A stretch of DNA of 64,000 nt, from NCBI GenBank assembly GCA_902529365.1, contig CABZWK010000001.1, forward strand, positions 124,001 through 188,000, in the 5' to 3' direction. The notes under the pieces were generated by a model. That model searched no databases and was not told the origin of the DNA. It saw only the letters and a list, made by a program, of their open reading frames with translations. Each line of letters begins with the position of its first letter. Position 1 is the stretch's first letter. A program made the translations under genes and the position numbers. The DNA comes from an uncultured Balneola sp. (GTDB lineage: Bacteria; Bacteroidota; Rhodothermia; Balneolales; Balneolaceae). Shown here in pieces: positions 1 through 64,000 of this stretch.

Positions 1-196
1 TGTACTGTTAGAAGAAACAGGACTCCCACCAGGTGCGCTCAGAGATGATATAATTACACTCATCAACTTTCGATTAATCGAAGTTTGGCAAAGTGGGTCA
101 GTGGAAATTAATCGCGCAACTTCTTATGATTCAGACCATATTGAAGTGTATACCTTCAGAGCTACGGCAACAGGTCTAAAACATATTCGCAAATAA
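1..196 (+). CDS. C-terminal fragment of an unidentified protein
   Basis: The frame is open from base 2 to a TAA at 194-196 and gives the last 64 residues of a protein whose start lies left of the window. The residues suggest a small helix-strand domain (a TGLPPGALRDDIITLINFRL helix pair, then a beta hairpin), which could be the wing of a winged-helix fold, but I do not recognise a family. It ends 8 bp before the next gene on the same strand, so co-transcription with the biotin carrier gene is likely. No function can be assigned. Confidence 0.5.
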   Translation, partial: VLLEETGLPPGALRDDIITLINFRLIEVWQSGSVEINRATSYDSDHIEVYTFRATATGLKHIRK

Positions 197-204
197 ATTC
201 CCAC

Positions 205-702
205 GTGAAAAAGCAAGTCAGCTACAAAAACAAGCATATAAACCTTGAAATTGGCCCTTCTGAAGGGATGGCTCAAGTAAATGGGGAACATTGTAAATAC
301 GACATAAACGAGCATAATGGACGCTTTTATTTTCGCGTTGGAACACGGCAATGGATTCTTGCCAATGTAAAAGTAGAAGGAACTCAAATCCGATTTGACA
401 TCGATGGACAACCCGTAGAACTACAAGTAAAAAACGAACAAGCTTTATTACTTGAAACGCTTGGAATGAAGGCAGAGCTGGAGCAATCTGTTGGTGATAT
501 TAAGGCTCCTATGCCAGGTAAAGTACTATCCATTGATGTTCAACAGGGAGATCAGGTCGAAAAGGGTGACACCTTATTAGTGCTCGAAGCCATGAAAATG
601 GAAAATGAAATTAAAGCACCCATTCAAGGGCGGGTAAAAACTATTCAAGTGGGATTAGGGCAGACCATAGAAAAACAAACCTTATTAGTGGAGTTAGAAT
701 AA
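205..702 (+). CDS. Biotin/lipoyl-attachment carrier protein (BCCP-like subunit)
   Basis: A 165-residue protein that carries biotin for an acyl-CoA carboxylase. The C-terminal half (residues about 97-165) is a biotinyl domain with the EAMKMENE motif, so Lys131 is the predicted biotinylated residue; the paired 'APMPGKV' and 'APIQGRV' hairpins are typical of the fold. The N-terminal 95 residues match the extension of FCB-type carrier proteins that serve propionyl-/acetyl-CoA carboxylases. The start is GTG at 205 with no strong ribosome binding site. It is followed after one base by murA. The partner carboxylase subunits are not in the window; the gene to the left is not recognisable as one. The family is certain; the actual substrate carboxylase is inferred. 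Confidence 0.88.
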   Translation: MKKQVSYKNKHINLEIGPSEGMAQVNGEHCKYDINEHNGRFYFRVGTRQWILANVKVEGTQIRFDIDGQPVELQVKNEQALLLETLGMKAELEQSVGDIKAPMPGKVLSIDVQQGDQVEKGDTLLVLEAMKMENEIKAPIQGRVKTIQVGLGQTIEKQTLLVELE

Positions 703-703
703 T

Positions 704-1969
704 TTGGACAAATTTATTGTAAAGGGGCCTACCCCATTGAATGGAAACATTACCATTAGTGGTTCTAAAAATGCTGCATTACCTCTTATAGCTGCGGCTT
801 TACTTGCTGATGAACCCGTCATCTTAGAAAATGTTCCTCGGCTACAGGACATTTATACTTTCAACAACGTATTACGTGTGGTTGGTGCACAGGTACAGTT
901 TCAGGATGCCGAGAACCAAGTTATCATCGACCCTTCTAATGTTAATTATCTAGAGGCACCTTATGATTTGGTTAGAAAAATGAGAGCCTCATTTTACATG
1001 CTCGGAGCTCTGGTGGGCAAACATGGCTATGCCAAAGTATCCATGCCTGGTGGTTGTGCTTGGGGTCCACGTCCGGTGGACTTGCACTTGAAAGGCTTAG
1101 AGGCGATGGGTATTTCAATTAGCCTAGATAAAGGGTATGTAATTGCCAAAGCTGGAACAAGCGTTCCCGGTGGTCGATATAGGCTAGAACCAAGTAGTGT
1201 TGGAGCAACCATTAACTTACTTCTTGCTGCGGTTCTTCGAGCCGAGTCTTTTGTCATTGAAAATGCGGCAAAGGAACCGGACGTAGTTCAATTATGTAAG
1301 GTATTAAACTCAATGGGGGCTAACATTCGTGGTATAGGCAGCGATACCTTGACCATTAAGCAAGTACGGACACTCTCTGGAGGCACTTTCCGAAATGACC
1401 CTGATAGAATTGAAGTGGGAACCTTTATTATAGCTGCGGCTATGCTCCCAGGGTCTTCGCTTCGTTTGATTGGCTGTAATGCCGAACACTTGGGTGATTT
1501 CCCTAATTTGCTCCGCCAAACAGGAACCAAGGTCGATGTGGAGGGTGAAATCATTTCGGTTCAAGCGCCTGAAATCCTTAAACCCGTAAGTATAACCACC
1601 GATATTTACCCAGGCTTTCCTACTGACCTTCAAGCACAATGGGCGACTATGCTTACACAGGCTCATGGCAATTCAACGGTCACCGATACGGTCTACTTTG
1701 ATCGTTTCAGTTATGTGCCAGAACTCAGTCGCCTTGGAGCCCAAATGAAGTTGACGAAGAATACCGTACATATACAAGGGCCCAACGTGTTGGAAGGTGC
1801 CTCTGTGATGAGTACAGATTTACGAGCAAGTGTTAGTTTAGTATTGGCAGGTATGGCGGCTAAAAATACTTCTGAGATTTTGCGTGTATACCATCTAGAC
1901 CGAGGGTACGAAAGTTTAGAGGATAAACTAAATGCAGTTGGGGCCAAACTGAGTAGAGCCCAAGAATAA
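704..1969 (+). CDS. murA: UDP-N-acetylglucosamine 1-carboxyvinyltransferase
   Basis: Cytoplasmic enzyme of the first committed step of peptidoglycan synthesis: it transfers enolpyruvate from PEP to UDP-GlcNAc. At 421 residues it has normal length. Visible family motifs are 'GSKNAALP' (20-27), 'MPGGCAWGPRPVD' with the catalytic loop Cys at 118, and 'FPTDLQAQ' near residue 305. The active-site Cys, rather than Asp, predicts fosfomycin sensitivity. The start is TTG at 704, one base after the stop of the carrier protein; no ATG upstream fits. The close spacing suggests co-transcription with the carrier gene. Base composition is like that of the neighbours. Confidence 0.97.
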   Translation: MDKFIVKGPTPLNGNITISGSKNAALPLIAAALLADEPVILENVPRLQDIYTFNNVLRVVGAQVQFQDAENQVIIDPSNVNYLEAPYDLVRKMRASFYMLGALVGKHGYAKVSMPGGCAWGPRPVDLHLKGLEAMGISISLDKGYVIAKAGTSVPGGRYRLEPSSVGATINLLLAAVLRAESFVIENAAKEPDVVQLCKVLNSMGANIRGIGSDTLTIKQVRTLSGGTFRNDPDRIEVGTFIIAAAMLPGSSLRLIGCNAEHLGDFPNLLRQTGTKVDVEGEIISVQAPEILKPVSITTDIYPGFPTDLQAQWATMLTQAHGNSTVTDTVYFDRFSYVPELSRLGAQMKLTKNTVHIQGPNVLEGASVMSTDLRASVSLVLAGMAAKNTSEILRVYHLDRGYESLEDKLNAVGAKLSRAQE

Positions 1970-2403
1970 ATTTACTTTAGTGCTACATTGACTGTATATT
2001 GAACATGAAGCAATTCAAGTTGTGAACAAATATTTCTATTTTAACAGAAACATAGCACTTTACATCTTAAACACGAATATTTCACTATAAATGGTACGGT
2101 TCAGTTCTTACAACACAGGTACTTTTGTACTTATGACTCTGTTAATCCGCGCACAGAAAAGCGTTATTGACCTACTTCATTTACTTACCGCTGCTCTCAA
2201 AGTAGCCACCACAGCACTGAGCTCACCCAATTCCGAGCATAGTACAAACCAAACAAATTTAACAAGGGCATCTGCCCAACCAACGACCTGTACATCTAGA
2301 AAGATGAATTCAGCATACCAAATAGCGACTGATAAAGATGATCTATGGCGAAGAATTCAACCCTTGGTTAACCAAGCTCGTTGGTGTTTAACACTGAATT
2401 TCG
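1970..2403 (+). promoter_or_regulatory. Gene-poor leader region of rng with a 14-bp palindrome
   Basis: This 434-bp stretch between murA and rng holds no convincing gene. A 151-codon open frame (2091-2546) runs through it but overlaps rng by 143 bp in another frame and has low-complexity Thr/Ser/Asn-rich content, so I treat it as chance. Just upstream of rng there is a perfect palindrome, CTTGGTTAACCAAG at 2363-2376, whose right arm can alternatively pair with TTGGT at 2381-2385. It could be a protein-binding site or an mRNA hairpin in the rng leader. No other signal is seen. Confidence 0.3.
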
Positions 2404-4269
2404 ATGAAAAATCAAATTATAATACACTCTTCCGGCAATCAAAACCGGATTGCACTCCTAGAGAATGGAGAATTAGCGCAGCTCTTTATAGAATCAGAAG
2501 AAAATCAACGTACCGTAGGCAATATATATGTAGCACGTGTCCATAAGGTAATGAGTGGCATTCGTGCCGCCTTTATAGACATGGGTAAACCGAAAGATGC
2601 CTTCTTGCATTTTTCAGATGCCGGAGATCATTTAGACGAGTACATATGCATGCTGAATGGCCCTAAAGCCATTCCTAAACACATGCAGAGTACCCTTACC
2701 AAAAAAGAGGAAATGACGAATTCAGATCGTCAAGTACTCGCAGGCAAAATACTTAAAACAGGTCAAAAACTACTTGTGCAGATCGTTAAAGAGCCGATCG
2801 GATCTAAGGGACCAAGGGTATCCACCGATATAACTATTGCCGGTCGTTTTCTTGTTCTCATACCTATGGGTGATTATATCGCTGTTTCAAAGCGTATTAG
2901 CAACTACAAGGAACGTCGCCGCTTAAAAGGGATTTTAAATGGGATGGTCCCCGACGGGTTTGGGGTTATTGTCCGAACTGTAGCCCAAAACCAGGAGCAG
3001 GAGGCTATTGAGGAAGATTTACGTACCGTACTAAAAAAATGGGAAACATTAGCCGAGCGTCTTGAAGACGCAGAACCACCTAGTTTAATATACAACGATT
3101 TAGACATGACCGAGAGTCTAATTCGAGACTTATTTGCCAAAAATTATGATCGAGTTCTCGTAGACGACCCAAAAATGTTCAAGCAGATAAAAAGTTATGT
3201 TCAGCAAATTGCTCCCCAAATGATCCCTAATGTTGAATTCTTTAAAGGCAAGGAGCATATATTTGACCATGTGGGCATTAGTGAGGATGTGAATTCCATT
3301 TTTAACCCACGCGTTCGAATGAAAATGGGGGGCTACCTAATCTTTGAGCAAACTGAAGCCATGTATGTGGTTGATGTGAATTCAGGTCCCTATGCCGCTA
3401 AGCAAAAGCAGGAAGATAATTCATTAAAGACCAATTTAGAGGCTGCCCGAGAAATTGCCAAACAGCTCCGATTGCGGGATATCGGCGGAATCATTGTCGT
3501 TGATTTCATTGATTTAAAAGACGAAAAAAATCGAAAAAAAATTTATGATGAATTAAAAAAGGAATTCAGAAAAGACCCCGCTAAGACAAATATTATTGGT
3601 ATGAGTGATTTTGGTCTTGTACAAATAACTAGACAACGTATTAGGCCATCGGTAATTAACTCTGTATCGAATGCTTGTCCTATGTGTGGTGGATCGGGTA
3701 ATGTTGTTACAGAAGATACCATCCTTACGGATATCGAAAGTTGGATTAGCAAATTCAAGCATTCCACAAGTTACCGGGCTATAGATCTGTATGTAAACCC
3801 CTATTTAAAAAGCTATCTAACTAAGGGTGTTTTTAGTACTCGTTGGAAATGGATGACGAAGTATCATGTTCGTGTTACTTTAGTTGGTGATGATAAAATC
3901 TCGTTAAACGAATTTCACGTAACCCTAGCAGGCTCAGAAATTGACATTACCGATGCAGTGCTCCAAGGAGCTTCACTAGACGAACTGCTTGAAAAGCACG
4001 AATTAGAAGAACTAAAAGTCAATAAACCCGACCCAGATCAATTGGAATACACAAAAAAAGACCGATCGGGTAACGGCAGTAGTAACCGTAACAGTGGTAC
4101 CAAATATCCTGGAGGGAATGGTCGATCGAATACATCTAAAAATACAACTAAATCTAAGGACCGTACTACACCAAATAATCGCTCAAATGGTACAGATTCT
4201 AATGAATCTAGGAATGGCAACTCAAAGGTTACCGTTGTACTTAAAAAAGATCAACCTGAGGAAGTATAG
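2404..4269 (+). CDS. rng: Ribonuclease E/G family endoribonuclease
   Basis: Single-strand-specific, 5'-end-sensing endoribonuclease for rRNA maturation and mRNA turnover. The 621-residue product has an S1 RNA-binding domain (about residues 38-150), the RNase H/DNase I-like catalytic region with 'DVNSG' (Asp324) and 'VVDF' (Asp367) as the Mg2+ ligands, and the zinc-link 'CPMC' at 425-428. The core ends near residue 540; a tail of about 75 residues follows that is rich in Asn, Ser, Gly, Lys and Thr and should be disordered. This is longer than E. coli RNase G (489) but much shorter than RNase E, a size common in the FCB group. The start ATG at 2404 puts the family N-terminus at residue 1. Confidence 0.95.
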   Translation: MKNQIIIHSSGNQNRIALLENGELAQLFIESEENQRTVGNIYVARVHKVMSGIRAAFIDMGKPKDAFLHFSDAGDHLDEYICMLNGPKAIPKHMQSTLTKKEEMTNSDRQVLAGKILKTGQKLLVQIVKEPIGSKGPRVSTDITIAGRFLVLIPMGDYIAVSKRISNYKERRRLKGILNGMVPDGFGVIVRTVAQNQEQEAIEEDLRTVLKKWETLAERLEDAEPPSLIYNDLDMTESLIRDLFAKNYDRVLVDDPKMFKQIKSYVQQIAPQMIPNVEFFKGKEHIFDHVGISEDVNSIFNPRVRMKMGGYLIFEQTEAMYVVDVNSGPYAAKQKQEDNSLKTNLEAAREIAKQLRLRDIGGIIVVDFIDLKDEKNRKKIYDELKKEFRKDPAKTNIIGMSDFGLVQITRQRIRPSVINSVSNACPMCGGSGNVVTEDTILTDIESWISKFKHSTSYRAIDLYVNPYLKSYLTKGVFSTRWKWMTKYHVRVTLVGDDKISLNEFHVTLAGSEIDITDAVLQGASLDELLEKHELEELKVNKPDPDQLEYTKKDRSGNGSSNRNSGTKYPGGNGRSNTSKNTTKSKDRTTPNNRSNGTDSNESRNGNSKVTVVLKKDQPEEV

Positions 4270-4437
4270 TAGTATGACCTTTGAACCAATGTATACCTAA
4301 ACTTTTTTGGAATGGTATACACGAACCAGTCATATCGGAAATTTCAAAGTTTTATACATATTTGATGTTCCCCCATTTTACTTGCGACAAATAATCTTGA
4401 AACGCTGCTAAGAACTATCTTTTATTAAATATTTATT

Positions 4438-4980
4438 ATGTCAACATTTCAACTTCACGCAACTACCGTAGTAGGAATTATTCACAATGGAAAAGCGGCT
4501 ATTGGTAGTGATGGGCAGGCCACCTTTGATAAAACCGTTATGAAATCAACGGTAAAAAAAGTACGTAAAATTGGTCAAGGGACTATTTTGGCTGGTTTTG
4601 CAGGTTCTACTGCTGACGCCTTTACCCTATTCGAACGCTACGAGGAAAAGCTAAGTGCATACAACGAGAATATGCAACGAGCAGCCGTTGAACTAGCCAA
4701 GGACTGGCGTAAAGATAAATATCTACAGAAACTTGAGGCACTCTTAGTTGTCATGAATAATGATCATGCCCTCATCATTTCCGGTCAAGGAGACGTCATT
4801 GAACCTGATGACAACATCGTATGTATTGGAAGTGGAGGCAGTTATGCCCTATCTGCGGCACGAGCAATGATTAAACATGCTCCTGATCTTAGCGCAAGAG
4901 ATATGGTCGAAGAGTCACTTCGAATAGCAGCCGACATCGATATATACACCAATCATAACCGTACCATTTTAGAGCTTTAG
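4438..4980 (+). CDS. hslV: ATP-dependent protease subunit HslV (ClpQ)
   Basis: Threonine protease of the two-ring HslVU complex, a cytosolic proteasome-like machine. The 180-residue protein has the Ntn-hydrolase core; 'TTVVG' at residues 9-13 is the mature N-terminus, so eight residues (MSTFQLHA) should be removed to expose Thr9. Lys and Gly residues around '[14 protein letters not shown]' and '[10 protein letters not shown]' fit the family. hslU follows two bases downstream, the usual arrangement. A 168-bp spacer to rng suggests its own promoter. Confidence 0.96.
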
Positions 4981-4982
4981 CA

Positions 4983-6407
4983 ATGAAAAAGGCCATGCAC
5001 TTAACACCTCAACAAATTGTAGCCGAGCTGGATGAGTACATCATCGGGCAAAAAGCGGCAAAACGATCCGTTGCCATAGCCCTTCGAAATAGATGGCGTA
5101 GAATGAATGCCGATCCTGAAATTCGCGAAGAGATTGTTCCTAATAACATCCTTATGATTGGTCCAACAGGGGTTGGAAAAACGGAAATTGCTCGGCGTTT
5201 AGCTAAGCTTGCCATGGCACCATTCATTAAAGTAGAAGCCTCTAAATTCACTGAAGTTGGCTACGTTGGCCGTGACGTAGAATCGATGGTTCGAGATTTA
5301 ACTGAATTCGGAATTACGATGGTTAAAACCGAGATGCAGGAACGCGTTAAAGGAAAAGCGGCTGAACAAGCGCAAGAACGAATTCTAGATATTCTTATCC
5401 CACCTCTAAATTCCAAAGACCTTGGCTTTGGTAATCTTTCATCAAACAGAAATACCGAACAAGCCATAACGCTAACTGAACATGGCACACTTCCTAGCTC
5501 CGATGAAGAATTAAATCAACGAACTCGAGAACGATTTCGTGAAAAATTGAACAATGGGGAGTTAGACGATCGAACTATAGAAGTAGAGGTTAAAAAATCT
5601 ACTTCACCAACTATGCAGGTATTTGGTCCTGGCGGCATGGAAGAAATGGGTATAAATTTACAGGAAATGCTCGGAAATCTAAGTGGAAAGGGCAAAACCA
5701 CTAAACGAAAAATGACCGTAGCTGAAGCCCGAGACATTCTGGTCGATGAAGAAGCCGAAAAGCTAATCAATCATGACGATGCCATTCAAGAAGCGTTGGA
5801 ACGAGTTCAAAAACAGGGCATTATATTCATAGACGAAGTTGATAAAATTGCCGTATCCAGTGCAGGTAGCAAAGGTGGTCCGGATGTAAGCAGGCAAGGG
5901 GTGCAACGAGATTTACTTCCAATTGTTGAAGGTAGTACAGTGAATACTAAGTATGGCTTGGTAAAAACAGATCACATTTTATTCATTGGCTCGGGCGCTT
6001 TTCACGTAGCCAAACCATCTGACCTCATTCCTGAACTTCAAGGTCGATTTCCAATTCGTGTTGAATTAAATTCGCTGACTGAGGGAGATTTTTACAACAT
6101 ATTAAGTCAACCAAAGAATGCTTTAACTAAGCAATATGAGGCTATGCTTGCCTCAGAAGGGGTTCATATATCGTTCACCGATGAGGCAGTAAAAGAGTTA
6201 GCTCGGATTGCAGCAGAAGTCAATGAGCAAGTTGAAAATATCGGAGCCAGACGACTTCACACAATTATGTCATCACTTTTTGATGAATTATTATTTGCCG
6301 TTCCAGATGACATAAAAGAAGGAAATATTACTATCGATAAAGACTATGTAAACCAACAACTCGAAAGCTTAGTTAAAGACAAAGACTTAAGTCAGTATAT
6401 ACTTTAA
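4983..6407 (+). CDS. hslU: ATP-dependent protease ATPase subunit HslU (ClpY)
   Basis: AAA+ unfoldase that feeds substrates into HslV. In 474 residues one sees the N-terminal '[17 protein letters not shown]' segment, Walker A GPTGVGKT at 60-67, the pore loop GYVG at 93-96, an I-domain (about 105-245), Walker B 'IIFIDEVDK', and the C-terminal 'YIL' tail that docks into HslV. The length is normal for the family. It lies directly behind hslV. A short A/T-rich near-inverted repeat followed by T residues sits just after the stop (6407-6425) and may be a weak terminator. Confidence 0.97.
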
Positions 6408-6525
6408 AAGAAGTTCTTTTTTTTGTATTTAGATACAGTTTATTATGATTGTTCTTATTCACTTGGAAGTACTTATTTATTCAAAAAATATTCATCCATA
6501 GAACTGTTGATCAGTGTAACCCAAT

Positions 6526-8418
6526 ATGACCTTAAAACGAATTATTGTGCCTAATATATTCATCACCCTCCTTCTTGTTTTCTTAAGCCTCAGCGGCATT
6601 GATCCCGTTATTCAACCCAAGGATGATCACACTAAGAATCTTAGAAAATTTGTAGAGGCTCAACAACGGATACTTCAAAACTATTTTGGCGAGCCAGACT
6701 TGAATGAAATAATGAGTAGTAGTATTCGGTACATGGTGAGTGAACTCAATGATTCATCTTTAACCATTACAGGAACACCTATTGACACCGCAAAGGTGTT
6801 CACATCTATAAATTCACTTCGTAGTTCGTATGAAACCTTTGAGCAGGCCTATCTTTACATTGCAAATACAGTGAACTCAGTCGACATGTATAAACTTACA
6901 GAGGAAGCTTTGCGAGGCATGTTTGCTACATTAGATCCGCACTCGGTATACATTGAGCCAGAAATTAGCGCGGTAGATCAGGAAAATTTTGCAGGTAAAT
7001 TCCAAGGAATAGGAGTTCAATTTAATGTTATACAGGATACCATTACCGTCGTATCTGCCATAGCTGGAGGGCCAAGTGACCAGCTTGGTATCATTTCAGG
7101 TGATCGCATTATTGAAATTGAAGATAGCTCAGCCGTTGGCTTTGACAATGACATGGTTCAGAAAGCTTTACGAGGAGAAAAAGGAACCAAAGTGAAGGTG
7201 GGCATTGTACGCCCAGGCGTTAATGGAATTCAGTATTTCACCATCACTCGAGACGACATACCCATTTACACGGTAGATGCGTCCTATTTACTGGATGATG
7301 AAACTGGCTACATCAAAATCAACCGGTTTGCTGCTACTACGCACGATGAATTCATGCAAGCTATGGAAAACCTGAAAGGTGATGGTATGCAGCGGCTTGT
7401 GTTAGATTTACGTGGTAATCCTGGTGGATACCTTGGCCAGGCTATTGCCATTGCTGAAGAATTTTTTCCTGCACAAACACCCCTGCTCTCAACAGTTAGC
7501 AGACATTCACGCTTTAATCAGTCCTATTCTTCCAGAAAAAATGGTGTATTCGTTGAAAAGCCCGTCATTGTACTTGTAGACGAAGGCTCCGCCTCTGCAA
7601 GTGAGATAGTTTCCGGTGCCATTCAAGATCATGATCGGGGGTTAGTAGTAGGCCGTAGAACCTTTGGTAAGGGTTTAGTCCAACAACAGTATCAATTGGT
7701 AGATACCAGTATGGTAAGAGTCACTATTTCAAGGTACTTGACTCCATCCGGCCGACTTATTCAGAAGCCATTTACCGAAGGTGGTGGAGAAGAATATGCC
7801 TATGAAATTTACCGTCGAGATGATAGCGCGAAAAACGATGCCATTGAATTTGTTGATCATATTCCGGATTCACTAAAGTACCAAACTACTGCAGGTAGAA
7901 CGGTCTATGGTGGAGGGGGAATTGTACCCGATTATATCATAGAGGCAGACACCACACGATCAGCATATATGATTAATTTTGCCCTTAGAAAACGTGCTTC
8001 ATTTGAATTTGTTCGTAATTATCTCGACACTAAAGGCGATGAATTCCGCAGTAGATGGGAGAATAATTTTGAAGCTTATCGAACTGATTTTAGCTGGTCG
8101 ATAGGCGAATTGGCAGAGTTCAAAGCCCTACTACAACAAAAAGGTATGGTTGAAAAAATGGGTTTATCTAAACCTGAATTCAAAAACGATTCACTATTTA
8201 TTTATCCAGGCTATTTTGATGAAGTTGCATGGATGGCAGAGGGGCGTATGAAAGCTGAGTTAGCTAGGCAGGTCTGGGGATTACCCTACTTCTACCCTAT
8301 TGTTAATGAAGTATTTGATACCACATTGGACGAAGCACAAACCCTATGGGATGCAGTTGATCGCATCGGTAAGTTAGCAGCTGGCACTCTGCCACTAGAA
8401 AAAGCGTCTAAGATGTAG
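6526..8418 (+). CDS. S41 family C-terminal processing peptidase (CtpA/Prc-like)
   Basis: Periplasmic serine/lysine protease. The 630-residue product starts with a signal-anchor like segment (residues 7-23), followed by a PDZ domain (about 155-235, with 'GIGVQF' and 'GDRIIEI') and the tail-specific protease domain. The Ser-Lys dyad is visible as 'GSASASE' (354-360) and 'TFGKG' with Lys382. A C-terminal region of about 180 residues, rich in aromatic and charged residues, follows and resembles the extension of FCB-group S41 proteases. It stands alone between hslU and a thioredoxin relic. The physiological substrate is unknown. Confidence 0.93.
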   Translation: MTLKRIIVPNIFITLLLVFLSLSGIDPVIQPKDDHTKNLRKFVEAQQRILQNYFGEPDLNEIMSSSIRYMVSELNDSSLTITGTPIDTAKVFTSINSLRSSYETFEQAYLYIANTVNSVDMYKLTEEALRGMFATLDPHSVYIEPEISAVDQENFAGKFQGIGVQFNVIQDTITVVSAIAGGPSDQLGIISGDRIIEIEDSSAVGFDNDMVQKALRGEKGTKVKVGIVRPGVNGIQYFTITRDDIPIYTVDASYLLDDETGYIKINRFAATTHDEFMQAMENLKGDGMQRLVLDLRGNPGGYLGQAIAIAEEFFPAQTPLLSTVSRHSRFNQSYSSRKNGVFVEKPVIVLVDEGSASASEIVSGAIQDHDRGLVVGRRTFGKGLVQQQYQLVDTSMVRVTISRYLTPSGRLIQKPFTEGGGEEYAYEIYRRDDSAKNDAIEFVDHIPDSLKYQTTAGRTVYGGGGIVPDYIIEADTTRSAYMINFALRKRASFEFVRNYLDTKGDEFRSRWENNFEAYRTDFSWSIGELAEFKALLQQKGMVEKMGLSKPEFKNDSLFIYPGYFDEVAWMAEGRMKAELARQVWGLPYFYPIVNEVFDTTLDEAQTLWDAVDRIGKLAAGTLPLEKASKM

Positions 8419-8590
8419 TCGATAATTGCTGCATTGACTGCTGAAAGAGCACTTCTATATATTATTTAAGGACAATTTTTGAGTAGTGCTTTTAAGTGCT
8501 GACCAAATTGCCCTATGTTAAATCTAGAACAAAGCATGGTTCTATTCACCATGCACTTTACATTTACATTTAACTTTTACGCTCATTGCA

Positions 8591-8893
8591 GCAACTCATT
8601 TAACCAAATGAAGCTTTTTAGACAAAGTTTTTGATAACGAAAACAATTCAGAATGGACGTTTAAAGGTGATAAACCGTGTATCATCGATTTCTATGCCGA
8701 TTGGTGTGGTCCTTGTAAAATGGTTGCACCAATAATTGAAGAATTAGCCGCTGTATTCGGTATAAGAAGTATTCCTTCCATCCTTTTTATACCTTCTGAT
8801 AATCAACCTCAAATGGCTATGGGAGCATTACCTAAGCTCACGTTCAAAGAAGTAATTAGGGATAAGTTTGGTGTTGCAGAACCAACCAACTAG
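8591..8893 (+). pseudogene. Thioredoxin pseudogene with nonsense codon and internal deletion
   Basis: Read in one frame, this stretch gives the remains of a thioredoxin: 'ATHLTK', an in-frame TGA at 8609-8611, then 'SFLDKVFD', an intact active site 'ADWCGPCKM' (8696-8719), and 'FGIRSIPSILFIP' with the cis-proline, ending at TAG 8891-8893. About 21 residues expected between 'APIIEELA' and 'FGIRSIP' are missing without loss of frame, which removes a central beta strand. No start codon lies in frame between the TGA and the active site. Both lesions argue for a dead gene. The surroundings (8419-8590) show nothing else. Confidence 0.85.
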
Positions 8894-8921
8894 TCGAGTT
8901 ACACATTGATACCCTGGCCGG

Positions 8922-10688
8922 TTATGCACGAGGGTATCGAATGGATTCTACCATCTCCTGAACTTCTTCAGGGGGATCTGGAAAAACCATCCCGACAGCC
9001 AGTGATACAACTAGGTTAATGAGCATTCCAAAAGTTCCAATGCCTTCAGGTGAAATACCAAACCACCAGTACTCTGGTGTGTTGTATTCAGGATAGATGA
9101 GCTTAAAGAATCCGATATAAGCTAAAGTGAACAGGAGCCCTACAATCATACCAGCAATGGCTCCCTCCCTATTCATTTTTTTATAGAAAATCCCAAGAAT
9201 TATAGCCGGAAAAAATGAGGCCGCAGCTAGTCCAAAGGCTATGGCAACAACCTCTGCTACAAAGCCTGGTGGATTTATCCCAAAATACCCTGCCACTAAC
9301 ACTGCAAAACCAGCCGCAATCCGGGCATAGAGTAGTTCTTTTTTGTCGGATATGTCAGGGTTAAATTGCTTTTTAATTAAGTCATGAGAGACGGAAGTAG
9401 AAATGACCAACAGTAATCCAGCCGCAGTCGAGAGGGCCGCAGCCAAGCCACCTGCTGCAACAAGTGCCGCCACCCAATTAGGTAAGCCAGCAATTTCTGG
9501 ATTGGCCAACACCATGATATCTCTATCAACATAAAGTTCATTTTCCGTTAAGGTTAAAGGATTAAGAAGGGTGACTTCCCCATACTCTCCTCTAACTATT
9601 TCGCCATTAGTGCGATTTATTTCTGGACTACCCACTATGGCTTGACCCGGAACATAAGTAATTCGACCGTCTCCATTTTTATCTACCCAATTGAGAAGAG
9701 CCGTTTCTTCCCAGGTTGTGAACCATTCCGGCATCTGATCATAGGGTTGCTCGTTGACTGTTGTAATAAGATTGGTTCTCGAAAAAACTGCTATAGCAGG
9801 TGCAGTTGTATATAAGATGGCAATAAAAATTAGCGCATACCCCACTGAAATTCTTGCATCTTTAACCTTCGGGACAGTAAAAAAGCGCACAATAACATGT
9901 GGAAGCCCTGCGGTTCCTACCATCAATGCCACGGTAATGAAAAATATATCCTGCATACTTTTTGTTCCTGATGTATATGCAGCAAAACCCAATTCAGTGT
10001 GTAATTGGTCCAATTTATCTAATAGATACATATCCGACCCGTCCACTAATTTTGAACCAAAACCTAATTGAGGTATAGGATTACCGGTAAGCTGAGCCGA
10101 TATAAAAAAAGCGGGCACCATGAAAGCAAATATTAATACACAGTACTGAGCTACTTGAGTATAGGTTATTCCTTTCATCCCACCCAATACAGCATACATA
10201 AATACAATGGCCATTCCGATAATAACTCCCCAAAAAATATCTACTTCTAGAAATTTTGAAAACACCAATCCTACTCCACGCATCTGTCCAGCTACATAGG
10301 TGAAGGAAACTATTAAGGCACAAATAACCGCCACAGTACGTGCTATTTGTGAATAGTACCGGTCTCCAATAAAGTCGGGGACCGTAAACTTACCAAATTT
10401 TCTTAGATAGGGTGCTAAGGTTAAGGCTAAAAGTACATACCCTCCGGTCCAACCCATTAAATATACAGCCCCATCATACCCCATGAATGATATAAGGCCA
10501 GCCATCGATAAAAAACTGGCTGCTGACATCCAGTCTGCAGCCGTTGCCATCCCATTGGTTAATGGATTTACTGTTCCTTTTGCTACATAAAATTCCGAGG
10601 TACTTGAGGCTTTAGACCATATTGCTATTCCAATGTATAGACTAAATGTAATCCCAACAAAAATGTATGTCCACAACTGAACACTCAT
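8922..10688 (-). CDS. Sodium:solute symporter, large subunit (ActP/VC_2705-like)
   Basis: A 588-residue SSS-family membrane transporter with about 13 hydrophobic segments. It resembles acetate/short-chain carboxylate permeases (ActP) and especially the subfamily that works with a DUF4212 small partner. Residues 'ATAADWMSAASFLSMAG' (48-64) are the family's sodium-site helix. An extracytoplasmic loop of about 100 residues (305-405) contains DKNGDGRIT (336-344), which fits a Ca2+-binding EF-hand loop. The start overlaps the stop of the small subunit by four bases (ATGA), so the two are translationally coupled. The substrate is uncertain: acetate, propionate or another small organic acid. Confidence 0.92.
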   Translation of the reverse strand: MSVQLWTYIFVGITFSLYIGIAIWSKASSTSEFYVAKGTVNPLTNGMATAADWMSAASFLSMAGLISFMGYDGAVYLMGWTGGYVLLALTLAPYLRKFGKFTVPDFIGDRYYSQIARTVAVICALIVSFTYVAGQMRGVGLVFSKFLEVDIFWGVIIGMAIVFMYAVLGGMKGITYTQVAQYCVLIFAFMVPAFFISAQLTGNPIPQLGFGSKLVDGSDMYLLDKLDQLHTELGFAAYTSGTKSMQDIFFITVALMVGTAGLPHVIVRFFTVPKVKDARISVGYALIFIAILYTTAPAIAVFSRTNLITTVNEQPYDQMPEWFTTWEETALLNWVDKNGDGRITYVPGQAIVGSPEINRTNGEIVRGEYGEVTLLNPLTLTENELYVDRDIMVLANPEIAGLPNWVAALVAAGGLAAALSTAAGLLLVISTSVSHDLIKKQFNPDISDKKELLYARIAAGFAVLVAGYFGINPPGFVAEVVAIAFGLAAASFFPAIILGIFYKKMNREGAIAGMIVGLLFTLAYIGFFKLIYPEYNTPEYWWFGISPEGIGTFGMLINLVVSLAVGMVFPDPPEEVQEMVESIRYPRA

Positions 10689-10954
10689 GACTTCTCCTCG
10701 GTTTCCTGAACCCCAAAACGGATATCCAGTTTATTCATGAGATAGACATACACAAAAATTAGGATCACAAAGACGTATATAGATCCTTGTTGGGCAAACC
10801 AAAATCCTAATTTGAAGCCCCCAATTTGGATGTTATTTAACGTGGGCGCCAAAAGTATGCCAAATCCATAGGACACAACGAACCATATTGAAATTAGAAT
10901 AAGGACATATCGAATATTGATTGCCCAGTATTCCTTTAAATTGTGATTATTCAT
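10685..10954 (-). CDS. Sodium symporter small subunit (DUF4212)
   Basis: An 89-residue protein with two hydrophobic segments (about 14-34 and 51-74) and the family signature 'GFKLGFWFAQQGSIYVFVIL'. DUF4212 proteins are encoded directly before SSS symporters of this subfamily and are thought to be a helper subunit. The four-base overlap with the large subunit supports this here. It is the first gene of the pair; the 185 bp upstream separate it from a divergent gene and should hold both promoters. Confidence 0.92.
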   Translation of the reverse strand: MNNHNLKEYWAINIRYVLILISIWFVVSYGFGILLAPTLNNIQIGGFKLGFWFAQQGSIYVFVILIFVYVYLMNKLDIRFGVQETEEKS

Positions 10955-11139
10955 ACAACCATTTAGTTACTAAAACGATTTTTCCGAAGTATGCACTATT
11001 TACAGAAACATATCAACCCGAAATCATTAAACCCCTGCGGACAGAATATGCATAATTTTCAGCTAGGTGAAAGAACAACTATGTTGTCTTTTTAATTCTG
11101 AAAACTGATGGTGAATTCAACTCCCTAATAACCAAATTC

Positions 11140-12105
11140 ATGAAAAAAATCGTACTCTTGTATCCTTTGTTATACGTTCTAACGCTGTGTATAAATCTGC
11201 AGGAACTAAAGGCTAATCAATCGGATTCCTTACTATTTGTTGTACGAATAGATGACATACTTTCAAGGAATATGTCCATACTTCCCCGTTCCATTTTACC
11301 TTTACAAGATACATTAGCCAGCAGAGGGGCTAAAGCTACCTGCGGACTTATGCCGCATCGACTAATAGAAACAGCGAATGCGGATGGACAATTAGCAAAA
11401 GAAATTATTTTAAGTCATAACAAAGGCCATGAAATTTCCCAACATGGCCTTATACATATTTGCCAAATTTGTGGGCGAAGTAATCATGAAATGTATTGCT
11501 CCTATAACAAAAGAGCGCTTAGTTATGAACAACAGGAACAACTCATAAGTAAAGGCGTTCAAATAATGGAGGATTCCTTAGGTATTAAACCTACAAGCTT
11601 TATCCCTCCTGGTCATGTATATGACGCAACCACAAAAACAGTGTTAGCGGATCTAGGTTTTCCTGTAATTTCAACTGCTGGGACCATGGGGCGAAGCGGT
11701 GACTCCTTATTTGATGTCCCTATCAATTCCGAATACACTTGGGCATTGACCCGTCAAAATTATTCAGCAAATTTAACCAATGCGATTCAAGAAATTAAAC
11801 AAGTTCAACATATAACCGGTATCTATGTACTCATGATGCATGACCCTTTTATCCGTCTCGGATATGAAAATGGAATTACTCTAGAGTGGATGGGTGCTTT
11901 ATTAGATTCTTTGAATACCTACTATGGGAGCCGTATTCATTATAAAACATTGACAGAAGCTGCAAAAATATTCGATTCAGAATTAAGTACCAATAACACA
12001 AAAGAGACTAGTAATGCAGGGACTCAACCAACAGGAATCTCTCTATTACCAAACTATCCAAACCCATTTAACCCTACTACCAAAATTGGGTTTTATTTAC
12101 CATAA
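11140..12105 (+). CDS. Secreted NodB-like/DUF2334-type polysaccharide deacetylase with truncated T9SS tag
   Basis: A 321-residue protein with a signal peptide (about 1-26). The body looks like a NodB-fold deacetylase of the DUF2334 type: 'RIDDI' (early metal/catalytic Asp pair), 'HEISQHGLIH' (metal His) and 'FIPPGHVYD'. The end enters a type IX secretion tag, 'NYPNPFNPTTKIGFYLP', then stops at TAA 12103-12105 after only about 20 of the usual 75-85 tag residues. The rest of the tag is still readable downstream (next entry). The enzyme may therefore be exported to the periplasm but not anchored outside. The catalytic assignment is moderate; the interrupted tag is seen directly. Confidence 0.75.
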   Translation: MKKIVLLYPLLYVLTLCINLQELKANQSDSLLFVVRIDDILSRNMSILPRSILPLQDTLASRGAKATCGLMPHRLIETANADGQLAKEIILSHNKGHEISQHGLIHICQICGRSNHEMYCSYNKRALSYEQQEQLISKGVQIMEDSLGIKPTSFIPPGHVYDATTKTVLADLGFPVISTAGTMGRSGDSLFDVPINSEYTWALTRQNYSANLTNAIQEIKQVQHITGIYVLMMHDPFIRLGYENGITLEWMGALLDSLNTYYGSRIHYKTLTEAAKIFDSELSTNNTKETSNAGTQPTGISLLPNYPNPFNPTTKIGFYLP

Positions 12106-12293
12106 GACAGTCCTATCAGTATATCGGTCGTTACGATGGAGGGAAAAAAGTTGCGTTGATATCGAATCAACAGTATCGGGCTGGCGAGCATTGGGTGTCT
12201 ATAAATCTTCAGGATATGGCCTCCGGTAATTATCTCTTGCTAGTGCGAAGTAATATGGGAAGTAGAAGTAGGGTTATTAGCCTCATAAAATGA
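12106..12293 (+). pseudogene. Disconnected remainder of the T9SS sorting domain
   Basis: After the TAA at 12103-12105 the same frame continues 'DSPISISVVTMEGKK' and then goes out of frame in a run of six A (12144-12149). Adding one A restores 'VALISNQQYRAGEHWVSINL' and the rest of a normal tag, ending '...RVISLIK' at TGA 12291-12293. So there are two separate lesions, one nonsense codon and one lost A. The homopolymer loss alone could be a sequencing error; the nonsense codon is less easily explained that way. Confidence 0.8.
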
Positions 12294-12515
12294 TACATAC
12301 TCGCTTATTTTTGATATGAAGTACTCGCTTACTGAAGTTACATGGTGTCATTAATCACATAGTAAGTTGAAAGCCACTTAGGACTACGCTAAAATTAAAC
12401 TTGCCTGTACTGGATTAAAATTTTACATAAAAAAAACCCCAACTAGCATTCAGCTAGTCAGGGTTTATCCTGTTTCTCCATGAAAGAAAACGTTCTAGTG
12501 AATCATCCAGTGTTT
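12294..12515 (-). terminator. Rho-independent terminator of nrdJ (12427-12467) in a gene-free spacer
   Basis: In the spacer after the deacetylase the bases AAACCC...ACTAGC / GCTAGT...GGGTTT at 12434-12466 form a hairpin. Read on the minus strand it is followed by a run of T (the A run at 12427-12436), so it ends nrdJ transcription. The remaining 12294-12425 shows no gene or repeat. Confidence 0.8.
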
Positions 12516-15500
12516 TTAGCTACACCCAGAGGTTGATCCACATGTAATACATTTCAAACACGTTCCGTTACGAACCATTGTCATGCTACCACACTCTACA
12601 CACGCATCTCCTGTATAGCCTAATTGCTTAGCCTTCTCGTAATCACTTTCGTTTCCTGATTTTGCAGCAGAAGCACTACTTATTGCAGTGGCTTCAGGAG
12701 CGGGACTGCTAACAGGAGCAACTGCAGCTACAGGCTCAGTTACCTGTGCAATGGTTTGAGCTAGTGCTTTTGGTTTGTTGGTATCGTAACTCGAATCTAA
12801 TCCTATGGCTTTTAAGTTTCGTATGTGAATATCATCCACAGGTACATGAGCCAGATCTTCGCGTCCCAGATAGGTTACAGCCAACTCCCGGAAAATATAA
12901 TCAATAACTGAGGTAGACATTTTCACGTGAGGATTCCCATTAACCATACCGCTTGGTTCAAACTTTGTGAATACGAAGGCATCTACAAATTCTTCGAGAG
13001 GCACACCGTGTTGGAGCCCCAAAGAAATAGAGATAGCAAAACAGTTTAATAGGCTACGGAAGGCAGCTCCTTCGCGATGCATATCAATGAAAATTTCACC
13101 TAGTTGTCCATTATTGTACTCACCGGTGCGAAGGTAGACACTCTGCCCACCTATTTTCACTTTTTGAGTGTAGCCCTCACGACGGAATGGAAGTCGTTGC
13201 CTACGAGCCACGTACTTGTGTATAATTCGCTCAGCTACCTCAACCACTTTACTTTGTGCTTCAGCAGTAGCCATATCAACAGTGTCTTGTACCTCATCCT
13301 CAATTTCTTCAAGTACATCAGCCATACTATTAAGCGGCTGGCTCAATTTAGAACCATCCCGGTAGAGTGCATTTGCCTTCAACATCATTTCCCATGACAT
13401 CATGTAAGCTTTTTTCATATCCTCAACAGTTGCCTCATTCGGCAAATTAATGGTCTTGGATATTGCTCCGGATAAGAACGGCTGTGCAGCAGCCATCATA
13501 CGGATGTGACCCTCGGCCGAAATATACCGGGTTCCAGTTCTTCCACATTTATTTGCACAGTCGAAAACGGCTAAATGCTCACCTTCCAAGTGAGGAGCCC
13601 CTTCTACCGTCATTGTTCCACAAACATAATCATTTGCATCCTGAATTTGCTCTCGGCTAAATCCCAGGTGACGTAACATATCAAAGGTGAAATCATTGAG
13701 GTGCTCATCGGTCAGTCCTAAAACATCTTTACAGAAATCTTCACCTAAAGTGAAGTAGTTGAACGCAAATTTGATATCAAAACTGCTTGGCAAGGCCGCC
13801 TGGATCGCGCTTAACTGATCCGCCCCAAAGCCTTTTTCAGCAAGACTTTCCGGGTTGATGTAAGGGCAGCCCTCTAAAGTGGCATAACCTTTGGCAAAAT
13901 TAATGATTTCTTTGGATTCTTTGTCAGTGTATCCCAAGGTCTCTAATGCCCGAGGCACACTCTGATTAATGATTTTGAAGTACCCGCCCCCTGCTAATTT
14001 TTTGAATTTTACCAAGGCAAAATCAGGCTCAATACCAGTGGTATCACAATCCATGACCAAACCAATGGTTCCTGTCGGTGCCAATACCGTTACTTGGGCA
14101 TTACGATACCCATGCTTCTCCCCTTTTTGAACAGCTGCATCGGCTGTTTCACGAGCTGCGCTTAACAGGTAGTCCGGACAAAAAGCCTCGTCAATACCCA
14201 AAGGAGTTACAGTGAGTCCTTCGTAGGCCTCGGCTGATTCATTGTAGGCAGCGCGGCGATGATTTCTCATAACTCGTAACATGTGTTCTTTGTTTCGCTC
14301 ATAACCTTCGAAAGTTCCTAACTCACCGGCTAATTCCGCTGAAGTCTCATAGGCCTTCATATGCATGATAGCGGTAATGGCACCTGCCGTAGCAACACCT
14401 TCTGGGCTGTCATAAGGAATACCCTGTACCATTAAGGCAGCACCGATATTCGCATAGCCTAACCCGAGAGTTCTAAACACATATGAAAGCTCTGCAATCT
14501 CCTTAGAAGGGAACTGAGCCATGAGTACTGAGATTTCAAGTACAGTAGTCCAAAATCGTGATGCAGATCGTATGGATTCTACATCAAAGGTTGTGCAGTT
14601 CTCGTCGGTGAAAAATTTCATGAGGTTGAGCGAAGCCAGGTTACATGCGGTATTGTCTAAAAACATGTATTCCGAACAAGGATTACTGGCTCGAATTTCC
14701 CCATCTTCTGGGCAGGTATGCCACTCATTTATCGTATCATGATATTGAGTACCCGGATCAGCACACGACCAAGCTGCGTAAGCTATCTGATCCCAAAGTT
14801 CTGTTGCCTTTAGCGTTTTACACGGCTCAGGTGCGCGTCCTTCCTTTTCGGCACGTTCTTTTTCAATTCGCCAGTGTAGATGCCAATCTTTGTCATCCAC
14901 TACTGCTTTCATGAACGAATTTGGTACACGTACAGAGTTGTTTGAATTTTGTCCTGATACGGTGTTGTATGCTTCGGAATTCCAGTCAGTATCGTAGGTA
15001 TCGAATTCTAAATCAGTGAATCCCTGGGCTGCAAGTTGAATTACACGTTCGATGTAATTTAAAGGAACCTGCTCTTTTTTAGCTTCTCTAATTGCCTGGG
15101 CTAGGGCCTTATTTTTGAGTGGATTTCGGCTCATCTCACCATTAAATGTACGCCCCTCTATTTCCACAGGTGTATGACACAGTCCAATAATTTTTTTCAG
15201 ATGCTTTTGAGATGTTTTAGATCCGGCTACCAAAGCTGCTACTTTTTGTTCTTCGACTACTTTCCAGTTAATGTAATTTTCAATGTCGGGGTGATCTAAG
15301 TCTAGAGTAACCATTTTAGCGGCACGTCGGGTGGTTCCACCAGACTTGATAGCGCCGGCAGCACGGTCACCAATTTTCAAGAAACTCATTAGTCCTGAAG
15401 AACGGCCACCACCACTGAGTGGCTCATCTTCACCACGTATGGAAGAGAAATTACTTCCAGTACCAGACCCATACTTAAATAGCCGCGCTTCACGAACCCA

Positions 15501-16154
15501 AAGATCCATAATGCCACCCTCATTTACCAAATCATCATCCACACTTTGAATGAAACATGCATGGGGTTGAGGGTGAGTGTAAGAATCTTTAGAGCGGGTG
15601 AGTTTTCCGGTTTTTGCATCTACATAGTAATGTCCTTGCGCTGGTCCGTTTACACCATATGCCCAGTGAAGTCCAGTATTAAACCATTGTGGACTATTAG
15701 GAGCAGCCATCTGTGTAGCCAACATGTAGGCAAGCTCGTCGTAAAAAACTTTTGCATCTGCTTCACTATCAAAATAATCATACTTCCATCCCCAATAAGT
15801 CCAACACCCTGCGAGGCGATTGAACACCTGACGACTGTCTACCTCATGAGTAAATCGCTCCTCTTCCGGTAAGTCTTTCATCGCTGCGGTATCTGCTACC
15901 GATCGTTGCAACCACGTGGGCACTCCTTTTTCAGCTATTTTCTTAAGAGCTACGGGAACTCCCGCTTTACGAAAGTATTTTTGAGCTATTATATCGGTTG
16001 CTACTTGCGACCAAGTGGATGGTACTTGTACATTTTCCATATGAAAAACTTTGGAACCATCAGGGTTCTTGATTTCAGAAGTTCGACTATCAAATTTTAG
16101 GGCATCAAATGGAGTTTCCCAAGTGTCTTTAGTATAGAAGCGATTAAATTTCAT
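12516..16154 (-). CDS. nrdJ: Vitamin B12-dependent (class II) ribonucleotide reductase
   Basis: Oxygen-indifferent enzyme that makes deoxyribonucleotides with adenosylcobalamin as radical source. The 1212-residue product contains the redox Cys in 'PHACFIQS' (Cys200), the catalytic N-C-E set in 'NPCSEY' (Asn491, Cys493, Glu495) and 'APTGTIG' in the barrel. The C-terminus has a long linker and a zinc-ribbon/redox tail with Cys pairs in 'CVECGSM' and 'CLKCITCGS'. This is the long NrdJ form typical of the FCB group. No class I RNR is seen in the window. Upstream at 16309-16511 lie DnaA-box sequences; no NrdR box or riboswitch was recognised directly before it. A terminator follows at 12427-12467. 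Confidence 0.97.
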
Positions 16155-16308
16155 GTGGCTACTTCGTTTGCATTAATTTCTCGTTAGTGTCGTTACAGGT
16201 TGTGCCTGCATGGATGATATTTTGACTCCGGTAGCTAATCTGTTAGCTTAAGAAGTGAGAACTAATATATATGCTCGAATGAACGCTAACAAATTAAATC
16301 TGAATTTC

Positions 16309-16511
16309 TTTTCCACAATTGTCTACACTTATCCACATTGCAAGGATCGTGCATTAGGGTATCAATGTGAATTCAATTTAAGCCTTTAAAAATAAGTTAT
16401 AAGCTATATTATACAATTCTAAGGCGTGTTTAAAAATAAGCTTTAAAATGCCTTAAAAGCCATTTATTATGATTATTTAATAATACAACCGAGAGAAAAA
16501 AGTTATCCACA
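16309..16511 (+). promoter_or_regulatory. DnaA-box cluster
   Basis: Exact DnaA boxes TTATCCACA occur at 16329-16337 and 16503-16511. A one-mismatch copy TTTTCCACA is at 16309-16317 and a two-mismatch copy TTGTCTACA at 16319-16327. The first three are in the same orientation and start exactly 10 bp apart. The cluster lies 155-360 bp upstream of nrdJ. The sites could be part of an origin or could let DnaA regulate nrdJ, as DnaA does for nrdAB in E. coli. Confidence 0.6.
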
Positions 16512-16621
16512 TAATAAATTTAGTATTTTAATATAAAATTTATAAAAAATTAAAAGTACATCTTAATTATATAATTTAAAGAATATATTTTATTCATTTA
16601 AGCATCGAAAATATTTGCCAT
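16378..16621. other. Very AT-rich segment beside DnaA boxes (candidate DNA unwinding element)
   Basis: This 244-bp stretch is almost only A and T, most extreme at 16512-16600, right after the DnaA box at 16503-16511. It holds a 12-bp direct repeat TTTAAAAATAAG (16385-16396 and 16429-16440) and no gene. Together with the box cluster it has the arrangement of a bacterial replication origin, but it also is simply the promoter region between nrdJ and the gene at 16622. Not decidable by eye. Confidence 0.4.
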
Positions 16622-18037
16622 TTATTTAATTAGTAACATTTTCGTAACACGCTGATAGCCATTAAATAATACATGGGTATAGTACACACCCGAAGGTAAC
16701 TTTTGAGCGTTAAAAGTCTGTGTATATCGTCCTTTTTGTTTCATGCCTTGCTCTAAAATGGCTACTTTTTGGCCTAACGAATTAAAAATTACTAATTCAA
16801 CAAATCCACTCTCAGGTATGGAATATTGTATCTGGGTTGTTGGGTTAAATGGATTAGGATAATTAGGGTATAATTCAACCTTGCTTGGGCCCCAATCATC
16901 TAATTGGTCAATCGCTGTGCTTTCTGATCCATAGATTGCTAAAAAACTTCCAGGTATAATACCCACACTAAATTCATCCAAATCCTGAAGGGTTTCGGTA
17001 TCAATCACCCTGACGGAGCCCGCACTCACATAGTCTTTGGCATCGGCTAAATAAATATCACCCCCTACACTCTCATAGTAAAATGAATAATATGAACCAG
17101 AAATAATGGATTCAGTGGCTAGTACTGCCTGGGTTAGATCAACCCGTTTGATTCCATCACTTTGTAGGTATAGGTGTTCATTATTGGGATCATATCCTAG
17201 ATGGATACCTGCTTGATTGAGCTCAAGCTCTTTTGTAACACTCCAGTGATGATCCTGAGTATTTCTTTCAATGCGAAAAAGACCTCCTGGCCGCTGGGTT
17301 CCTTCTACTAGATTCCATTGCTCGTCATAATCCCCAGCATAGCCGGTGCATACTACCCATAGATCACCATTCGAATCGATGGTTATTTGACCTGGGCCAG
17401 AGGCCACGACTAAGGTATCCACTACCGCCTGTTGGACCGGGTCAATTATCATAATGGTTGAATCTTGCCCAAACCCATAATTTCCCACAAAAACAGCTTC
17501 TTGATGATAGACCATAAATTCAGGGCCATCCCCCACCGATATTTTGGTAGAAAGTACCTCTTGAGTAGCTGGGTTTACCAAATGAATCAAATCTCCGTAT
17601 AGATCACTTATATAAGCTAACTCAGGGCTTAATAGAAGTAATTGCCTTGGGCTAGCCCCATCGGGAAGTGAAATAAGACCTTGCTGAGTGAAGGATTCCG
17701 AATCCATAATCACAATTTGTGCTGAATTGTTCATGACGGCAAAGACCTGACCCTCATTATAATGTACACTTTGAAGCACATCCCCTAAACCTATGCCGTT
17801 TGCACTCATAAACACCCCATCTTGTAGATTCTTTGTAACCGGATTGTACCGACTAATCGTGGCATTTGATGAACCAAAACCACCTTCATTACCAATGAGC
17901 ATGTATTCTAGAGTAGCGCCGGATTCAATAGTTGATGGTGTATTCATTTGTGCATTGACTACCTGTGAGGTCAAAAAGGCGTAAGCAAATAGGAAAAAAA
18001 CAAACAAGGGCCACTTGGCTCTGACAGAATATATCAT
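16622..18037 (-). CDS. T9SS-exported beta-propeller protein, probable BtuG-like vitamin B12-binding surface protein
   Basis: A 471-residue protein (from ATG 18037; the frame is open to an ATG at 18136). It has a signal peptide ('WPLFVFFLFAYAFLTSQVVNAQ'), then a YncE/DUF5074-like seven-bladed propeller with repeated 'I.V.D..T..V' blades, and a C-terminal T9SS tag starting 'YPNYPNPFNPTTQIQY' and ending 'VTKMLLIK'. I chose 18037 because the 33 residues before it come from a degenerate 10-bp DNA repeat and would put a charged stretch before the signal peptide. The gene lies right behind btuB under a cobalamin riboswitch; in Bacteroides the same place and fold belong to BtuG, a lipoprotein that captures B12. 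Here T9SS tagging would replace lipidation. The B12 role is inference from fold and context. Confidence 0.75.
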   Translation of the reverse strand: MIYSVRAKWPLFVFFLFAYAFLTSQVVNAQMNTPSTIESGATLEYMLIGNEGGFGSSNATISRYNPVTKNLQDGVFMSANGIGLGDVLQSVHYNEGQVFAVMNNSAQIVIMDSESFTQQGLISLPDGASPRQLLLLSPELAYISDLYGDLIHLVNPATQEVLSTKISVGDGPEFMVYHQEAVFVGNYGFGQDSTIMIIDPVQQAVVDTLVVASGPGQITIDSNGDLWVVCTGYAGDYDEQWNLVEGTQRPGGLFRIERNTQDHHWSVTKELELNQAGIHLGYDPNNEHLYLQSDGIKRVDLTQAVLATESIISGSYYSFYYESVGGDIYLADAKDYVSAGSVRVIDTETLQDLDEFSVGIIPGSFLAIYGSESTAIDQLDDWGPSKVELYPNYPNPFNPTTQIQYSIPESGFVELVIFNSLGQKVAILEQGMKQKGRYTQTFNAQKLPSGVYYTHVLFNGYQRVTKMLLIK

Positions 18038-18041
18038 TGGC

Positions 18042-18126
18042 TTTTGTCTGACTGTCTTATTCTGTTTAATTCGGCTTGATTCTGTTCGATTAGGATCTGT
18101 CTGATTCGGTTCGATTTGGCTTGATA
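18042..18126. repeat. Degenerate 10-bp tandem repeat between btuB and the BtuG-like gene
   Basis: About eight decamers with plus-strand consensus CKGYYTGATT run head to tail from 18042 to 18126, with one 5-bp interruption at 18092-18096 (for example CTGTCTTATT, CTGTTTAATT, CGGCTTGATT, CTGTTCGATT, CTGTCTGATT, CGGTTCGATT). They fill the spacer between the two genes. Ten bases is not a multiple of three, so the array would be read in all three phases if translated, which fits non-coding DNA better. Confidence 0.75.
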
Positions 18127-18178
18127 GTAAATTCATTAATCTTAGGTTTATGTTTTTTGGGTTTTCTAAAAGTGATAG

Positions 18179-20347
18179 TTATTGCACTACTAGTTCGTGA
18201 TGGGGTCTGCTCCCATGGTCCACACGATTTAATTGAATGCTTAGCATGAAATGCCGCCCCGGCATGGGGTAGTTGAGCACCTGCTCATAGGTTTCTGAAA
18301 AAATATTATTTAGTTCCACTCTCCATCGAAGTTGCCATAGAGGCTGTTTTGGAATGTTTCTACTGGTTTGTGTAGAACGGAACGAGACGTCCTCTGAGCC
18401 AGAAGATCGTAAACCCGACCAAAGAATATCTATACCAAAGGCCGCGTTCCATGTTGAATACGAAGAAAGAGGGTCAAATGGGCTAGAATGGTCAGCACTG
18501 CTGTAGCGCTCGGCTACATAGGAGTTAGATAGTATAAACTGTGCGGAATTATACCTGAGATGGGCATAATGTTTAAACTGCAACTGGGGGGTATAACGGA
18601 GTTGTTTGTTTAGTGCCGGATCATCTTCATAGCGTTCCTTGCCCATACGCGCAATCACCTGGTACACCCCACTTTTTACCAAACCGCTAAACCGAGTATG
18701 CTGAAATGCTAAGGCTATGTCTGATTCTAGCCCTTGAGCTGTGATTGCCTCTATATTTCTAGGCCTTGAGAGGCCTTGCTCATCCGGCAGCCAACGTATG
18801 CCGTTATTCACCTTATTCCAATAATAACTCATTTGAACATCGGTTCTGATCATTCCACCATTCCAACGTAGCGGGGTCTGAGCCCAATGCAGCCCTGCTT
18901 CGAGGGAATAAACCTGCTCACTTGTTAAATATGGGTTTCCTAAGTTTGGCCAATATAAATCATTGAAGGTAGGTATGACCGAACTTTTAGCTGAAAGAAA
19001 CCGAATTCCAAGAGCAGAACTTAGCTTTGAGTTCCAACCCAACTCTCCCGACCAATTCCACCCAAAATCATCATAAAAGGCTTGATGTACATCGGCCCGA
19101 AGAATACTTTTTACACCAAGCTCTTGCTGCAGTGAGTGCCTATGAGATAGTGACCATCGAGACCGAGTTCCGTTGTAGTCAGTGCTTTGCACACCTGTAG
19201 TTGACCACTCTACTGTACTTTGCAAAAAAGCACCTTCGCCTATTCTAGATTGGTGTTCCAACCTAAGAATACTACTCCAAATGTCACTCTCACTATCAAT
19301 GTCTTTGTCAGGATCTTGGAAATCGAGTGCCTGCCATTGACTAAAATGTTGCATTCTCCACTGATTCTTACTCCCCCAACGCAAGCCTTGCATCCAGCGT
19401 ATGAAATCATCTTCTTGACTCGCCCTAGCCGTAGGCGATAGCTTGCTTCCGGGTATGTTGTTGTTCTGGGTAAAAGCCCAAACGGTACTTTGATATTCAC
19501 TATTGGTTATAAAAGTTCGGAAAAATGAGTTTGTTTTAGCTGAAGCCTTATCCCGAGAAGATTCTAGGATAGCAGCATCGGATTTCTTTTTAAAATTGAA
19601 CATGACCGAGTGGGATTGGCTTTCGTTATTCGCACGGCTAAACCACTTGGGCACGACTGCTCGCTGATCTGGATCAAATACTCTTTTTTTATAGCCAAAA
19701 TTATTTTCGGCTGTTTTGCTGTACAGCCGTAGATCCCAAGACCTCCCATTCTTTGAAGATGTCGCATGTATAGTAGACTGCTTTGCCCCATAACTGCCAA
19801 TTGACTGCTGAATAGCTATTTTATCGGCATCAAATGATTGTTGGAGAATGTGCATCGACCCCGCACCACTCTGTCCAAATCGAGCTTGGCCTAAGCCAGG
19901 AGTGAACAAAACCGCGTCAAATAAATTACTGGGAATTAAGGATAAATCGACTACACCTAACATTGGATGATTTAACCCGAAACCATTCCAAACTACTTGA
20001 GTTCTAGAAGCTGGCAACCCTCTTTGTGAAAGTAATGCTAAGCTTCCAGGCCCGTTGGATTGCACATAAGCGGAGCTAAATTCTTGTGCAATACTACCCA
20101 TATGCGATGCTAATCTGAGTTCTAAAATTTCTTTTGTTAATCGCCCATACTGAGTACTAAGTAAAAAGAAGTCTTGATATGGTTTCTCGGCTATAATTTC
20201 TATTTCGGCAAGGCCAATGGTGGGTAGAATTGCCAAGGTATCATTAGTTTCTCTCTGGAACTCATGCGCAGTTGCATGTCCGCTGGAATTGAACGTACTC
20301 TGAATGAGAAGGCATGCAAACCAAATGTAATAGTAATATCCTCTCAT
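18179..20347 (-). CDS. btuB: TonB-dependent receptor, BtuB-type (vitamin B12/corrinoid uptake)
   Basis: Outer-membrane active transporter of 722 residues from the ATG at 20347. A signal peptide ('GYYYYIWFACLLIQ...') is followed by a plug domain with 'LRLASHMGSIAQEF', 'LALLSQRGLPASRTQVVWNG' and 'FGQSGAGSMHIL', then a long beta-barrel of alternating aromatic strands ending with 'PMPGRHFMLSIQL'. The frame is open to an ATG at 20542, but the extra 65 residues would precede the signal peptide and lie in the riboswitch leader, so 20347 is preferred. A cobalamin riboswitch 335 bp upstream gives the substrate. The BtuG-like propeller follows as second gene of the operon. Confidence 0.9.
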   Translation of the reverse strand: MRGYYYYIWFACLLIQSTFNSSGHATAHEFQRETNDTLAILPTIGLAEIEIIAEKPYQDFFLLSTQYGRLTKEILELRLASHMGSIAQEFSSAYVQSNGPGSLALLSQRGLPASRTQVVWNGFGLNHPMLGVVDLSLIPSNLFDAVLFTPGLGQARFGQSGAGSMHILQQSFDADKIAIQQSIGSYGAKQSTIHATSSKNGRSWDLRLYSKTAENNFGYKKRVFDPDQRAVVPKWFSRANNESQSHSVMFNFKKKSDAAILESSRDKASAKTNSFFRTFITNSEYQSTVWAFTQNNNIPGSKLSPTARASQEDDFIRWMQGLRWGSKNQWRMQHFSQWQALDFQDPDKDIDSESDIWSSILRLEHQSRIGEGAFLQSTVEWSTTGVQSTDYNGTRSRWSLSHRHSLQQELGVKSILRADVHQAFYDDFGWNWSGELGWNSKLSSALGIRFLSAKSSVIPTFNDLYWPNLGNPYLTSEQVYSLEAGLHWAQTPLRWNGGMIRTDVQMSYYWNKVNNGIRWLPDEQGLSRPRNIEAITAQGLESDIALAFQHTRFSGLVKSGVYQVIARMGKERYEDDPALNKQLRYTPQLQFKHYAHLRYNSAQFILSNSYVAERYSSADHSSPFDPLSSYSTWNAAFGIDILWSGLRSSGSEDVSFRSTQTSRNIPKQPLWQLRWRVELNNIFSETYEQVLNYPMPGRHFMLSIQLNRVDHGSRPHHELVVQ

Positions 20348-20681
20348 AGCTTTGTAAACTGATTGAACATCTGCAAGGCTTTGACTCAGATTTTCAGTAA
20401 GACGATTGGTTATAGGATCAGTGCCACCTGTATTATAACTAGTAAATCGACCATGTAACAAATCAGTAATACGTCTAATATATAGACGTTTTACTGCAAT
20501 TAGACCAATCCAACTAAACAAACGTAAAAAACTACCCATCATATGGTGTTCACAACCAGATGCACAGTATTCGTGTGACGTCTACTTGTGTGTTAATAAA
20601 AGTGTGTTATAAAAACGAGTTTATTATAGCTTACGGAAATTCTAGCTCCCGAAAATTTCCTGAGAAATAGATGCTGAATGC

Positions 20682-20880
20682 GTTGATGGCAGGTCTCCTG
20701 ACTTTTCCACCTAGAGGCCTTCCCGTTAGCTAACTAACAGTGGCAAGATTTGCTCGTAGGTTTAATATGAACTATTCATTAGGATAACGAATACGTTCAA
20801 ATGGAATTACAGTTGCGGGTACAGCTCCGGATTTACACCGGATTCCCTTTTCATCTCATTTAAGAGAACCATCACTATTT
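20682..20880 (-). ncRNA. Cobalamin riboswitch controlling the btuB operon
   Basis: Read on the minus strand this contains the hallmark elements in the correct order: the 5' arm with GGGAATCCGGTG and ATCCGGAGCTGTACCCGC (20819-20848), GCCACTG (20738-20744), GGGAAGGC (20717-20724), and the 3' AGTCAGGAGACCTGCC (20688-20703). A P1 stem forms between TGATGG (about 20869-20874) and CCATCA (20683-20688). About 20 bases after it a perfect 7-bp stem GGAAATT/AATTTCC (20635-20660) may be the expression platform. Known members switch off btuB expression when adenosylcobalamin is plentiful. The target is the receptor at 18179-20347. Confidence 0.95.
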
Positions 20881-21057
20881 CAAAAAGTGCAAACAATATA
20901 ATCGCTCAACGAATTAATCCAAAATTTTTATCATAAATAAATATTAAAGTTTATACTCTAGGATCCCAATTTAGGATAAGTTGTACACAGCAAGTCCCTA
21001 GGATGTATTTACACGTATCCATTCGTCTTACTCTCTTGAACTATACCTGTTCGTTAT

Positions 21058-21798
21058 ATGAACCTTAAAAATACTACCCCACCTGACAGCACTCACATTC
21101 ACAGTGAAGTATTCACCGTTCGAGCATCGGAATCGGCGCCCAACAAATGTATGCATCTGAGTGCGTTAACCAGATTATTTCAAGAAGTGGCTGGAAATAA
21201 TGCGAAAGCACTTTCTTTTGACATCACAGACTTGCATGCTCAGAATATTAGCTGGGTACTACATCGGCTACAGATTCAGATTGAGCGCCTTCCTACATGG
21301 AGGGAGACCATAGAACTTCGGACATGGCCAGCTCTTGGAGATGGCTTAAAGGCTTACCGAAATTATGAAGTATGGGATACTCGAGGGAACCTACTAGTCC
21401 GATCAATTAGCTATTGGATGGTTATTGATTTGGATAGCAGAAGGCCCACGCGTATTCCAGAAGCCATACTTTCTCGAAGGTTTTCAGACCGGCCACATGC
21501 CTTAGAACCAACTAGAGATCGTCTTCGAGCGTTTGACTCAACCGATGCAGAACAGGAGTTAAATATGCAAAGCTACACCTATCACCTTGACATGAATAAA
21601 CATGTCAATAACACACATTATGTTGATTGGATGCTTGAAATTCTTGAACCATCGGAGCGACAAAAATTGCATTGGTTTGATTTGGTTTTTCTCAATGAAT
21701 TAGGAGCTCAGGAAGCTTTACGAATACAAAGAATGGAGAATCGGTTACAACTCTTGAATACAGAATCAAATGTAATTGCACTGGCTAATTGGTCCTAA
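21058..21798 (+). CDS. Acyl-[acyl-carrier-protein] thioesterase (FatA/Fat family)
   Basis: A 246-residue double hot-dog thioesterase that frees fatty acids from acyl carrier protein. Visible family segments are 'LFQEVAGNNAKAL', 'WVLHRLQIQIERLPTWRETIELRTWP' and the catalytic stretch 'HLDMNKHVNNTHYVDWMLE' (about 180-198) with the Asn-His pair. The second hot-dog domain is short, typical of bacterial members. It stands alone, divergent from the B12 operon and one base from the end of a pseudogene on the other strand. Confidence 0.9.
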   Translation: MNLKNTTPPDSTHIHSEVFTVRASESAPNKCMHLSALTRLFQEVAGNNAKALSFDITDLHAQNISWVLHRLQIQIERLPTWRETIELRTWPALGDGLKAYRNYEVWDTRGNLLVRSISYWMVIDLDSRRPTRIPEAILSRRFSDRPHALEPTRDRLRAFDSTDAEQELNMQSYTYHLDMNKHVNNTHYVDWMLEILEPSERQKLHWFDLVFLNELGAQEALRIQRMENRLQLLNTESNVIALANWS

Positions 21799-21799
21799 C

Positions 21800-22608
21800 T
21801 CAATCCCAATCAGGAGCAAAATCCGGATTTACCACTCGAATATTTTTTTCCAAGTCATCGATAGTAAAAAAATCCTCATCATTCAAATCGAACTGTATGG
21901 CTTGCAAATTGGCTTGTAAATGTTCTGGCGTTGCCGGTTTTTGAATAGCTACCACCTGTTCTTGTTCAAGTAACCATTTCAAGGCAACTTGTGCGGCTGA
22001 TTTCTGGCATTTCTTCCCTATTTCTTCCAAAACGAGGTTATTGATTAGACGTCATTGAGCCAATGATGAATAGGCAGTAATCATGAGATCGTGTTCCAAT
22101 GCATAATCAAGTAAATCAAACTGCCCTAACATAGGGTGATATTATACTTGATTGCAAAATACAAGAGCCAAATACTCTTCTCTCGATTGTTTTAACAAGG
22201 ATAATGGAAATTACTTACCCCAATATGTGCGAATTCACCCTGCTCTTTTAGTATAAGCATAGACTTTATTGTTTGGTCCAAAGGAACCTGTGAGTTGGGC
22301 CAATGGATCAGTAGTAAGTCGATGTACTCTAACTTTAATTTGAGTAAGGAAGCTTCAATCGATAAGTAAAGCGTATCCGCTTCCAGAAGGCTTCTCTCCA
22401 ATTTGGTCGTAACAAAAAAATCCTCCCTTGGAATATGAGTAGCTATGATAGCCTTACCCATCTCGGCTTCGTTTCGATATTCTTGGGCTGTATCAATGTG
22501 ACGGTACCCCAACCTTATGGCTGTTTTGATCGTTTATTCGGCATGTTTACCGATTAGTTTGTAGGTACCAAGTCACAGTTCAGGAACTTCAACGCCCTGA
22601 ATTAGCAT
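21800..22608 (-). pseudogene. Aldo/keto reductase pseudogene
   Basis: A complete aldo/keto reductase can be followed from ATG 22608 to TGA 21800 only by ignoring several lesions. In frame with the N-terminus are TGA (22573-22575, where 'PELGLGTY' is expected) and TAA (22534-22536). A frameshift follows at about 22195-22205, just after 'HIGVSNF'. In the new frame there is TAA (22142-22144, within 'NQV-YHPML') and TGA (22052-22054). The 'YRHIDTAQEYRNE' and 'IDLLLIHWPN' motifs are preserved. Two open pieces remain (22192-22512 and 21800-22030), but neither can form the TIM barrel. Confidence 0.93.
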
Positions 22609-22693
22609 AGATTTCAAGTGAGGGTAAAGATTAAGTTAAAACAATGTATATTTTAGTGTTAAATACCTGAAAACCCAGCTAAACCTTCCATGA

Positions 22694-23995
22694 TTAGTCA
22701 TCGAAGTTGGGTCCGTTAAGTAAACCTTCTGTAGAAGCTACCACATAGGCTACAGCGGCATCCCCCGTAACATTCACCACGGTTCGGCACATATCTAAAA
22801 TACGATCCACCCCTAATATTAGGGCAATTCCGGCAGTGGGTACCTGAATGGTTTCGAGTACAACCACCAACATAACAATACCGGCACCGGGCACGCCAGC
22901 GGCACCTATAGAGGCGGCTGTAGCGGTGGCTACAATCATGAGCTGCTGAGCAATGGTTAAATCCATTCCTAATGCTTGAGCAATAAATACTGCTGCAATC
23001 GCCTGATATACACTAGTACCATCCATATTTATCGTCGCCCCTACAGGTAAGACAAAACTAGTCACTTCTTCGTCGACCCCTAGATTTTTTTCTACCCGCT
23101 CCATAGTAACAGGTAAGGTAGCTGAGCTGGAACTGGTACTAAAACCAAGTAACATGGCTGGACGAATCGCTTTAAAGAATTGAAAGAGACCAATATCCTT
23201 ACTAAATACTTTAAACATAGTACTATATACTAAAAAGACGTGAAGCAGTAGAGCAAAAACAAGGGTAAGGCTATACCAGCTCAAGGCACCTAGTAATTCC
23301 AAAGCTTTACCTAAGTCGTCCCCTGCTAAATCAATAATGAGTGACGCCATTAACGCAAATACCCCATAGGGGGCAGTTTTCATGATAAGTTCAACTATGA
23401 GGATAATAACATCATTGAATGCATCAAATACCGTGATTAATGTCTTCGCCTTTTCGCCACCCATGTGAATGATTCCAACTCCCAGTAAAATGGCAACAAA
23501 TACAACCTGAAGCATCCTTGAGTTATCAGAGGCAGCGGCAAAAAAGTTATCGGGAACTACATCAACCACAAAGTCTAAAACTCCTCGGTTGAGCACTTCA
23601 TTTGCTGAAGAACTTCGATCTTCAAGTGAACTAGAATAGGTTTCTTGGAGGCTATCCATAGTCTCCTGAGGTAAAGATTTTCCAGGTTGAAAGGTGTTGA
23701 CAGTCACCAATCCTATTGTTACAGCAAGTAAGGTGGTAATCATATAGATGAGAACTGTTTTCCCACCCATACGTGAAAGCCTTGTCGTATCATTTAAACT
23801 AGCTACTCCTGCTACCAATGATGCTAACACCAGAGGTACAGCTATGAGTTTTAATAATTTGACAAAAATGGTTCCAAAGGGTTTGATAAATTGTGTCGTG
23901 TACTCATTCCACCCTATAACACTAGACAACAAACCCCATGCTAATCCCAAGAATAAACCAATAACAATTTGCCAATGTAATTTTTTATACCACAT
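22694..23995 (-). CDS. Dicarboxylate/amino acid:cation symporter (DAACS/GltP family)
   Basis: A 433-residue membrane transporter of the glutamate/aspartate/C4-dicarboxylate family with eight helices and two re-entrant hairpins. The serine-rich hairpin 'FSTSSSSATLP', the 'GATINMDGT' stretch (NMDGT motif of TM7) and the 'GVPGAG' hairpin HP2 are all visible. The start at 23995 gives the usual MWYKKLHWQI N-terminus; an ATG at 24061 would overlap the upstream gene. It is two bases downstream of the DUF92 gene, so the two are probably co-transcribed. The exact substrate cannot be read. Confidence 0.93.
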   Translation of the reverse strand: MWYKKLHWQIVIGLFLGLAWGLLSSVIGWNEYTTQFIKPFGTIFVKLLKLIAVPLVLASLVAGVASLNDTTRLSRMGGKTVLIYMITTLLAVTIGLVTVNTFQPGKSLPQETMDSLQETYSSSLEDRSSSANEVLNRGVLDFVVDVVPDNFFAAASDNSRMLQVVFVAILLGVGIIHMGGEKAKTLITVFDAFNDVIILIVELIMKTAPYGVFALMASLIIDLAGDDLGKALELLGALSWYSLTLVFALLLHVFLVYSTMFKVFSKDIGLFQFFKAIRPAMLLGFSTSSSSATLPVTMERVEKNLGVDEEVTSFVLPVGATINMDGTSVYQAIAAVFIAQALGMDLTIAQQLMIVATATAASIGAAGVPGAGIVMLVVVLETIQVPTAGIALILGVDRILDMCRTVVNVTGDAAVAYVVASTEGLLNGPNFDD

Positions 23996-23997
23996 AC

Positions 23998-24825
23998 TTA
24001 CTGCTGAATAATTAAATAAATAACGATAGTTGACAGACTTGCTAGTCCAGCGGATAACCAATTAACTGTATTATTGCCAACATACAAAAAATGAGAAGAA
24101 AAAAACCGGTTTGTTGTAACGCCTAGGGTTCGACCTTGAAGATGGGCCCCTAACCACGAATCCATAAAGGTAGCAACCAATCCTGTACATGCAACCAATA
24201 TGGCCATAACAAAAGAATTGGCAGGGAGTAACACTCCAACGAGAGTACCGATACTCAGTGCCCCACCTACCGCAGCTAATGTACCAGCGATACTTACTGC
24301 CCCATCGGTCCCCGGCGACACTTTTTGAAACCCTTTAACTGACCAAGTCGTACCTTTAACGCGATTCGCCCCTATCTCTGAAGCCCAAGTATCTGAAGTT
24401 GCAAAGGCTATACTTGAATAGGCAGCCATTTTAAAGAGTTCTAAATCTACTAGTAAACCTAATAGGGTAAAAAATCCAAACCAAAATCCATTCGCCCAAA
24501 CTTGAGCTCCGGTTCTACGAAATTTGAGTTCCCTCTCATTGTCCATGCTTCGACTATTTTTCGACAATAATGAACTACTTATGAAAAAAAACAACAGTAT
24601 TGCAGCCCCCTCAAATCCGGCGATACCATAGGTAATCACTCCAAGTAACCAAGCAGAAATTGAACCATCAAGAGTGAGCCAGTTCAAGAAAAATGAAAGT
24701 GCCCCAAATACGCCACCTGCTACAACCGCCCATAAAATTCTTTGCTGTACTTCTGCATCTGCTACTGCAACAAAGCCTAAAATGAGTAAAAAAAGCAGGA
24801 AAATATTGGTTATTCTATCAATCAT
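23998..24825 (-). CDS. DUF92 family integral membrane protein
   Basis: A 275-residue protein with six to seven hydrophobic segments and the family stretch 'ATSDTWASEIGANRVKGTTWSVKGFQKVSPGTDGAVSIAGTLAA' region (residues about 140-185). DUF92 includes plant phytyl-phosphate kinase VTE6 and relatives, so a role in prenyl- or polyprenyl-phosphate metabolism is possible, but unproven in bacteria. It is the first gene of a pair with the symporter. Confidence 0.85.
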   Translation of the reverse strand: MIDRITNIFLLFLLILGFVAVADAEVQQRILWAVVAGGVFGALSFFLNWLTLDGSISAWLLGVITYGIAGFEGAAILLFFFISSSLLSKNSRSMDNERELKFRRTGAQVWANGFWFGFFTLLGLLVDLELFKMAAYSSIAFATSDTWASEIGANRVKGTTWSVKGFQKVSPGTDGAVSIAGTLAAVGGALSIGTLVGVLLPANSFVMAILVACTGLVATFMDSWLGAHLQGRTLGVTTNRFFSSHFLYVGNNTVNWLSAGLASLSTIVIYLIIQQ

Positions 24826-24965
24826 GGATGTCTCTCTACTTCAAAATACCTTAATTATTGTCCTGCATTTTACCAATTCACCTTAACTTCCAAATATTAT
24901 CCATACCCTAGTCCTGCCTCACAGCTAATGACTTGGTAGTGAAAAATAACTTGGCTAACTCCAAA

Positions 24966-25211
24966 CTATTCGGTTGATTCTTCTTCGGACTCTTGGCGGT
25001 CGTGCTTCATGATGGCAAATATGACCAATACATAACCGGCCATTATCACGACAGGTGAGACATACAAGGAAACAAAACCATGAACTTCATTTTCTAAGTA
25101 CATAGCGGCAAAACCACCGACAATCAATAGGACTGCAATTCCTAATAGTTTATAGTTGAATGCAGAAAAAAACATTGATGTGTTCGATTTTTTTAAATTT
25201 TGTTTTGCCAT
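24966..25211 (-). CDS. DUF3098 small membrane protein
   Basis: An 81-residue protein (from ATG 25211; an ATG at 25247 would add 12 residues) with two hydrophobic segments, about residues 20-38 and 47-68 of the short form, and an acidic tail ending 'ESEEESTE'. It matches DUF3098, a small FCB-group family of unknown function often found near cell-division or undecaprenyl-pyrophosphate phosphatase genes. Nothing in its present surroundings defines a role. Confidence 0.75.
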   Translation of the reverse strand: MAKQNLKKSNTSMFFSAFNYKLLGIAVLLIVGGFAAMYLENEVHGFVSLYVSPVVIMAGYVLVIFAIMKHDRQESEEESTE

Positions 25212-25414
25212 TGCTTTCGGTGAAATAAGTTTTAATGTAAGGTTCATTGATCTAGTATTGTTAAAAATGTTTCTAAAAGCTTCCCATTCCTTGGAATTGC
25301 ATTGCTTTACTAAATTTTATTCACTTTTTACTCACATTTCTTTACAAATGCTAATTTCTTGACCGTTGCAAATTAGCTATTATTAGGTATAAGGACAAAA
25401 GCTAGATAAAAGAA

Positions 25415-26011
25415 ATGACCCAACTTATATTGGCCTCACAAAGCCCCCGCAGAAAAGTACTACTACAACAGCTAGGAATACCCTTCGAAATTCAACCAAG
25501 CAGGGTTGATGAGTACACATCTACCAGTAACCCTTTGACTTTAGTAAATGAATTAAGTCTTGCAAAAGCCAAAGATATCGCGATTAAATACTCGAATGCG
25601 GTGGTAATTGGAGCAGACACCATTGTAGTACACAACAACGATATTCTTGGTAAACCTACTAGTGAACAAGAAGCAGCCCAAATGTTAGCCCGATTGAGTG
25701 GTACTCAGCATCAAGTGTACACCGGTGTTTGCCTTCAGTATGTAGACAGGGGCGGAAATCTACAAGAGCCCATACTTTTCCACGAGCAAACCAAAGTGTG
25801 GTTTCAGGCACTAAGTGCCTACCCCATTCAAAAATATATCGCATCTGGCAGTCCAATGGATAAAGCAGGGGCTTATGGGATTCAAGATGATTGGGGTGCT
25901 ATCTTTGTGAAAAAAATTGAGGGTGACTATTGTAATGTGGTTGGTCTTCCACTGAGCCGATGTTATCTTGAACTTAGTTTGTTAAAAGAGCGTTATAAAT
26001 TAAGCATGTAA
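25415..26011 (+). CDS. maf: Maf family nucleoside triphosphate pyrophosphatase
   Basis: A 198-residue cytosolic house-cleaning enzyme that hydrolyses dTTP/UTP and modified nucleotides. The N-terminal 'LASQSPRRKVLLQQLGIPFEI' with 'SPRR', the 'ADTIVV' Asp (about residue 69) and 'DKAGAYGIQDDWGAIFV' are the family signature motifs. The length is normal. It precedes a TPR/secreted protein pair by 103 bp; mazG, another nucleotide house-cleaning gene, is downstream on the same strand. Confidence 0.94.
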   Translation: MTQLILASQSPRRKVLLQQLGIPFEIQPSRVDEYTSTSNPLTLVNELSLAKAKDIAIKYSNAVVIGADTIVVHNNDILGKPTSEQEAAQMLARLSGTQHQVYTGVCLQYVDRGGNLQEPILFHEQTKVWFQALSAYPIQKYIASGSPMDKAGAYGIQDDWGAIFVKKIEGDYCNVVGLPLSRCYLELSLLKERYKLSM

Positions 26012-26114
26012 TCAAGTACATTTTAATTTCTAAAACTTAAATTTCTAAAACTCATTGTTAAACTATTTGCTAAAAACTGGCGCAAACTCAAACTAATGAT
26101 CGGTTGCGCACTCA

Positions 26115-28040
26115 ATGAAGTTTTATTTTATTCAACTAATGCTCAAACAAATAAAACACCACACTCCATCGTCTTCATCCAACTATACTTCTTTATTTAT
26201 TGTTGGTATGCTAGCAGTACTTGTGCTTTTGGCTGTAATTCCTGCTATGGCTCAAAGTCAGAACGCTGGGGACAGAGGTCGTTTAGAAATTGCACTCCGG
26301 CTTATGCAGCAACAGCGTTATGATGATGCTTTAACTATTTTAGAGAGACTACACCGTAGTGAACCGAACACCTTTATTTATTTTGATCGGTTGGTAAAAT
26401 GTGAGATTGAACTTAAACAGTACCAAATTGCTTTAGAACGAGTCAAGAAATACAAAAAAAATGGAAGCAACAGTGCTTTAACGGGGGTAATTGAAGGTGA
26501 AATTGAGTTTTTTATGGGAAATAAGGAGCGCGCATTCACTCTTTGGAACGACAATCTTGAAGCGCATCCTCAGATGTTGCAACTTTACATAAACACGGCC
26601 AGAACCATGGCCGATCGTAAAGCCTTTGATCAAGCTCTAATGGTATATCAAAAGGCACAGCAAAATTTCAAGAATCCCATGCTGTTCATCTCAGAAATTC
26701 CCATGGTGCATATGCAGGCGGGTAACTATGATGAGGCTGTTAAAAGTTGGCTTACCCTCATACAAAATTCTCCTAATCAAGCTTCCGGTTTCCAACGTAT
26801 ACTGTTTCGATATAATGATCCATTGTTATATGATATTAGCATTTTAGAATTAGAAGACTTACTGATGAGATTGGAACATAATGATGTGCTTTATGGCACC
26901 TTCTATGAGTTGCAAATTTGGCTACTCATGGAAACCAATCTGTTCGAACGAGCATTTAACACAGCACTCAGATATGAGGAAAACACCCCCGCTTTAACCT
27001 ATTCTCTTTACAGCGTTGGGAATCAACTACTCCAAAACAGAGAATACGAAAAAGCACTTAGGTCTTTTCGATATTATTCAGATATAGGACATAATAAAAT
27101 AAAGTGGCAGGCGCTGGATAAGCAGGCGGAAGTTTGGCTGTCATGGGCTAAATATCTTGAAGATTATGACCTAATTCCCGTATCACAACAATCGTACTAC
27201 ACTGAACAGGCAAAGCAACTTCTCAGCATAATACTATCGGAGGCCCCCAATTATCAAAATAGTGCCAATGTGCATCTTCGCTTAGCTGAGCTTTACTTAG
27301 ATTATGAAAAAGATTTAGATGAGGCACAGCAGATTATACAACGCCTTGAACGCCAACTTGGCGATTTTTCTGAAGAACTGAACTACTTAAAAGGCCGCCT
27401 TGCCATGGCAAACGAGTCGTTTACAGAAGCTAGATTATTACTCACTAGGTCAAATAGGTCTGCTAAAGCAGGTGAAATGGCCGAAAAGACTCGATACTTC
27501 CTAGCTTTAGCCGATTTTTATTCGGCTGATTATGAATTTTCAGCCATCCAACTAAAAAGCTTAGGTCGTCAGTATACCTCGTATTATGCTAATGATGCAT
27601 TGGAATTACGCCTTTGGCTACAGGCCATCAATGCCATGGATTCTACCGCTCAAGTAAATGTTGCCTTCCCTAAGGTTATGCTCGAAGAGCTCAAAGGGAA
27701 CATTACTAAAGCTGAAGCCATGCTCTGGGATATAGCCCGTAACCAAAGCAATCCTTTTTCCGACTATTCTTTCGTTGAACTTTATTCTTTAGGGGCTAAT
27801 TTAGAAGAGTATGTTACCTCATTAGACAAATACTTAGTTGATCAAAAAAATACCCCACTCAGGGAAAAACTAATGTGGCTGAGAGCACAGGCAGCACTCC
27901 ACCTAAACACTCAAGATTCGTCTTCAGTGAGTTCAGATGCCTTATATTTGTACTATGAAGAGTTGATTTTATCTTTTCCCAATGGTTATTATAGTCCACT
28001 TGCACGAAAAACATTGAACGAGTTAAATATACCCTCATGA
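26115..28040 (+). CDS. Secreted TPR-repeat protein
   Basis: A 641-residue protein with a signal peptide after a basic n-region ('LFIVGMLAVLVLLAVIPAMAQSQ', about residues 27-48). The rest is helical with tetratricopeptide repeats, for example 'ALRLMQQQRYDDALTILERLHRSEPN', 'ARTMADRKAFDQALMVYQKAQQN' and 'LQNREYEKALRSFRYYSD'. Such proteins are periplasmic scaffolds. It overlaps the next gene by four bases (ATGA), so the two are translationally coupled and may act together. An alternative start is ATG 26139. No enzymatic domain is seen. Confidence 0.85.
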   Translation: MKFYFIQLMLKQIKHHTPSSSSNYTSLFIVGMLAVLVLLAVIPAMAQSQNAGDRGRLEIALRLMQQQRYDDALTILERLHRSEPNTFIYFDRLVKCEIELKQYQIALERVKKYKKNGSNSALTGVIEGEIEFFMGNKERAFTLWNDNLEAHPQMLQLYINTARTMADRKAFDQALMVYQKAQQNFKNPMLFISEIPMVHMQAGNYDEAVKSWLTLIQNSPNQASGFQRILFRYNDPLLYDISILELEDLLMRLEHNDVLYGTFYELQIWLLMETNLFERAFNTALRYEENTPALTYSLYSVGNQLLQNREYEKALRSFRYYSDIGHNKIKWQALDKQAEVWLSWAKYLEDYDLIPVSQQSYYTEQAKQLLSIILSEAPNYQNSANVHLRLAELYLDYEKDLDEAQQIIQRLERQLGDFSEELNYLKGRLAMANESFTEARLLLTRSNRSAKAGEMAEKTRYFLALADFYSADYEFSAIQLKSLGRQYTSYYANDALELRLWLQAINAMDSTAQVNVAFPKVMLEELKGNITKAEAMLWDIARNQSNPFSDYSFVELYSLGANLEEYVTSLDKYLVDQKNTPLREKLMWLRAQAALHLNTQDSSSVSSDALYLYYEELILSFPNGYYSPLARKTLNELNIPS

Positions 28041-29362
28041 GCTATGTGAATTATTTCTCTCGCACTCACCTTTACCTTCGGAGTCTGTGCTGGAACCCAA
28101 GCTGGTTTTGCCTCTTTGGTTTGTTTCTTGTTAGTAGCTTCATTACACCTGTTAGCGCCCAACAATTATTCATCCCCATGGATGAAAGTCAGGCGAATCA
28201 TCTCAAGGCGTATGGACTCATCTTTAACTATTTGACCGAAGGTGGAAAGGCTACCTGGCTGTTAAATTATCGCGGTGGTTCATTCATAACCGATGAAAAT
28301 GCAGAACTTATTAGAGAAGCACGCCTTAAAAATATAACTGTCGAACTAATTAGTAACTCTCAGGCTACTCGAATAACTCAGGAAGTTGAATCGCCGGGTT
28401 CAAACACATCGGTTGTCAACTTAGAAAAAGCCCCTCGAATCGCTGTTTATACACCCGAACAGGCACTACCCTGGGATGATGCGGTCACCCTAGCGCTAAG
28501 CTATGCGGATATTGACTATGATAAAATTTGGGATGTTGAAGTGCTTCAAGGTGGCTTGCAAAATTATGATTGGCTGCATTTACATCATGAAGATTTTACC
28601 GGGCAATATGGAAAATTCTGGGCTAGCTATCGAAATAATCCATGGTATATTACTCAAGTAAAACAAATGGAAGCAATGGCTACTGAGTTGGGTTTTAAAA
28701 AGGTCAGTGATCAGAAATTAGCCGTTGCCAAAACTATCAAAGAGTATGTAGGCAAGGGTGGTTTTCTATTTGCGATGTGCTCTGGTACCGATACCTTTGA
28801 TGTGGCTCTTGCGGCTGAGGATATCGACATAGCTCCTACCCCCTTTGACGGTGACCCCGTTGATCCTAATGCACAAGATTCATTGGACTATAACGTAACA
28901 TTAGCTTTCGAAAATTTCACTATCAGCCTAAATCCAACGGAGTACGAACACGCAGACATTGATGTGCCAGTTGCTATTAATGAGATCGATCAAAGTCTGG
29001 ATTTTTTCACGCTTTTTGAATTTTCTGCTAAATGGGATCCTGTACCTACCATGCTTACCCAAAATCATGTAAGTAGTGTTCGTGGATTTTATGGTCAAAC
29101 AACGGCCTTCCGTTCTGATAAAATCAAGTCTTCGGTGGTCGTGCTTGGTGAAAGCCCTGGACGGGAACAAGCCAAATATATTCATGGCACCTTTGGGCAG
29201 GGAACCTATACTTTTTACGCAGGACACGACCCTGAAGATTATACCCACCGAGTCAACGATCCACCAACCGATTTGGCCTTACACCCAAATAGTCCTGGTT
29301 ATCGTCTCATTTTGAATAATATTTTATTCCCAGCAGCTAAAAAGAAAAAACAAAAAACCTAA
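28037..29362 (+). CDS. Conserved secreted FCB-group protein (database name often 'asparagine synthetase B')
   Basis: A 441-residue protein with a signal peptide ('FGLFLVSSFITPVSAQQ', ending near residue 42). The mature start 'LFIPMDESQANHLKAYGLIFNYL...ATWLLNYRGGSF' is a highly characteristic FCB motif. I recall that homologues are labelled asparagine synthetase B in databases, but neither the Ntn amidotransferase Cys at residue 2 nor the ATP-pyrophosphatase loop is present, and it is exported. The middle ('RIAVYTPEQALPWDDAVTLALSYADIDYD', 'FLFAMCSGTDTFDVAL') looks like a class-I-glutamine-amidotransferase/ThuA type fold. It starts within the TPR gene and its stop overlaps mazG's start (TAATG). 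Function unknown. Confidence 0.8.
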   Translation: MSYVNYFSRTHLYLRSLCWNPSWFCLFGLFLVSSFITPVSAQQLFIPMDESQANHLKAYGLIFNYLTEGGKATWLLNYRGGSFITDENAELIREARLKNITVELISNSQATRITQEVESPGSNTSVVNLEKAPRIAVYTPEQALPWDDAVTLALSYADIDYDKIWDVEVLQGGLQNYDWLHLHHEDFTGQYGKFWASYRNNPWYITQVKQMEAMATELGFKKVSDQKLAVAKTIKEYVGKGGFLFAMCSGTDTFDVALAAEDIDIAPTPFDGDPVDPNAQDSLDYNVTLAFENFTISLNPTEYEHADIDVPVAINEIDQSLDFFTLFEFSAKWDPVPTMLTQNHVSSVRGFYGQTTAFRSDKIKSSVVVLGESPGREQAKYIHGTFGQGTYTFYAGHDPEDYTHRVNDPPTDLALHPNSPGYRLILNNILFPAAKKKKQKT

Positions 29363-30126
29363 TGCAAGCCTCAAGATCATTCGAAGACCTAGTTCAACTT
29401 GTTAAAATCCTGCGCAAAGAATGCCCTTGGGATCGAAAACAAACCCATGAATCCATTAAAGATAACTTAGTCGAAGAAGTATATGAGGCACTGGAAGCCT
29501 TAGAAAATGACGATTTTAAAGAGTTCAAAAAGGAACTGGGTGACCTCCTCCTCCATGTTGTTTTCCATAGTGTAATGGCATCGGAAAGTACCCACTTTAC
29601 AATAGAGGATGTAATTGAGACGCTCATGGAGAAACTGATCAGGCGGCACCCACATGTATTTGGCGAAAAAGTGGTAAATAGTGAAGAAGAGGTCTCTGGG
29701 AATTGGGAGATGATTAAAAAGAAAGAAGGTAAAAAGTCGACCTTAGACGGACTACCTAAACCGATGCCTGCACTCATACGAGCACAACGAATGCAGGAAA
29801 AAGCAGCCAATGTGGGCTTTGATTGGCCTAAGTGGGAACAAGCATGGGAGAAAATCGAAGAGGAAACCCAAGAATTCAAAGAAACCCTAGAATCAGGTTC
29901 AGCCAAAAATCGAGCCGAAGAATTTGGTGATTTACTCTTCTCTATGGTGAATATGGGGCGTTTTTTTGATTTGCATGCCGAAGATAGTTTACGCCTCACG
30001 AATACAAAATTTGAGCGGCGTTTTCGGTTCATAGAACAGCAAGCTGACAAAGAAAATCGTCCCTTAAATGACCTTAGTTTAGAAGAAATGGATAGGCATT
30101 GGGAAGCTGCAAAAAAAGCGCTTTAA
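29362..30126 (+). CDS. mazG: Nucleoside triphosphate pyrophosphohydrolase
   Basis: A 254-residue all-alpha NTP pyrophosphohydrolase that turns NTPs into NMPs. Both MazG repeats are present: the first with 'CPWDRKQTHESIKDNLVEEVYE' and 'KELGDLLLHVVFHS', giving the EExxE and ExxD metal motifs, the second with 'EEETQEFKE' and 'EEFGDLLFSMVNMGR'. The start overlaps the stop of the preceding gene, so it is the last gene of a three-gene operon. AAAGCGCTTT, discussed as an operator elsewhere, falls at its 3' end (30115-30124). Confidence 0.96.
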   Translation: MQASRSFEDLVQLVKILRKECPWDRKQTHESIKDNLVEEVYEALEALENDDFKEFKKELGDLLLHVVFHSVMASESTHFTIEDVIETLMEKLIRRHPHVFGEKVVNSEEEVSGNWEMIKKKEGKKSTLDGLPKPMPALIRAQRMQEKAANVGFDWPKWEQAWEKIEEETQEFKETLESGSAKNRAEEFGDLLFSMVNMGRFFDLHAEDSLRLTNTKFERRFRFIEQQADKENRPLNDLSLEEMDRHWEAAKKAL

Positions 30127-30290
30127 GAACTTAATTTATTGTCTGGGTTTCATTAACTTATAGTTCACTCTTGAAGAGACGTAATATCCTGTTTTATTAC
30201 ACAAATGCAGAGAGTCCTCACGCAAGCTCGCACTGAAAGGTACCGAAAAGGCAAGAGTAACATGAACATCTAACTAAACTTCGGAACACC

Positions 30291-31451
30291 ATGGCAAACG
30301 ATTTACATACCGTTTTTGACGAAACACTTTACCCGTACATCAATAAAGGTTTGGATGGCGTAGTTGCTTTTTCCACTACCAAAAGTTCCATTGATGGGCA
30401 AAATGGTGAGCTCATTTATACTGGATACAATATAGATGTGCTTGCAGAAAAAAGTACCTTTGAGGAAGTTTGTTTTTTGTTGTGGAACGATCGTTTACCT
30501 ACGCAAAACGAGCTGGATGATTTAACGCATAAATTTCAAGCCCGAAGAGATATTCCAAAGGTTGTTTTGGATTATCTGCACAGTGTTGATAAGGAATCCA
30601 AACCAATGTCGGTTTTACGAACAGCTACTTCTATGCTATCAGAAACCGATATTCATCTCCCCGACGATTCCTATTACGAAAAAGCCATCAATATAACAGC
30701 GAAACTGCCTACTATCATCGCTGCTTTTTCACGACTTAGAAGTGGCAAAGAAATTGTCCAACCTAAAATTACTGGTTCTACCGCTTTTAATTTTCTGTAC
30801 ATGCTCAATGGTGAAGAGCCTGGAATCCAGGCTGAAAAGACCTTGGATTTATGTTTAATTCTCCATGCAGAGCATGGCATGAACGCGTCTACCTTCACAT
30901 GTAGAACAGTTGGTGGGACATTATCAGATTTATATTCTGCGATTACTGCTGCTATCGGAACCTTAAAAGGACCTCTTCATGGTGGAGCGAATACCGCTGT
31001 AATGCAAATGCTAATGGAATTAGAAGAACAAGGCAAAGACGCCAACGCCGTTGCGTTTACGAAAGATAAATTAGCCAAAAAAGAAAAGATTATGGGATTT
31101 GGCCACCGTGTTTATAAAACTTTTGATCCAAGAGCTCGTCACCTTCAGAAAATGGCTCAATCACTAAGTGAAGAAACTGGGCATGAAGAGTTGTACCGTT
31201 GGTCTATGGATATGTTGAATACGATGAAAAGTGAAAAAAATATTGATCCAAATGTCGATTTCTTTTCAGCTACCGTCTATTTTTCAATGGGAATTCAGCC
31301 AGATTTGTACACTTGTATATTTACCATGAGCCGTATTGCAGGATGGGCCGGTCACTATATGGAGCAAATGGAGCATAACAGACTAGTACGCCCAAGAGCA
31401 CTTTATGTTGGTGAAAAAAATATGGACTATGCTCCTATTGAGGAGCGATAA
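30291..31451 (+). CDS. gltA: Citrate synthase
   Basis: A 386-residue type II-like citrate synthase of the short Bacillus/archaeal size class; it condenses acetyl-CoA and oxaloacetate at the start of the TCA cycle. The catalytic motifs are '[11 protein letters not shown]' (first His), '[15 protein letters not shown]' (second His) and '[15 protein letters not shown]' (Asp). 2-methylcitrate synthase activity cannot be excluded from the sequence, but no prp genes are nearby. Its last 17 bases overlap the 3' end of leuS on the other strand. The 164-bp spacer before it must contain its promoter. Confidence 0.94.
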
Positions 31452-34023
31452 CCAAATTTACGATTCGCTTAGGTACAAATATTTCTTTGACAAATCGGTT
31501 CCCTTCTAAATAGCCCTGAATTTTTTCAAGGGTTTTGGCTTGTTCAAGTACATACTCTTTGTCTACAGCTAATTCCGCTGGAACGTACAATTCGGCCCGT
31601 ACTTTACCATTTATTTGGATGGGGTACATAACTTTGTCGTCTACCAACCACTGTTCATCGAAGGCTGGCCACTCTTGGTAAGCTAAACTTATTTGATGCC
31701 CTAACTTGGCCCATAATTCCTCACTAATGTGAGGAGCGAAAGGGGACAATAATTGGATAAAATATCTGGCTACCTCAATAGGCATTTGACCCCAAGAGTT
31801 GGCTTCGTTTACGAAAATCATCAACGCCGATATGGCGGTGTTAAATCGCATTGCTTCGATGTCCTCACTCACCTTTTTAATGACTGTATGCAGTACTTTA
31901 AGCTGTTCTTTAGTTGGTTCAATGTCACTGACCGTTGACTTGAGTTCACCATCCTCATCATTGATCAATAGTCTCCAGGCTCGGTGTAAAAACCTATTTA
32001 CCCCATCAACTCCTTTTGTACTCCAAGGCTTCACCTGCTCCAAAGGTCCCATAAACATCTCGTAAAGCCGAAGTGAATCCGCTCCAAATTTCTCAATAAT
32101 ATGATCAGGATTTATAACATTACCACGGCTTTTAGACATTTTATGGGCCCTAGCTTCTATGCGTATATCAGTGCCCTTAACCACAAAATGATCCCCTTTT
32201 TTCTCAACATCTTCATCGGCTAAACATATTCTTTCAGTAGCCTCATCGGCGGCGTCAATAGGTATCCACTGTCCATTTTTTTGAGCAGCAGTGTACTCCA
32301 TCTCACCTAAAATCATACCCTGATTCACTAATTTCTGAAAGGGTTCTTTAGTACTAACAACACCCAAATCAAACAAGACTTTATGCCAAAAACGTGAATA
32401 CAGCAAATGCAAAACCGCATGTTCTGCCCCACCTACATACAAATCCACGGGCATCCAATACGATTCATAATCAGGGTCTACCGGGCCACCGTCCCAATCC
32501 GGGGATATATATCGCAAATAATACCAACAAGATCCCGCCCATTGAGGCATGGTATTGGTTTCTCGCTTAGCTGGCTTACCTGTAGTGGGATCAATCGTGT
32601 TCACCCATTGAGTTGCATTGGCTAAAGGTGGTTCTCCATCGCCCGTTGGCTGATATTTATCGACAACAGGAAGCTCTAAAGGGAGTAGATCTTCGGTCAA
32701 TGGGACTGGGCCCTGATCAGTATGTAGTATCGGAAACGGTTCACCCCAGTAACGCTGTCTAGAAAACAACCAGTCACGAAGCTTATAATTAATTGCTTTG
32801 GTGCCCACGCCATGATCTTCCAGCCATTGAATCATGGTTTTTTTTGCCTCATCTATACCCATTCCATTTAAAAAATCAGAATTAATGGCAGGACCATTCC
32901 CCGTGTACGCATTACCTGTAAATCCTTCCCCAGGTTGGACCGTCCGTACAATGGGCAAATTAAAGGCCTCTGCAAACTCCCAATCTCGCTCATCCTGTGC
33001 CGGTACGGCCATAATGGCTCCTGTTCCGTAGCTTGCGAGCACATAATCCGCAATCCATATGGGAATCTGCTTTTTGGTTACTGGATGATTGGCATAAGCC
33101 CCCGTCCAAACTCCAGTTTTTTCTTTAGATAATTCTTGCCTATCTAAATCCGATTTAGCCGCGGCACTTTCCACATAGGCCTGTACGGCTGTAAGCTGCT
33201 GCTCACTCGTAATCTTTTCAACCAAATGATGCTCAGGAGCAAGTACCATATAGGTTGCTCCAAACAAGGTATCGGGTCTGGTCGTAAACACCCGAATAGG
33301 CTCGGAATCATATCCTTCTATTGCAAAATCAATTTCTGCACCAACCGACTTCCCTATCCAATTTCTCTGCATATCTTTCAACGACTCTGGCCAATCAAGC
33401 TCATCCAAATCCCGAAGTAAACGCTCTGCATAGGCAGTAATTTTTAGCACCCATTGACGCATTGGACGCCGAACAACGGGATACCTACCTACCTCGCTCT
33501 TTCCATCAATGACTTCCTCATTGGCTAAAACAGTTCCTAATTCTGGGCACCAGTTAACAGCTACTTCATCCTCATAGGCTAAACCCATTTCATAGAGTTT
33601 TAAGAAAATCCATTGCGTCCACTTAAAGTAGTTTGGATCTGTTGTATTTACTTCTCTATCCCAGTCATAACTAAAGCCAATAGCTTGTAACTGCTCACGA
33701 AATCTTTTGATATTATGCTCAGTGGTAATGCGTGGATGAGTTCCAGTTTTAACAGCATATTGCTCGGCAGGTAGACCGAAAGCATCCCAACCCATAGGAT
33801 GAAGCACGTTAAACCCCTTCATTCGCTTATACCTAGCTATTATATCAGTAGCGGTATACCCCTCTGGATGTCCCACATGCAATCCCGATCCACTAGGATA
33901 AGGAAACATATCCAGTACATAGTATTTTGGCTTGCTACGATCAGTGGGTGTTTTAAACGTCTTTTGCTCTAGCCAATGTGTTTGCCATTTCTTTTCAATG
34001 GCCTCTGGATTATACGAATGCAT
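31435..34023 (-). CDS. leuS: Leucyl-tRNA synthetase
   Basis: Class Ia synthetase of 862 residues. The HIGH-type motif is '[16 protein letters not shown]' (about 42-57) and the KMSKS loop is '[15 protein letters not shown]'. The CP1 editing domain ('[20 protein letters not shown]') includes the conserved Thr-rich region and Asp in '[11 protein letters not shown]'. The zinc-binding and leucine-specific domains have normal length. It converges with and overlaps citrate synthase by 17 bp. The 119-bp gap from the LuxC-like gene suggests its own promoter, although it may also be read from upstream. Confidence 0.98.
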
Positions 34024-34142
34024 AAAAAAGTGTTTTAATGAATACGGTAGTCGTTCGACATCGGAGTTACAACAGGCTTTAGTATGAACCTAAGGTTGTT
34101 GAATTTCTATTTCAAGAAAGCTCTAAAATAGGGATAAATGAA

Positions 34143-35474
34143 TTAAATAATGAAGGGACAAAGATACCTTAGTATATCAGTCCCATCGGGCTTCCAATAT
34201 AAAGGAGGGCGTTGAGCGGAGTCGATTGATTCGATATCAAAAGAGTGTTTATAAGGCCTTTTAACGTCTGAAGCATTGGTGCCTAGATAGTATATACTCT
34301 GTAATGCCGAACCAAAATGTTCTACTAGATTCACTAAGTTTTCTTGATTGGCATGCACCCAATAGACCACCCGATTATTACTTGGTTCAGGAACATACTC
34401 GATGGGATGTTCCTCTATCAACCAATCTCCAACACTAACAAACACTCTGTCTACCGCGATATTGTATGCTTTTTTGTAGGTTAAACTTGTTAATTCAGAT
34501 CGATTGATCTCTTTTAAAGGAATTTTAGCATTTCTTAGATTTGCAGAATTGTTCTGCTTCAAAGCATCCGGTTGTTTCAGAGTATTGTTCTGCCGTAATG
34601 TACCAGTCTGCTCCACTACATCTTTCATTGCATTTTCTAGTGGAATTCGCAGCTCATTGAGCCCGACGGGGGAAACCACCACTCCAACCGATCGGCACCC
34701 TTTTCCACCATGTCTCATCAGCGCATCCATAAACTCCGTGGACTGTTCAATAACAGCTTTTTTGCTTGGACAGTAGGCTATTGAAAATGACGCGATACGG
34801 TTCAACCAGGGCGTTTCTTCATCCAGTATTCGAGCCTCTATCAAAGTTTTCCTTACACTATTTAAGGAAGATTCCGATCCAGCAAACAATACTTCATCAT
34901 AGTTATTTACTGGAATATCTGCTGTATTTTGGGTCCAATACTGTATCTGTTCTCGCCAACCAAATTGAATCAACCAAGACAATATAGAGGGTAAAAAATA
35001 GGGGTCTTTTTGTGAAATTTTACCAGTGTAGCAATGGCCTGCCAATAAAACAGCAATAACATCCTGTAACCCTACTAGGGGGAGATTTCCAGCATGAATA
35101 CATAATATATTTGATCGTTCTCTTAGCTGGGTAACTCTATTGTCAGTAGACTGAGTATCTAGCATATGTCTTGATTCGTCAGTAGATGGTCGATCAATAG
35201 TACATTGATCCACCCAGTGTACCAAATCGCCGGTTACTAGACGGCTCTTAATGGCAGAAAGCTGAAAATAAATATCCTCAGAAATAAAATCGGTACCTGA
35301 AATACTTTGCTGAATGGCTTCTTGAATTCCAGATTGCTCGTCATCAAACCACTTAATTAGATGCTCTTGTAATTGAAAGGCTCTTTCATTCGCCTGTTTC
35401 GACCAATTCGTACCCAACTCGTGTACCTCATTCGAGCCGTTTTGATGTGATTTAAGCCGGGCTGATTTATCCAT
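34143..35474 (-). CDS. LuxC-like acyl-CoA/acyl-protein reductase
   Basis: A 443-residue protein of the LuxC family, aldehyde-dehydrogenase-fold reductases that make fatty aldehydes from an acyl thioester. The catalytic Cys is in 'GGKGCRSVGVV' (Cys260); 'CIHAGNLPLVGLQD' and 'DEVLFAGS' belong to the cofactor domain. A stretch at 290-313 has low-complexity repeats of LKQNN type not expected in the family. It overlaps the LuxE-like gene by eight bases, so both are coupled; no luciferase genes (luxAB) are near. The natural acyl group is unknown. Confidence 0.85.
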   Translation of the reverse strand: MDKSARLKSHQNGSNEVHELGTNWSKQANERAFQLQEHLIKWFDDEQSGIQEAIQQSISGTDFISEDIYFQLSAIKSRLVTGDLVHWVDQCTIDRPSTDESRHMLDTQSTDNRVTQLRERSNILCIHAGNLPLVGLQDVIAVLLAGHCYTGKISQKDPYFLPSILSWLIQFGWREQIQYWTQNTADIPVNNYDEVLFAGSESSLNSVRKTLIEARILDEETPWLNRIASFSIAYCPSKKAVIEQSTEFMDALMRHGGKGCRSVGVVVSPVGLNELRIPLENAMKDVVEQTGTLRQNNTLKQPDALKQNNSANLRNAKIPLKEINRSELTSLTYKKAYNIAVDRVFVSVGDWLIEEHPIEYVPEPSNNRVVYWVHANQENLVNLVEHFGSALQSIYYLGTNASDVKRPYKHSFDIESIDSAQRPPLYWKPDGTDILRYLCPFII

Positions 35475-36609
35475 CTTGTTCCATTAGAAAGTTACATCCA
35501 CGCAAAGATGTGGGTTCCCACCTTCCAAGTACCTGAAATCTTCCTTCCTCATCCTGTACTCCCCGATCACCCGTTAACATAAAACTACACGAATAAATGT
35601 TAGCTAAATCGACAATCCCAATTAGTCCTTCCTGCCCCGACTCAAACACCTTGTTAGGTTGATCTGGATCTACCACTACTATCTTGACCCAATTTGGACT
35701 CTCCAGCCACGGCCCCTTGGAAGTGTAAGCTTGACTAAGGCACTCTGTCATCCCATACTCGGTAATAAGTTGCTCTGGTGCACAATTGAAACCCTGCACT
35801 AGCCGGTCAAACAGATCCGCGCGAGACATTGACCGCCTAAAGGTTTTCATCCCACCCGTTTCCATGATACTTACCTCTCTTGGAAGACTTAATGGCTTAT
35901 TCTCCCGCTCATGTCGCTCGATTAGGTCTAACCAACCAAATGCAGCCCCAAAAAGCATTACACGGTACCCATCTTCCACCAATTTATTCAACTGCTTTAA
36001 AGGCAAACACTCCTCTAGTGATAAGTAGCAACTTTCTTGGGTATGATCCCACTCCATCAACCTGTCAATCATATACAGCAAAGAAGATTGTGGATTTTCG
36101 GAATAGCCAGGTGTATAAGCCCAGATAATCCAGTTATCCTCGCCAAATCGAGCTTGCCAGGATGCTCGTATTGAAGCGTCATAGAATGTAGGGTTTAGTA
36201 CACGATGACGGCTCCGCTGCATGGCAGATGTTCCGCTACTTAAAAATTCCAAGGGTTGAGCATCTGTTTTCAAATGAGTTAAATAGGTCGATATCTCAGT
36301 GTCCCCAACCAAAGTATCATGTGTCCATACCGCTGCGTCTTTAAACGCTTGCACTGGTAATAAAGGGGGCAGTTCATCAAAACAGCGAGAATAATCACCG
36401 GCAGACCAACCCAAAGCAGTACAATATTTTTGGTACACCGGATTCAATATGTACTGAAAAACAAATATCTGGGCTAATTTCTCTTCGAAATTAAGGGTAT
36501 TGTTTAAAAAAAAGGGGGTAACTGGTTCAGCTAACGACGCATAGAGTTCCGGCATTCGTTGCTTGATATGCTCAATGGTTTGGCTTGAGATAGAAAAGGG
36601 CTCATTCAT
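35467..36609 (-). CDS. LuxE-like acyl-protein synthetase
   Basis: A 380-residue adenylate-forming enzyme of the LuxE/acyl-protein synthetase family (from ATG 36609; an ATG at 36633 adds eight residues). The family Ser/Thr-rich ATP loop is 'LEFLSSGTSAMQRSRHRV', and 'TEYGMTECLSQAYTS' is the A5-type motif. In luminous bacteria LuxE activates a fatty acid and passes it to LuxC. Here it is coupled with a LuxC-like reductase in an eight-base overlap, giving a two-gene system that should reduce a carboxylic acid to an aldehyde. It is seven to thirty bases downstream of the NHL-like gene. Confidence 0.85.
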   Translation of the reverse strand: MNEPFSISSQTIEHIKQRMPELYASLAEPVTPFFLNNTLNFEEKLAQIFVFQYILNPVYQKYCTALGWSAGDYSRCFDELPPLLPVQAFKDAAVWTHDTLVGDTEISTYLTHLKTDAQPLEFLSSGTSAMQRSRHRVLNPTFYDASIRASWQARFGEDNWIIWAYTPGYSENPQSSLLYMIDRLMEWDHTQESCYLSLEECLPLKQLNKLVEDGYRVMLFGAAFGWLDLIERHERENKPLSLPREVSIMETGGMKTFRRSMSRADLFDRLVQGFNCAPEQLITEYGMTECLSQAYTSKGPWLESPNWVKIVVVDPDQPNKVFESGQEGLIGIVDLANIYSCSFMLTGDRGVQDEEGRFQVLGRWEPTSLRGCNFLMEQDG

Positions 36610-36640
36610 ATTAAGACGATTATTTGTACCCATCGAGTTA

Positions 36641-37738
36641 CTAGTTATCCTGTTTTTGAATAACGTCTAAAGAAAACAACGCCTGCTCAAATAATATCCA
36701 TAGTCGAGATTCTTCCATTATTGAATTAACCCATATGCCATAATTTTCTTCTAATTCATCCCATCTATCGGCATAGGTAGTTAGGGAAATTTTGGATTCA
36801 TACGCGCGATCTTGGGTAAAATCGTAGCTTCCTAGCCAAAGGCCATTGATGCTCATACGAGCAATTTTTTGTCTTTGAGTACTATATAATTCAATGTAAT
36901 CGTCCTTACAATACAGAAAATTAATCTGACCCATAGCTTCTGAAAGGGCACTAAACCCAAGGTAATCCCCTTTTGAATTAAAGCGATGTATACCTTTCGC
37001 CTGGGTATCCCACACCTGTAAATGCCCACTATCGAGTAAACAAATTTTTTCAGGCTTCCAGTTTCGAGTAGCACTAAAGCTATCTAATCCCATAGCATAA
37101 TCTATATTAGCTCTAGTAATATCTAAGCTAGATAGATAATGCAATTGATGATCTAAGATTTGTATACGCCCATTTTCTTTATCTGCTACGTAGATCTTTA
37201 GTCCATTATTGCTAGCTATGCCACTCGGAGCATGAAATGATTGAACCCCAGCCCCGTGTCCGCCTGCCTCAATGTGTACTTTCCCGTCCGAGCTAAACAG
37301 GTATATCTTATGCTCAGCTTTATCACTCACAATGAATCCATCCATACCCTTTATCATAGCTGAAGCTTGGGTAAAGGTAGCTACGGGAATAGGATTTTTT
37401 TGTGGAAGGTAATAACTCGTTTCTTGCATTCGAACAAAATCATGTGGAGGTAAGTCCACTGCAATTTCAGCGGTGTTCTGTGCTATATTCTGAGCTGTCA
37501 TCTGGTTCACTACACTATCAGGTTCATGTAGACGCAATCCAATGTTTGCGCTAACGACTCCATTCTGAGCTATGGAGAATAATGCCAAAAACCACAAGTA
37601 TGGGATCTTAAAAGAGCTAGAATTGTGTAAATCTTTATTCCTGCGAAGTACAAGAGAGTAACTTAAACATTCTTTAATGTTACAAGCTGCTAATAAAACT
37701 CGGATAAACAAGTTGATATGATGGTAGATTATATTCAT
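36641..37738 (-). CDS. NHL-like beta-propeller protein of unknown function
   Basis: A 365-residue protein. A hydrophobic segment (about 46-64, 'IPYLWFLALFSIAQNGVVSAN') after a long basic N-terminus may be a signal peptide, so a later non-ATG start is possible. Residues about 115-330 carry NHL-like blades: 'DGFIVSDKAEHKIYLFSSDG', 'APSGIASNNGLKIYVADKENGRIQILD', 'LDSGHLQVWDTQAKGIHRFNSKGDYLG'. Its start overlaps purD by four bases, and the LuxE-like gene follows closely, so it lies inside the operon. I cannot name a function; a periplasmic binding or sensory propeller is the best guess. Confidence 0.7.
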   Translation of the reverse strand: MNIIYHHINLFIRVLLAACNIKECLSYSLVLRRNKDLHNSSSFKIPYLWFLALFSIAQNGVVSANIGLRLHEPDSVVNQMTAQNIAQNTAEIAVDLPPHDFVRMQETSYYLPQKNPIPVATFTQASAMIKGMDGFIVSDKAEHKIYLFSSDGKVHIEAGGHGAGVQSFHAPSGIASNNGLKIYVADKENGRIQILDHQLHYLSSLDITRANIDYAMGLDSFSATRNWKPEKICLLDSGHLQVWDTQAKGIHRFNSKGDYLGFSALSEAMGQINFLYCKDDYIELYSTQRQKIARMSINGLWLGSYDFTQDRAYESKISLTTYADRWDELEENYGIWVNSIMEESRLWILFEQALFSLDVIQKQDN

Positions 37739-39018
37739 GAAACATGGTTCAACCCTTTAGCGCCAATATCTTTGCGGTAAAACATTCCCTCAAACGAAAT
37801 AGATTCAACTCCTTTGTAAGCCATTGATATTGACTCTTGGAGTGTTAGACCGGTACCGACCACATTTAACACCCGGCCACCAGCAGTACATAGGTGTCCA
37901 TCTTGCTCCTTTGTACCCGCATGAAAAATCTGAACGGCTTCTACTTTCTCGAGTTCATCTAAGCCAAAAATGGGAAATCCTTTTTCATAACGCACAGGAT
38001 AACCACCTGAAACTAACACCACTGTTGTTCTATATTGCTGATCAAATACGATGTCTTTCCCTAGAAGTTCGCCTCGTGCACTTTGCACTAAGTGTGTAAG
38101 TAGATCGCTTCGAAGTCTTGGTATAACCACCTGGCATTCTGGATCACCAAACCGGCAGTTATATTCTACTACTTTAGGACCCGCTGATGTCATCATGAGA
38201 CCTACATATAAAAAACCTTTATAGGGGTTCCCTTCGGCAGCCATACCCGCTATAGTTGGTGCAATGATAGTATCTGATACCGAATTGAGCATATCTTCTG
38301 CTAGGAGCGGAGATGGTGAATATGCCCCCATACCTCCCGTGTTTGGACCTTTATCGCCATCAAGTTGGCGTTTATGATCTTGTGCTGTTCCCATGATTTC
38401 AAAGTGTTCACCATCGCACAAGGCAAATACAGATGCTTCCTCACCAGGCATAAATTCTTCGATTACTAAAGTTTGGGCTGCGGCTTGTAATGATCCTCTA
38501 CCAAGCTCTTCTAAGCCAGCTAGAAGTTCTTCCCGATTTTCCGGAATTAACACACCTTTACCGCCGGCTAAACCATCCGCTTTTAACACTATAGGGTATT
38601 GATTATGAGCATCCACATAAGCTAGTGCTTCAGCATAATAGTCCCCTCTAAACACTTTGTATGCTGCTGTAGGTATGTTATGACGAGCCATAAAGTCCTT
38701 AGCAAATTGCTTACTTCCCTCTAATTGCGATGCAATGATACTAGGCCCAAAAACAGCATGACCCTTAGCCTCTAAAAAATCGGTTATCCCAGCAACTAAC
38801 GGTTGTTCAGGACCTACAACCGTAAGACCAATTTCCTTATCCAGTATGAATTCTAGTACTTGTTCAAAATCTAAGGCATCCAAAGCCACGTTCACCCCAC
38901 ATACGTGGGTACCTGGATTACCAGGTGCTGCATATAAGGTATCGCAAAGAGGCGATTGTGATAAAGCCCAAGCCAATGCATGTTCTCTTCCCCCACTTCC
39001 TAGAAGTAATACCTTCAT
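37735..39018 (-). CDS. purD: Phosphoribosylamine-glycine ligase
   Basis: Second enzyme of de novo purine synthesis (GAR synthetase), 427 residues. The ATP-grasp features are visible: 'LGSGGREHALAWAL' (N-terminal domain), 'GPEQPLVAGI', 'KADGLAGGKGVLIP', 'EEFMPGEEASVFALCDG' and 'VEYNCRFGDPECQ'. The length is normal. It is four bases after tpiA and overlaps the NHL-like gene. Purine genes in the window are scattered (purD here, purKE at 46.6 kb, purB at 55.2 kb). Confidence 0.97.
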   Translation of the reverse strand: MKVLLLGSGGREHALAWALSQSPLCDTLYAAPGNPGTHVCGVNVALDALDFEQVLEFILDKEIGLTVVGPEQPLVAGITDFLEAKGHAVFGPSIIASQLEGSKQFAKDFMARHNIPTAAYKVFRGDYYAEALAYVDAHNQYPIVLKADGLAGGKGVLIPENREELLAGLEELGRGSLQAAAQTLVIEEFMPGEEASVFALCDGEHFEIMGTAQDHKRQLDGDKGPNTGGMGAYSPSPLLAEDMLNSVSDTIIAPTIAGMAAEGNPYKGFLYVGLMMTSAGPKVVEYNCRFGDPECQVVIPRLRSDLLTHLVQSARGELLGKDIVFDQQYRTTVVLVSGGYPVRYEKGFPIFGLDELEKVEAVQIFHAGTKEQDGHLCTAGGRVLNVVGTGLTLQESISMAYKGVESISFEGMFYRKDIGAKGLNHVS

Positions 39019-39022
39019 ATCC

Positions 39023-39832
39023 CTATTCTTCCTCTGGGCTTTGTTGAAAATCGACCTTTCCGGCAGTAATACTCAACGCTTCAGCCGTTTCAACAATAAC
39101 CACAAAACTCTCTGCATCCAAACTTGCACCACCAATTAACCCACCATCAACGTCTGGTTGGCTTAGTAATTCATAAGCATTAGTTGGCTTCATGCTCCCC
39201 CCGTAGAGAATACGAATAGCTCGTGCTGCTTCTCCAAACTGTTCTGTTAAGATGGAGCGAATAAACGCGTGCATTTCTTGTGCTTGTTCTGGGCTTGCTG
39301 TCTCTCCAGTCCCAATAGCCCATACCGGTTCATAGGCGACGACGACTTGAACTGCTTGTTCTTCGTTAAGGCCATTGAAAGCAGCAAGGATTTGGCTTTT
39401 AACTACCTCAAAATGTTGATTCTCTTTTCGTTCTTCTAATAATTCTCCGACACACACAATTGGTACTAAATCATGACTAAGGGCAGTTTGTAATTTTTCG
39501 CGAACTAAGGCATCATCTTCATGAAAATAGGCCCGTCTCTCAGAGTGCCCTAAAAGGACGCAACTACATCCCGCTTCTACTAACATAGATGCACTAACTT
39601 CGCCTGTATAGGCTCCCTTTTTAGCCTCATGCATGTTTTGTGCCCCCACGAGTATATCACTTTCGTGCAGTTGATCAATAGCCATAGATAATGACACAAA
39701 AGGTGGACAAACCAAGACATCTACATCTTCAGAAATGACCGCCTTTCGCGCTTTTATGGCAGATAATAAGTCGGAGGTAAATTCTGCTCCTCCATTCATT
39801 TTCCAGTTACCCGCAATTAGAAATTTTCGCAT
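39023..39832 (-). CDS. tpiA: Triosephosphate isomerase
   Basis: Glycolytic TIM-barrel enzyme of 269 residues, slightly longer at the C-terminus than average. Catalytic residues are Lys in 'NWKMNGG' (Lys11), His in 'LLGHSERR' and Glu in 'VVAYEPVWAIGTG'; the phosphate-gripper 'LYGGSMKP' and 'GGLIGGASL' are in place. It sits 18 bp downstream of the TlpA-like gene and four bases before purD, so it is probably read within a long minus-strand operon. Confidence 0.98.
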   Translation of the reverse strand: MRKFLIAGNWKMNGGAEFTSDLLSAIKARKAVISEDVDVLVCPPFVSLSMAIDQLHESDILVGAQNMHEAKKGAYTGEVSASMLVEAGCSCVLLGHSERRAYFHEDDALVREKLQTALSHDLVPIVCVGELLEERKENQHFEVVKSQILAAFNGLNEEQAVQVVVAYEPVWAIGTGETASPEQAQEMHAFIRSILTEQFGEAARAIRILYGGSMKPTNAYELLSQPDVDGGLIGGASLDAESFVVIVETAEALSITAGKVDFQQSPEEE

Positions 39833-39850
39833 AATTAATAGATTACAAAA

Positions 39851-41254
39851 TTAGTTCGAGGTTAAGTGTGGTGTGAGATAGGGTATAAAATCATCGATTT
39901 CTTCACCTATAAATTTCCTGATGATTCGGCCTTCGGCATCAACTAGTATTCGTGTTGGATAGTACTGAATATTGAAGGTTTCAACCAGAGACTTTCGATT
40001 CAATGTTGGTGGTTCCGCAATAGACCAGAAGCGATCTCTTTCTTGAAAAAACGCTAATATAGTTGTGGCACTTTCATCAAAAGCCATCGTATATATTTGA
40101 AATCCACGTGGAACAAAAAGCTGATAGCTAACCGTTAATTCTTCGTATTGCTGTTGATATAATCCATTTTCCATAAGAGTAAATTCCAGCAAAGTAGGCG
40201 ATCCTTTAATACTCTCTTCGTCAATAGTATCCCCTTCGGTGCTAACAAAGCTAAAAGCTGGAATAAATGTACCAGGAGCTAAATCTTCAAATTCAAAACG
40301 CATGTTTTTATACCAAAACGAAAGATCTTCTTCTTCGTACAAACGCTTGAACCGGTCTAACCTATTTTTTCCCTCACCAACTCGTAAGGAATCATAATAC
40401 AACTCAATGAGCATTTGATCGATTGCTCGGGCTTGTTCTTTGTTGGTGACGAGGGAGTGTAAGGAGTCTAAATAGTGAACCCCACGATCAAAACCATTAG
40501 TGGTACTGGTATAATCTTTACCAAAGGTTAAAGCAAGCCCTAAGGACTGATTATTATCAAGTCCTTCATTAATCAAGGACATCATTTTCTGTTGGTCAAT
40601 ATCGGAAAGTATTTGCACCGCTGCCTCAAGTGCGAAAGAGGAAGCAAAGGTTCCAGGATAATCTCTATACACCTGTTCATATAAATTGGCCCACTTTCGT
40701 AATTCATCAACGATAGCTGTATCGGCGAGTGCTCCTATAGCAATAAATCGACGGGTACGAGTTAATCCTGCATCAACCCGGTTAAAAACATCTACCGCCC
40801 GCTGTTCTCTGGAATCTACCTTCAACGTTTGACCAATGCCTGGAAATTCTCCGGTGAAAAGCACGCTGTCTCCCTGTGCTAAAAGGACTCTCATACTTAA
40901 AATTGGGCTTCCATCCCGGCTTATTTGGAGGGGGTAAGCTCCTGCTTCATCATAGTTTATGGTACCCTTGATTTGACCCATACTATCGGTTTTTCCTATA
41001 AAAAGGGTATCAATAAAGCTATTTTGCATTTCTTGCGAGTACAATAAAAATTCAAATCCTTCTCTATTACGAGTTTGATCCAACGCATCTGCCACATCAA
41101 TTTCAACAGCAAAGTAGCTTTGATTGATCGGTTCTGGGCGGTTACATTGGCTAAGTAGAAAAGCAAACAATAACAAGACAAAGGTACCTCGAACGCCAGA
41201 GGGGGAAATCATACCCTTAGGTAACAAAGATTGTTTTAGTTCTGGCTTATTCAT
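39851..41254 (-). CDS. TlpA/DUF4369-like lipoprotein lacking redox cysteines
   Basis: A 467-residue protein with a lipoprotein signal peptide ('TFVLLLFAFLLSQC', lipid Cys37). The middle resembles the DUF4369 and helical part of FCB thioredoxin-like proteins. The C-terminal part (about 326-463) is a redoxin fold with the cis-proline segment 'YYPTRILVDAEGRIIRKFIG', but the place of the WCxxC motif reads 'LEFTLMENGLYQQQ'. Cys37 is the only cysteine in the whole protein, so it cannot act as a disulfide oxidoreductase. It is probably a structural or binding protein of the cell envelope. Confidence 0.8.
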   Translation of the reverse strand: MNKPELKQSLLPKGMISPSGVRGTFVLLLFAFLLSQCNRPEPINQSYFAVEIDVADALDQTRNREGFEFLLYSQEMQNSFIDTLFIGKTDSMGQIKGTINYDEAGAYPLQISRDGSPILSMRVLLAQGDSVLFTGEFPGIGQTLKVDSREQRAVDVFNRVDAGLTRTRRFIAIGALADTAIVDELRKWANLYEQVYRDYPGTFASSFALEAAVQILSDIDQQKMMSLINEGLDNNQSLGLALTFGKDYTSTTNGFDRGVHYLDSLHSLVTNKEQARAIDQMLIELYYDSLRVGEGKNRLDRFKRLYEEEDLSFWYKNMRFEFEDLAPGTFIPAFSFVSTEGDTIDEESIKGSPTLLEFTLMENGLYQQQYEELTVSYQLFVPRGFQIYTMAFDESATTILAFFQERDRFWSIAEPPTLNRKSLVETFNIQYYPTRILVDAEGRIIRKFIGEEIDDFIPYLTPHLTSN

Positions 41255-41341
41255 TTTTCCTTCATTGTCGTTAATGCCATTTTTGACATTCTCATCGCTA
41301 TTGATACGTTAGTTGCCTTTATCGTACTCATCATCAAATTC

Positions 41342-42787
41342 TTAGTCTAAATATTTACGAACAAATTCATTCGCCATTTTAGGGTTAGCTTTTCCCTTAG
41401 AGGCCTTCATCACCTGTCCCACAAAAAATCCCATCAATTGCTTTTTCCCCTCTCGATATCGTTGGGCTTCATCTGGATTCGCTTCAATAACTTGCTGTAC
41501 CAGATCATCCATATAATTAGTATCAGAAACCTGGAGTACATTCAAAGCCTCTGCTAATTCAAGCGCTGAGGTATCTTGCTCTAACATGACATTAAATATG
41601 GTTTGCTGAGCGGATGAGCTGACTTTATCTGAAGCTCTGAGATCCAACAATTCAGCTAGTCTTTGCACCGATAATGGGAATTCTTTTATGCTTATACATT
41701 GCTCATTTAGCACTCGGAGAACGTCACTTAAAACTAGACTAACCGAGGCTTTCACATGGCCACTTTCGGAGACTAGATCTTCAAAAAAGTCGGCAAGATA
41801 TCGATTCTCTGTTAAGGTAACAGCATCGATTTCACTGAGTTGATATTGTTCCACAAAACGCTCTTGACGTACATGAGCAAGCTCCGGTAACTCTGCCTTT
41901 ATCTCATCCAATAAATCATTAGTTACAATAATGGGCGGAAGATCTGGTTCTGGAAAATATCGATAATCATGCGCCTCCTCTTTAGATCTCATGATTCGGG
42001 ACTCCATTTTACTAGTGTCCCAAAGCCTAGTTTGTTGAACTACTTCCCCTCCAGCTTCAATAAGTTGAATTTGCCTGTAAATTTCAAAATCTATGGCTTT
42101 TTCAACATTTCTGAAGGAGTTCATATTTTTGAGCTCGGTACGAGTACCAAATTCTTCTCGTCCCCTTGGTCGAACCGAAACATTGGCATCACAACGCAAA
42201 CTACCCTCTTCCATATTTCCGTCACAGACCTCAAGATATTGAACAATCTGTTTAATTTTAGACAGGTAGGCGTAGGCTTCTTGTGGGGTACGCAAATCTG
42301 GCTCCGACACTATTTCAATGAGTGGAGTACCTGCCCGGTTTAAATCTACCAATGTATTATAGGGATCTTGATCATGAATAGATTTTCCAGCATCCTCTTC
42401 CATATGAATACGCGTAATCCCTATGCGTTTGGTGTAGCCTTCCACTTCTATGTCAATGTATCCACCTTCACAGATGGGTGTTTCAAACTGAGATATTTGA
42501 AAACCTTTTGGTAAATCAGGATAAAAATAATTTTTTCTAGCAAAGATAGATTTAGCGGCAATAGAGCAATTGATAGCCAAACCCATTTTAATTATGTAAC
42601 GGACTAGATTTTCGTTTACTAGAGGTAGAGTGCCTGGGTGACCTAAACACAATGGGTTAACTTGGGTATTGGGTGCATGGCCATACTGCGCTGCTACAGG
42701 TGCAAATGCTTTGCTTTGAGTAAGTAATTGGGCGTGTACTTCCAAACCAATTACCGCTTCAAAATCTTTATGATCAATGGTATTCAT
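41342..42787 (-). CDS. gatB: Asp/Glu-tRNA amidotransferase subunit B
   Basis: Subunit of the GatCAB complex that turns Glu-tRNA(Gln) or Asp-tRNA(Asn) into the correct amide. The 481 residues show 'VIGLEVHAQLLT', 'CLGHPGTLPLVNENLVRYIIKMGLA', 'RKNYFYPDLPKGFQISQ', 'HMEEDAGKS' and 'RCDANVSVRP', all GatB signatures, and a C-terminal YqeY-like domain. gatA and gatC are not in the window. It is the first gene of the minus-strand run, 87 bp before the TlpA-like gene. Confidence 0.98.
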   Translation of the reverse strand: MNTIDHKDFEAVIGLEVHAQLLTQSKAFAPVAAQYGHAPNTQVNPLCLGHPGTLPLVNENLVRYIIKMGLAINCSIAAKSIFARKNYFYPDLPKGFQISQFETPICEGGYIDIEVEGYTKRIGITRIHMEEDAGKSIHDQDPYNTLVDLNRAGTPLIEIVSEPDLRTPQEAYAYLSKIKQIVQYLEVCDGNMEEGSLRCDANVSVRPRGREEFGTRTELKNMNSFRNVEKAIDFEIYRQIQLIEAGGEVVQQTRLWDTSKMESRIMRSKEEAHDYRYFPEPDLPPIIVTNDLLDEIKAELPELAHVRQERFVEQYQLSEIDAVTLTENRYLADFFEDLVSESGHVKASVSLVLSDVLRVLNEQCISIKEFPLSVQRLAELLDLRASDKVSSSAQQTIFNVMLEQDTSALELAEALNVLQVSDTNYMDDLVQQVIEANPDEAQRYREGKKQLMGFFVGQVMKASKGKANPKMANEFVRKYLD

Positions 42788-42980
42788 AACTCTATTTATC
42801 CTACTAATTTAGACTCGAAAGATATTAAAGTTGAAGTTTAGTATTTGTGTTTTTTTCGGGTTCCTGTCGCATATATTAACAGGCGGAACAATGCTTACAA
42901 ATTCCCTATTTTAATCATGCTTGTAACTACACAGCGAAATTATCTTTGTGGTACAACACAGCCAAATTCCAATATCCCTC

Positions 42981-42988
42981 AAAAGGAG
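42981..42988 (+). promoter_or_regulatory. Ribosome binding site that fixes the start of the rhodanese gene
   Basis: AAAAGGAG at 42981-42988 lies five bases before the ATG at 42994. Clear Shine-Dalgarno sites are rare in this window, and this one decides for 42994 over the upstream ATG at 42946. Confidence 0.65.
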
Positions 42989-42993
42989 TACCT

Positions 42994-43506
42994 ATGACCA
43001 GACAAAGAACGAAACAGCAACTCGCTTCAAAGCTAATATGGAGGGATACTTTGATTTTGTCTAGTTTTACAAATCTACCAAATAACAACTTATTTACGAG
43101 GTTTTTTGGATTAGCCTTACTGCTAAATGGACTATTGGCATGTACTTCAACCACCGAAAGAGGAATAGGAAACGCATCAGAACAAACTCAAGCGACGCAA
43201 AGTACCATTGAAGATATTGATGTTACTACCTTCGCAGCACTTATGGAAGAGGATTCAGTGATAATCTTAGACGTTAGAACCTTAGCAGAAGTTAATGCAG
43301 GGGCTATTGAAGGTGCTATACATCTTGACTTTTATCAATCTGACTTTCAAGCTAAACTTAGCTTACTCGATAAAAGAAGTACCTATTTAGTGTATTGCCG
43401 GTCTGGCAATAGAAGCTCACAAGCATCGGCCTTAATGACGGAGCGCCTTGGCTTCAAAGATGTAAAAAATCTTTTAGGTGGATACCAATCATGGGCTAAA
43501 CAATAA
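42994..43506 (+). CDS. Rhodanese-like lipoprotein
   Basis: A 170-residue protein. A membrane-targeting segment with a lipobox ('FGLALLLNGLLAC') leads to a rhodanese domain with the active-site loop 'YCRSGNRS' and 'GGYQSWAKQ' at the end. It should be a lipid-anchored periplasmic sulfurtransferase or sulfur carrier. The hydrophobic segment is unusually far from the N-terminus (about 33 residues), with a basic region before it. It stands alone between gatB and pckA. Confidence 0.82.
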   Translation: MTRQRTKQQLASKLIWRDTLILSSFTNLPNNNLFTRFFGLALLLNGLLACTSTTERGIGNASEQTQATQSTIEDIDVTTFAALMEEDSVIILDVRTLAEVNAGAIEGAIHLDFYQSDFQAKLSLLDKRSTYLVYCRSGNRSSQASALMTERLGFKDVKNLLGGYQSWAKQ

Positions 43507-43689
43507 CATAAAGGTACTTATTTGGTACCGCTTTTCTCAAACCTAAAGCTAATTTTTGAGAGTTGTTGTTAAGCTCCTTATTATTGCTTAAAGAATGATA
43601 TGTTAAAACTTGATTGAATACTTGGCCTCCCTCAAGCATTCCGTCTTTAGCCAAATCAAAGACCGTTTAAAACGATATAATAAAGAGCA

Positions 43690-45294
43690 ATGAAAGCAGA
43701 CTACGATGTACACCCCAGAAGTAAAGTTGGGTTAGACTATTTAGGATTAGACAAAAACGATGATGTGTACTGGAATTTAAACCCATCGGAACTCTACGAG
43801 CATGCCATTCTTCATGGCGAGGCTATTTTAACTGCTGATCATGCATTACTCGTTCACACCGGTAAGTTTACTGGCCGATCTCCAAAAGACCGATTTATTA
43901 TAGTGCAGCCCTACATACAAGATGAAATAGATTGGGGTGAAGTAAATCAACCAGCAAGTGAAGAAGTATTTAACAATCTCTTTATGAAAGTTCAGAAATA
44001 CCTCAGAGATAGACGACTATTTGTTAAAGATGCTTTTTGTGGCGCCGATACTAAAAACCGACTTAACGTCCGAGTTGTAAGTGAGGTAGCCTACCATGCC
44101 CTATTCACACATAATATGTTTATCCGCCCAAATAAAGAAGAACTAGCGGATATTGAACCAGATTTTACGGTTTTAGCAGCTCCTTTTTTCGAGGCGGATC
44201 CAAAAGTTGATGGAACAAAAAGCAGTACCTTTATCCTATGTAATTTTGAGAAAAAGATTATACTTATAGGTGGGACTATGTATTCTGGGGAGGTAAAAAA
44301 AGGTATATTTTCCGTGATGAATTACCTACTTCCAAAAAAGGGTATTATGGCTATGCATTGCTCAGCAAATCATGATAAATATGGGAAATCTGCTGTATTC
44401 TTTGGGCTTTCAGGAACCGGTAAAACAACACTATCTGCAGATCCCTCAAAAACGCTTATAGGTGATGATGAGCACGGATGGAGCGACGAAGGAATTTTTA
44501 ACTTTGAGGGTGGATGTTACGCTAAGACCATTAATCTTAGTGAAAAAAGTGAGCCCATGATTTTCGCTACCACTAAAATGCCAGGTACCATTCTTGAGAA
44601 TGTTATTTTAGATAAAAATCGAAAGCCTGATTTTACTGATGTAAGTCTTACTCAAAATACACGCTGCTCTTACCCTATCGATTTTATTCCAAATGCTAGC
44701 GAAACTGGCATGGGAAACCATCCTGATAATATTATTTTTCTGACGGCAGATGCCTTTGGGGTACTACCTCCTATTTCAAGACTTACGCCCGAACAGGCTA
44801 TGTATCATTTCATCAGTGGATATACCGCAAAAGTGGCTGGAACAGAAAGAGGTGTTACCGAACCTCAAGCAACTTTTTCGGCTTGTTTTGGATCACCTTT
44901 TATGCCTTTACATCCAACCAAATATGCTGAATTACTGGCTGAAAAAATCAAAAAGCACAAAGCTAAGGTCTGGATGGTAAATACGGGATGGACTGGCGGA
45001 GAATTTGGAACAGGAGAACGTATTAAATTACGATATACTCGAAAAATGCTCAGTGAAGCTATCGCAGGGAAACTTGACAAAGTGGAGTACGTAAAAGATC
45101 CAATCTTTAGATTTCAGGTACCCATTCAAGTAACAGATGTCCCTTCAAAAGTGCTCATTCCTCGCTATACGTGGGATGATGCAATGGAATATGACAAAAA
45201 GGCTAGAGAATTAGCTCAAATGTTTGTGAACAACTTTAAACAATTTGAATCACAAGCTAGTAAAGAGCTTTTAAGTGCTGCACCAAGAGTGTAG
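43690..45294 (+). CDS. pckA: Phosphoenolpyruvate carboxykinase (ATP)
   Basis: Gluconeogenic enzyme that makes PEP from oxaloacetate and ATP. In 534 residues one sees 'HTGKFTGRSPKDRFIV', the kinase-1a loop 'FGLSGTGKTTLS', the metal-binding 'LIGDDEHGWSDEGIFNFEGGCYAK' and 'NTGWTGG...RI'. The ATP-type family is clear. The 183 bp upstream show no gene. It ends 35 bp from the convergent prfA. Together with the DUF4212/SSS symporter it fits growth on small organic acids, but that link is inference. Confidence 0.97.
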   Translation: MKADYDVHPRSKVGLDYLGLDKNDDVYWNLNPSELYEHAILHGEAILTADHALLVHTGKFTGRSPKDRFIIVQPYIQDEIDWGEVNQPASEEVFNNLFMKVQKYLRDRRLFVKDAFCGADTKNRLNVRVVSEVAYHALFTHNMFIRPNKEELADIEPDFTVLAAPFFEADPKVDGTKSSTFILCNFEKKIILIGGTMYSGEVKKGIFSVMNYLLPKKGIMAMHCSANHDKYGKSAVFFGLSGTGKTTLSADPSKTLIGDDEHGWSDEGIFNFEGGCYAKTINLSEKSEPMIFATTKMPGTILENVILDKNRKPDFTDVSLTQNTRCSYPIDFIPNASETGMGNHPDNIIFLTADAFGVLPPISRLTPEQAMYHFISGYTAKVAGTERGVTEPQATFSACFGSPFMPLHPTKYAELLAEKIKKHKAKVWMVNTGWTGGEFGTGERIKLRYTRKMLSEAIAGKLDKVEYVKDPIFRFQVPIQVTDVPSKVLIPRYTWDDAMEYDKKARELAQMFVNNFKQFESQASKELLSAAPRV

Positions 45295-45329
45295 CTCGGT
45301 GGCAAGAGAAATCGTTACTCAGATAGGTT

Positions 45330-46406
45330 TTATTCTACCATTTCTTGCATTTTTTCTAGATTATCCTGAATGCGCAGACCTTCTATAACTTCATATAACT
45401 GACCTTTCATAACCGCATCAAGATTATAAAGTGTAAGATTGATTCTGTGGTCGGTTAGGCGGCCTTGTGGGTAGTTATAAGTTCTAATTTTTGCAGAACG
45501 ATCACCTGTGGAAACCTGACTTTTTCTCTCTGCTGCCCTAGCCTTTTGCTTTTTCTCCAACTCGATATCATACATTCGGGCACGAAGCATAGCCATCGCT
45601 TTCTCTTTATTTTGATGCTGCGAGCGCTCTTGTTGGCACTCTGCAACAATACCTGTGGGCTCGTGGGTAATTCGAATAGCGGAATCCGTTTTATTGACAT
45701 GCTGACCACCGGCCCCGCTTGCTCTAAACGTATCAATTCGTAAGTCACTCGGATTTATGTGAATATCCACCTCCTCTACTTCTGGTAGTACTGCAACGGT
45801 TGCTGCTGAGGTATGTACTCTGCCCTGACTTTCGGTAGCAGGAACCCGTTGAACCCGATGGACTCCAGACTCAAATTTCATTTTACCAAACACTTCGTGA
45901 CCTTCTAGAGAAAAACTAATCTCTTTGTACCCCCCTTTTTCTGATTCATTCAAGCTTAGAATTTGAAGTTTCCACCCTAAATTGTCAGCATATCGGCGAT
46001 ACATATCAAATAAATCTCCCGCAAAGATAGCCGCCTCATCACCTCCTGTACCAGCTCTAACCTCGACTATCGCGTTTTTTGAATCCTCAGGATCTTTAGG
46101 AATCAACTTAATTTTAAGTTCATCTTCTAGTCGTATTAATGCTGCTTTAAGTTCTTTGTTCTCAGCTACAGCCATCTCTGTGATCTCAGGATCCTCATTC
46201 ATCTCGATTAGCTCAATATTACCCATAAAGTGTCCCTTTAATTCATTATATCGATCAAAATCCAGTACAACCTCTTCCAAATCACTTCTTTCTTTGGTAA
46301 GCTTAGTATAGTTTTCGGGGTCATCGAATATACCAGGATCACTCATTGCTGCATTCAGTTCATTATAGCGAGCTTTGAGTTGTTGTAATTTTTTTTCTAG
46401 ATCCAT
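45330..46406 (-). CDS. prfA: Peptide chain release factor 1
   Basis: Reads UAA and UAG and triggers peptide release. The 358 residues contain the GGQ motif in '[15 protein letters not shown]' (233-235) and the recognition tripeptide P-A-T (189-191), which distinguishes RF1 from RF2 (SPF). The length is normal. No hemK/prmC gene is next to it. Confidence 0.97.
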
Positions 46407-46574
46407 TGTACATTATTTGTTATGAAAATACACAATAGTGCACTTTATTGTATAGGCAATTCTTAGCTGCTAGTAAGTACAATTAATTAGTATTTTTTAT
46501 CTAAGTTATGAACGCGCTATTTTGTAGCTCAAACGATAGACAGTTGCCTATCAATCAACCTAAAAAGACATTAA

Positions 46575-47768
46575 ATGACCGATATCAAAGGGTTCAAAAG
46601 TCTAATCACCGAATCTCATACTATCCCTTCCTCATTTACCATTGGTTTTTTAGGAGCAGGTCAATTAGCAAAAATGAGTGCAATTGAAGCCCATAGACTT
46701 GGCATTCAAGTGGCTGCATATACGGATCGCAGTAGCCACGAGCCCATGCATTATTTGAGCCCTATGGTTACAACTGGTTCTTTTGAGGATGTAAAAGCGA
46801 TGACGGAATTTGCTCAGAGGTGTGATGTATTAACCTTGGAAAATGAGTTCATAGAATCAAGTGTGTTAAAGCAAGTTCAAATCAATTCAGGTACACCTAT
46901 CTATCCAAGCCCTGAAGGCTTTGCTAAAATTGAAAACAAAATCGTTGAAAAACAAAGTTTTGAAGAAGCCGGTATACCCGTCACTCCTTATAAACAAATC
47001 CAAGGCCGCGAAGATTTAAAAGATTTTGGTCGCCAATATGGCTGGCCATTTGTACTAAAGTCTTCAAAGGGTGGCTATGATGGGTATGGGAATGCAACAG
47101 TTTCTGATTTGAATGAAGCTGCAGATATGTTTACCAAACTGGGTGGGCAAAATGGTCATGATATCTTAGCCGAGGCATTTATTGATTTTAGTCACGAGTT
47201 AGCCGTCCAAGTTGCGCACAACGGGCGGGAGTATTCGGTGTACGAATGTTGCGAAACAGTTCAATCAAACCATATTTGCGTGGCAGTACTTACCCCAGCA
47301 AGAGTGCCCGATTCCATAAAAAAATTGGCCCAAAAACACGCCTTACAAGCTATGGAAGCCTTAGGTACAAGAGGTATTGTTGCATTTGAATTTTTCTATA
47401 CACCAAATGGCGATGTTTTATTGAATGAATCCGCGCCTCGCCCACATAATTCAGGTCATTACTCCATAGAGGGCTGTGTAACTTCCCAGTTCGAGAACCA
47501 TATAAGAGCAGTACTAGGGTTAGGCCTTGGGTCGACTGAACTTACTCACCCTGCTAGCGTAATGATCAATTTATTAGGTACGCAAAATAGAATGGCTCAA
47601 GTTGAATTTAGCGAAGCCCTACTCTCCGAACCCAATGGCCACTTGCACATGTATGGTAAAGTTCAGAGTAAAATCGGAAGGAAAATGGGCCATTTCACTC
47701 TTTTAGGAAATGATAGTGACTGTGTCTATGAACGAGCTATGAGTTTAACCGAGAGTGTACAAATTTAA
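46575..47768 (+). CDS. purK: N5-carboxyaminoimidazole ribonucleotide synthase
   Basis: ATP-grasp enzyme of purine synthesis that carboxylates AIR at the amino group. 397 residues with 'IGFLGAGQLAKMSAIEAHRLG' at the N-terminus, 'PFVLKSSKGGYDGYGN' and 'EFFYTPNGDVLLNESAPRPHNSGHYSIEGC' as the ATP-grasp core. purE follows 77 bp downstream on the same strand, and the two catalyse consecutive steps. Confidence 0.97.
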   Translation: MTDIKGFKSLITESHTIPSSFTIGFLGAGQLAKMSAIEAHRLGIQVAAYTDRSSHEPMHYLSPMVTTGSFEDVKAMTEFAQRCDVLTLENEFIESSVLKQVQINSGTPIYPSPEGFAKIENKIVEKQSFEEAGIPVTPYKQIQGREDLKDFGRQYGWPFVLKSSKGGYDGYGNATVSDLNEAADMFTKLGGQNGHDILAEAFIDFSHELAVQVAHNGREYSVYECCETVQSNHICVAVLTPARVPDSIKKLAQKHALQAMEALGTRGIVAFEFFYTPNGDVLLNESAPRPHNSGHYSIEGCVTSQFENHIRAVLGLGLGSTELTHPASVMINLLGTQNRMAQVEFSEALLSEPNGHLHMYGKVQSKIGRKMGHFTLLGNDSDCVYERAMSLTESVQI

Positions 47769-47845
47769 TAGTTGATTGACATATTTTTTGTTGTTTCTCT
47801 AATATGTAATTTTAAATACAAACTAAAACAGAAAGGAATTCTTTT

Positions 47846-48334
47846 ATGGTAGATAACATTGAAGTTGGATTAATCATGGGTAGCGATAGTGACTGGCCTA
47901 CTATGAAAGAAGCTGCAAAAATAATGGATACGATGGGTGTTAGCTATGAAAAAAAAGTAGTATCTGCTCATAGAACACCCGATTATATGGCAGAATATGC
48001 CAAAAATGCCTCTAATAGAGGTGTTAAAGTCATTATTGCTGGTGCTGGTGGCGCCGCACATCTTCCTGGTATGGTGGCAAGTCATACCATCTTGCCCGTA
48101 ATTGGTGTGCCAATTCAAACAAATGCCTTGGGCGGTGTGGATAGCCTATATTCGATTGTGCAAATGCCCAACGGTATTCCCGTTGCTACCGTGGCTATCG
48201 GAAAAGCGCAGAATGCTGGGTTACTGGCCTGTAGAATCTTAGCCAATAGCTCCATCGAGCTACAAAATAAGTTGCAAGAATTTCATCAGAAAATGGCTGA
48301 GGAATCATTTAATAAATCAGATAAACTGCACTAG
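47846..48334 (+). CDS. purE: N5-carboxyaminoimidazole ribonucleotide mutase
   Basis: Class I PurE of 162 residues. '[17 protein letters not shown]', '[10 protein letters not shown]' and '[15 protein letters not shown]' carry the active-site Ser, His and the glycine-rich loop. It moves the carboxyl group made by PurK to C4 of the imidazole ring. The presence of purK next to it fits class I. Confidence 0.97.
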
Positions 48335-48507
48335 ATTAGTTGTTAAGTAACACAAAAAAAGGTGTGGATAATTTTGTTGGTGTTGGTTGATTAATACCGT
48401 AATTTATAACTGGATTGGGTAAGATATCCAGATGTACGTTTCTTTGAATCCTGTAGCTGTTGCTGTCTGCTTCTCTCCGTAACTTTAATTACTTAATTAT
48501 TTTTGAT

Positions 48508-48783
48508 ATGAACATTTACGTAGGAAATCTTAGCTATGGGGTTTCTGATGACCAATTACGCGAAGTCTTTGAAGCTTATGGAACCGTTAGTTCCGCAAAA
48601 GTTATTTCAGACAAATATTCTGGCCGATCCAAAGGATTTGGATTTGTTGAAATGGATGATGATAACGAAGCAAGAGCTGCAATAGAAGATCTCGATGGAG
48701 CAGAAATTGATGGACGTTCATGTAAAGTGAACGAAGCTCGTCCTCGTGAAGAGCGACCAAGACGTGATAATTTCCGTCGCTAG
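48508..48783 (+). CDS. RRM-type RNA-binding protein
   Basis: A 91-residue protein that consists of one RNA recognition motif: RNP2 'IYVGNLS' (residues 3-9) and RNP1 'KGFGFVEM' (about 43-50), then a short basic tail rich in Arg. Such small RRM proteins are cold- or stress-related RNA chaperones in bacteria. ATG 48508 places RNP2 at the very N-terminus; the open frame back to 48460 adds residues unlike the family. A strong terminator follows. Confidence 0.93.
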   Translation: MNIYVGNLSYGVSDDQLREVFEAYGTVSSAKVISDKYSGRSKGFGFVEMDDDNEARAAIEDLDGAEIDGRSCKVNEARPREERPRRDNFRR

Positions 48784-48801
48784 TCACAAACATGACTCTA
48801 C

Positions 48802-48833
48802 AAAGTCTTCTCAATCGAGAAGGCTTTTTTTTT
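48802..48833 (+). terminator. Rho-independent terminator after the RRM gene
   Basis: AAGTCTTCTC and GAGAAGGCTT form a stem with a four-base loop (48804-48827), followed by a run of nine T. It ends the transcript of the RRM gene. Confidence 0.9.
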
Positions 48834-48925
48834 GTCTATTAGTATCAATTTTTTAACTATTACTATATTTTTCACGTAATTCACATAAAGCTATTTTTAC
48901 AGCGTATCTAATTAGGTGTACTTCC

Positions 48926-49243
48926 ATGATAATGACAACAACAAACAATCTAGAAGGAAAAGTGATTAACCAGTATTTAGGCATAATAACCAGCGAAGCC
49001 ATACTCGGAGCAAACATTTTTAAAGATTTTTTCGCTGGTATTCGCGATATCGTTGGTGGCCGATCTGCCTCTTATGAAAAAGAACTAAAAGAAGCGAGAC
49101 GTATTGCATTTAGCGAGTTAGAAGAGAAGGCTTTTCAGCTTGGTGCCAATGCAATTATAGGTATTGACGTAGACTACGAAACCATTGGGGATACCGGGAG
49201 TATGCTCATGGTGAGCGTTACAGGTACGGCTGTACAATTCTAG
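48926..49243 (+). CDS. YbjQ/UPF0145 family protein
   Basis: A 105-residue protein of the YbjQ family (putative heavy-metal-binding domain, unproven). Conserved stretches are '[38 protein letters not shown]' region, '[13 protein letters not shown]' and '[14 protein letters not shown]'. Members form pentamers; the role is unknown. The start may be ATG 48926 or 48932. It stands alone between the RRM gene and DUF2141. Confidence 0.88.
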
Positions 49244-49322
49244 AAGGCTAACATATACCTGTAAATCTTTGTAATACTAACCCGTTTACAGAAACCTTAG
49301 CCACTGCACTGCTGCGCGGTAT

Positions 49323-49766
49323 TTATTCTAACTTTATGCGGTGTACTGCTGAGCGATCCTTCACTAAAAATTTGGCCTCACCCCAGCTTGCTGGGCCAAA
49401 TTTACCTCTAGCGTTGTTGGAGAAGCCGTAAATCTCTGTTGGAATGCCGAGGATATTGATATCTAATTTTCCGTTTTTATTTTTGTCATGATATACAGCA
49501 ATAGCATATTGACCATAGGCTAGTTCTTCTATTTGCCATTGAATCTTCGTGTCGCTAACTGGCACAATTTCAGCATAACTAGGCTCGTCCAGGTATCTAT
49601 TTTCTGAGTCAAACACAGCGATTCTAATCTCACCAACTGGATTTTCTACCCCCTCTACTACCAAAGTAAACGCAGAAAAAATGTTTTTGTCTGAAACAAA
49701 GTCACTACTAATCAATAGCCAAGGTGCTAAGAGTAAAAGGCTTTGAGCTATTCTTCCTATATGCAT
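49323..49766 (-). CDS. DUF2141 secreted protein
   Basis: A 147-residue protein with a signal peptide ('SLLLLAPWLLISSDF') and a small beta-sandwich that matches DUF2141: 'GEIRIAVFDSENRYL', 'YGQYAIAVYHDKNKNGKLDINILGIPTEIYGFSNNA' region. It is common in the FCB group and of unknown function; 'DKNKNGKLD' resembles a Ca2+-binding loop. It is a single gene. Confidence 0.88.
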   Translation of the reverse strand: MHIGRIAQSLLLLAPWLLISSDFVSDKNIFSAFTLVVEGVENPVGEIRIAVFDSENRYLDEPSYAEIVPVSDTKIQWQIEELAYGQYAIAVYHDKNKNGKLDINILGIPTEIYGFSNNARGKFGPASWGEAKFLVKDRSAVHRIKLE

Positions 49767-49906
49767 AGTACAAAAATTTAGCTTAGTGAATCCGTACCTA
49801 GACGAAAGAGCAAAACGGTTTTATTGCTCAAATTACGATGCATAAACAGTACAATGTATTTTTGTATATAACTTTGACTAACGGTGACTTAAGCGAATTC
49901 ATTCCA

Positions 49907-49941
49907 TAAAAAAGCCTGTCTTCCAAAAAAAACAGGCTTGT
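49907..49941 (-). terminator. Rho-independent terminator of glnII
   Basis: AAGCCTGT (49911-49918) pairs with ACAGGCTT (49932-49939); read on the minus strand a run of T follows. It lies 20 bp after the glutamine synthetase stop. Confidence 0.9.
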
Positions 49942-49960
49942 AAATATTTTAGGGTTATGT

Positions 49961-50971
49961 TTAACCCGCTGTCCGTACCGTTTTAATGATACGTGAAGCA
50001 ACTTTGTAAGGATCTGCATTAGATGCTGGTCGTCGATCTTCAAGTCGTCCTAACCAACCGTCTTCCACGGTACCCACTGGAATACGGATTGATGCGCCTC
50101 GATCCGATACACCATAGCTGTACTTATCAATGGACTGTGTTTCATGCTTTCCTGTCAATCGCATGTCATTATCGGCACCATATACATCAATATGCTCTTG
50201 TATAAAGTTTCCAAAGGCTTCGCATACCGCTTTGAAATAGACTTCACCACCCTCATCACGCATTTTACCATTGGAAAAATTAGCGTGCATACCTGAACCG
50301 TTCCAATCTGTATCACCCAGTGGTTTTGGATGATAATCTACAGCGACACCGTATTTTTCAGCTGTTCGCTCAATCAGATAACGACCAACCCAGATCTGGT
50401 CCCCTGCTTTGGCGGCACCCTTAGAAAAAATTTGAAATTCCCACTGACCTGACGCTACTTCAGCATTAATGCCTTCAATGTTTAGACCTGCTTTTAGGCA
50501 TAAATCCAAATGTTCCTCTATAATTTCTCTCCCATAAGCAGATTTAGCCCCTACCCCACAATAATACGGTCCTTGAGGCGCCGGATATCCGCCTGCTGGA
50601 AACCCAAGCGGCAAGTTGGTTTCTGGATCAATGAGGAAATATTCCTGTTCGAAACCAAACCAAAAATCTTCGTCATCCTCGTCAATTGTTGCCCGTCCGT
50701 TGGACTCGTGAGGGGTACCATCTGCATTAAGTACTTCAGTCATTATGAGATAAGAATGCTCGCGATCTGGATCTGGGAAAATAGCTACTGGCTTGAGTAG
50801 ACAATCAGAGCTGCTACCTTCGGCCTGTTCGGTAGAACTACCGTCAAATGACCACATAGGACAATCTTCTAAGTTTCCACTAAAATTATGTACAACTTTG
50901 GTCTTACTTCTTAATGTTTGAGTAGGCTTATACCCATCAAGCCAAATATATTCGAGTTTTGCGTATGACAT
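49961..50971 (-). CDS. glnII: Glutamine synthetase type II
   Basis: Ammonia-assimilating enzyme (glutamate + NH3 + ATP to glutamine). The 336 residues are the short eukaryote-like GSII class: 'WSFDGSSTEQAEGSSSDCLLKPVAIFPDP', 'FGFEQEYFL', 'NGSGMHANFS', 'GKHETQSIDKYSYGVSDRGASIRIP'. GSII lacks the adenylylation site of type I, so control should be transcriptional. A 16-bp perfect palindrome lies about 115 bp upstream of the start and a variant lies before amt. A terminator follows the gene. Confidence 0.96.
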   Translation of the reverse strand: MSYAKLEYIWLDGYKPTQTLRSKTKVVHNFSGNLEDCPMWSFDGSSTEQAEGSSSDCLLKPVAIFPDPDREHSYLIMTEVLNADGTPHESNGRATIDEDDEDFWFGFEQEYFLIDPETNLPLGFPAGGYPAPQGPYYCGVGAKSAYGREIIEEHLDLCLKAGLNIEGINAEVASGQWEFQIFSKGAAKAGDQIWVGRYLIERTAEKYGVAVDYHPKPLGDTDWNGSGMHANFSNGKMRDEGGEVYFKAVCEAFGNFIQEHIDVYGADNDMRLTGKHETQSIDKYSYGVSDRGASIRIPVGTVEDGWLGRLEDRRPASNADPYKVASRIIKTVRTAG

Positions 50972-51078
50972 ATTTATTAAAATTCAGTGTTTTAAATTAA
51001 CAAATAAATATAAAGTATTATAATTATTTACGCAATTTATTTAAGCATATTTATAGAGACACTGTAATTTAAATTAAA

Positions 51079-51094
51079 ATAAAAGCGCTTTTAT
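51079..51094. promoter_or_regulatory. Perfect 16-bp palindrome upstream of glnII (candidate operator)
   Basis: ATAAAAGCGCTTTTAT at 51079-51094 is a perfect inverted repeat in an AT-rich spacer. Its centre is about 115 bp upstream of the glnII ATG (minus strand) and about 136 bp upstream of menA (plus strand). A variant of the core occurs at the same distance before amt. Confidence 0.5.
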
Positions 51095-51222
51095 CTAATT
51101 TATTTATGTAATATAGTGTATTCACTAAAGTTTGTGCAAATATATTAAGCTCATGTACTATGACTCATAATTTATTTAAGCTATTTACCTTTACATATAA
51201 TTATGCCGTATTTTATCACATT

Positions 51223-52113
51223 ATGGGTAAATCTTTTTCATTAAAAAATTGGATACTAGCAGCAAGACCGAAAACTCTGTCCGCAGCCTGGACCCCTGTA
51301 ATTATTGGAGCTAGCCTTGCTTATTTGCAAAATAATTTAAATTTACTAGTAAGTTTGATAGCCCTTTTATGTGCCACACTCATACAAATAGGTACTAATT
51401 TTGCCAATGATTATTATGATTACAAAAAAGGAAGCGACCGAGTTGACCGAGTTGGCTTCAAAAGAATGACTGCTGCTGGGCTAATTGAACCAGATATGAT
51501 GAAACTGGCGGCTTATGTAACAATGTTCTTAGCTTTCCTTACCGGATTATACCTGGTAAATGTAGGTGGCGTCACCATACTTGCTATTGGTATTAGTTCA
51601 CTGGTTTTCGGAATAATGTATACTGGAGGACCTTTTCCTCTTGGCTATAATGGGCTTGGCGATTTTTTTGTATTTGCCTATTTCGGTATTGTTGCCACCA
51701 TGACTACCTACTATTTAAATACCCTTGAGTGGTCAAGTATAAGTTTTTGGGCGGCACTCATACCAGGCGCACTTAGTACTAATATACTAGTGGTTAACAA
51801 TTTACGCGATGTGGCTCAAGACAGAGTCAGCGGGAAGAAAACGTTAGGGGTCTTATTGGGAGAAAAAGCCTTAAAATGGGAATATACTGTCCTTCTTGCT
51901 CTTGCCTTTGCGATACCTCCACACTTTTTTGTGCATTTAGATACCTCTATTTGGATTTTTTTACCTTATCTAAGTGTTCCTTTATCCTTAAAATTACTTA
52001 GTGAGGTTTGGTCGCATAAGAAAAAATCAACACTCAATGGAACCTTAGAAAAAACAGCCGCATTTATGTTCCTTTATGGGGTTTTATTTACAATAGGCTT
52101 AGTCATTCCATAG
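51223..52113 (+). CDS. menA: 1,4-dihydroxy-2-naphthoate polyprenyltransferase
   Basis: UbiA-family membrane enzyme of menaquinone synthesis that attaches the isoprenoid chain to DHNA. From ATG 51223 it has 296 residues and about eight to nine membrane helices. 'ARPKTLSAAWTPVIIG' at the start, 'NFANDYYDYKKGSDRVDRVG' (first Asp-rich motif) and 'VVNNLRDVAQDRVSGKKTL' (second motif) are typical of MenA. An ATG at 51160 would add 21 residues with no family match. menC and menE follow on the same strand. Confidence 0.93.
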   Translation: MGKSFSLKNWILAARPKTLSAAWTPVIIGASLAYLQNNLNLLVSLIALLCATLIQIGTNFANDYYDYKKGSDRVDRVGFKRMTAAGLIEPDMMKLAAYVTMFLAFLTGLYLVNVGGVTILAIGISSLVFGIMYTGGPFPLGYNGLGDFFVFAYFGIVATMTTYYLNTLEWSSISFWAALIPGALSTNILVVNNLRDVAQDRVSGKKTLGVLLGEKALKWEYTVLLALAFAIPPHFFVHLDTSIWIFLPYLSVPLSLKLLSEVWSHKKKSTLNGTLEKTAAFMFLYGVLFTIGLVIP

Positions 52114-52232
52114 CTGTGTGGCCAACCTAGATAAATACAATCATAAATGGATAGTTAACAGCCGTGTAAAGGAATAGAAGGACTAGATTATAGTCGAATG
52201 TATACATTAAAAGGTAAAACAGAACACATCTG

Positions 52233-53537
52233 ATGAGTCTTCATTTTTATACCTATAAAAGCCCATTCACGTCTGAATTTATACAGGCTAAAGGATCTAT
52301 GGGATCATCCCGTGAAGGTATCCTAATTGAGTGGAAGCATTCAATGGGTTCAGCTTGGGGAGAATGTGCACCCCTTCCCGGTTTTTCCAGCGAGAGTCTT
52401 AAGGACTGTGAAAGATTACTTATTTCACATAGAAAAAAACTTGAGGAGCAGTTACACCTTTTGCAGGCTCATTTGCCCCATGAAAAAAGTACTAGCCGAC
52501 TTATTTTTGACTACACCTACGCACAAAGCGCAACAGATCTACTCTACTCATGTATTCCAACTAATTTTCCATCTATCCAATTTGCCTTAAGCATGATGCT
52601 CTACGATTGGGGCAGCCAAAGAGAAAATCTCCCACTTTATTACTTAGTTCGTGATCATTCCTATGAACTAGCCCCCGTTTATTCAGCCACCACACAAACT
52701 TCGACTCAAATGGTCGATTCTTTTCCAAGTCAAAAAAATCATGATGCCCAAATCCCTATTAATGCTTTACTTCCAATAGCAAGCCCAGAAGAATCACTCA
52801 AGCTAGCCCAGAAAGCTTGGTCGGAGGGAGTTAAGACTATTAAAATGAAGGTGAGTCCAAAACATCTAGAAAATTTGGATCGAATGGCTATTATCCATGA
52901 TAACCTACCTGATATGAAATACCGGCTAGATCCCAATGGGAAGTGGAAATCTGAGTCCCTAAAGCTTTACCAGAAGGACTATCATCGCTTTACCATAGAA
53001 TATATAGAGCAAGCCGTTGCCCCTATTACCTTTACAAAATTTTGTCTGGAACTAACATCCGAAGCACCAGCAATGGCAGCAGATGAGAGTAGTGTTGATT
53101 TCTCGTCCTTTACTACACTGTTAGGCCAAGAAAACATATCTTATTTCATACTCAAACCAACACTAAGTGGTGGAATTCCAGAAATGATTCAACGCTGCGT
53201 TTTAGCCCGAGAAAAAGGCCAAACCTGCATCTTTAGTAGTGCATTTGATGGCATCATTGCACGATATACCCTAGCCACCCTAGCTTGGATGAGTAATCAA
53301 CTTACTGGGCATAATTTGGCACATGGACTAGATACAGGTCGTTGGCTAATAGAGGATTATCTCAGTCCTGAACGTAGTCTCATCCCCGAAATACAACAGG
53401 GTAGTTACTCGTTAAATACGACCTATTTTGATGACCAGCCCCACAGTATAAGTCCTGAATTAAACAACAAGATCCAACCTCTTGACCTGTTAATAGCGCG
53501 CAATAAACTTACGCCCATTATTGAGCAGCAAGGATGA
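52233..53537 (+). CDS. menC: o-Succinylbenzoate synthase
   Basis: Enolase-superfamily dehydratase of menaquinone synthesis (SHCHC to OSB). The 434 residues are longer than most MenC. 'GWGECAPLPGFSSESL' region is the capping domain; 'TIKMKVSPK' carries the catalytic Lys pair, 'RLDPNGKW' the first Asp ligand, 'EQAVAP' and 'AADESS' the other ligands, and 'FILKPTLSGG' the second Lys. It overlaps menE by four bases (ATGA). Confidence 0.92.
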   Translation: MSLHFYTYKSPFTSEFIQAKGSMGSSREGILIEWKHSMGSAWGECAPLPGFSSESLKDCERLLISHRKKLEEQLHLLQAHLPHEKSTSRLIFDYTYAQSATDLLYSCIPTNFPSIQFALSMMLYDWGSQRENLPLYYLVRDHSYELAPVYSATTQTSTQMVDSFPSQKNHDAQIPINALLPIASPEESLKLAQKAWSEGVKTIKMKVSPKHLENLDRMAIIHDNLPDMKYRLDPNGKWKSESLKLYQKDYHRFTIEYIEQAVAPITFTKFCLELTSEAPAMAADESSVDFSSFTTLLGQENISYFILKPTLSGGIPEMIQRCVLAREKGQTCIFSSAFDGIIARYTLATLAWMSNQLTGHNLAHGLDTGRWLIEDYLSPERSLIPEIQQGSYSLNTTYFDDQPHSISPELNNKIQPLDLLIARNKLTPIIEQQG

Positions 53538-55120
53538 GTATTTCGATTGACATACCACAAGAATTTCTATTTTCATGTTCTTCTGATATTATTTTTTTAC
53601 ATGCTGAAAGCGTTGAAAACCCATCAATTACATATTCAGATATAGCTATATATAGTCAAAAGCTACCAAATTGGTTAGAAAGACCTCAAGATGAACCCCA
53701 CACCTACATCCTTCAAAGCAATAATTCTGCTGAGCTTTGCTGCCTAGTTGCGGGTTTATTCCTTTCAGGGATACCCTTCTGCATAGTTGACCCAACATGG
53801 ACCAACTCTCAAGTTCGGGAAGCCACCCAAGAAATACCATTTACAAACTTTTTAAATGGTAGGAATATTTCAGCGCTTCATACCCAATGGTTGTCGCTAA
53901 TTCCAAGTCAAAAACAAGCCAATCACAAACTTAGCTTAATCGTGAACAAAACTCCATTTGCGTTCTTATTTACATCAGGCAGTAGTTCAAGACCAAAAAG
54001 AATCCCTTTTCGATATTCTCAGCTTTGGGCAGCCTATCAAGCCACACAAACTCAAGTACAACTAAGCCCAAACCAGAGTTGGGGACTGTGCCTACCCCTG
54101 CATCATATTGGGGCACTGAGTATAGTTTTAAAATCACTGCTATCTCACTCATCCATAAGCCTCAGTAGCTCATCGGATTTTCAACGTTGGAATTCTTGGC
54201 TAAATGGATGGCACCATTGCCGGGTAATATCGATGGTACCCACCCAACTTCATAAATGGCTCGAGTACAATCGCACCGAAAACATTTCCTCCCTAGTTTC
54301 TGAGGTGTTCCGCTTCATTATTTTGGGGGGAGGACCTACTAATGCTCCTGATATAGATGAAGCAGGTAATCTAGGATGGCCCATATTACTTAGTTACGGG
54401 ATGACCGAAACCTTTGCGCATATATGCTCTATCCCCGCTTCCAAACTACCAAAGCCCCTAAAAGAACCGCTACCTGTTGGACAGATGCACCCAGCTCAAT
54501 CCATAGAATTACGCTATGAAGAGGACACTAATGATCCTATCATCTGGTTGATGGGTACCCAGATTTTTTCTCCTGAACCTTCACAATATCGACTACTAGA
54601 AAGCTTTGATGAACAAGGGTGGTTTTGCACTAAAGACATAGGAAAAATAGATGAGAAAGGCCTGTTATACATTCAAGCTCGAAGACTGGATCGCATCGTA
54701 AGTGGTGGGGAGAATATAGCCGTAGACTGGGTGATTGAATGTCTAAGCCAGCATCCATCCATCCATGATTGCACCATAATTGGAGTGGCTGATCCTAAAT
54801 GGGGACAAAAGGTTGTGGCTTTCATTGTGCCGATTTCTACAGTAAGCAACTCCATGACTATCCCTGTGGTTACATCTAATTCTGTTTCTGCCCAAGCAGT
54901 TAGCATCCAAAAGGAACTTCAATCTACCTTGCTCCACGATAAAGAGGAGCTACAAACCAAGCTTACCGAAGAACTTTTAGACCAATGCCTCCGCTCATCT
55001 CTCCCTACTTCTCATCTACCCAAAGAGTTCCTCTACTTGAATTCACTTCCGCGCACTTCACTCGGGAAACTGAACGTACCTAGTTTGCAGAGCTTGTACG
55101 CATTAACCCGAGGGAAATAA
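53534..55120 (+). CDS. menE: o-Succinylbenzoate-CoA ligase
   Basis: Adenylate-forming enzyme that makes OSB-CoA in menaquinone synthesis. The 528 residues include the ATP loop 'FLFTSGSSSRPKRIPF' (about 142-157), the A5 motif 'LSYGMTETFAH', 'DRIVSGGENIAVDWVIE' (A8 region) and a C-terminal Lys in 'TSLGKLNVPSL'. It overlaps menC, so both are coupled. menD, menF, menH and menB are not in the window. An insertion of about 50 Thr/Ser/Gln-rich residues interrupts the C-terminal domain near residue 435. Confidence 0.92.
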   Translation: MSISIDIPQEFLFSCSSDIIFLHAESVENPSITYSDIAIYSQKLPNWLERPQDEPHTYILQSNNSAELCCLVAGLFLSGIPFCIVDPTWTNSQVREATQEIPFTNFLNGRNISALHTQWLSLIPSQKQANHKLSLIVNKTPFAFLFTSGSSSRPKRIPFRYSQLWAAYQATQTQVQLSPNQSWGLCLPLHHIGALSIVLKSLLSHSSISLSSSSDFQRWNSWLNGWHHCRVISMVPTQLHKWLEYNRTENISSLVSEVFRFIILGGGPTNAPDIDEAGNLGWPILLSYGMTETFAHICSIPASKLPKPLKEPLPVGQMHPAQSIELRYEEDTNDPIIWLMGTQIFSPEPSQYRLLESFDEQGWFCTKDIGKIDEKGLLYIQARRLDRIVSGGENIAVDWVIECLSQHPSIHDCTIIGVADPKWGQKVVAFIVPISTVSNSMTIPVVTSNSVSAQAVSIQKELQSTLLHDKEELQTKLTEELLDQCLRSSLPTSHLPKEFLYLNSLPRTSLGKLNVPSLQSLYALTRGK

Positions 55121-55156
55121 TATAGCAATAGGCCGTATAATGGGCGGTAAAGCGCC

Positions 55157-56452
55157 TTAATCTAGTCCAAGCCGCGCAAAAATCTGATCGACCTGTTTGC
55201 TGTGATGGGCTAAATCGAACAGTTCATCAATCACTTCGGAACTAAGCTGATGGCTTATGAAAGGATCTTCTTGAACCAAAGGTTTGAATGGTATTTGTTC
55301 TTGCCAAGCGCGCATCGCTAATGGTTGAACAGCATCATAGGCTTGTTCACGCACCATTCCCTGATCGATGAGTTTGTTCAACACCCGTTGAGAAAATACG
55401 AGTCCGTGCGTTTTCCATATATTAGACTCCATATTGTCTTCAAAAACCACCAGGTTTTCCATGACATTGGCAAAACGATGAAGCATGTAATCCAACAATA
55501 TAGTGGCATCGGGTAGTATAATTCGCTCGGCAGAAGAGTGAGAAATATCACGTTCATGCCAAAGGGGAATATTTTCAAAGGCAGTAAGCATGTATCCTCG
55601 AAGTACACGGGCACAGCCAGTGATATTTTCAGAACTTATTGGGTTGCGTTTATGTGGCATGGAGGAGGATCCCTTTTGTCCTTTACTAAAAGCCTCTTCT
55701 ACCTCTCGTACCTCGCTGCGCTGCAAATGTCGAACTTCTACCGCTATTTTTTCGAGACTTGATCCAATTAATGCTAAAGTCGACAAGTAATGAGCATGAC
55801 GATCACGTTGTAAGGTTTGAGTGGAGATTGGTGCTGGTTTGAGGCCTAATTTTTCACAAGTATGAGTCTCCACCTTTGGTGGGATATTCGCAAAAGTCCC
55901 TACCGATCCAGATAACTTTCCAAATTCAACTGCATCAGCTGCTTGCTCAAATCGCTCTAGATTTCGTTGCATCTCCGCATACCATAGGGCACATTTTAGC
56001 CCAAAAGTAGTAGGTTCGGCATGTATCCCGTGTGTTCGCCCCATCATCATGGTATATTTATAGTCTAATGCTTTATTTTGTAGCACATTAATCATCCGAT
56101 GGAGGTCATTTCGAAGTATTTGGTTGGCCTTTTTTAAACGAACACCCCAGGCAGTGTCTACAACATCGGTGGAAGTAAGTCCATAGTGTACCCATTTTTT
56201 CTCATCACCCAGGGTTTCAGAAACTGCGCGAGTAAAGGCTACCACATCATGTCGTGTTTGTGCTTCAATTTCTTTTATTCGCTCTAGTGAAAAGCTAGCC
56301 TTCTGGTAAAGGGTATCCACATCCTTCTGAGGTATCACCCCTATTTGCGACCATGCCCAACAAGCCGCTAACTCAACGTCGAGCCAAGCATCGAACTGTG
56401 CTTGCTCTGTCCAAATTGCAATCATTTCTTCGCGAGAGTACCGTTCTATCAT
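55157..56452 (-). CDS. purB: Adenylosuccinate lyase
   Basis: Acts twice in purine synthesis (SAICAR to AICAR, adenylosuccinate to AMP). The 431 residues show '[14 protein letters not shown]', '[13 protein letters not shown]', '[14 protein letters not shown]' (catalytic His) and the superfamily signature '[17 protein letters not shown]' with the catalytic Ser. It is a single gene between menE (convergent) and the amt promoter region. Confidence 0.98.
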
Positions 56453-56605
56453 AACATATAGTGTGTTAGTGAATTAGGGTAAAGATACGCTTTCTGCGGC
56501 AGTGTTTGTTAGTAAAAGTGTGAGCAATTGAGTCTATCAGTACCCGGAACCCATGATATAAAATGCCTTAAAAATAATGCTGATAAAATAAATTACAATA
56601 ATAAT

Positions 56606-56700
56606 TGAAGTAAAAAAGCGCTTACACATAAATTAAAAACGCTTTCATTCATTTTTACATAAATTTTTTATTTGTTTTTGCATTTATACTAAGTAAATTT
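56606..56700 (+). promoter_or_regulatory. Putative amt control region with two AAAGCGCTTT-like sites
   Basis: AAGCGCTT at 56616-56623 (centre about 112 bp before the amt ATG) and the one-base-shorter AAACGCTTT at 56637-56645 are about two helical turns apart. Further on, TTTG near 56671, then 19 bases, then TAAATTTTG (about 56694-56702) approximates the Bacteroidota promoter consensus TTTG/TAnnTTTG. The stretch 56453-56605 shows nothing else. Confidence 0.45.
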
Positions 56701-56731
56701 TGTTTACTAATTCTCACTAACACATATACAA

Positions 56732-58033
56732 ATGAAACGCACGTTAACAACAACATTGACTCTTTTAATTGGTGCTGTTCCTCTTTTTGCTCAGGAGGCA
56801 GATGCCGCGACAGTGCAAGACAACCTAAACTACGTATGGACAATTATAGCTGCCTGTATGGTATTTTTTATGCAAGCGGGATTTACTCTTGTTGAAACAG
56901 GTTTCACAAGAGCGAAAAATGCTTTAAATATAGTAATGAAAAACGTCATGGATGTCTCCGCAGGTGGATTAGCATTCTTTTTTATAGGTTTTGGTCTAAT
57001 GTTCGGAACTACAGCCGGTGGATGGATTGGAACTGATGGATTTGCTTTGACTGAAATCGGAGACTACTCAGCTGAATGGTCATATACCTTTTTCTTTTTT
57101 CAAGCAGTTTTTGCCGCTACTGCAGCCACTATTGTTTCCGGTGCTGTAGCAGAGCGAACATCATTTAAGGCATATTTAATTTTTTCTGTACTAATAACAG
57201 CTTTTATCTACCCAGTATTTGGCTCTTGGGCTTGGGGTAGTCTTTATAATGGAAGCGGTTGGTTGGAAGATGTTGGTGGATTTGCTTTAATAGACTTCGC
57301 TGGTTCAACTGTAGTTCATTCAGTTGGTGGTTGGGCAGCATTAGCAGGTGCTTTGGTAGTTGGTCCTAGAGCCGGTAAATATATTGAAAAAGTACCACAA
57401 GAAATCAAAGGACACAGTTTACCATTAGCTGCTTTGGGGGTTTTTATATTATGGCTAGGGTGGTTTGGATTTAATGCTGGGTCTACCACTACTGGTGACA
57501 CATCAATAGCCTTAATTGCTATTAATACGTTTTTAGCAGCTGCAGCTGGGGCTACAGCCGCTATGTTAATTACTTGGCTCACTACTGGTAAACCTGATGG
57601 GGCAGTGACATTAAATGGAGTTCTAGCTGGACTGGTTGGTATAACTGCAGGTTGTGCTAATTTAACTCCTGGCTTTGCAATTCTTACTGGCGCTCTAGCT
57701 GGTATATTAGTCCACTATTCTATGAAATTTCTTGAAAAATACGTAGATGATGCTGTTGGTGCGGTATCCGTCCATGGTGTATGTGGTGCGTGGGGTACAC
57801 TCGCTGCTGGTATGTTTAGTACTGGAGATCTATTTAATTTTGAACAAATAGGCGTTCAAATGATAGGAATTGGAGCTGCATTTGTGTGGGCATTTGGTGT
57901 CTCTTATTTAGTATTCAAACTAATAGATTCTATCGTCCCACTAAGAGTAAGCGAAGAATTAGAGCTAAAAGGTCTTGATATAATGGAGCATGACGCAGAG
58001 TCATATCCTGAATTTGTAGACTCTACTTCTTAA
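56732..58033 (+). CDS. amt: Ammonium transporter
   Basis: Inner-membrane Amt/Rh channel of 433 residues. It begins with a cleavable-looking signal peptide ('LTTTLTLLIGAVPLFAQ'), then 11 membrane helices. The twin pore histidines are in 'STVVHSVGGWAALAGA' and 'AVSVHGVCGAWGTLAAG', and 'LVETGFTRAKNALNIVMKN' is the family's N-terminal motif. The downstream gene on the same strand codes for an outer-membrane TorF porin, 43 bp away. glnB/glnK is not in the window. The upstream sites suggest nitrogen control. Confidence 0.96.
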   Translation: MKRTLTTTLTLLIGAVPLFAQEADAATVQDNLNYVWTIIAACMVFFMQAGFTLVETGFTRAKNALNIVMKNVMDVSAGGLAFFFIGFGLMFGTTAGGWIGTDGFALTEIGDYSAEWSYTFFFFQAVFAATAATIVSGAVAERTSFKAYLIFSVLITAFIYPVFGSWAWGSLYNGSGWLEDVGGFALIDFAGSTVVHSVGGWAALAGALVVGPRAGKYIEKVPQEIKGHSLPLAALGVFILWLGWFGFNAGSTTTGDTSIALIAINTFLAAAAGATAAMLITWLTTGKPDGAVTLNGVLAGLVGITAGCANLTPGFAILTGALAGILVHYSMKFLEKYVDDAVGAVSVHGVCGAWGTLAAGMFSTGDLFNFEQIGVQMIGIGAAFVWAFGVSYLVFKLIDSIVPLRVSEELELKGLDIMEHDAESYPEFVDSTS

Positions 58034-58076
58034 TTAAAATCTTACTTACAAATACTTAACAATCAAATCAATAATT

Positions 58077-58742
58077 ATGAAATTACTAATTAACAACATC
58101 ACAAAATTATTCTCTGTCTTAGTACTCACTTTGCTCATCAGCGTCTCTGGGAGTAAAGAAGCTGCTGCACAGGTAGAAGTCAGTACAGGAATGGACCTTT
58201 ATAGTACGTATGTCTGGAGAGGTGTAGCTTACTCTGGGCCTTCTTGGCAACCATATGTTGATCTTGCTGTAGGGGGTCTGACAATTGGGGCATGGGGCTC
58301 TCAAGGGTATGATGGTTTCCAGGAAATGGATCTTTATATCTCATATTCACTAGGGGATTTAAGTGCTGGTTTAACTAGTTATTATTATCCTGGAAGTAAT
58401 TGGACTGAAGAGGGAAGTCAAGCTTATGAAGTTAATCTAGGTTATAGTTTAGGAAGTATATCAATAGGTGCTAATTATATATTAAATGAAGCAGCAGGTG
58501 CAGGTTCTGCTGGTGAGGATATGTATTTTGAACTAGGCTATTCTGGAAGTGCAGCAGATATTTTCATAGGTGCTGGAGATGGATGGCATTCCAGCACAAC
58601 GGACTTTGGGCTCGTAAATATTGGGGTAACTAAATCAAAGGATATTATAATTACTGAAAGCTTCAGTATTCCGTTGACTGGTGCAGTAATCTACAACCCA
58701 GATTCAGAACAGCTATACATCTTAGCAGGGATTTCACTCTAG
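58077..58742 (+). CDS. TorF family putative porin
   Basis: A 221-residue protein with a signal peptide ending near 'SKEAAAQ' (residue 31). The mature part starts with the TorF motif 'VSTGMDLYSTYVWRGVAYSGPSWQPYVDLAVGG' region and consists of beta strands rich in Tyr and Gly, as expected of a small outer-membrane barrel. It is downstream of amt and shares its transcript, so it may help ammonium or another nitrogen source cross the outer membrane; that is inference. Confidence 0.87.
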   Translation: MKLLINNITKLFSVLVLTLLISVSGSKEAAAQVEVSTGMDLYSTYVWRGVAYSGPSWQPYVDLAVGGLTIGAWGSQGYDGFQEMDLYISYSLGDLSAGLTSYYYPGSNWTEEGSQAYEVNLGYSLGSISIGANYILNEAAGAGSAGEDMYFELGYSGSAADIFIGAGDGWHSSTTDFGLVNIGVTKSKDIIITESFSIPLTGAVIYNPDSEQLYILAGISL

Positions 58743-58837
58743 ATTCTCAGTTTAGAAGAGGATTTACTTTTAGCCTCGCAGTTACTTTGCGAAGCTATTT
58801 ATGCTCAAAAGGTATATTATATCGACTGACTAAATCT

Positions 58838-58872
58838 AAAGTGAGAGGCTTGACTGCCCCTCACTTTTTTTG
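58838..58872 (+). terminator. Rho-independent terminator after the amt operon
   Basis: AAAGTGAG-A-GGC pairs with GCC-C-CTCACTTT (58838-58866), followed by T residues on the plus strand and preceded by A-rich sequence on the other, so it may serve the convergent murB as well. Confidence 0.85.
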
Positions 58873-58890
58873 TTAGAACCAGCGCTGCAG

Positions 58891-59934
58891 CTAAGCGTCA
58901 TCAGTATTTGCCGAGATAATTTGCACTTCAGCTTCTAAAGAAATTCCAAACATATCTGACACCTCACATTGAACAAAGTCAGCAAATTCACGAACCTGAT
59001 CTCCATTAGCCCCACCGTGATGCACAATGACTAAGGCCTGCTGATCATAAGTACCTACTTGACCTTTTCTAAAGCCTTTACCCACCGCCTTATCAATGAG
59101 CCAGCCAGCTGCCACTTTGGTGTAACCATCAGGCATAGGATAGGTTTTTATATCGGGAAAACGAGTTTTCAAGCGGTCAACTTGCTCAGTGGGGAGTAGC
59201 GGGTTCTTAAAGAAACTCCCACAACTTCCCAGTGTTTGGGTGTCAGGAAGTCGTGACTGGCGAACTTGAATGACCGCATTAAAAATTTGTTGTTGGCTGG
59301 GTTCATCAATTCCTTGATGCATCAAAAAATGCCTCAAGGATTCATAATCAGCTTTAATTTGAGCGTTTTTAGGTAACTTAAACCGTACTTTTGCAATAAT
59401 AGCCTTAGCTTTTAACTCTTTTTTAAAGATACTATTTCTGTAACCAAAGTCACATTCTACTCTATCTATCCAACAAAGTTCCAAGCTTTCAGTGTGCATG
59501 TATTGTACCTTGGTAATGTACTCCTCAACTTCTACACCATATGCACCTATATTCTGAATAGGCGCCGCCCCAACACTACCAGGGATGAGTGCTAGATTCT
59601 CCAGTCCTATCCATCCTTTTTCCACCGTCCACTCTACCAATTCATGCCAATTCTCACCGGCTCCTATTTCTAATTCTACCGTATCTTCATTTTCATGGAT
59701 TATGAGCTTTTCTTTAATCCCAATAAGTAGGACCAAACCTTCATAATAACTTGGTAAAAGGACATTTGATCCTCCTCCTAGCACAAGTACCGTCACCTTG
59801 TTTTTCTTAGCCCAAGCAAGGGCTTCTGCTAATGCTTCCACGCTATCAATTCGCGCAACATACTGAGCCATAGCAGATACTCCCATTGTAGTATGGGATG
59901 ATAATTGAACCTGTTGCTCAATAGTAATTGCCAT
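58891..59934 (-). CDS. murB: UDP-N-acetylenolpyruvoylglucosamine reductase
   Basis: FAD-dependent enzyme that reduces the product of MurA to UDP-MurNAc. 347 residues, type I like E. coli MurB: 'VLGGGSNVLLP' is the FAD loop, 'GSVGAAPIQNIGAYGVEVEEYI' the substrate region, and 'TLGSCGSFFKNP' has the catalytic Ser. It is six bases downstream of the gldE-like gene, so part of the ssb-gldE-murB run. Confidence 0.97.
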   Translation of the reverse strand: MAITIEQQVQLSSHTTMGVSAMAQYVARIDSVEALAEALAWAKKNKVTVLVLGGGSNVLLPSYYEGLVLLIGIKEKLIIHENEDTVELEIGAGENWHELVEWTVEKGWIGLENLALIPGSVGAAPIQNIGAYGVEVEEYITKVQYMHTESLELCWIDRVECDFGYRNSIFKKELKAKAIIAKVRFKLPKNAQIKADYESLRHFLMHQGIDEPSQQQIFNAVIQVRQSRLPDTQTLGSCGSFFKNPLLPTEQVDRLKTRFPDIKTYPMPDGYTKVAAGWLIDKAVGKGFRKGQVGTYDQQALVIVHHGGANGDQVREFADFVQCEVSDMFGISLEAEVQIISANTDDA

Positions 59935-59940
59935 AGAGTA

Positions 59941-61284
59941 TTAGGTTGAGGCGGGAAGCAACTTTACCCGAATTTTTTTTATCCTATTTTTTTGGACAGA
60001 ATGAACCGTCAATTCAACATCCTTGTGAATAACCCGCTCACCTACCATGGGTAGATTCTCGGTAATACTGTAAATTAGCCCGCCCAGTGTCTCAAAATCG
60101 TCTTCTTCTGAGGTTAGTTCACGTTCTAATACATCCTCCATATCATCGAGGTCAATTTGAGCATCGAAGACATAAATTCCGTTTTTAAATCTTTTGTATA
60201 GCCTTTCTTCCTCGTCTCCTTCATCTACCATTTCACCGACTAATTCCTCCAAGATATCGTCCATAGTAACCACTCCTTCCGTTCCTCCATATTCATCCAC
60301 TACTACAGCCATGTGTGTTTTTTCTTGCTGAAAATCTCGAAGTAAATCATCCAGTTTTTTTGTCACCGGTATGAATAAGGCCTTGCGTGATATGGTCCTC
60401 CAATTGATGATTTGATCATCTCCTTCTGAGTGAATAAAAGGTAGAATGTCTTTGGCATAGATGACCCCGTGAATAGTATCTAAATCATTTTCATAAAGTG
60501 GCATTCTAGAGAGACTATGTTCACGGATCCGAGCGAGTACATCTGGGAGTGAATCTTCCACGGACACCCCAATTATATTAACCCGTGATGTCATTATTTC
60601 ACGAACAATAATATTCCCAAATTCAATAACATTTTCTATAATCTCCCGCTCATCTTCTTTGATTGAACCTTCCTGTTCACTTACTTCAGCCATCATTTTT
60701 ATATCATCTGAACTAAAGGTGTTAGAACTTTTTGGTAACACTCGCTCCAAGCTAATTGTACTTTCAGCTATTAACTTAGCTAAGGGTTTAAGAAGGATAA
60801 AATAGAAGTAAATGAATCCACTTAACTTCCTTGATATACGAAGAGGATTATTAATTGAAATAACCTTAGGAGTAATTTCACTAAGAATTAAAATCACAAA
60901 GGTAAGTACAATTACTTCTATGGTGTAAACCAAAAATTCAGGGGCATCTGTAAAACCCATCAGTGAACCAGTTATGACTGCAGCCATAACTGAGGCAATA
61001 ATATTGGCAAAAGTGTTTCCAATGAGTACCGTGGCTAGCAGTCTCCTCGGTTGATTAAGCATCGTAGCCACTCTCCCATCTACCTGAGAAAAGGCTTCAT
61101 CTTTGTTGAGTAAATCTTGTTTGTTTATGAGCGAAAAAAAGGCGACTTCAGACCCAGAGAATACGGCTGAAAAAACCAATCCAAGAAACATGATGACTAA
61201 TTGGATGGACAGGGTGGTTAATTCAAACTCACCACTCTGAATCCATCCAACAAACATCCACCAATTAGAAAGGTAAATCGTCAT
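59941..61284 (-). CDS. gldE: GldE-like CNNM/CBS-domain membrane protein
   Basis: A 447-residue protein with a CNNM/DUF21 membrane domain (helices about 27-165), two CBS repeats ('MTSRVNIIGVSVEDSLPDVLARI' and 'PVTKKLDDLLRDFQQEKTHMAVVVDEYGGTEGVVTMDDILEELVGE') and a CorC_HlyC domain at the end. Members are called hemolysin or CorC-like and may handle Mg2+. In Flavobacteria gldE lies directly behind ssb and is needed for gliding; the same order here, with a 20-base overlap with ssb, suggests GldE, but the gliding role is unproven. Confidence 0.83.
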   Translation of the reverse strand: MTIYLSNWWMFVGWIQSGEFELTTLSIQLVIMFLGLVFSAVFSGSEVAFFSLINKQDLLNKDEAFSQVDGRVATMLNQPRRLLATVLIGNTFANIIASVMAAVITGSLMGFTDAPEFLVYTIEVIVLTFVILILSEITPKVISINNPLRISRKLSGFIYFYFILLKPLAKLIAESTISLERVLPKSSNTFSSDDIKMMAEVSEQEGSIKEDEREIIENVIEFGNIIVREIMTSRVNIIGVSVEDSLPDVLARIREHSLSRMPLYENDLDTIHGVIYAKDILPFIHSEGDDQIINWRTISRKALFIPVTKKLDDLLRDFQQEKTHMAVVVDEYGGTEGVVTMDDILEELVGEMVDEGDEEERLYKRFKNGIYVFDAQIDLDDMEDVLERELTSEEDDFETLGGLIYSITENLPMVGERVIHKDVELTVHSVQKNRIKKIRVKLLPAST

Positions 61285-61732
61285 CGATATCGTCTAAATT
61301 AATCGTTTTATTAACTCCCTGACTCGCACTGGCTCCACTGCTTTGTGCGTTATTGGAACTTGGAGCTGATGGCATTTCTGACATGCCACCACCGGCACTA
61401 CCTCTGCTATCTAGCATGGTCATTTGCAAGGCCTTCACTTCAGTGGTATATCTTTTTTGACCTTGTTTATCTTCCCACTCACGGGTCTGCAAAGGACCTT
61501 CAACATAAATCATTGAACCTTTTGTAAGATACTGCTGACATATTTCGGCAGTTCTTCCCCAGGCTACTACTCGGTGCCATTCGGTTTTATCTTGATATTC
61601 ACCATTGCTATCTTTGTAGCGCTCGTTTGTGGCTAGGTTTAGAGTGGCTACTGCGGTGTTTGACTGTGTATATCGGACTTCAGGATCTTGTCCCAAACGT
61701 CCAATCAACATTACTTTATTTAATGAGCTCAT
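61265..61732 (-). CDS. ssb: Single-stranded DNA-binding protein
   Basis: A 155-residue SSB with an OB fold ('NKVMLIGRLGQDPEVRYTQSNTAVATLNLATN' and 'TEWHRVVAWGRTAEICQQYLTKGSMIYVEG' regions), a Gly/Ser/Ala-rich linker and the acidic tip 'DDIDDDLPF' that recruits partner proteins. Its 3' end overlaps the gldE-like gene by 20 bp. Confidence 0.97.
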   Translation of the reverse strand: MSSLNKVMLIGRLGQDPEVRYTQSNTAVATLNLATNERYKDSNGEYQDKTEWHRVVAWGRTAEICQQYLTKGSMIYVEGPLQTREWEDKQGQKRYTTEVKALQMTMLDSRGSAGGGMSEMPSAPSSNNAQSSGASASQGVNKTINLDDIDDDLPF

Positions 61733-61837
61733 ATAATTCTGTTTTATTTAATATTGATATAATGTAAGACCCTTAAACCAATCATTCCTTACCATTTATA
61801 TTTTTTTAATGAGTAATCGGTGTCAAACACCCGATAT

Positions 61838-62863
61838 CTACTCTTCTTTAAACAAATGTGGCGCGTCAATCATGCCATTTTCTTGCTCTTTCGATAACAA
61901 AGCATAATTAAATCCTGGATGAATAGCACTACCTCCTACGACTCCTTGCTTATTTAGGGCTATAACACCCACCTGAAGGGATTTAGGTTCTTTTTCCTTT
62001 GAAATTATTCGGGCTATTACTTCATCGCATGCCTGCTGAGGGGTGTACCCTTGGCGGATCAACTCTACGGCCACTGAGGCTCCTGCAGATCGAATGACTG
62101 CTTCACCAAGTCCGGTAGCCACCGCACCTCCCACCTCATTATCTAGATATAGACCCGCACCAATGATAGGGGAATCCCCTACTCGACCGTGCATCTTATA
62201 AGCAGCGCCACTCGTGGTGCATGCCCCAGAGATATTGCCCGAATCATCTAAGGCCAACATACCAATGGTGTCGTGATTTTCTACATTGATCACCGGAGCG
62301 TACTTAGAGTCCTCAAGCCACTTTCGCCATGCATTTTCAGAGGCTTCGGTTAATAAGTTTTGACGTTTAAATCCCTGTTGTTCTGCAAATTGTAATGCTC
62401 CGTTTCCCACTAGCATGACATGAGGAGTCTCCTCCATCACTTTTCTAGCCACCGAAATAGGGTGTACAATGTGTTCCAAAAAGGCCACCGAACCGCATTG
62501 CTGCTCATGGTTCATTATACAGGCATCCAAGGTAACTCTTCCTTCTCTATCTGGGAACCCCCCAAGCCCTACGGATTGATTGGTAGGATCCGCTTCCGCA
62601 GTTTTAACCCCCAACTCAACGGCATCTAAGGAAGTACCTCCATTCTCAAGGACTTTCCACGCTTCTTCATTGGCCACAATACCATGAATCCAGGTCGATA
62701 GTACGACCGGTTTTACAGTATTTATTTTGTCAGACGACAATCCATTGGAAATTTTTTTGGCTGCGCTGCTCTCTTTAGCCGCTACCTGAGTGGCCGTAAA
62801 AGTGCCCATCCCCGCTAATCCGGCAACGCCTGTCTTCAGAAACTCCTTTCTACTTTGACTCAT
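61838..62863 (-). CDS. Glycosylasparaginase/isoaspartyl peptidase family (N4-(beta-GlcNAc)-L-asparaginase)
   Basis: A 341-residue Ntn hydrolase that autocleaves before Thr199 in 'NHDTIGMLALD' to form its active site. 'STWIHGIVANEEAW', 'SVGLGGFPDREGRVTLDA' and 'GRVGDSPIIGAGLYLDN' are signatures of the glycosylasparaginase branch. The N-terminus 'SRKEFLKTGVAGLAGMGTFTA' looks like a Tat signal peptide in which the second Arg is replaced by Lys. It would then act in the periplasm on glycoasparagines, maybe from N-glycoproteins. It is a single gene. Confidence 0.92.
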   Translation of the reverse strand: MSQSRKEFLKTGVAGLAGMGTFTATQVAAKESSAAKKISNGLSSDKINTVKPVVLSTWIHGIVANEEAWKVLENGGTSLDAVELGVKTAEADPTNQSVGLGGFPDREGRVTLDACIMNHEQQCGSVAFLEHIVHPISVARKVMEETPHVMLVGNGALQFAEQQGFKRQNLLTEASENAWRKWLEDSKYAPVINVENHDTIGMLALDDSGNISGACTTSGAAYKMHGRVGDSPIIGAGLYLDNEVGGAVATGLGEAVIRSAGASVAVELIRQGYTPQQACDEVIARIISKEKEPKSLQVGVIALNKQGVVGGSAIHPGFNYALLSKEQENGMIDAPHLFKEE

Positions 62864-63013
62864 TTTTTCTCCATTATCTTTGATTTTCTTGCTGATTTTA
62901 TCTAGTTAGCATGAAGCTTTGAGTATTCCGATCGAAATTTCTTTCCACCTTATCAATCTTCATTCAACCAGCTACGCAGACCTTCTCTCAACAGAACAAT
63001 CTAAGACAATGTA

Positions 63014-64000
63014 TTATTTATCGGTTAGATGAGAAAGTCCTGGCAATTCTTTTCCTTCTAAATATTCCAAACTAGCTCCACCACCTGTGGACACATGAGA
63101 CACTTGATCACTCAAGCCGGCTTGTTTGATAGCCGAAGCAGAATCTCCTCCACCTATAATAGTGGTAGCACCTTGCTCAGTCGCAGTGACCAAGGCCTGG
63201 GCAATGGACTGAGTACCGACCGCAAAATTAGGCATTTCAAATACCCCCATTGGCCCGTTCCAGAGCACCATTTTTGCTTGAGTAATTGCACCACTAAACA
63301 AGGTGATGGTTTCAGGGCCTATATCCAGTGATTCCCAATTATCTAAAATGCCATCTGCTGTCACTACTTTTCTGTTGGCATCGTTTGAAAAATCATCTGC
63401 AATAACCAAGTCAACAGGCAACATCAAATTGACCCCTACCTCAAGCGCTTGGTCCATCAATGCTTTAGCCATCGGTATTTTATCTTCTTCTAACAAGGAA
63501 TCCCCCACCGAATAACCCTTAGCCGCTAGAAATGTATAAGCCATCCCTCCTCCAATAATAATGGTATCTACTTTTGTCAGTAACCGCTGAATCACTGAAA
63601 TTTTATCAGATACTTTAGCACCTCCTAATATAGCGACAAATGGACGCTTAGGGTCATTCACACTGTCACTCAAATAGGTGATCTCTTTTTCAAGTAAAAA
63701 CCCTGAAACCGAATTCTCCATGAACGCTGTGACTCCCGCAACTGAAGCATGCACTCGATGCGAAGATCCAAAGGCATCGTTTACAAAAACATGGGCATAG
63801 GCCGCAAGTTGTTGAGCAAAATGAGGGTCATTTTTTGTTTCACCAGCATGGAATCGAACATTTTCGAGCACCACTATTTCGCTCTCTTTCGCTGCGGAAA
63901 TTACTTTTTCAGCAGCCTCACCAATGCAGTCATGGGCGAAATGTACTGGTACGTCAACTAAACTAGCCAAATGTTGAGCTACTGGTTCCAAAGAAAATTC
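63014..64000 (-). CDS. pgk: Phosphoglycerate kinase (5' end outside the window)
   Basis: The frame is open to the window's right edge, so the first 60-70 residues are missing; a TTG at 63991 is inside the gene and is not a start. The visible 329 residues include 'VLENVRFHAGETKNDP', 'FVNDAFGSSHRVHASV', 'AILGGAKVSDKI' and the nucleotide loop 'TTIIGGGDSASAIKQAG' and 'VSTGGGASLEYLEG'. It is the ATP-generating enzyme of glycolysis. The 150 bp to the asparaginase show no gene. Confidence 0.97.
   Translation of the reverse strand, partial: EFSLEPVAQHLASLVDVPVHFAHDCIGEAAEKVISAAKESEIVVLENVRFHAGETKNDPHFAQQLAAYAHVFVNDAFGSSHRVHASVAGVTAFMENSVSGFLLEKEITYLSDSVNDPKRPFVAILGGAKVSDKISVIQRLLTKVDTIIIGGGMAYTFLAAKGYSVGDSLLEEDKIPMAKALMDQALEVGVNLMLPVDLVIADDFSNDANRKVVTADGILDNWESLDIGPETITLFSGAITQAKMVLWNGPMGVFEMPNFAVGTQSIAQALVTATEQGATTIIGGGDSASAIKQAGLSDQVSHVSTGGGASLEYLEGKELPGLSHLTDK

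Follow-up and report, generated by a model that had tools for sequence, protein, structure and literature searches.

How would a predicted B12-capturing protein be delivered to its receptor at the cell surface when it carries no lipid anchor? BtuG has been studied in gut Bacteroides. Its homologues were described by Wexler et al. 2018 (PMC6143338) as surface lipoproteins, none of which was detected outside the Bacteroidetes in 313 gut strains, and the lid that BtuG forms on BtuB has been described by Abellon-Ruiz et al. 2023 (PMC10404256). According to the sequence-only reading of this DNA, a BtuG exported by the type IX secretion system (T9SS) is not known to have been described. In the literature searched (subscription papers and preprints aside) this holds, since no paper links BtuG with T9SS export and the sole co-mention of the two, PMC12578637, is unrelated. 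The lipid-anchored BtuG is thus known already, and what appears to be new is a BtuG with a T9SS tail in place of the anchor, its export being predicted from the sequence.

Organisation of the locus

On the minus strand of the window (the whole 64-kb stretch that was analysed), the riboswitch is followed by btuB, a 42-nt gap and the btuG-like gene; nrdJ lies downstream on the same strand, beyond an AT-rich gap of about 467 nt. Promoter-like and terminator-like sites at the locus were no more informative than in shuffles, and nrdJ probably lies outside the btuB-btuG transcript. The features are as follows:

20671-20888, minus strand: full-length cobalamin riboswitch aptamer, RF00174 (cmscan 100.6 bits, gathering score 31.5)
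18179-20542, minus strand: open reading frame of btuB, predicted TonB-dependent B12 receptor of the BtuG-partner type (Pfam Plug and TonB-B12, phmmer, fold)
16622-18136, minus strand: open reading frame of the btuG-like gene with T9SS tail, 504 aa (alternative start ATG 18037)
17951-18037, minus strand: signal peptide of the BtuG-like protein, residues 34-62, no lipobox Cys (read from the sequence)
16925-17917, minus strand: BtuG-type beta-propeller, residues about 74-404 (phmmer over 73-398, AlphaFold, Foldseek)
17857-17890, minus strand: NEGGFGSSNAT, residues 83-93, equivalent of the B12-gripping loop Asn54-Thr64 of BtuG2 (alignment map)
16868-16924, minus strand: linker from the last blade to the sorting domain, residues about 405-423 (low-confidence model segment, linker comparison)
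16625-16861, minus strand: T9SS type-A C-terminal sorting domain, match over residues 426-500 (PF18962, TIGR04183)
12516-16154, minus strand: nrdJ, B12-dependent ribonucleotide reductase (PF08471, E 5e-45; PF02867)

The riboswitch had been called complete, and the match indeed covers model positions 1-189 of 189 (E 5.6e-24); its end, placed at 20880 in that reading, lies at 20888. It is the only cobalamin riboswitch detected in the host assembly.

The receptor is predicted to be a BtuB of the BtuG-partner type

The open reading frame after the riboswitch had been read as a TonB receptor, in agreement with its Plug domain and with TonB-B12 as its best named family; its likely true start is ATG 20347, directly before the signal peptide. 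When the receptor was compared with PDB sequences (phmmer, 1e-3), the sole matches were BtuB3 and BtuB2 from BtuB-BtuG complexes, and the six best fold matches of the receptor model were BtuB3, BtuB2 and BtuB1 of these complexes, followed by E. coli BtuB. Sequence and model therefore both point to a TonB plug and barrel closest to the BtuB of BtuBG complexes, that is, to a BtuG-partner type BtuB. The three B. thetaiotaomicron receptors, BtuB1-3, are the closest receptor structures by sequence and fold and likewise have a BtuG gene adjacent, although they share 17-20% identity with the window receptor in structural alignment and the lid partner is anchored differently in the window. A TonB receptor for another substrate was considered and rejected.

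In other Balneolales (loci L288, L289, L291-L294, L296 and L303), a riboswitch precedes a BtuB-like receptor that is more distant in sequence and lacks a neighbouring BtuG; such receptors reach profile scores of about 100-150, not 700 or more. The order seems to hold two receptor types, with and without a BtuG lid.

The propeller is a predicted BtuG homologue

The neighbouring gene had been described as a secreted DUF5074-like propeller, and both the DUF5074 match (E 5.8e-13, Pfam) and a readable signal peptide bear this out. Among all PDB sequences (phmmer), BtuG3 and BtuG2 matched over residues 73-398 at 3e-33 to 6e-30, BtuG1 followed at about 1e-8, and the next was an archaeal surface-layer propeller at 1e-6. 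Structure prediction and comparison with BtuG, proposed as a check in the sequence-only reading, gave a BtuG-like fold: the AlphaFold model (mean pLDDT 89) consists of a propeller and a separate C-terminal beta domain, with a low-confidence linker at model residues 373-384, and in a Foldseek search of 350,542 PDB chains the best 16 were all BtuG structures (E 8e-28 to 5e-19), ahead of other propellers, with a TM to target of 0.83-0.88 for BtuG2/BtuG3. All three methods agree on a seven-bladed BtuG-type propeller, and the gene lies, as in the BtuG family, next to btuB under a cobalamin riboswitch. A plain YncE-like protein was considered and rejected.

The putative pocket was mapped with the residue numbers named in the BtuG2 paper (PMC10404256), which names part of the contact residues only; one constant offset from BtuG2 numbering to the BtuG3 chain reproduces Trp194, Asp236, Tyr239, Pro249, Lys266, Ser274, Tyr316 and Tyr335. 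The gripping loop is identical to that of BtuG2 at 7 of 11 positions, the tyrosines 239, 316 and 335 correspond to Tyr266, Tyr350 and Tyr369, and Trp194 corresponds to Tyr220. Throughout the order the loop core hardly varies, whether the protein is tailed or a lipoprotein; the positions of Trp194 and Tyr239 vary among relatives, again in both forms. We infer that the window propeller is a BtuG homologue and a predicted corrinoid binder in which the BtuG2 gripping loop is largely kept.

BtuG2 and BtuG3 of Bacteroides thetaiotaomicron (BT1954, BT2095; PMC6143338, PMC10404256) have in common with the window protein the propeller fold, the DUF5074-type sequence, the gripping loop, the btuB neighbour and the corrinoid riboswitch, at about 28% identity in the propeller. 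BtuG1, a lipoprotein propeller fused to a BtuH domain, also combines a BtuG propeller with an extra C-terminal domain; however, BtuG1 has a lipid anchor and uses its additional domain to bind B12, whereas the extra domain of the window protein appears to be a secretion tail.

A sorting domain in place of the lipobox

Read by eye from ATG 18037, the signal peptide is MIYSVRAKWPLFVFFLFAYAFLTSQVVNA|Q, ending VNA|Q. The sole Cys of the protein is residue 263 and none stands ahead of it, therefore there is no lipobox. BtuG2, in contrast, is a surface lipoprotein with Cys32, a lipobox and an export signal; neither the lipobox Cys nor the lipoprotein export signal was found in the window protein, which we accordingly file as a BtuG homologue and not as a lipoprotein BtuG. 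Instead, it ends in a sorting domain scoring 36.1 bits for PF18962 (Por_Secre_tail; cut-off 27) and 33.1 bits for TIGR04183 (cut-off 23), so that the lack of a lipobox Cys and the complete T9SS domain that had been read from the letters are both upheld. With its signal peptide, seen by eye, and a tail over cut-off, the protein has the two marks of a T9SS type-A cargo, and the machinery is encoded in the same genome: SprA (1492.5 bits) and a PorU-type T9SS sortase (1026.8 bits, cut-off 420).

Elsewhere in the window, at 11140-12105 on the plus strand, a DUF2334/polysaccharide-deacetylase-like secreted protein has its T9SS tail cut by a stop, and the rest of the tail continues in another frame, which indicates a broken gene or an assembly error.

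Lipid anchor and tail are mutually exclusive within Balneolales

We surveyed 129 Balneolales genomes, of which 55 carry one BtuG each. The tail is present in 29/55 and a lipobox without a tail in 26/55, and no BtuG has both. An intact N-terminus is available for 28 of the 29 tailed proteins, and none of the 28 has a lipobox; four of the lipoproteins (NLAC, LFSC, FNAC, FFSC) fall outside the strict lipobox pattern and were classed by eye. In an independent check, Pfam found Por_Secre_tail in 28 and DUF5074 in 53 of 54 aligned BtuGs. Lipid anchor and T9SS tail are thus mutually exclusive in this order. SprA was found in 128/129 genomes, and T9SS presence therefore does not explain the choice of anchor. 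Carriers of the tailed form include Gracilimonas mengyeensis DSM 21985 and Balneolales PBR18_bin03A, both named by a collection scan in which most matches were to the sorting domain only, in unrelated cargo.

The sequence-only reading had also asked for co-occurrence of the gene with a riboswitch and btuB. This was observed: wherever the contig extends far enough (53 loci, namely 52 relatives and the window), btuB is the gene immediately upstream on the same strand, and in at least 50 of the 52 relatives it is itself preceded by a B12 box or riboswitch (46 by motif, four more by Rfam coordinates). Taking into consideration that: (i) essentially all relatives share the riboswitch and the adjacency of btuB and btuG, and (ii) the tail is conserved across whole clades; the arrangement is not due to chance.

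The anchor was swapped more than once

When 392 genomes of the phylum (GTDB sense) were searched with a profile, 292 had matches, some of which covered nothing but the sorting domain. Sixty further BtuG loci outside the order were read in detail: the main BtuG is tailed in 13, with L148, L149 and L158 counted as such from plain reading of their tails, and the rest have a lipobox by pattern or by eye. In each of the 13 tailed loci btuB and a riboswitch stand immediately before the gene. Mapped on a propeller tree of 118 rows, the anchor state requires five changes, of which at least two are imposed by well-supported branches; shuffled states give a mean of 36. The placement of L159 and of the f43 group, on branches that are long or poorly supported, calls for caution. 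The AU test did not reject one common origin of the tailed forms within Balneolales (p 0.326), and for this reason our firm claim is of at least two swaps overall and not of two gains inside the order.

At four loci outside the order (L180:1163-3651, L182:4429-7287, L188:4735-7629 and L189:5079-7490), a lipid-anchored BtuG is immediately followed by a second, more divergent T9SS-tailed propeller, so that two differently anchored B12 catchers may be neighbours there.

Moving the tether from one end to the other

In the lipoprotein forms the first strand begins some 15-20 residues after the lipid Cys. Most tailed forms have only a few residues before the first strand and instead a linker of 16-18 residues from the last blade to the sorting domain; the window's own genus has a longer N-terminal stretch. 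The N-terminal linker is the lid hinge in B. thetaiotaomicron (PMC10404256). As its equivalent is short or different in tailed forms, the docking geometry may differ. In a closed propeller the chain ends usually lie in the same blade, so that a tether at the C-terminus may hold the lid over BtuB in roughly the position given by one at the N-terminus.

Demand of the host for B12

In the 86%-complete host assembly the only ribonucleotide reductase detected is the B12-dependent NrdJ adjoining the operon, likely a consumer of imported B12. MetH is present as two adjacent reading frames of 332 and 924 aa (G000:C2:124268-127839, host assembly), and CobB was not found in this 86%-complete assembly. 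Because the sole reductase found is NrdJ, MetH is present and no CobB was found, the host probably depends on imported B12. The same 86% of the genome yielded no FecCD (BtuC-type) permease, and the inner-membrane importer is therefore either not of the BtuC type or encoded in the missing part.

At five other loci (L290, L295, L297, L299 and L300), a cobalamin riboswitch precedes what appear, by eye, to be genes for class I, B12-independent ribonucleotide reductases.

A model for the operon and its alternatives

Two of the outcomes named as refuting the sequence-only reading, a fold without the propeller and homologues never beside btuB, did not occur, and every computational check that was run supports its interpretation; that the swap recurs in several clades and that the two anchors exclude each other goes beyond it. 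We consider it probable that this is an operon for B12 uptake with an anchor-swapped BtuG, in which the T9SS tail replaces the lipid anchor. At low cellular B12 the riboswitch would permit expression of btuB and btuG. The propeller protein would exit by Sec and then by the type IX system via its C-terminal sorting domain, from which the PorU-type sortase would probably cut the propeller. Docking on BtuB, a link between its new C-terminus and surface polysaccharide, or both, would retain it on the cell surface, and there it would grip corrinoids and sit as a lid on the neighbouring BtuB, which would import the ligand with TonB. B12 binding, lid docking, export, processing and retention are predicted steps of this model. 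The Tyr in place of Trp194, the variation of some pocket positions among relatives and the altered N-terminal linker weigh against it. HBP35 of Porphyromonas gingivalis, a surface protein that binds the nutrient haem, likewise reaches the surface through the type IX system; it has another fold and ligand and does not stand in a riboswitch-TonB receptor operon.

T9SS cargo is sometimes released and not retained. The propeller could then diffuse after export and tail removal, bind B12 away from the cell and return it to BtuB, as haemophores do for haem, an outcome that would suit a protein with a T9SS route and no lipid anchor; the pairing of a lipid-anchored BtuG with a second, tailed propeller at L180, L182, L188 and L189 would fit such a division of labour. 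We find this rather unlikely for the window protein, since a receptor lid agrees better with a gene that is single-copy and tied to btuB in every genome, and a sortase able to attach cargo is present. If true, the released form would be a bacterial corrinophore, and the swap would have turned a receptor lid into a mobile, possibly shared scavenger.

A generic YncE/DUF5074-type propeller that acts as a scaffold or adhesin in a B12 operon, and binds no B12, is very improbable: the looseness of the DUF5074 family and the variation of some pocket aromatics between relatives speak for it, but a clear gap in sequence and fold separates BtuG from other propellers, the blade-1 gripping loop is nearly invariant across the order, and the linkage to riboswitch and btuB is conserved. 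Scarcely credible is a tail that arose as a by-product, by chance fusion in a genome where sorting domains are abundant, and left the protein periplasmic with no T9SS export, given that the tail is kept in whole clades with an almost constant linker of 16-18 residues and is present exactly where the lipobox is missing. A vestigial tail was likewise considered and rejected.

Implications

With the anchor-swapped lid as the preferred reading, Balneolales and other lineages apparently use a different secretion system to deliver a receptor lid of the same family. As a natural experiment, the swap bears on the need of the BtuB lid for an N-terminal lipid hinge and on how T9SS cargo can work with a TonB transporter. 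BtuG-type B12 capture would extend well beyond the gut and include some free-living relatives of gut Bacteroides; as the cultured G. mengyeensis DSM 21985 carries the tailed form, the idea is directly testable.
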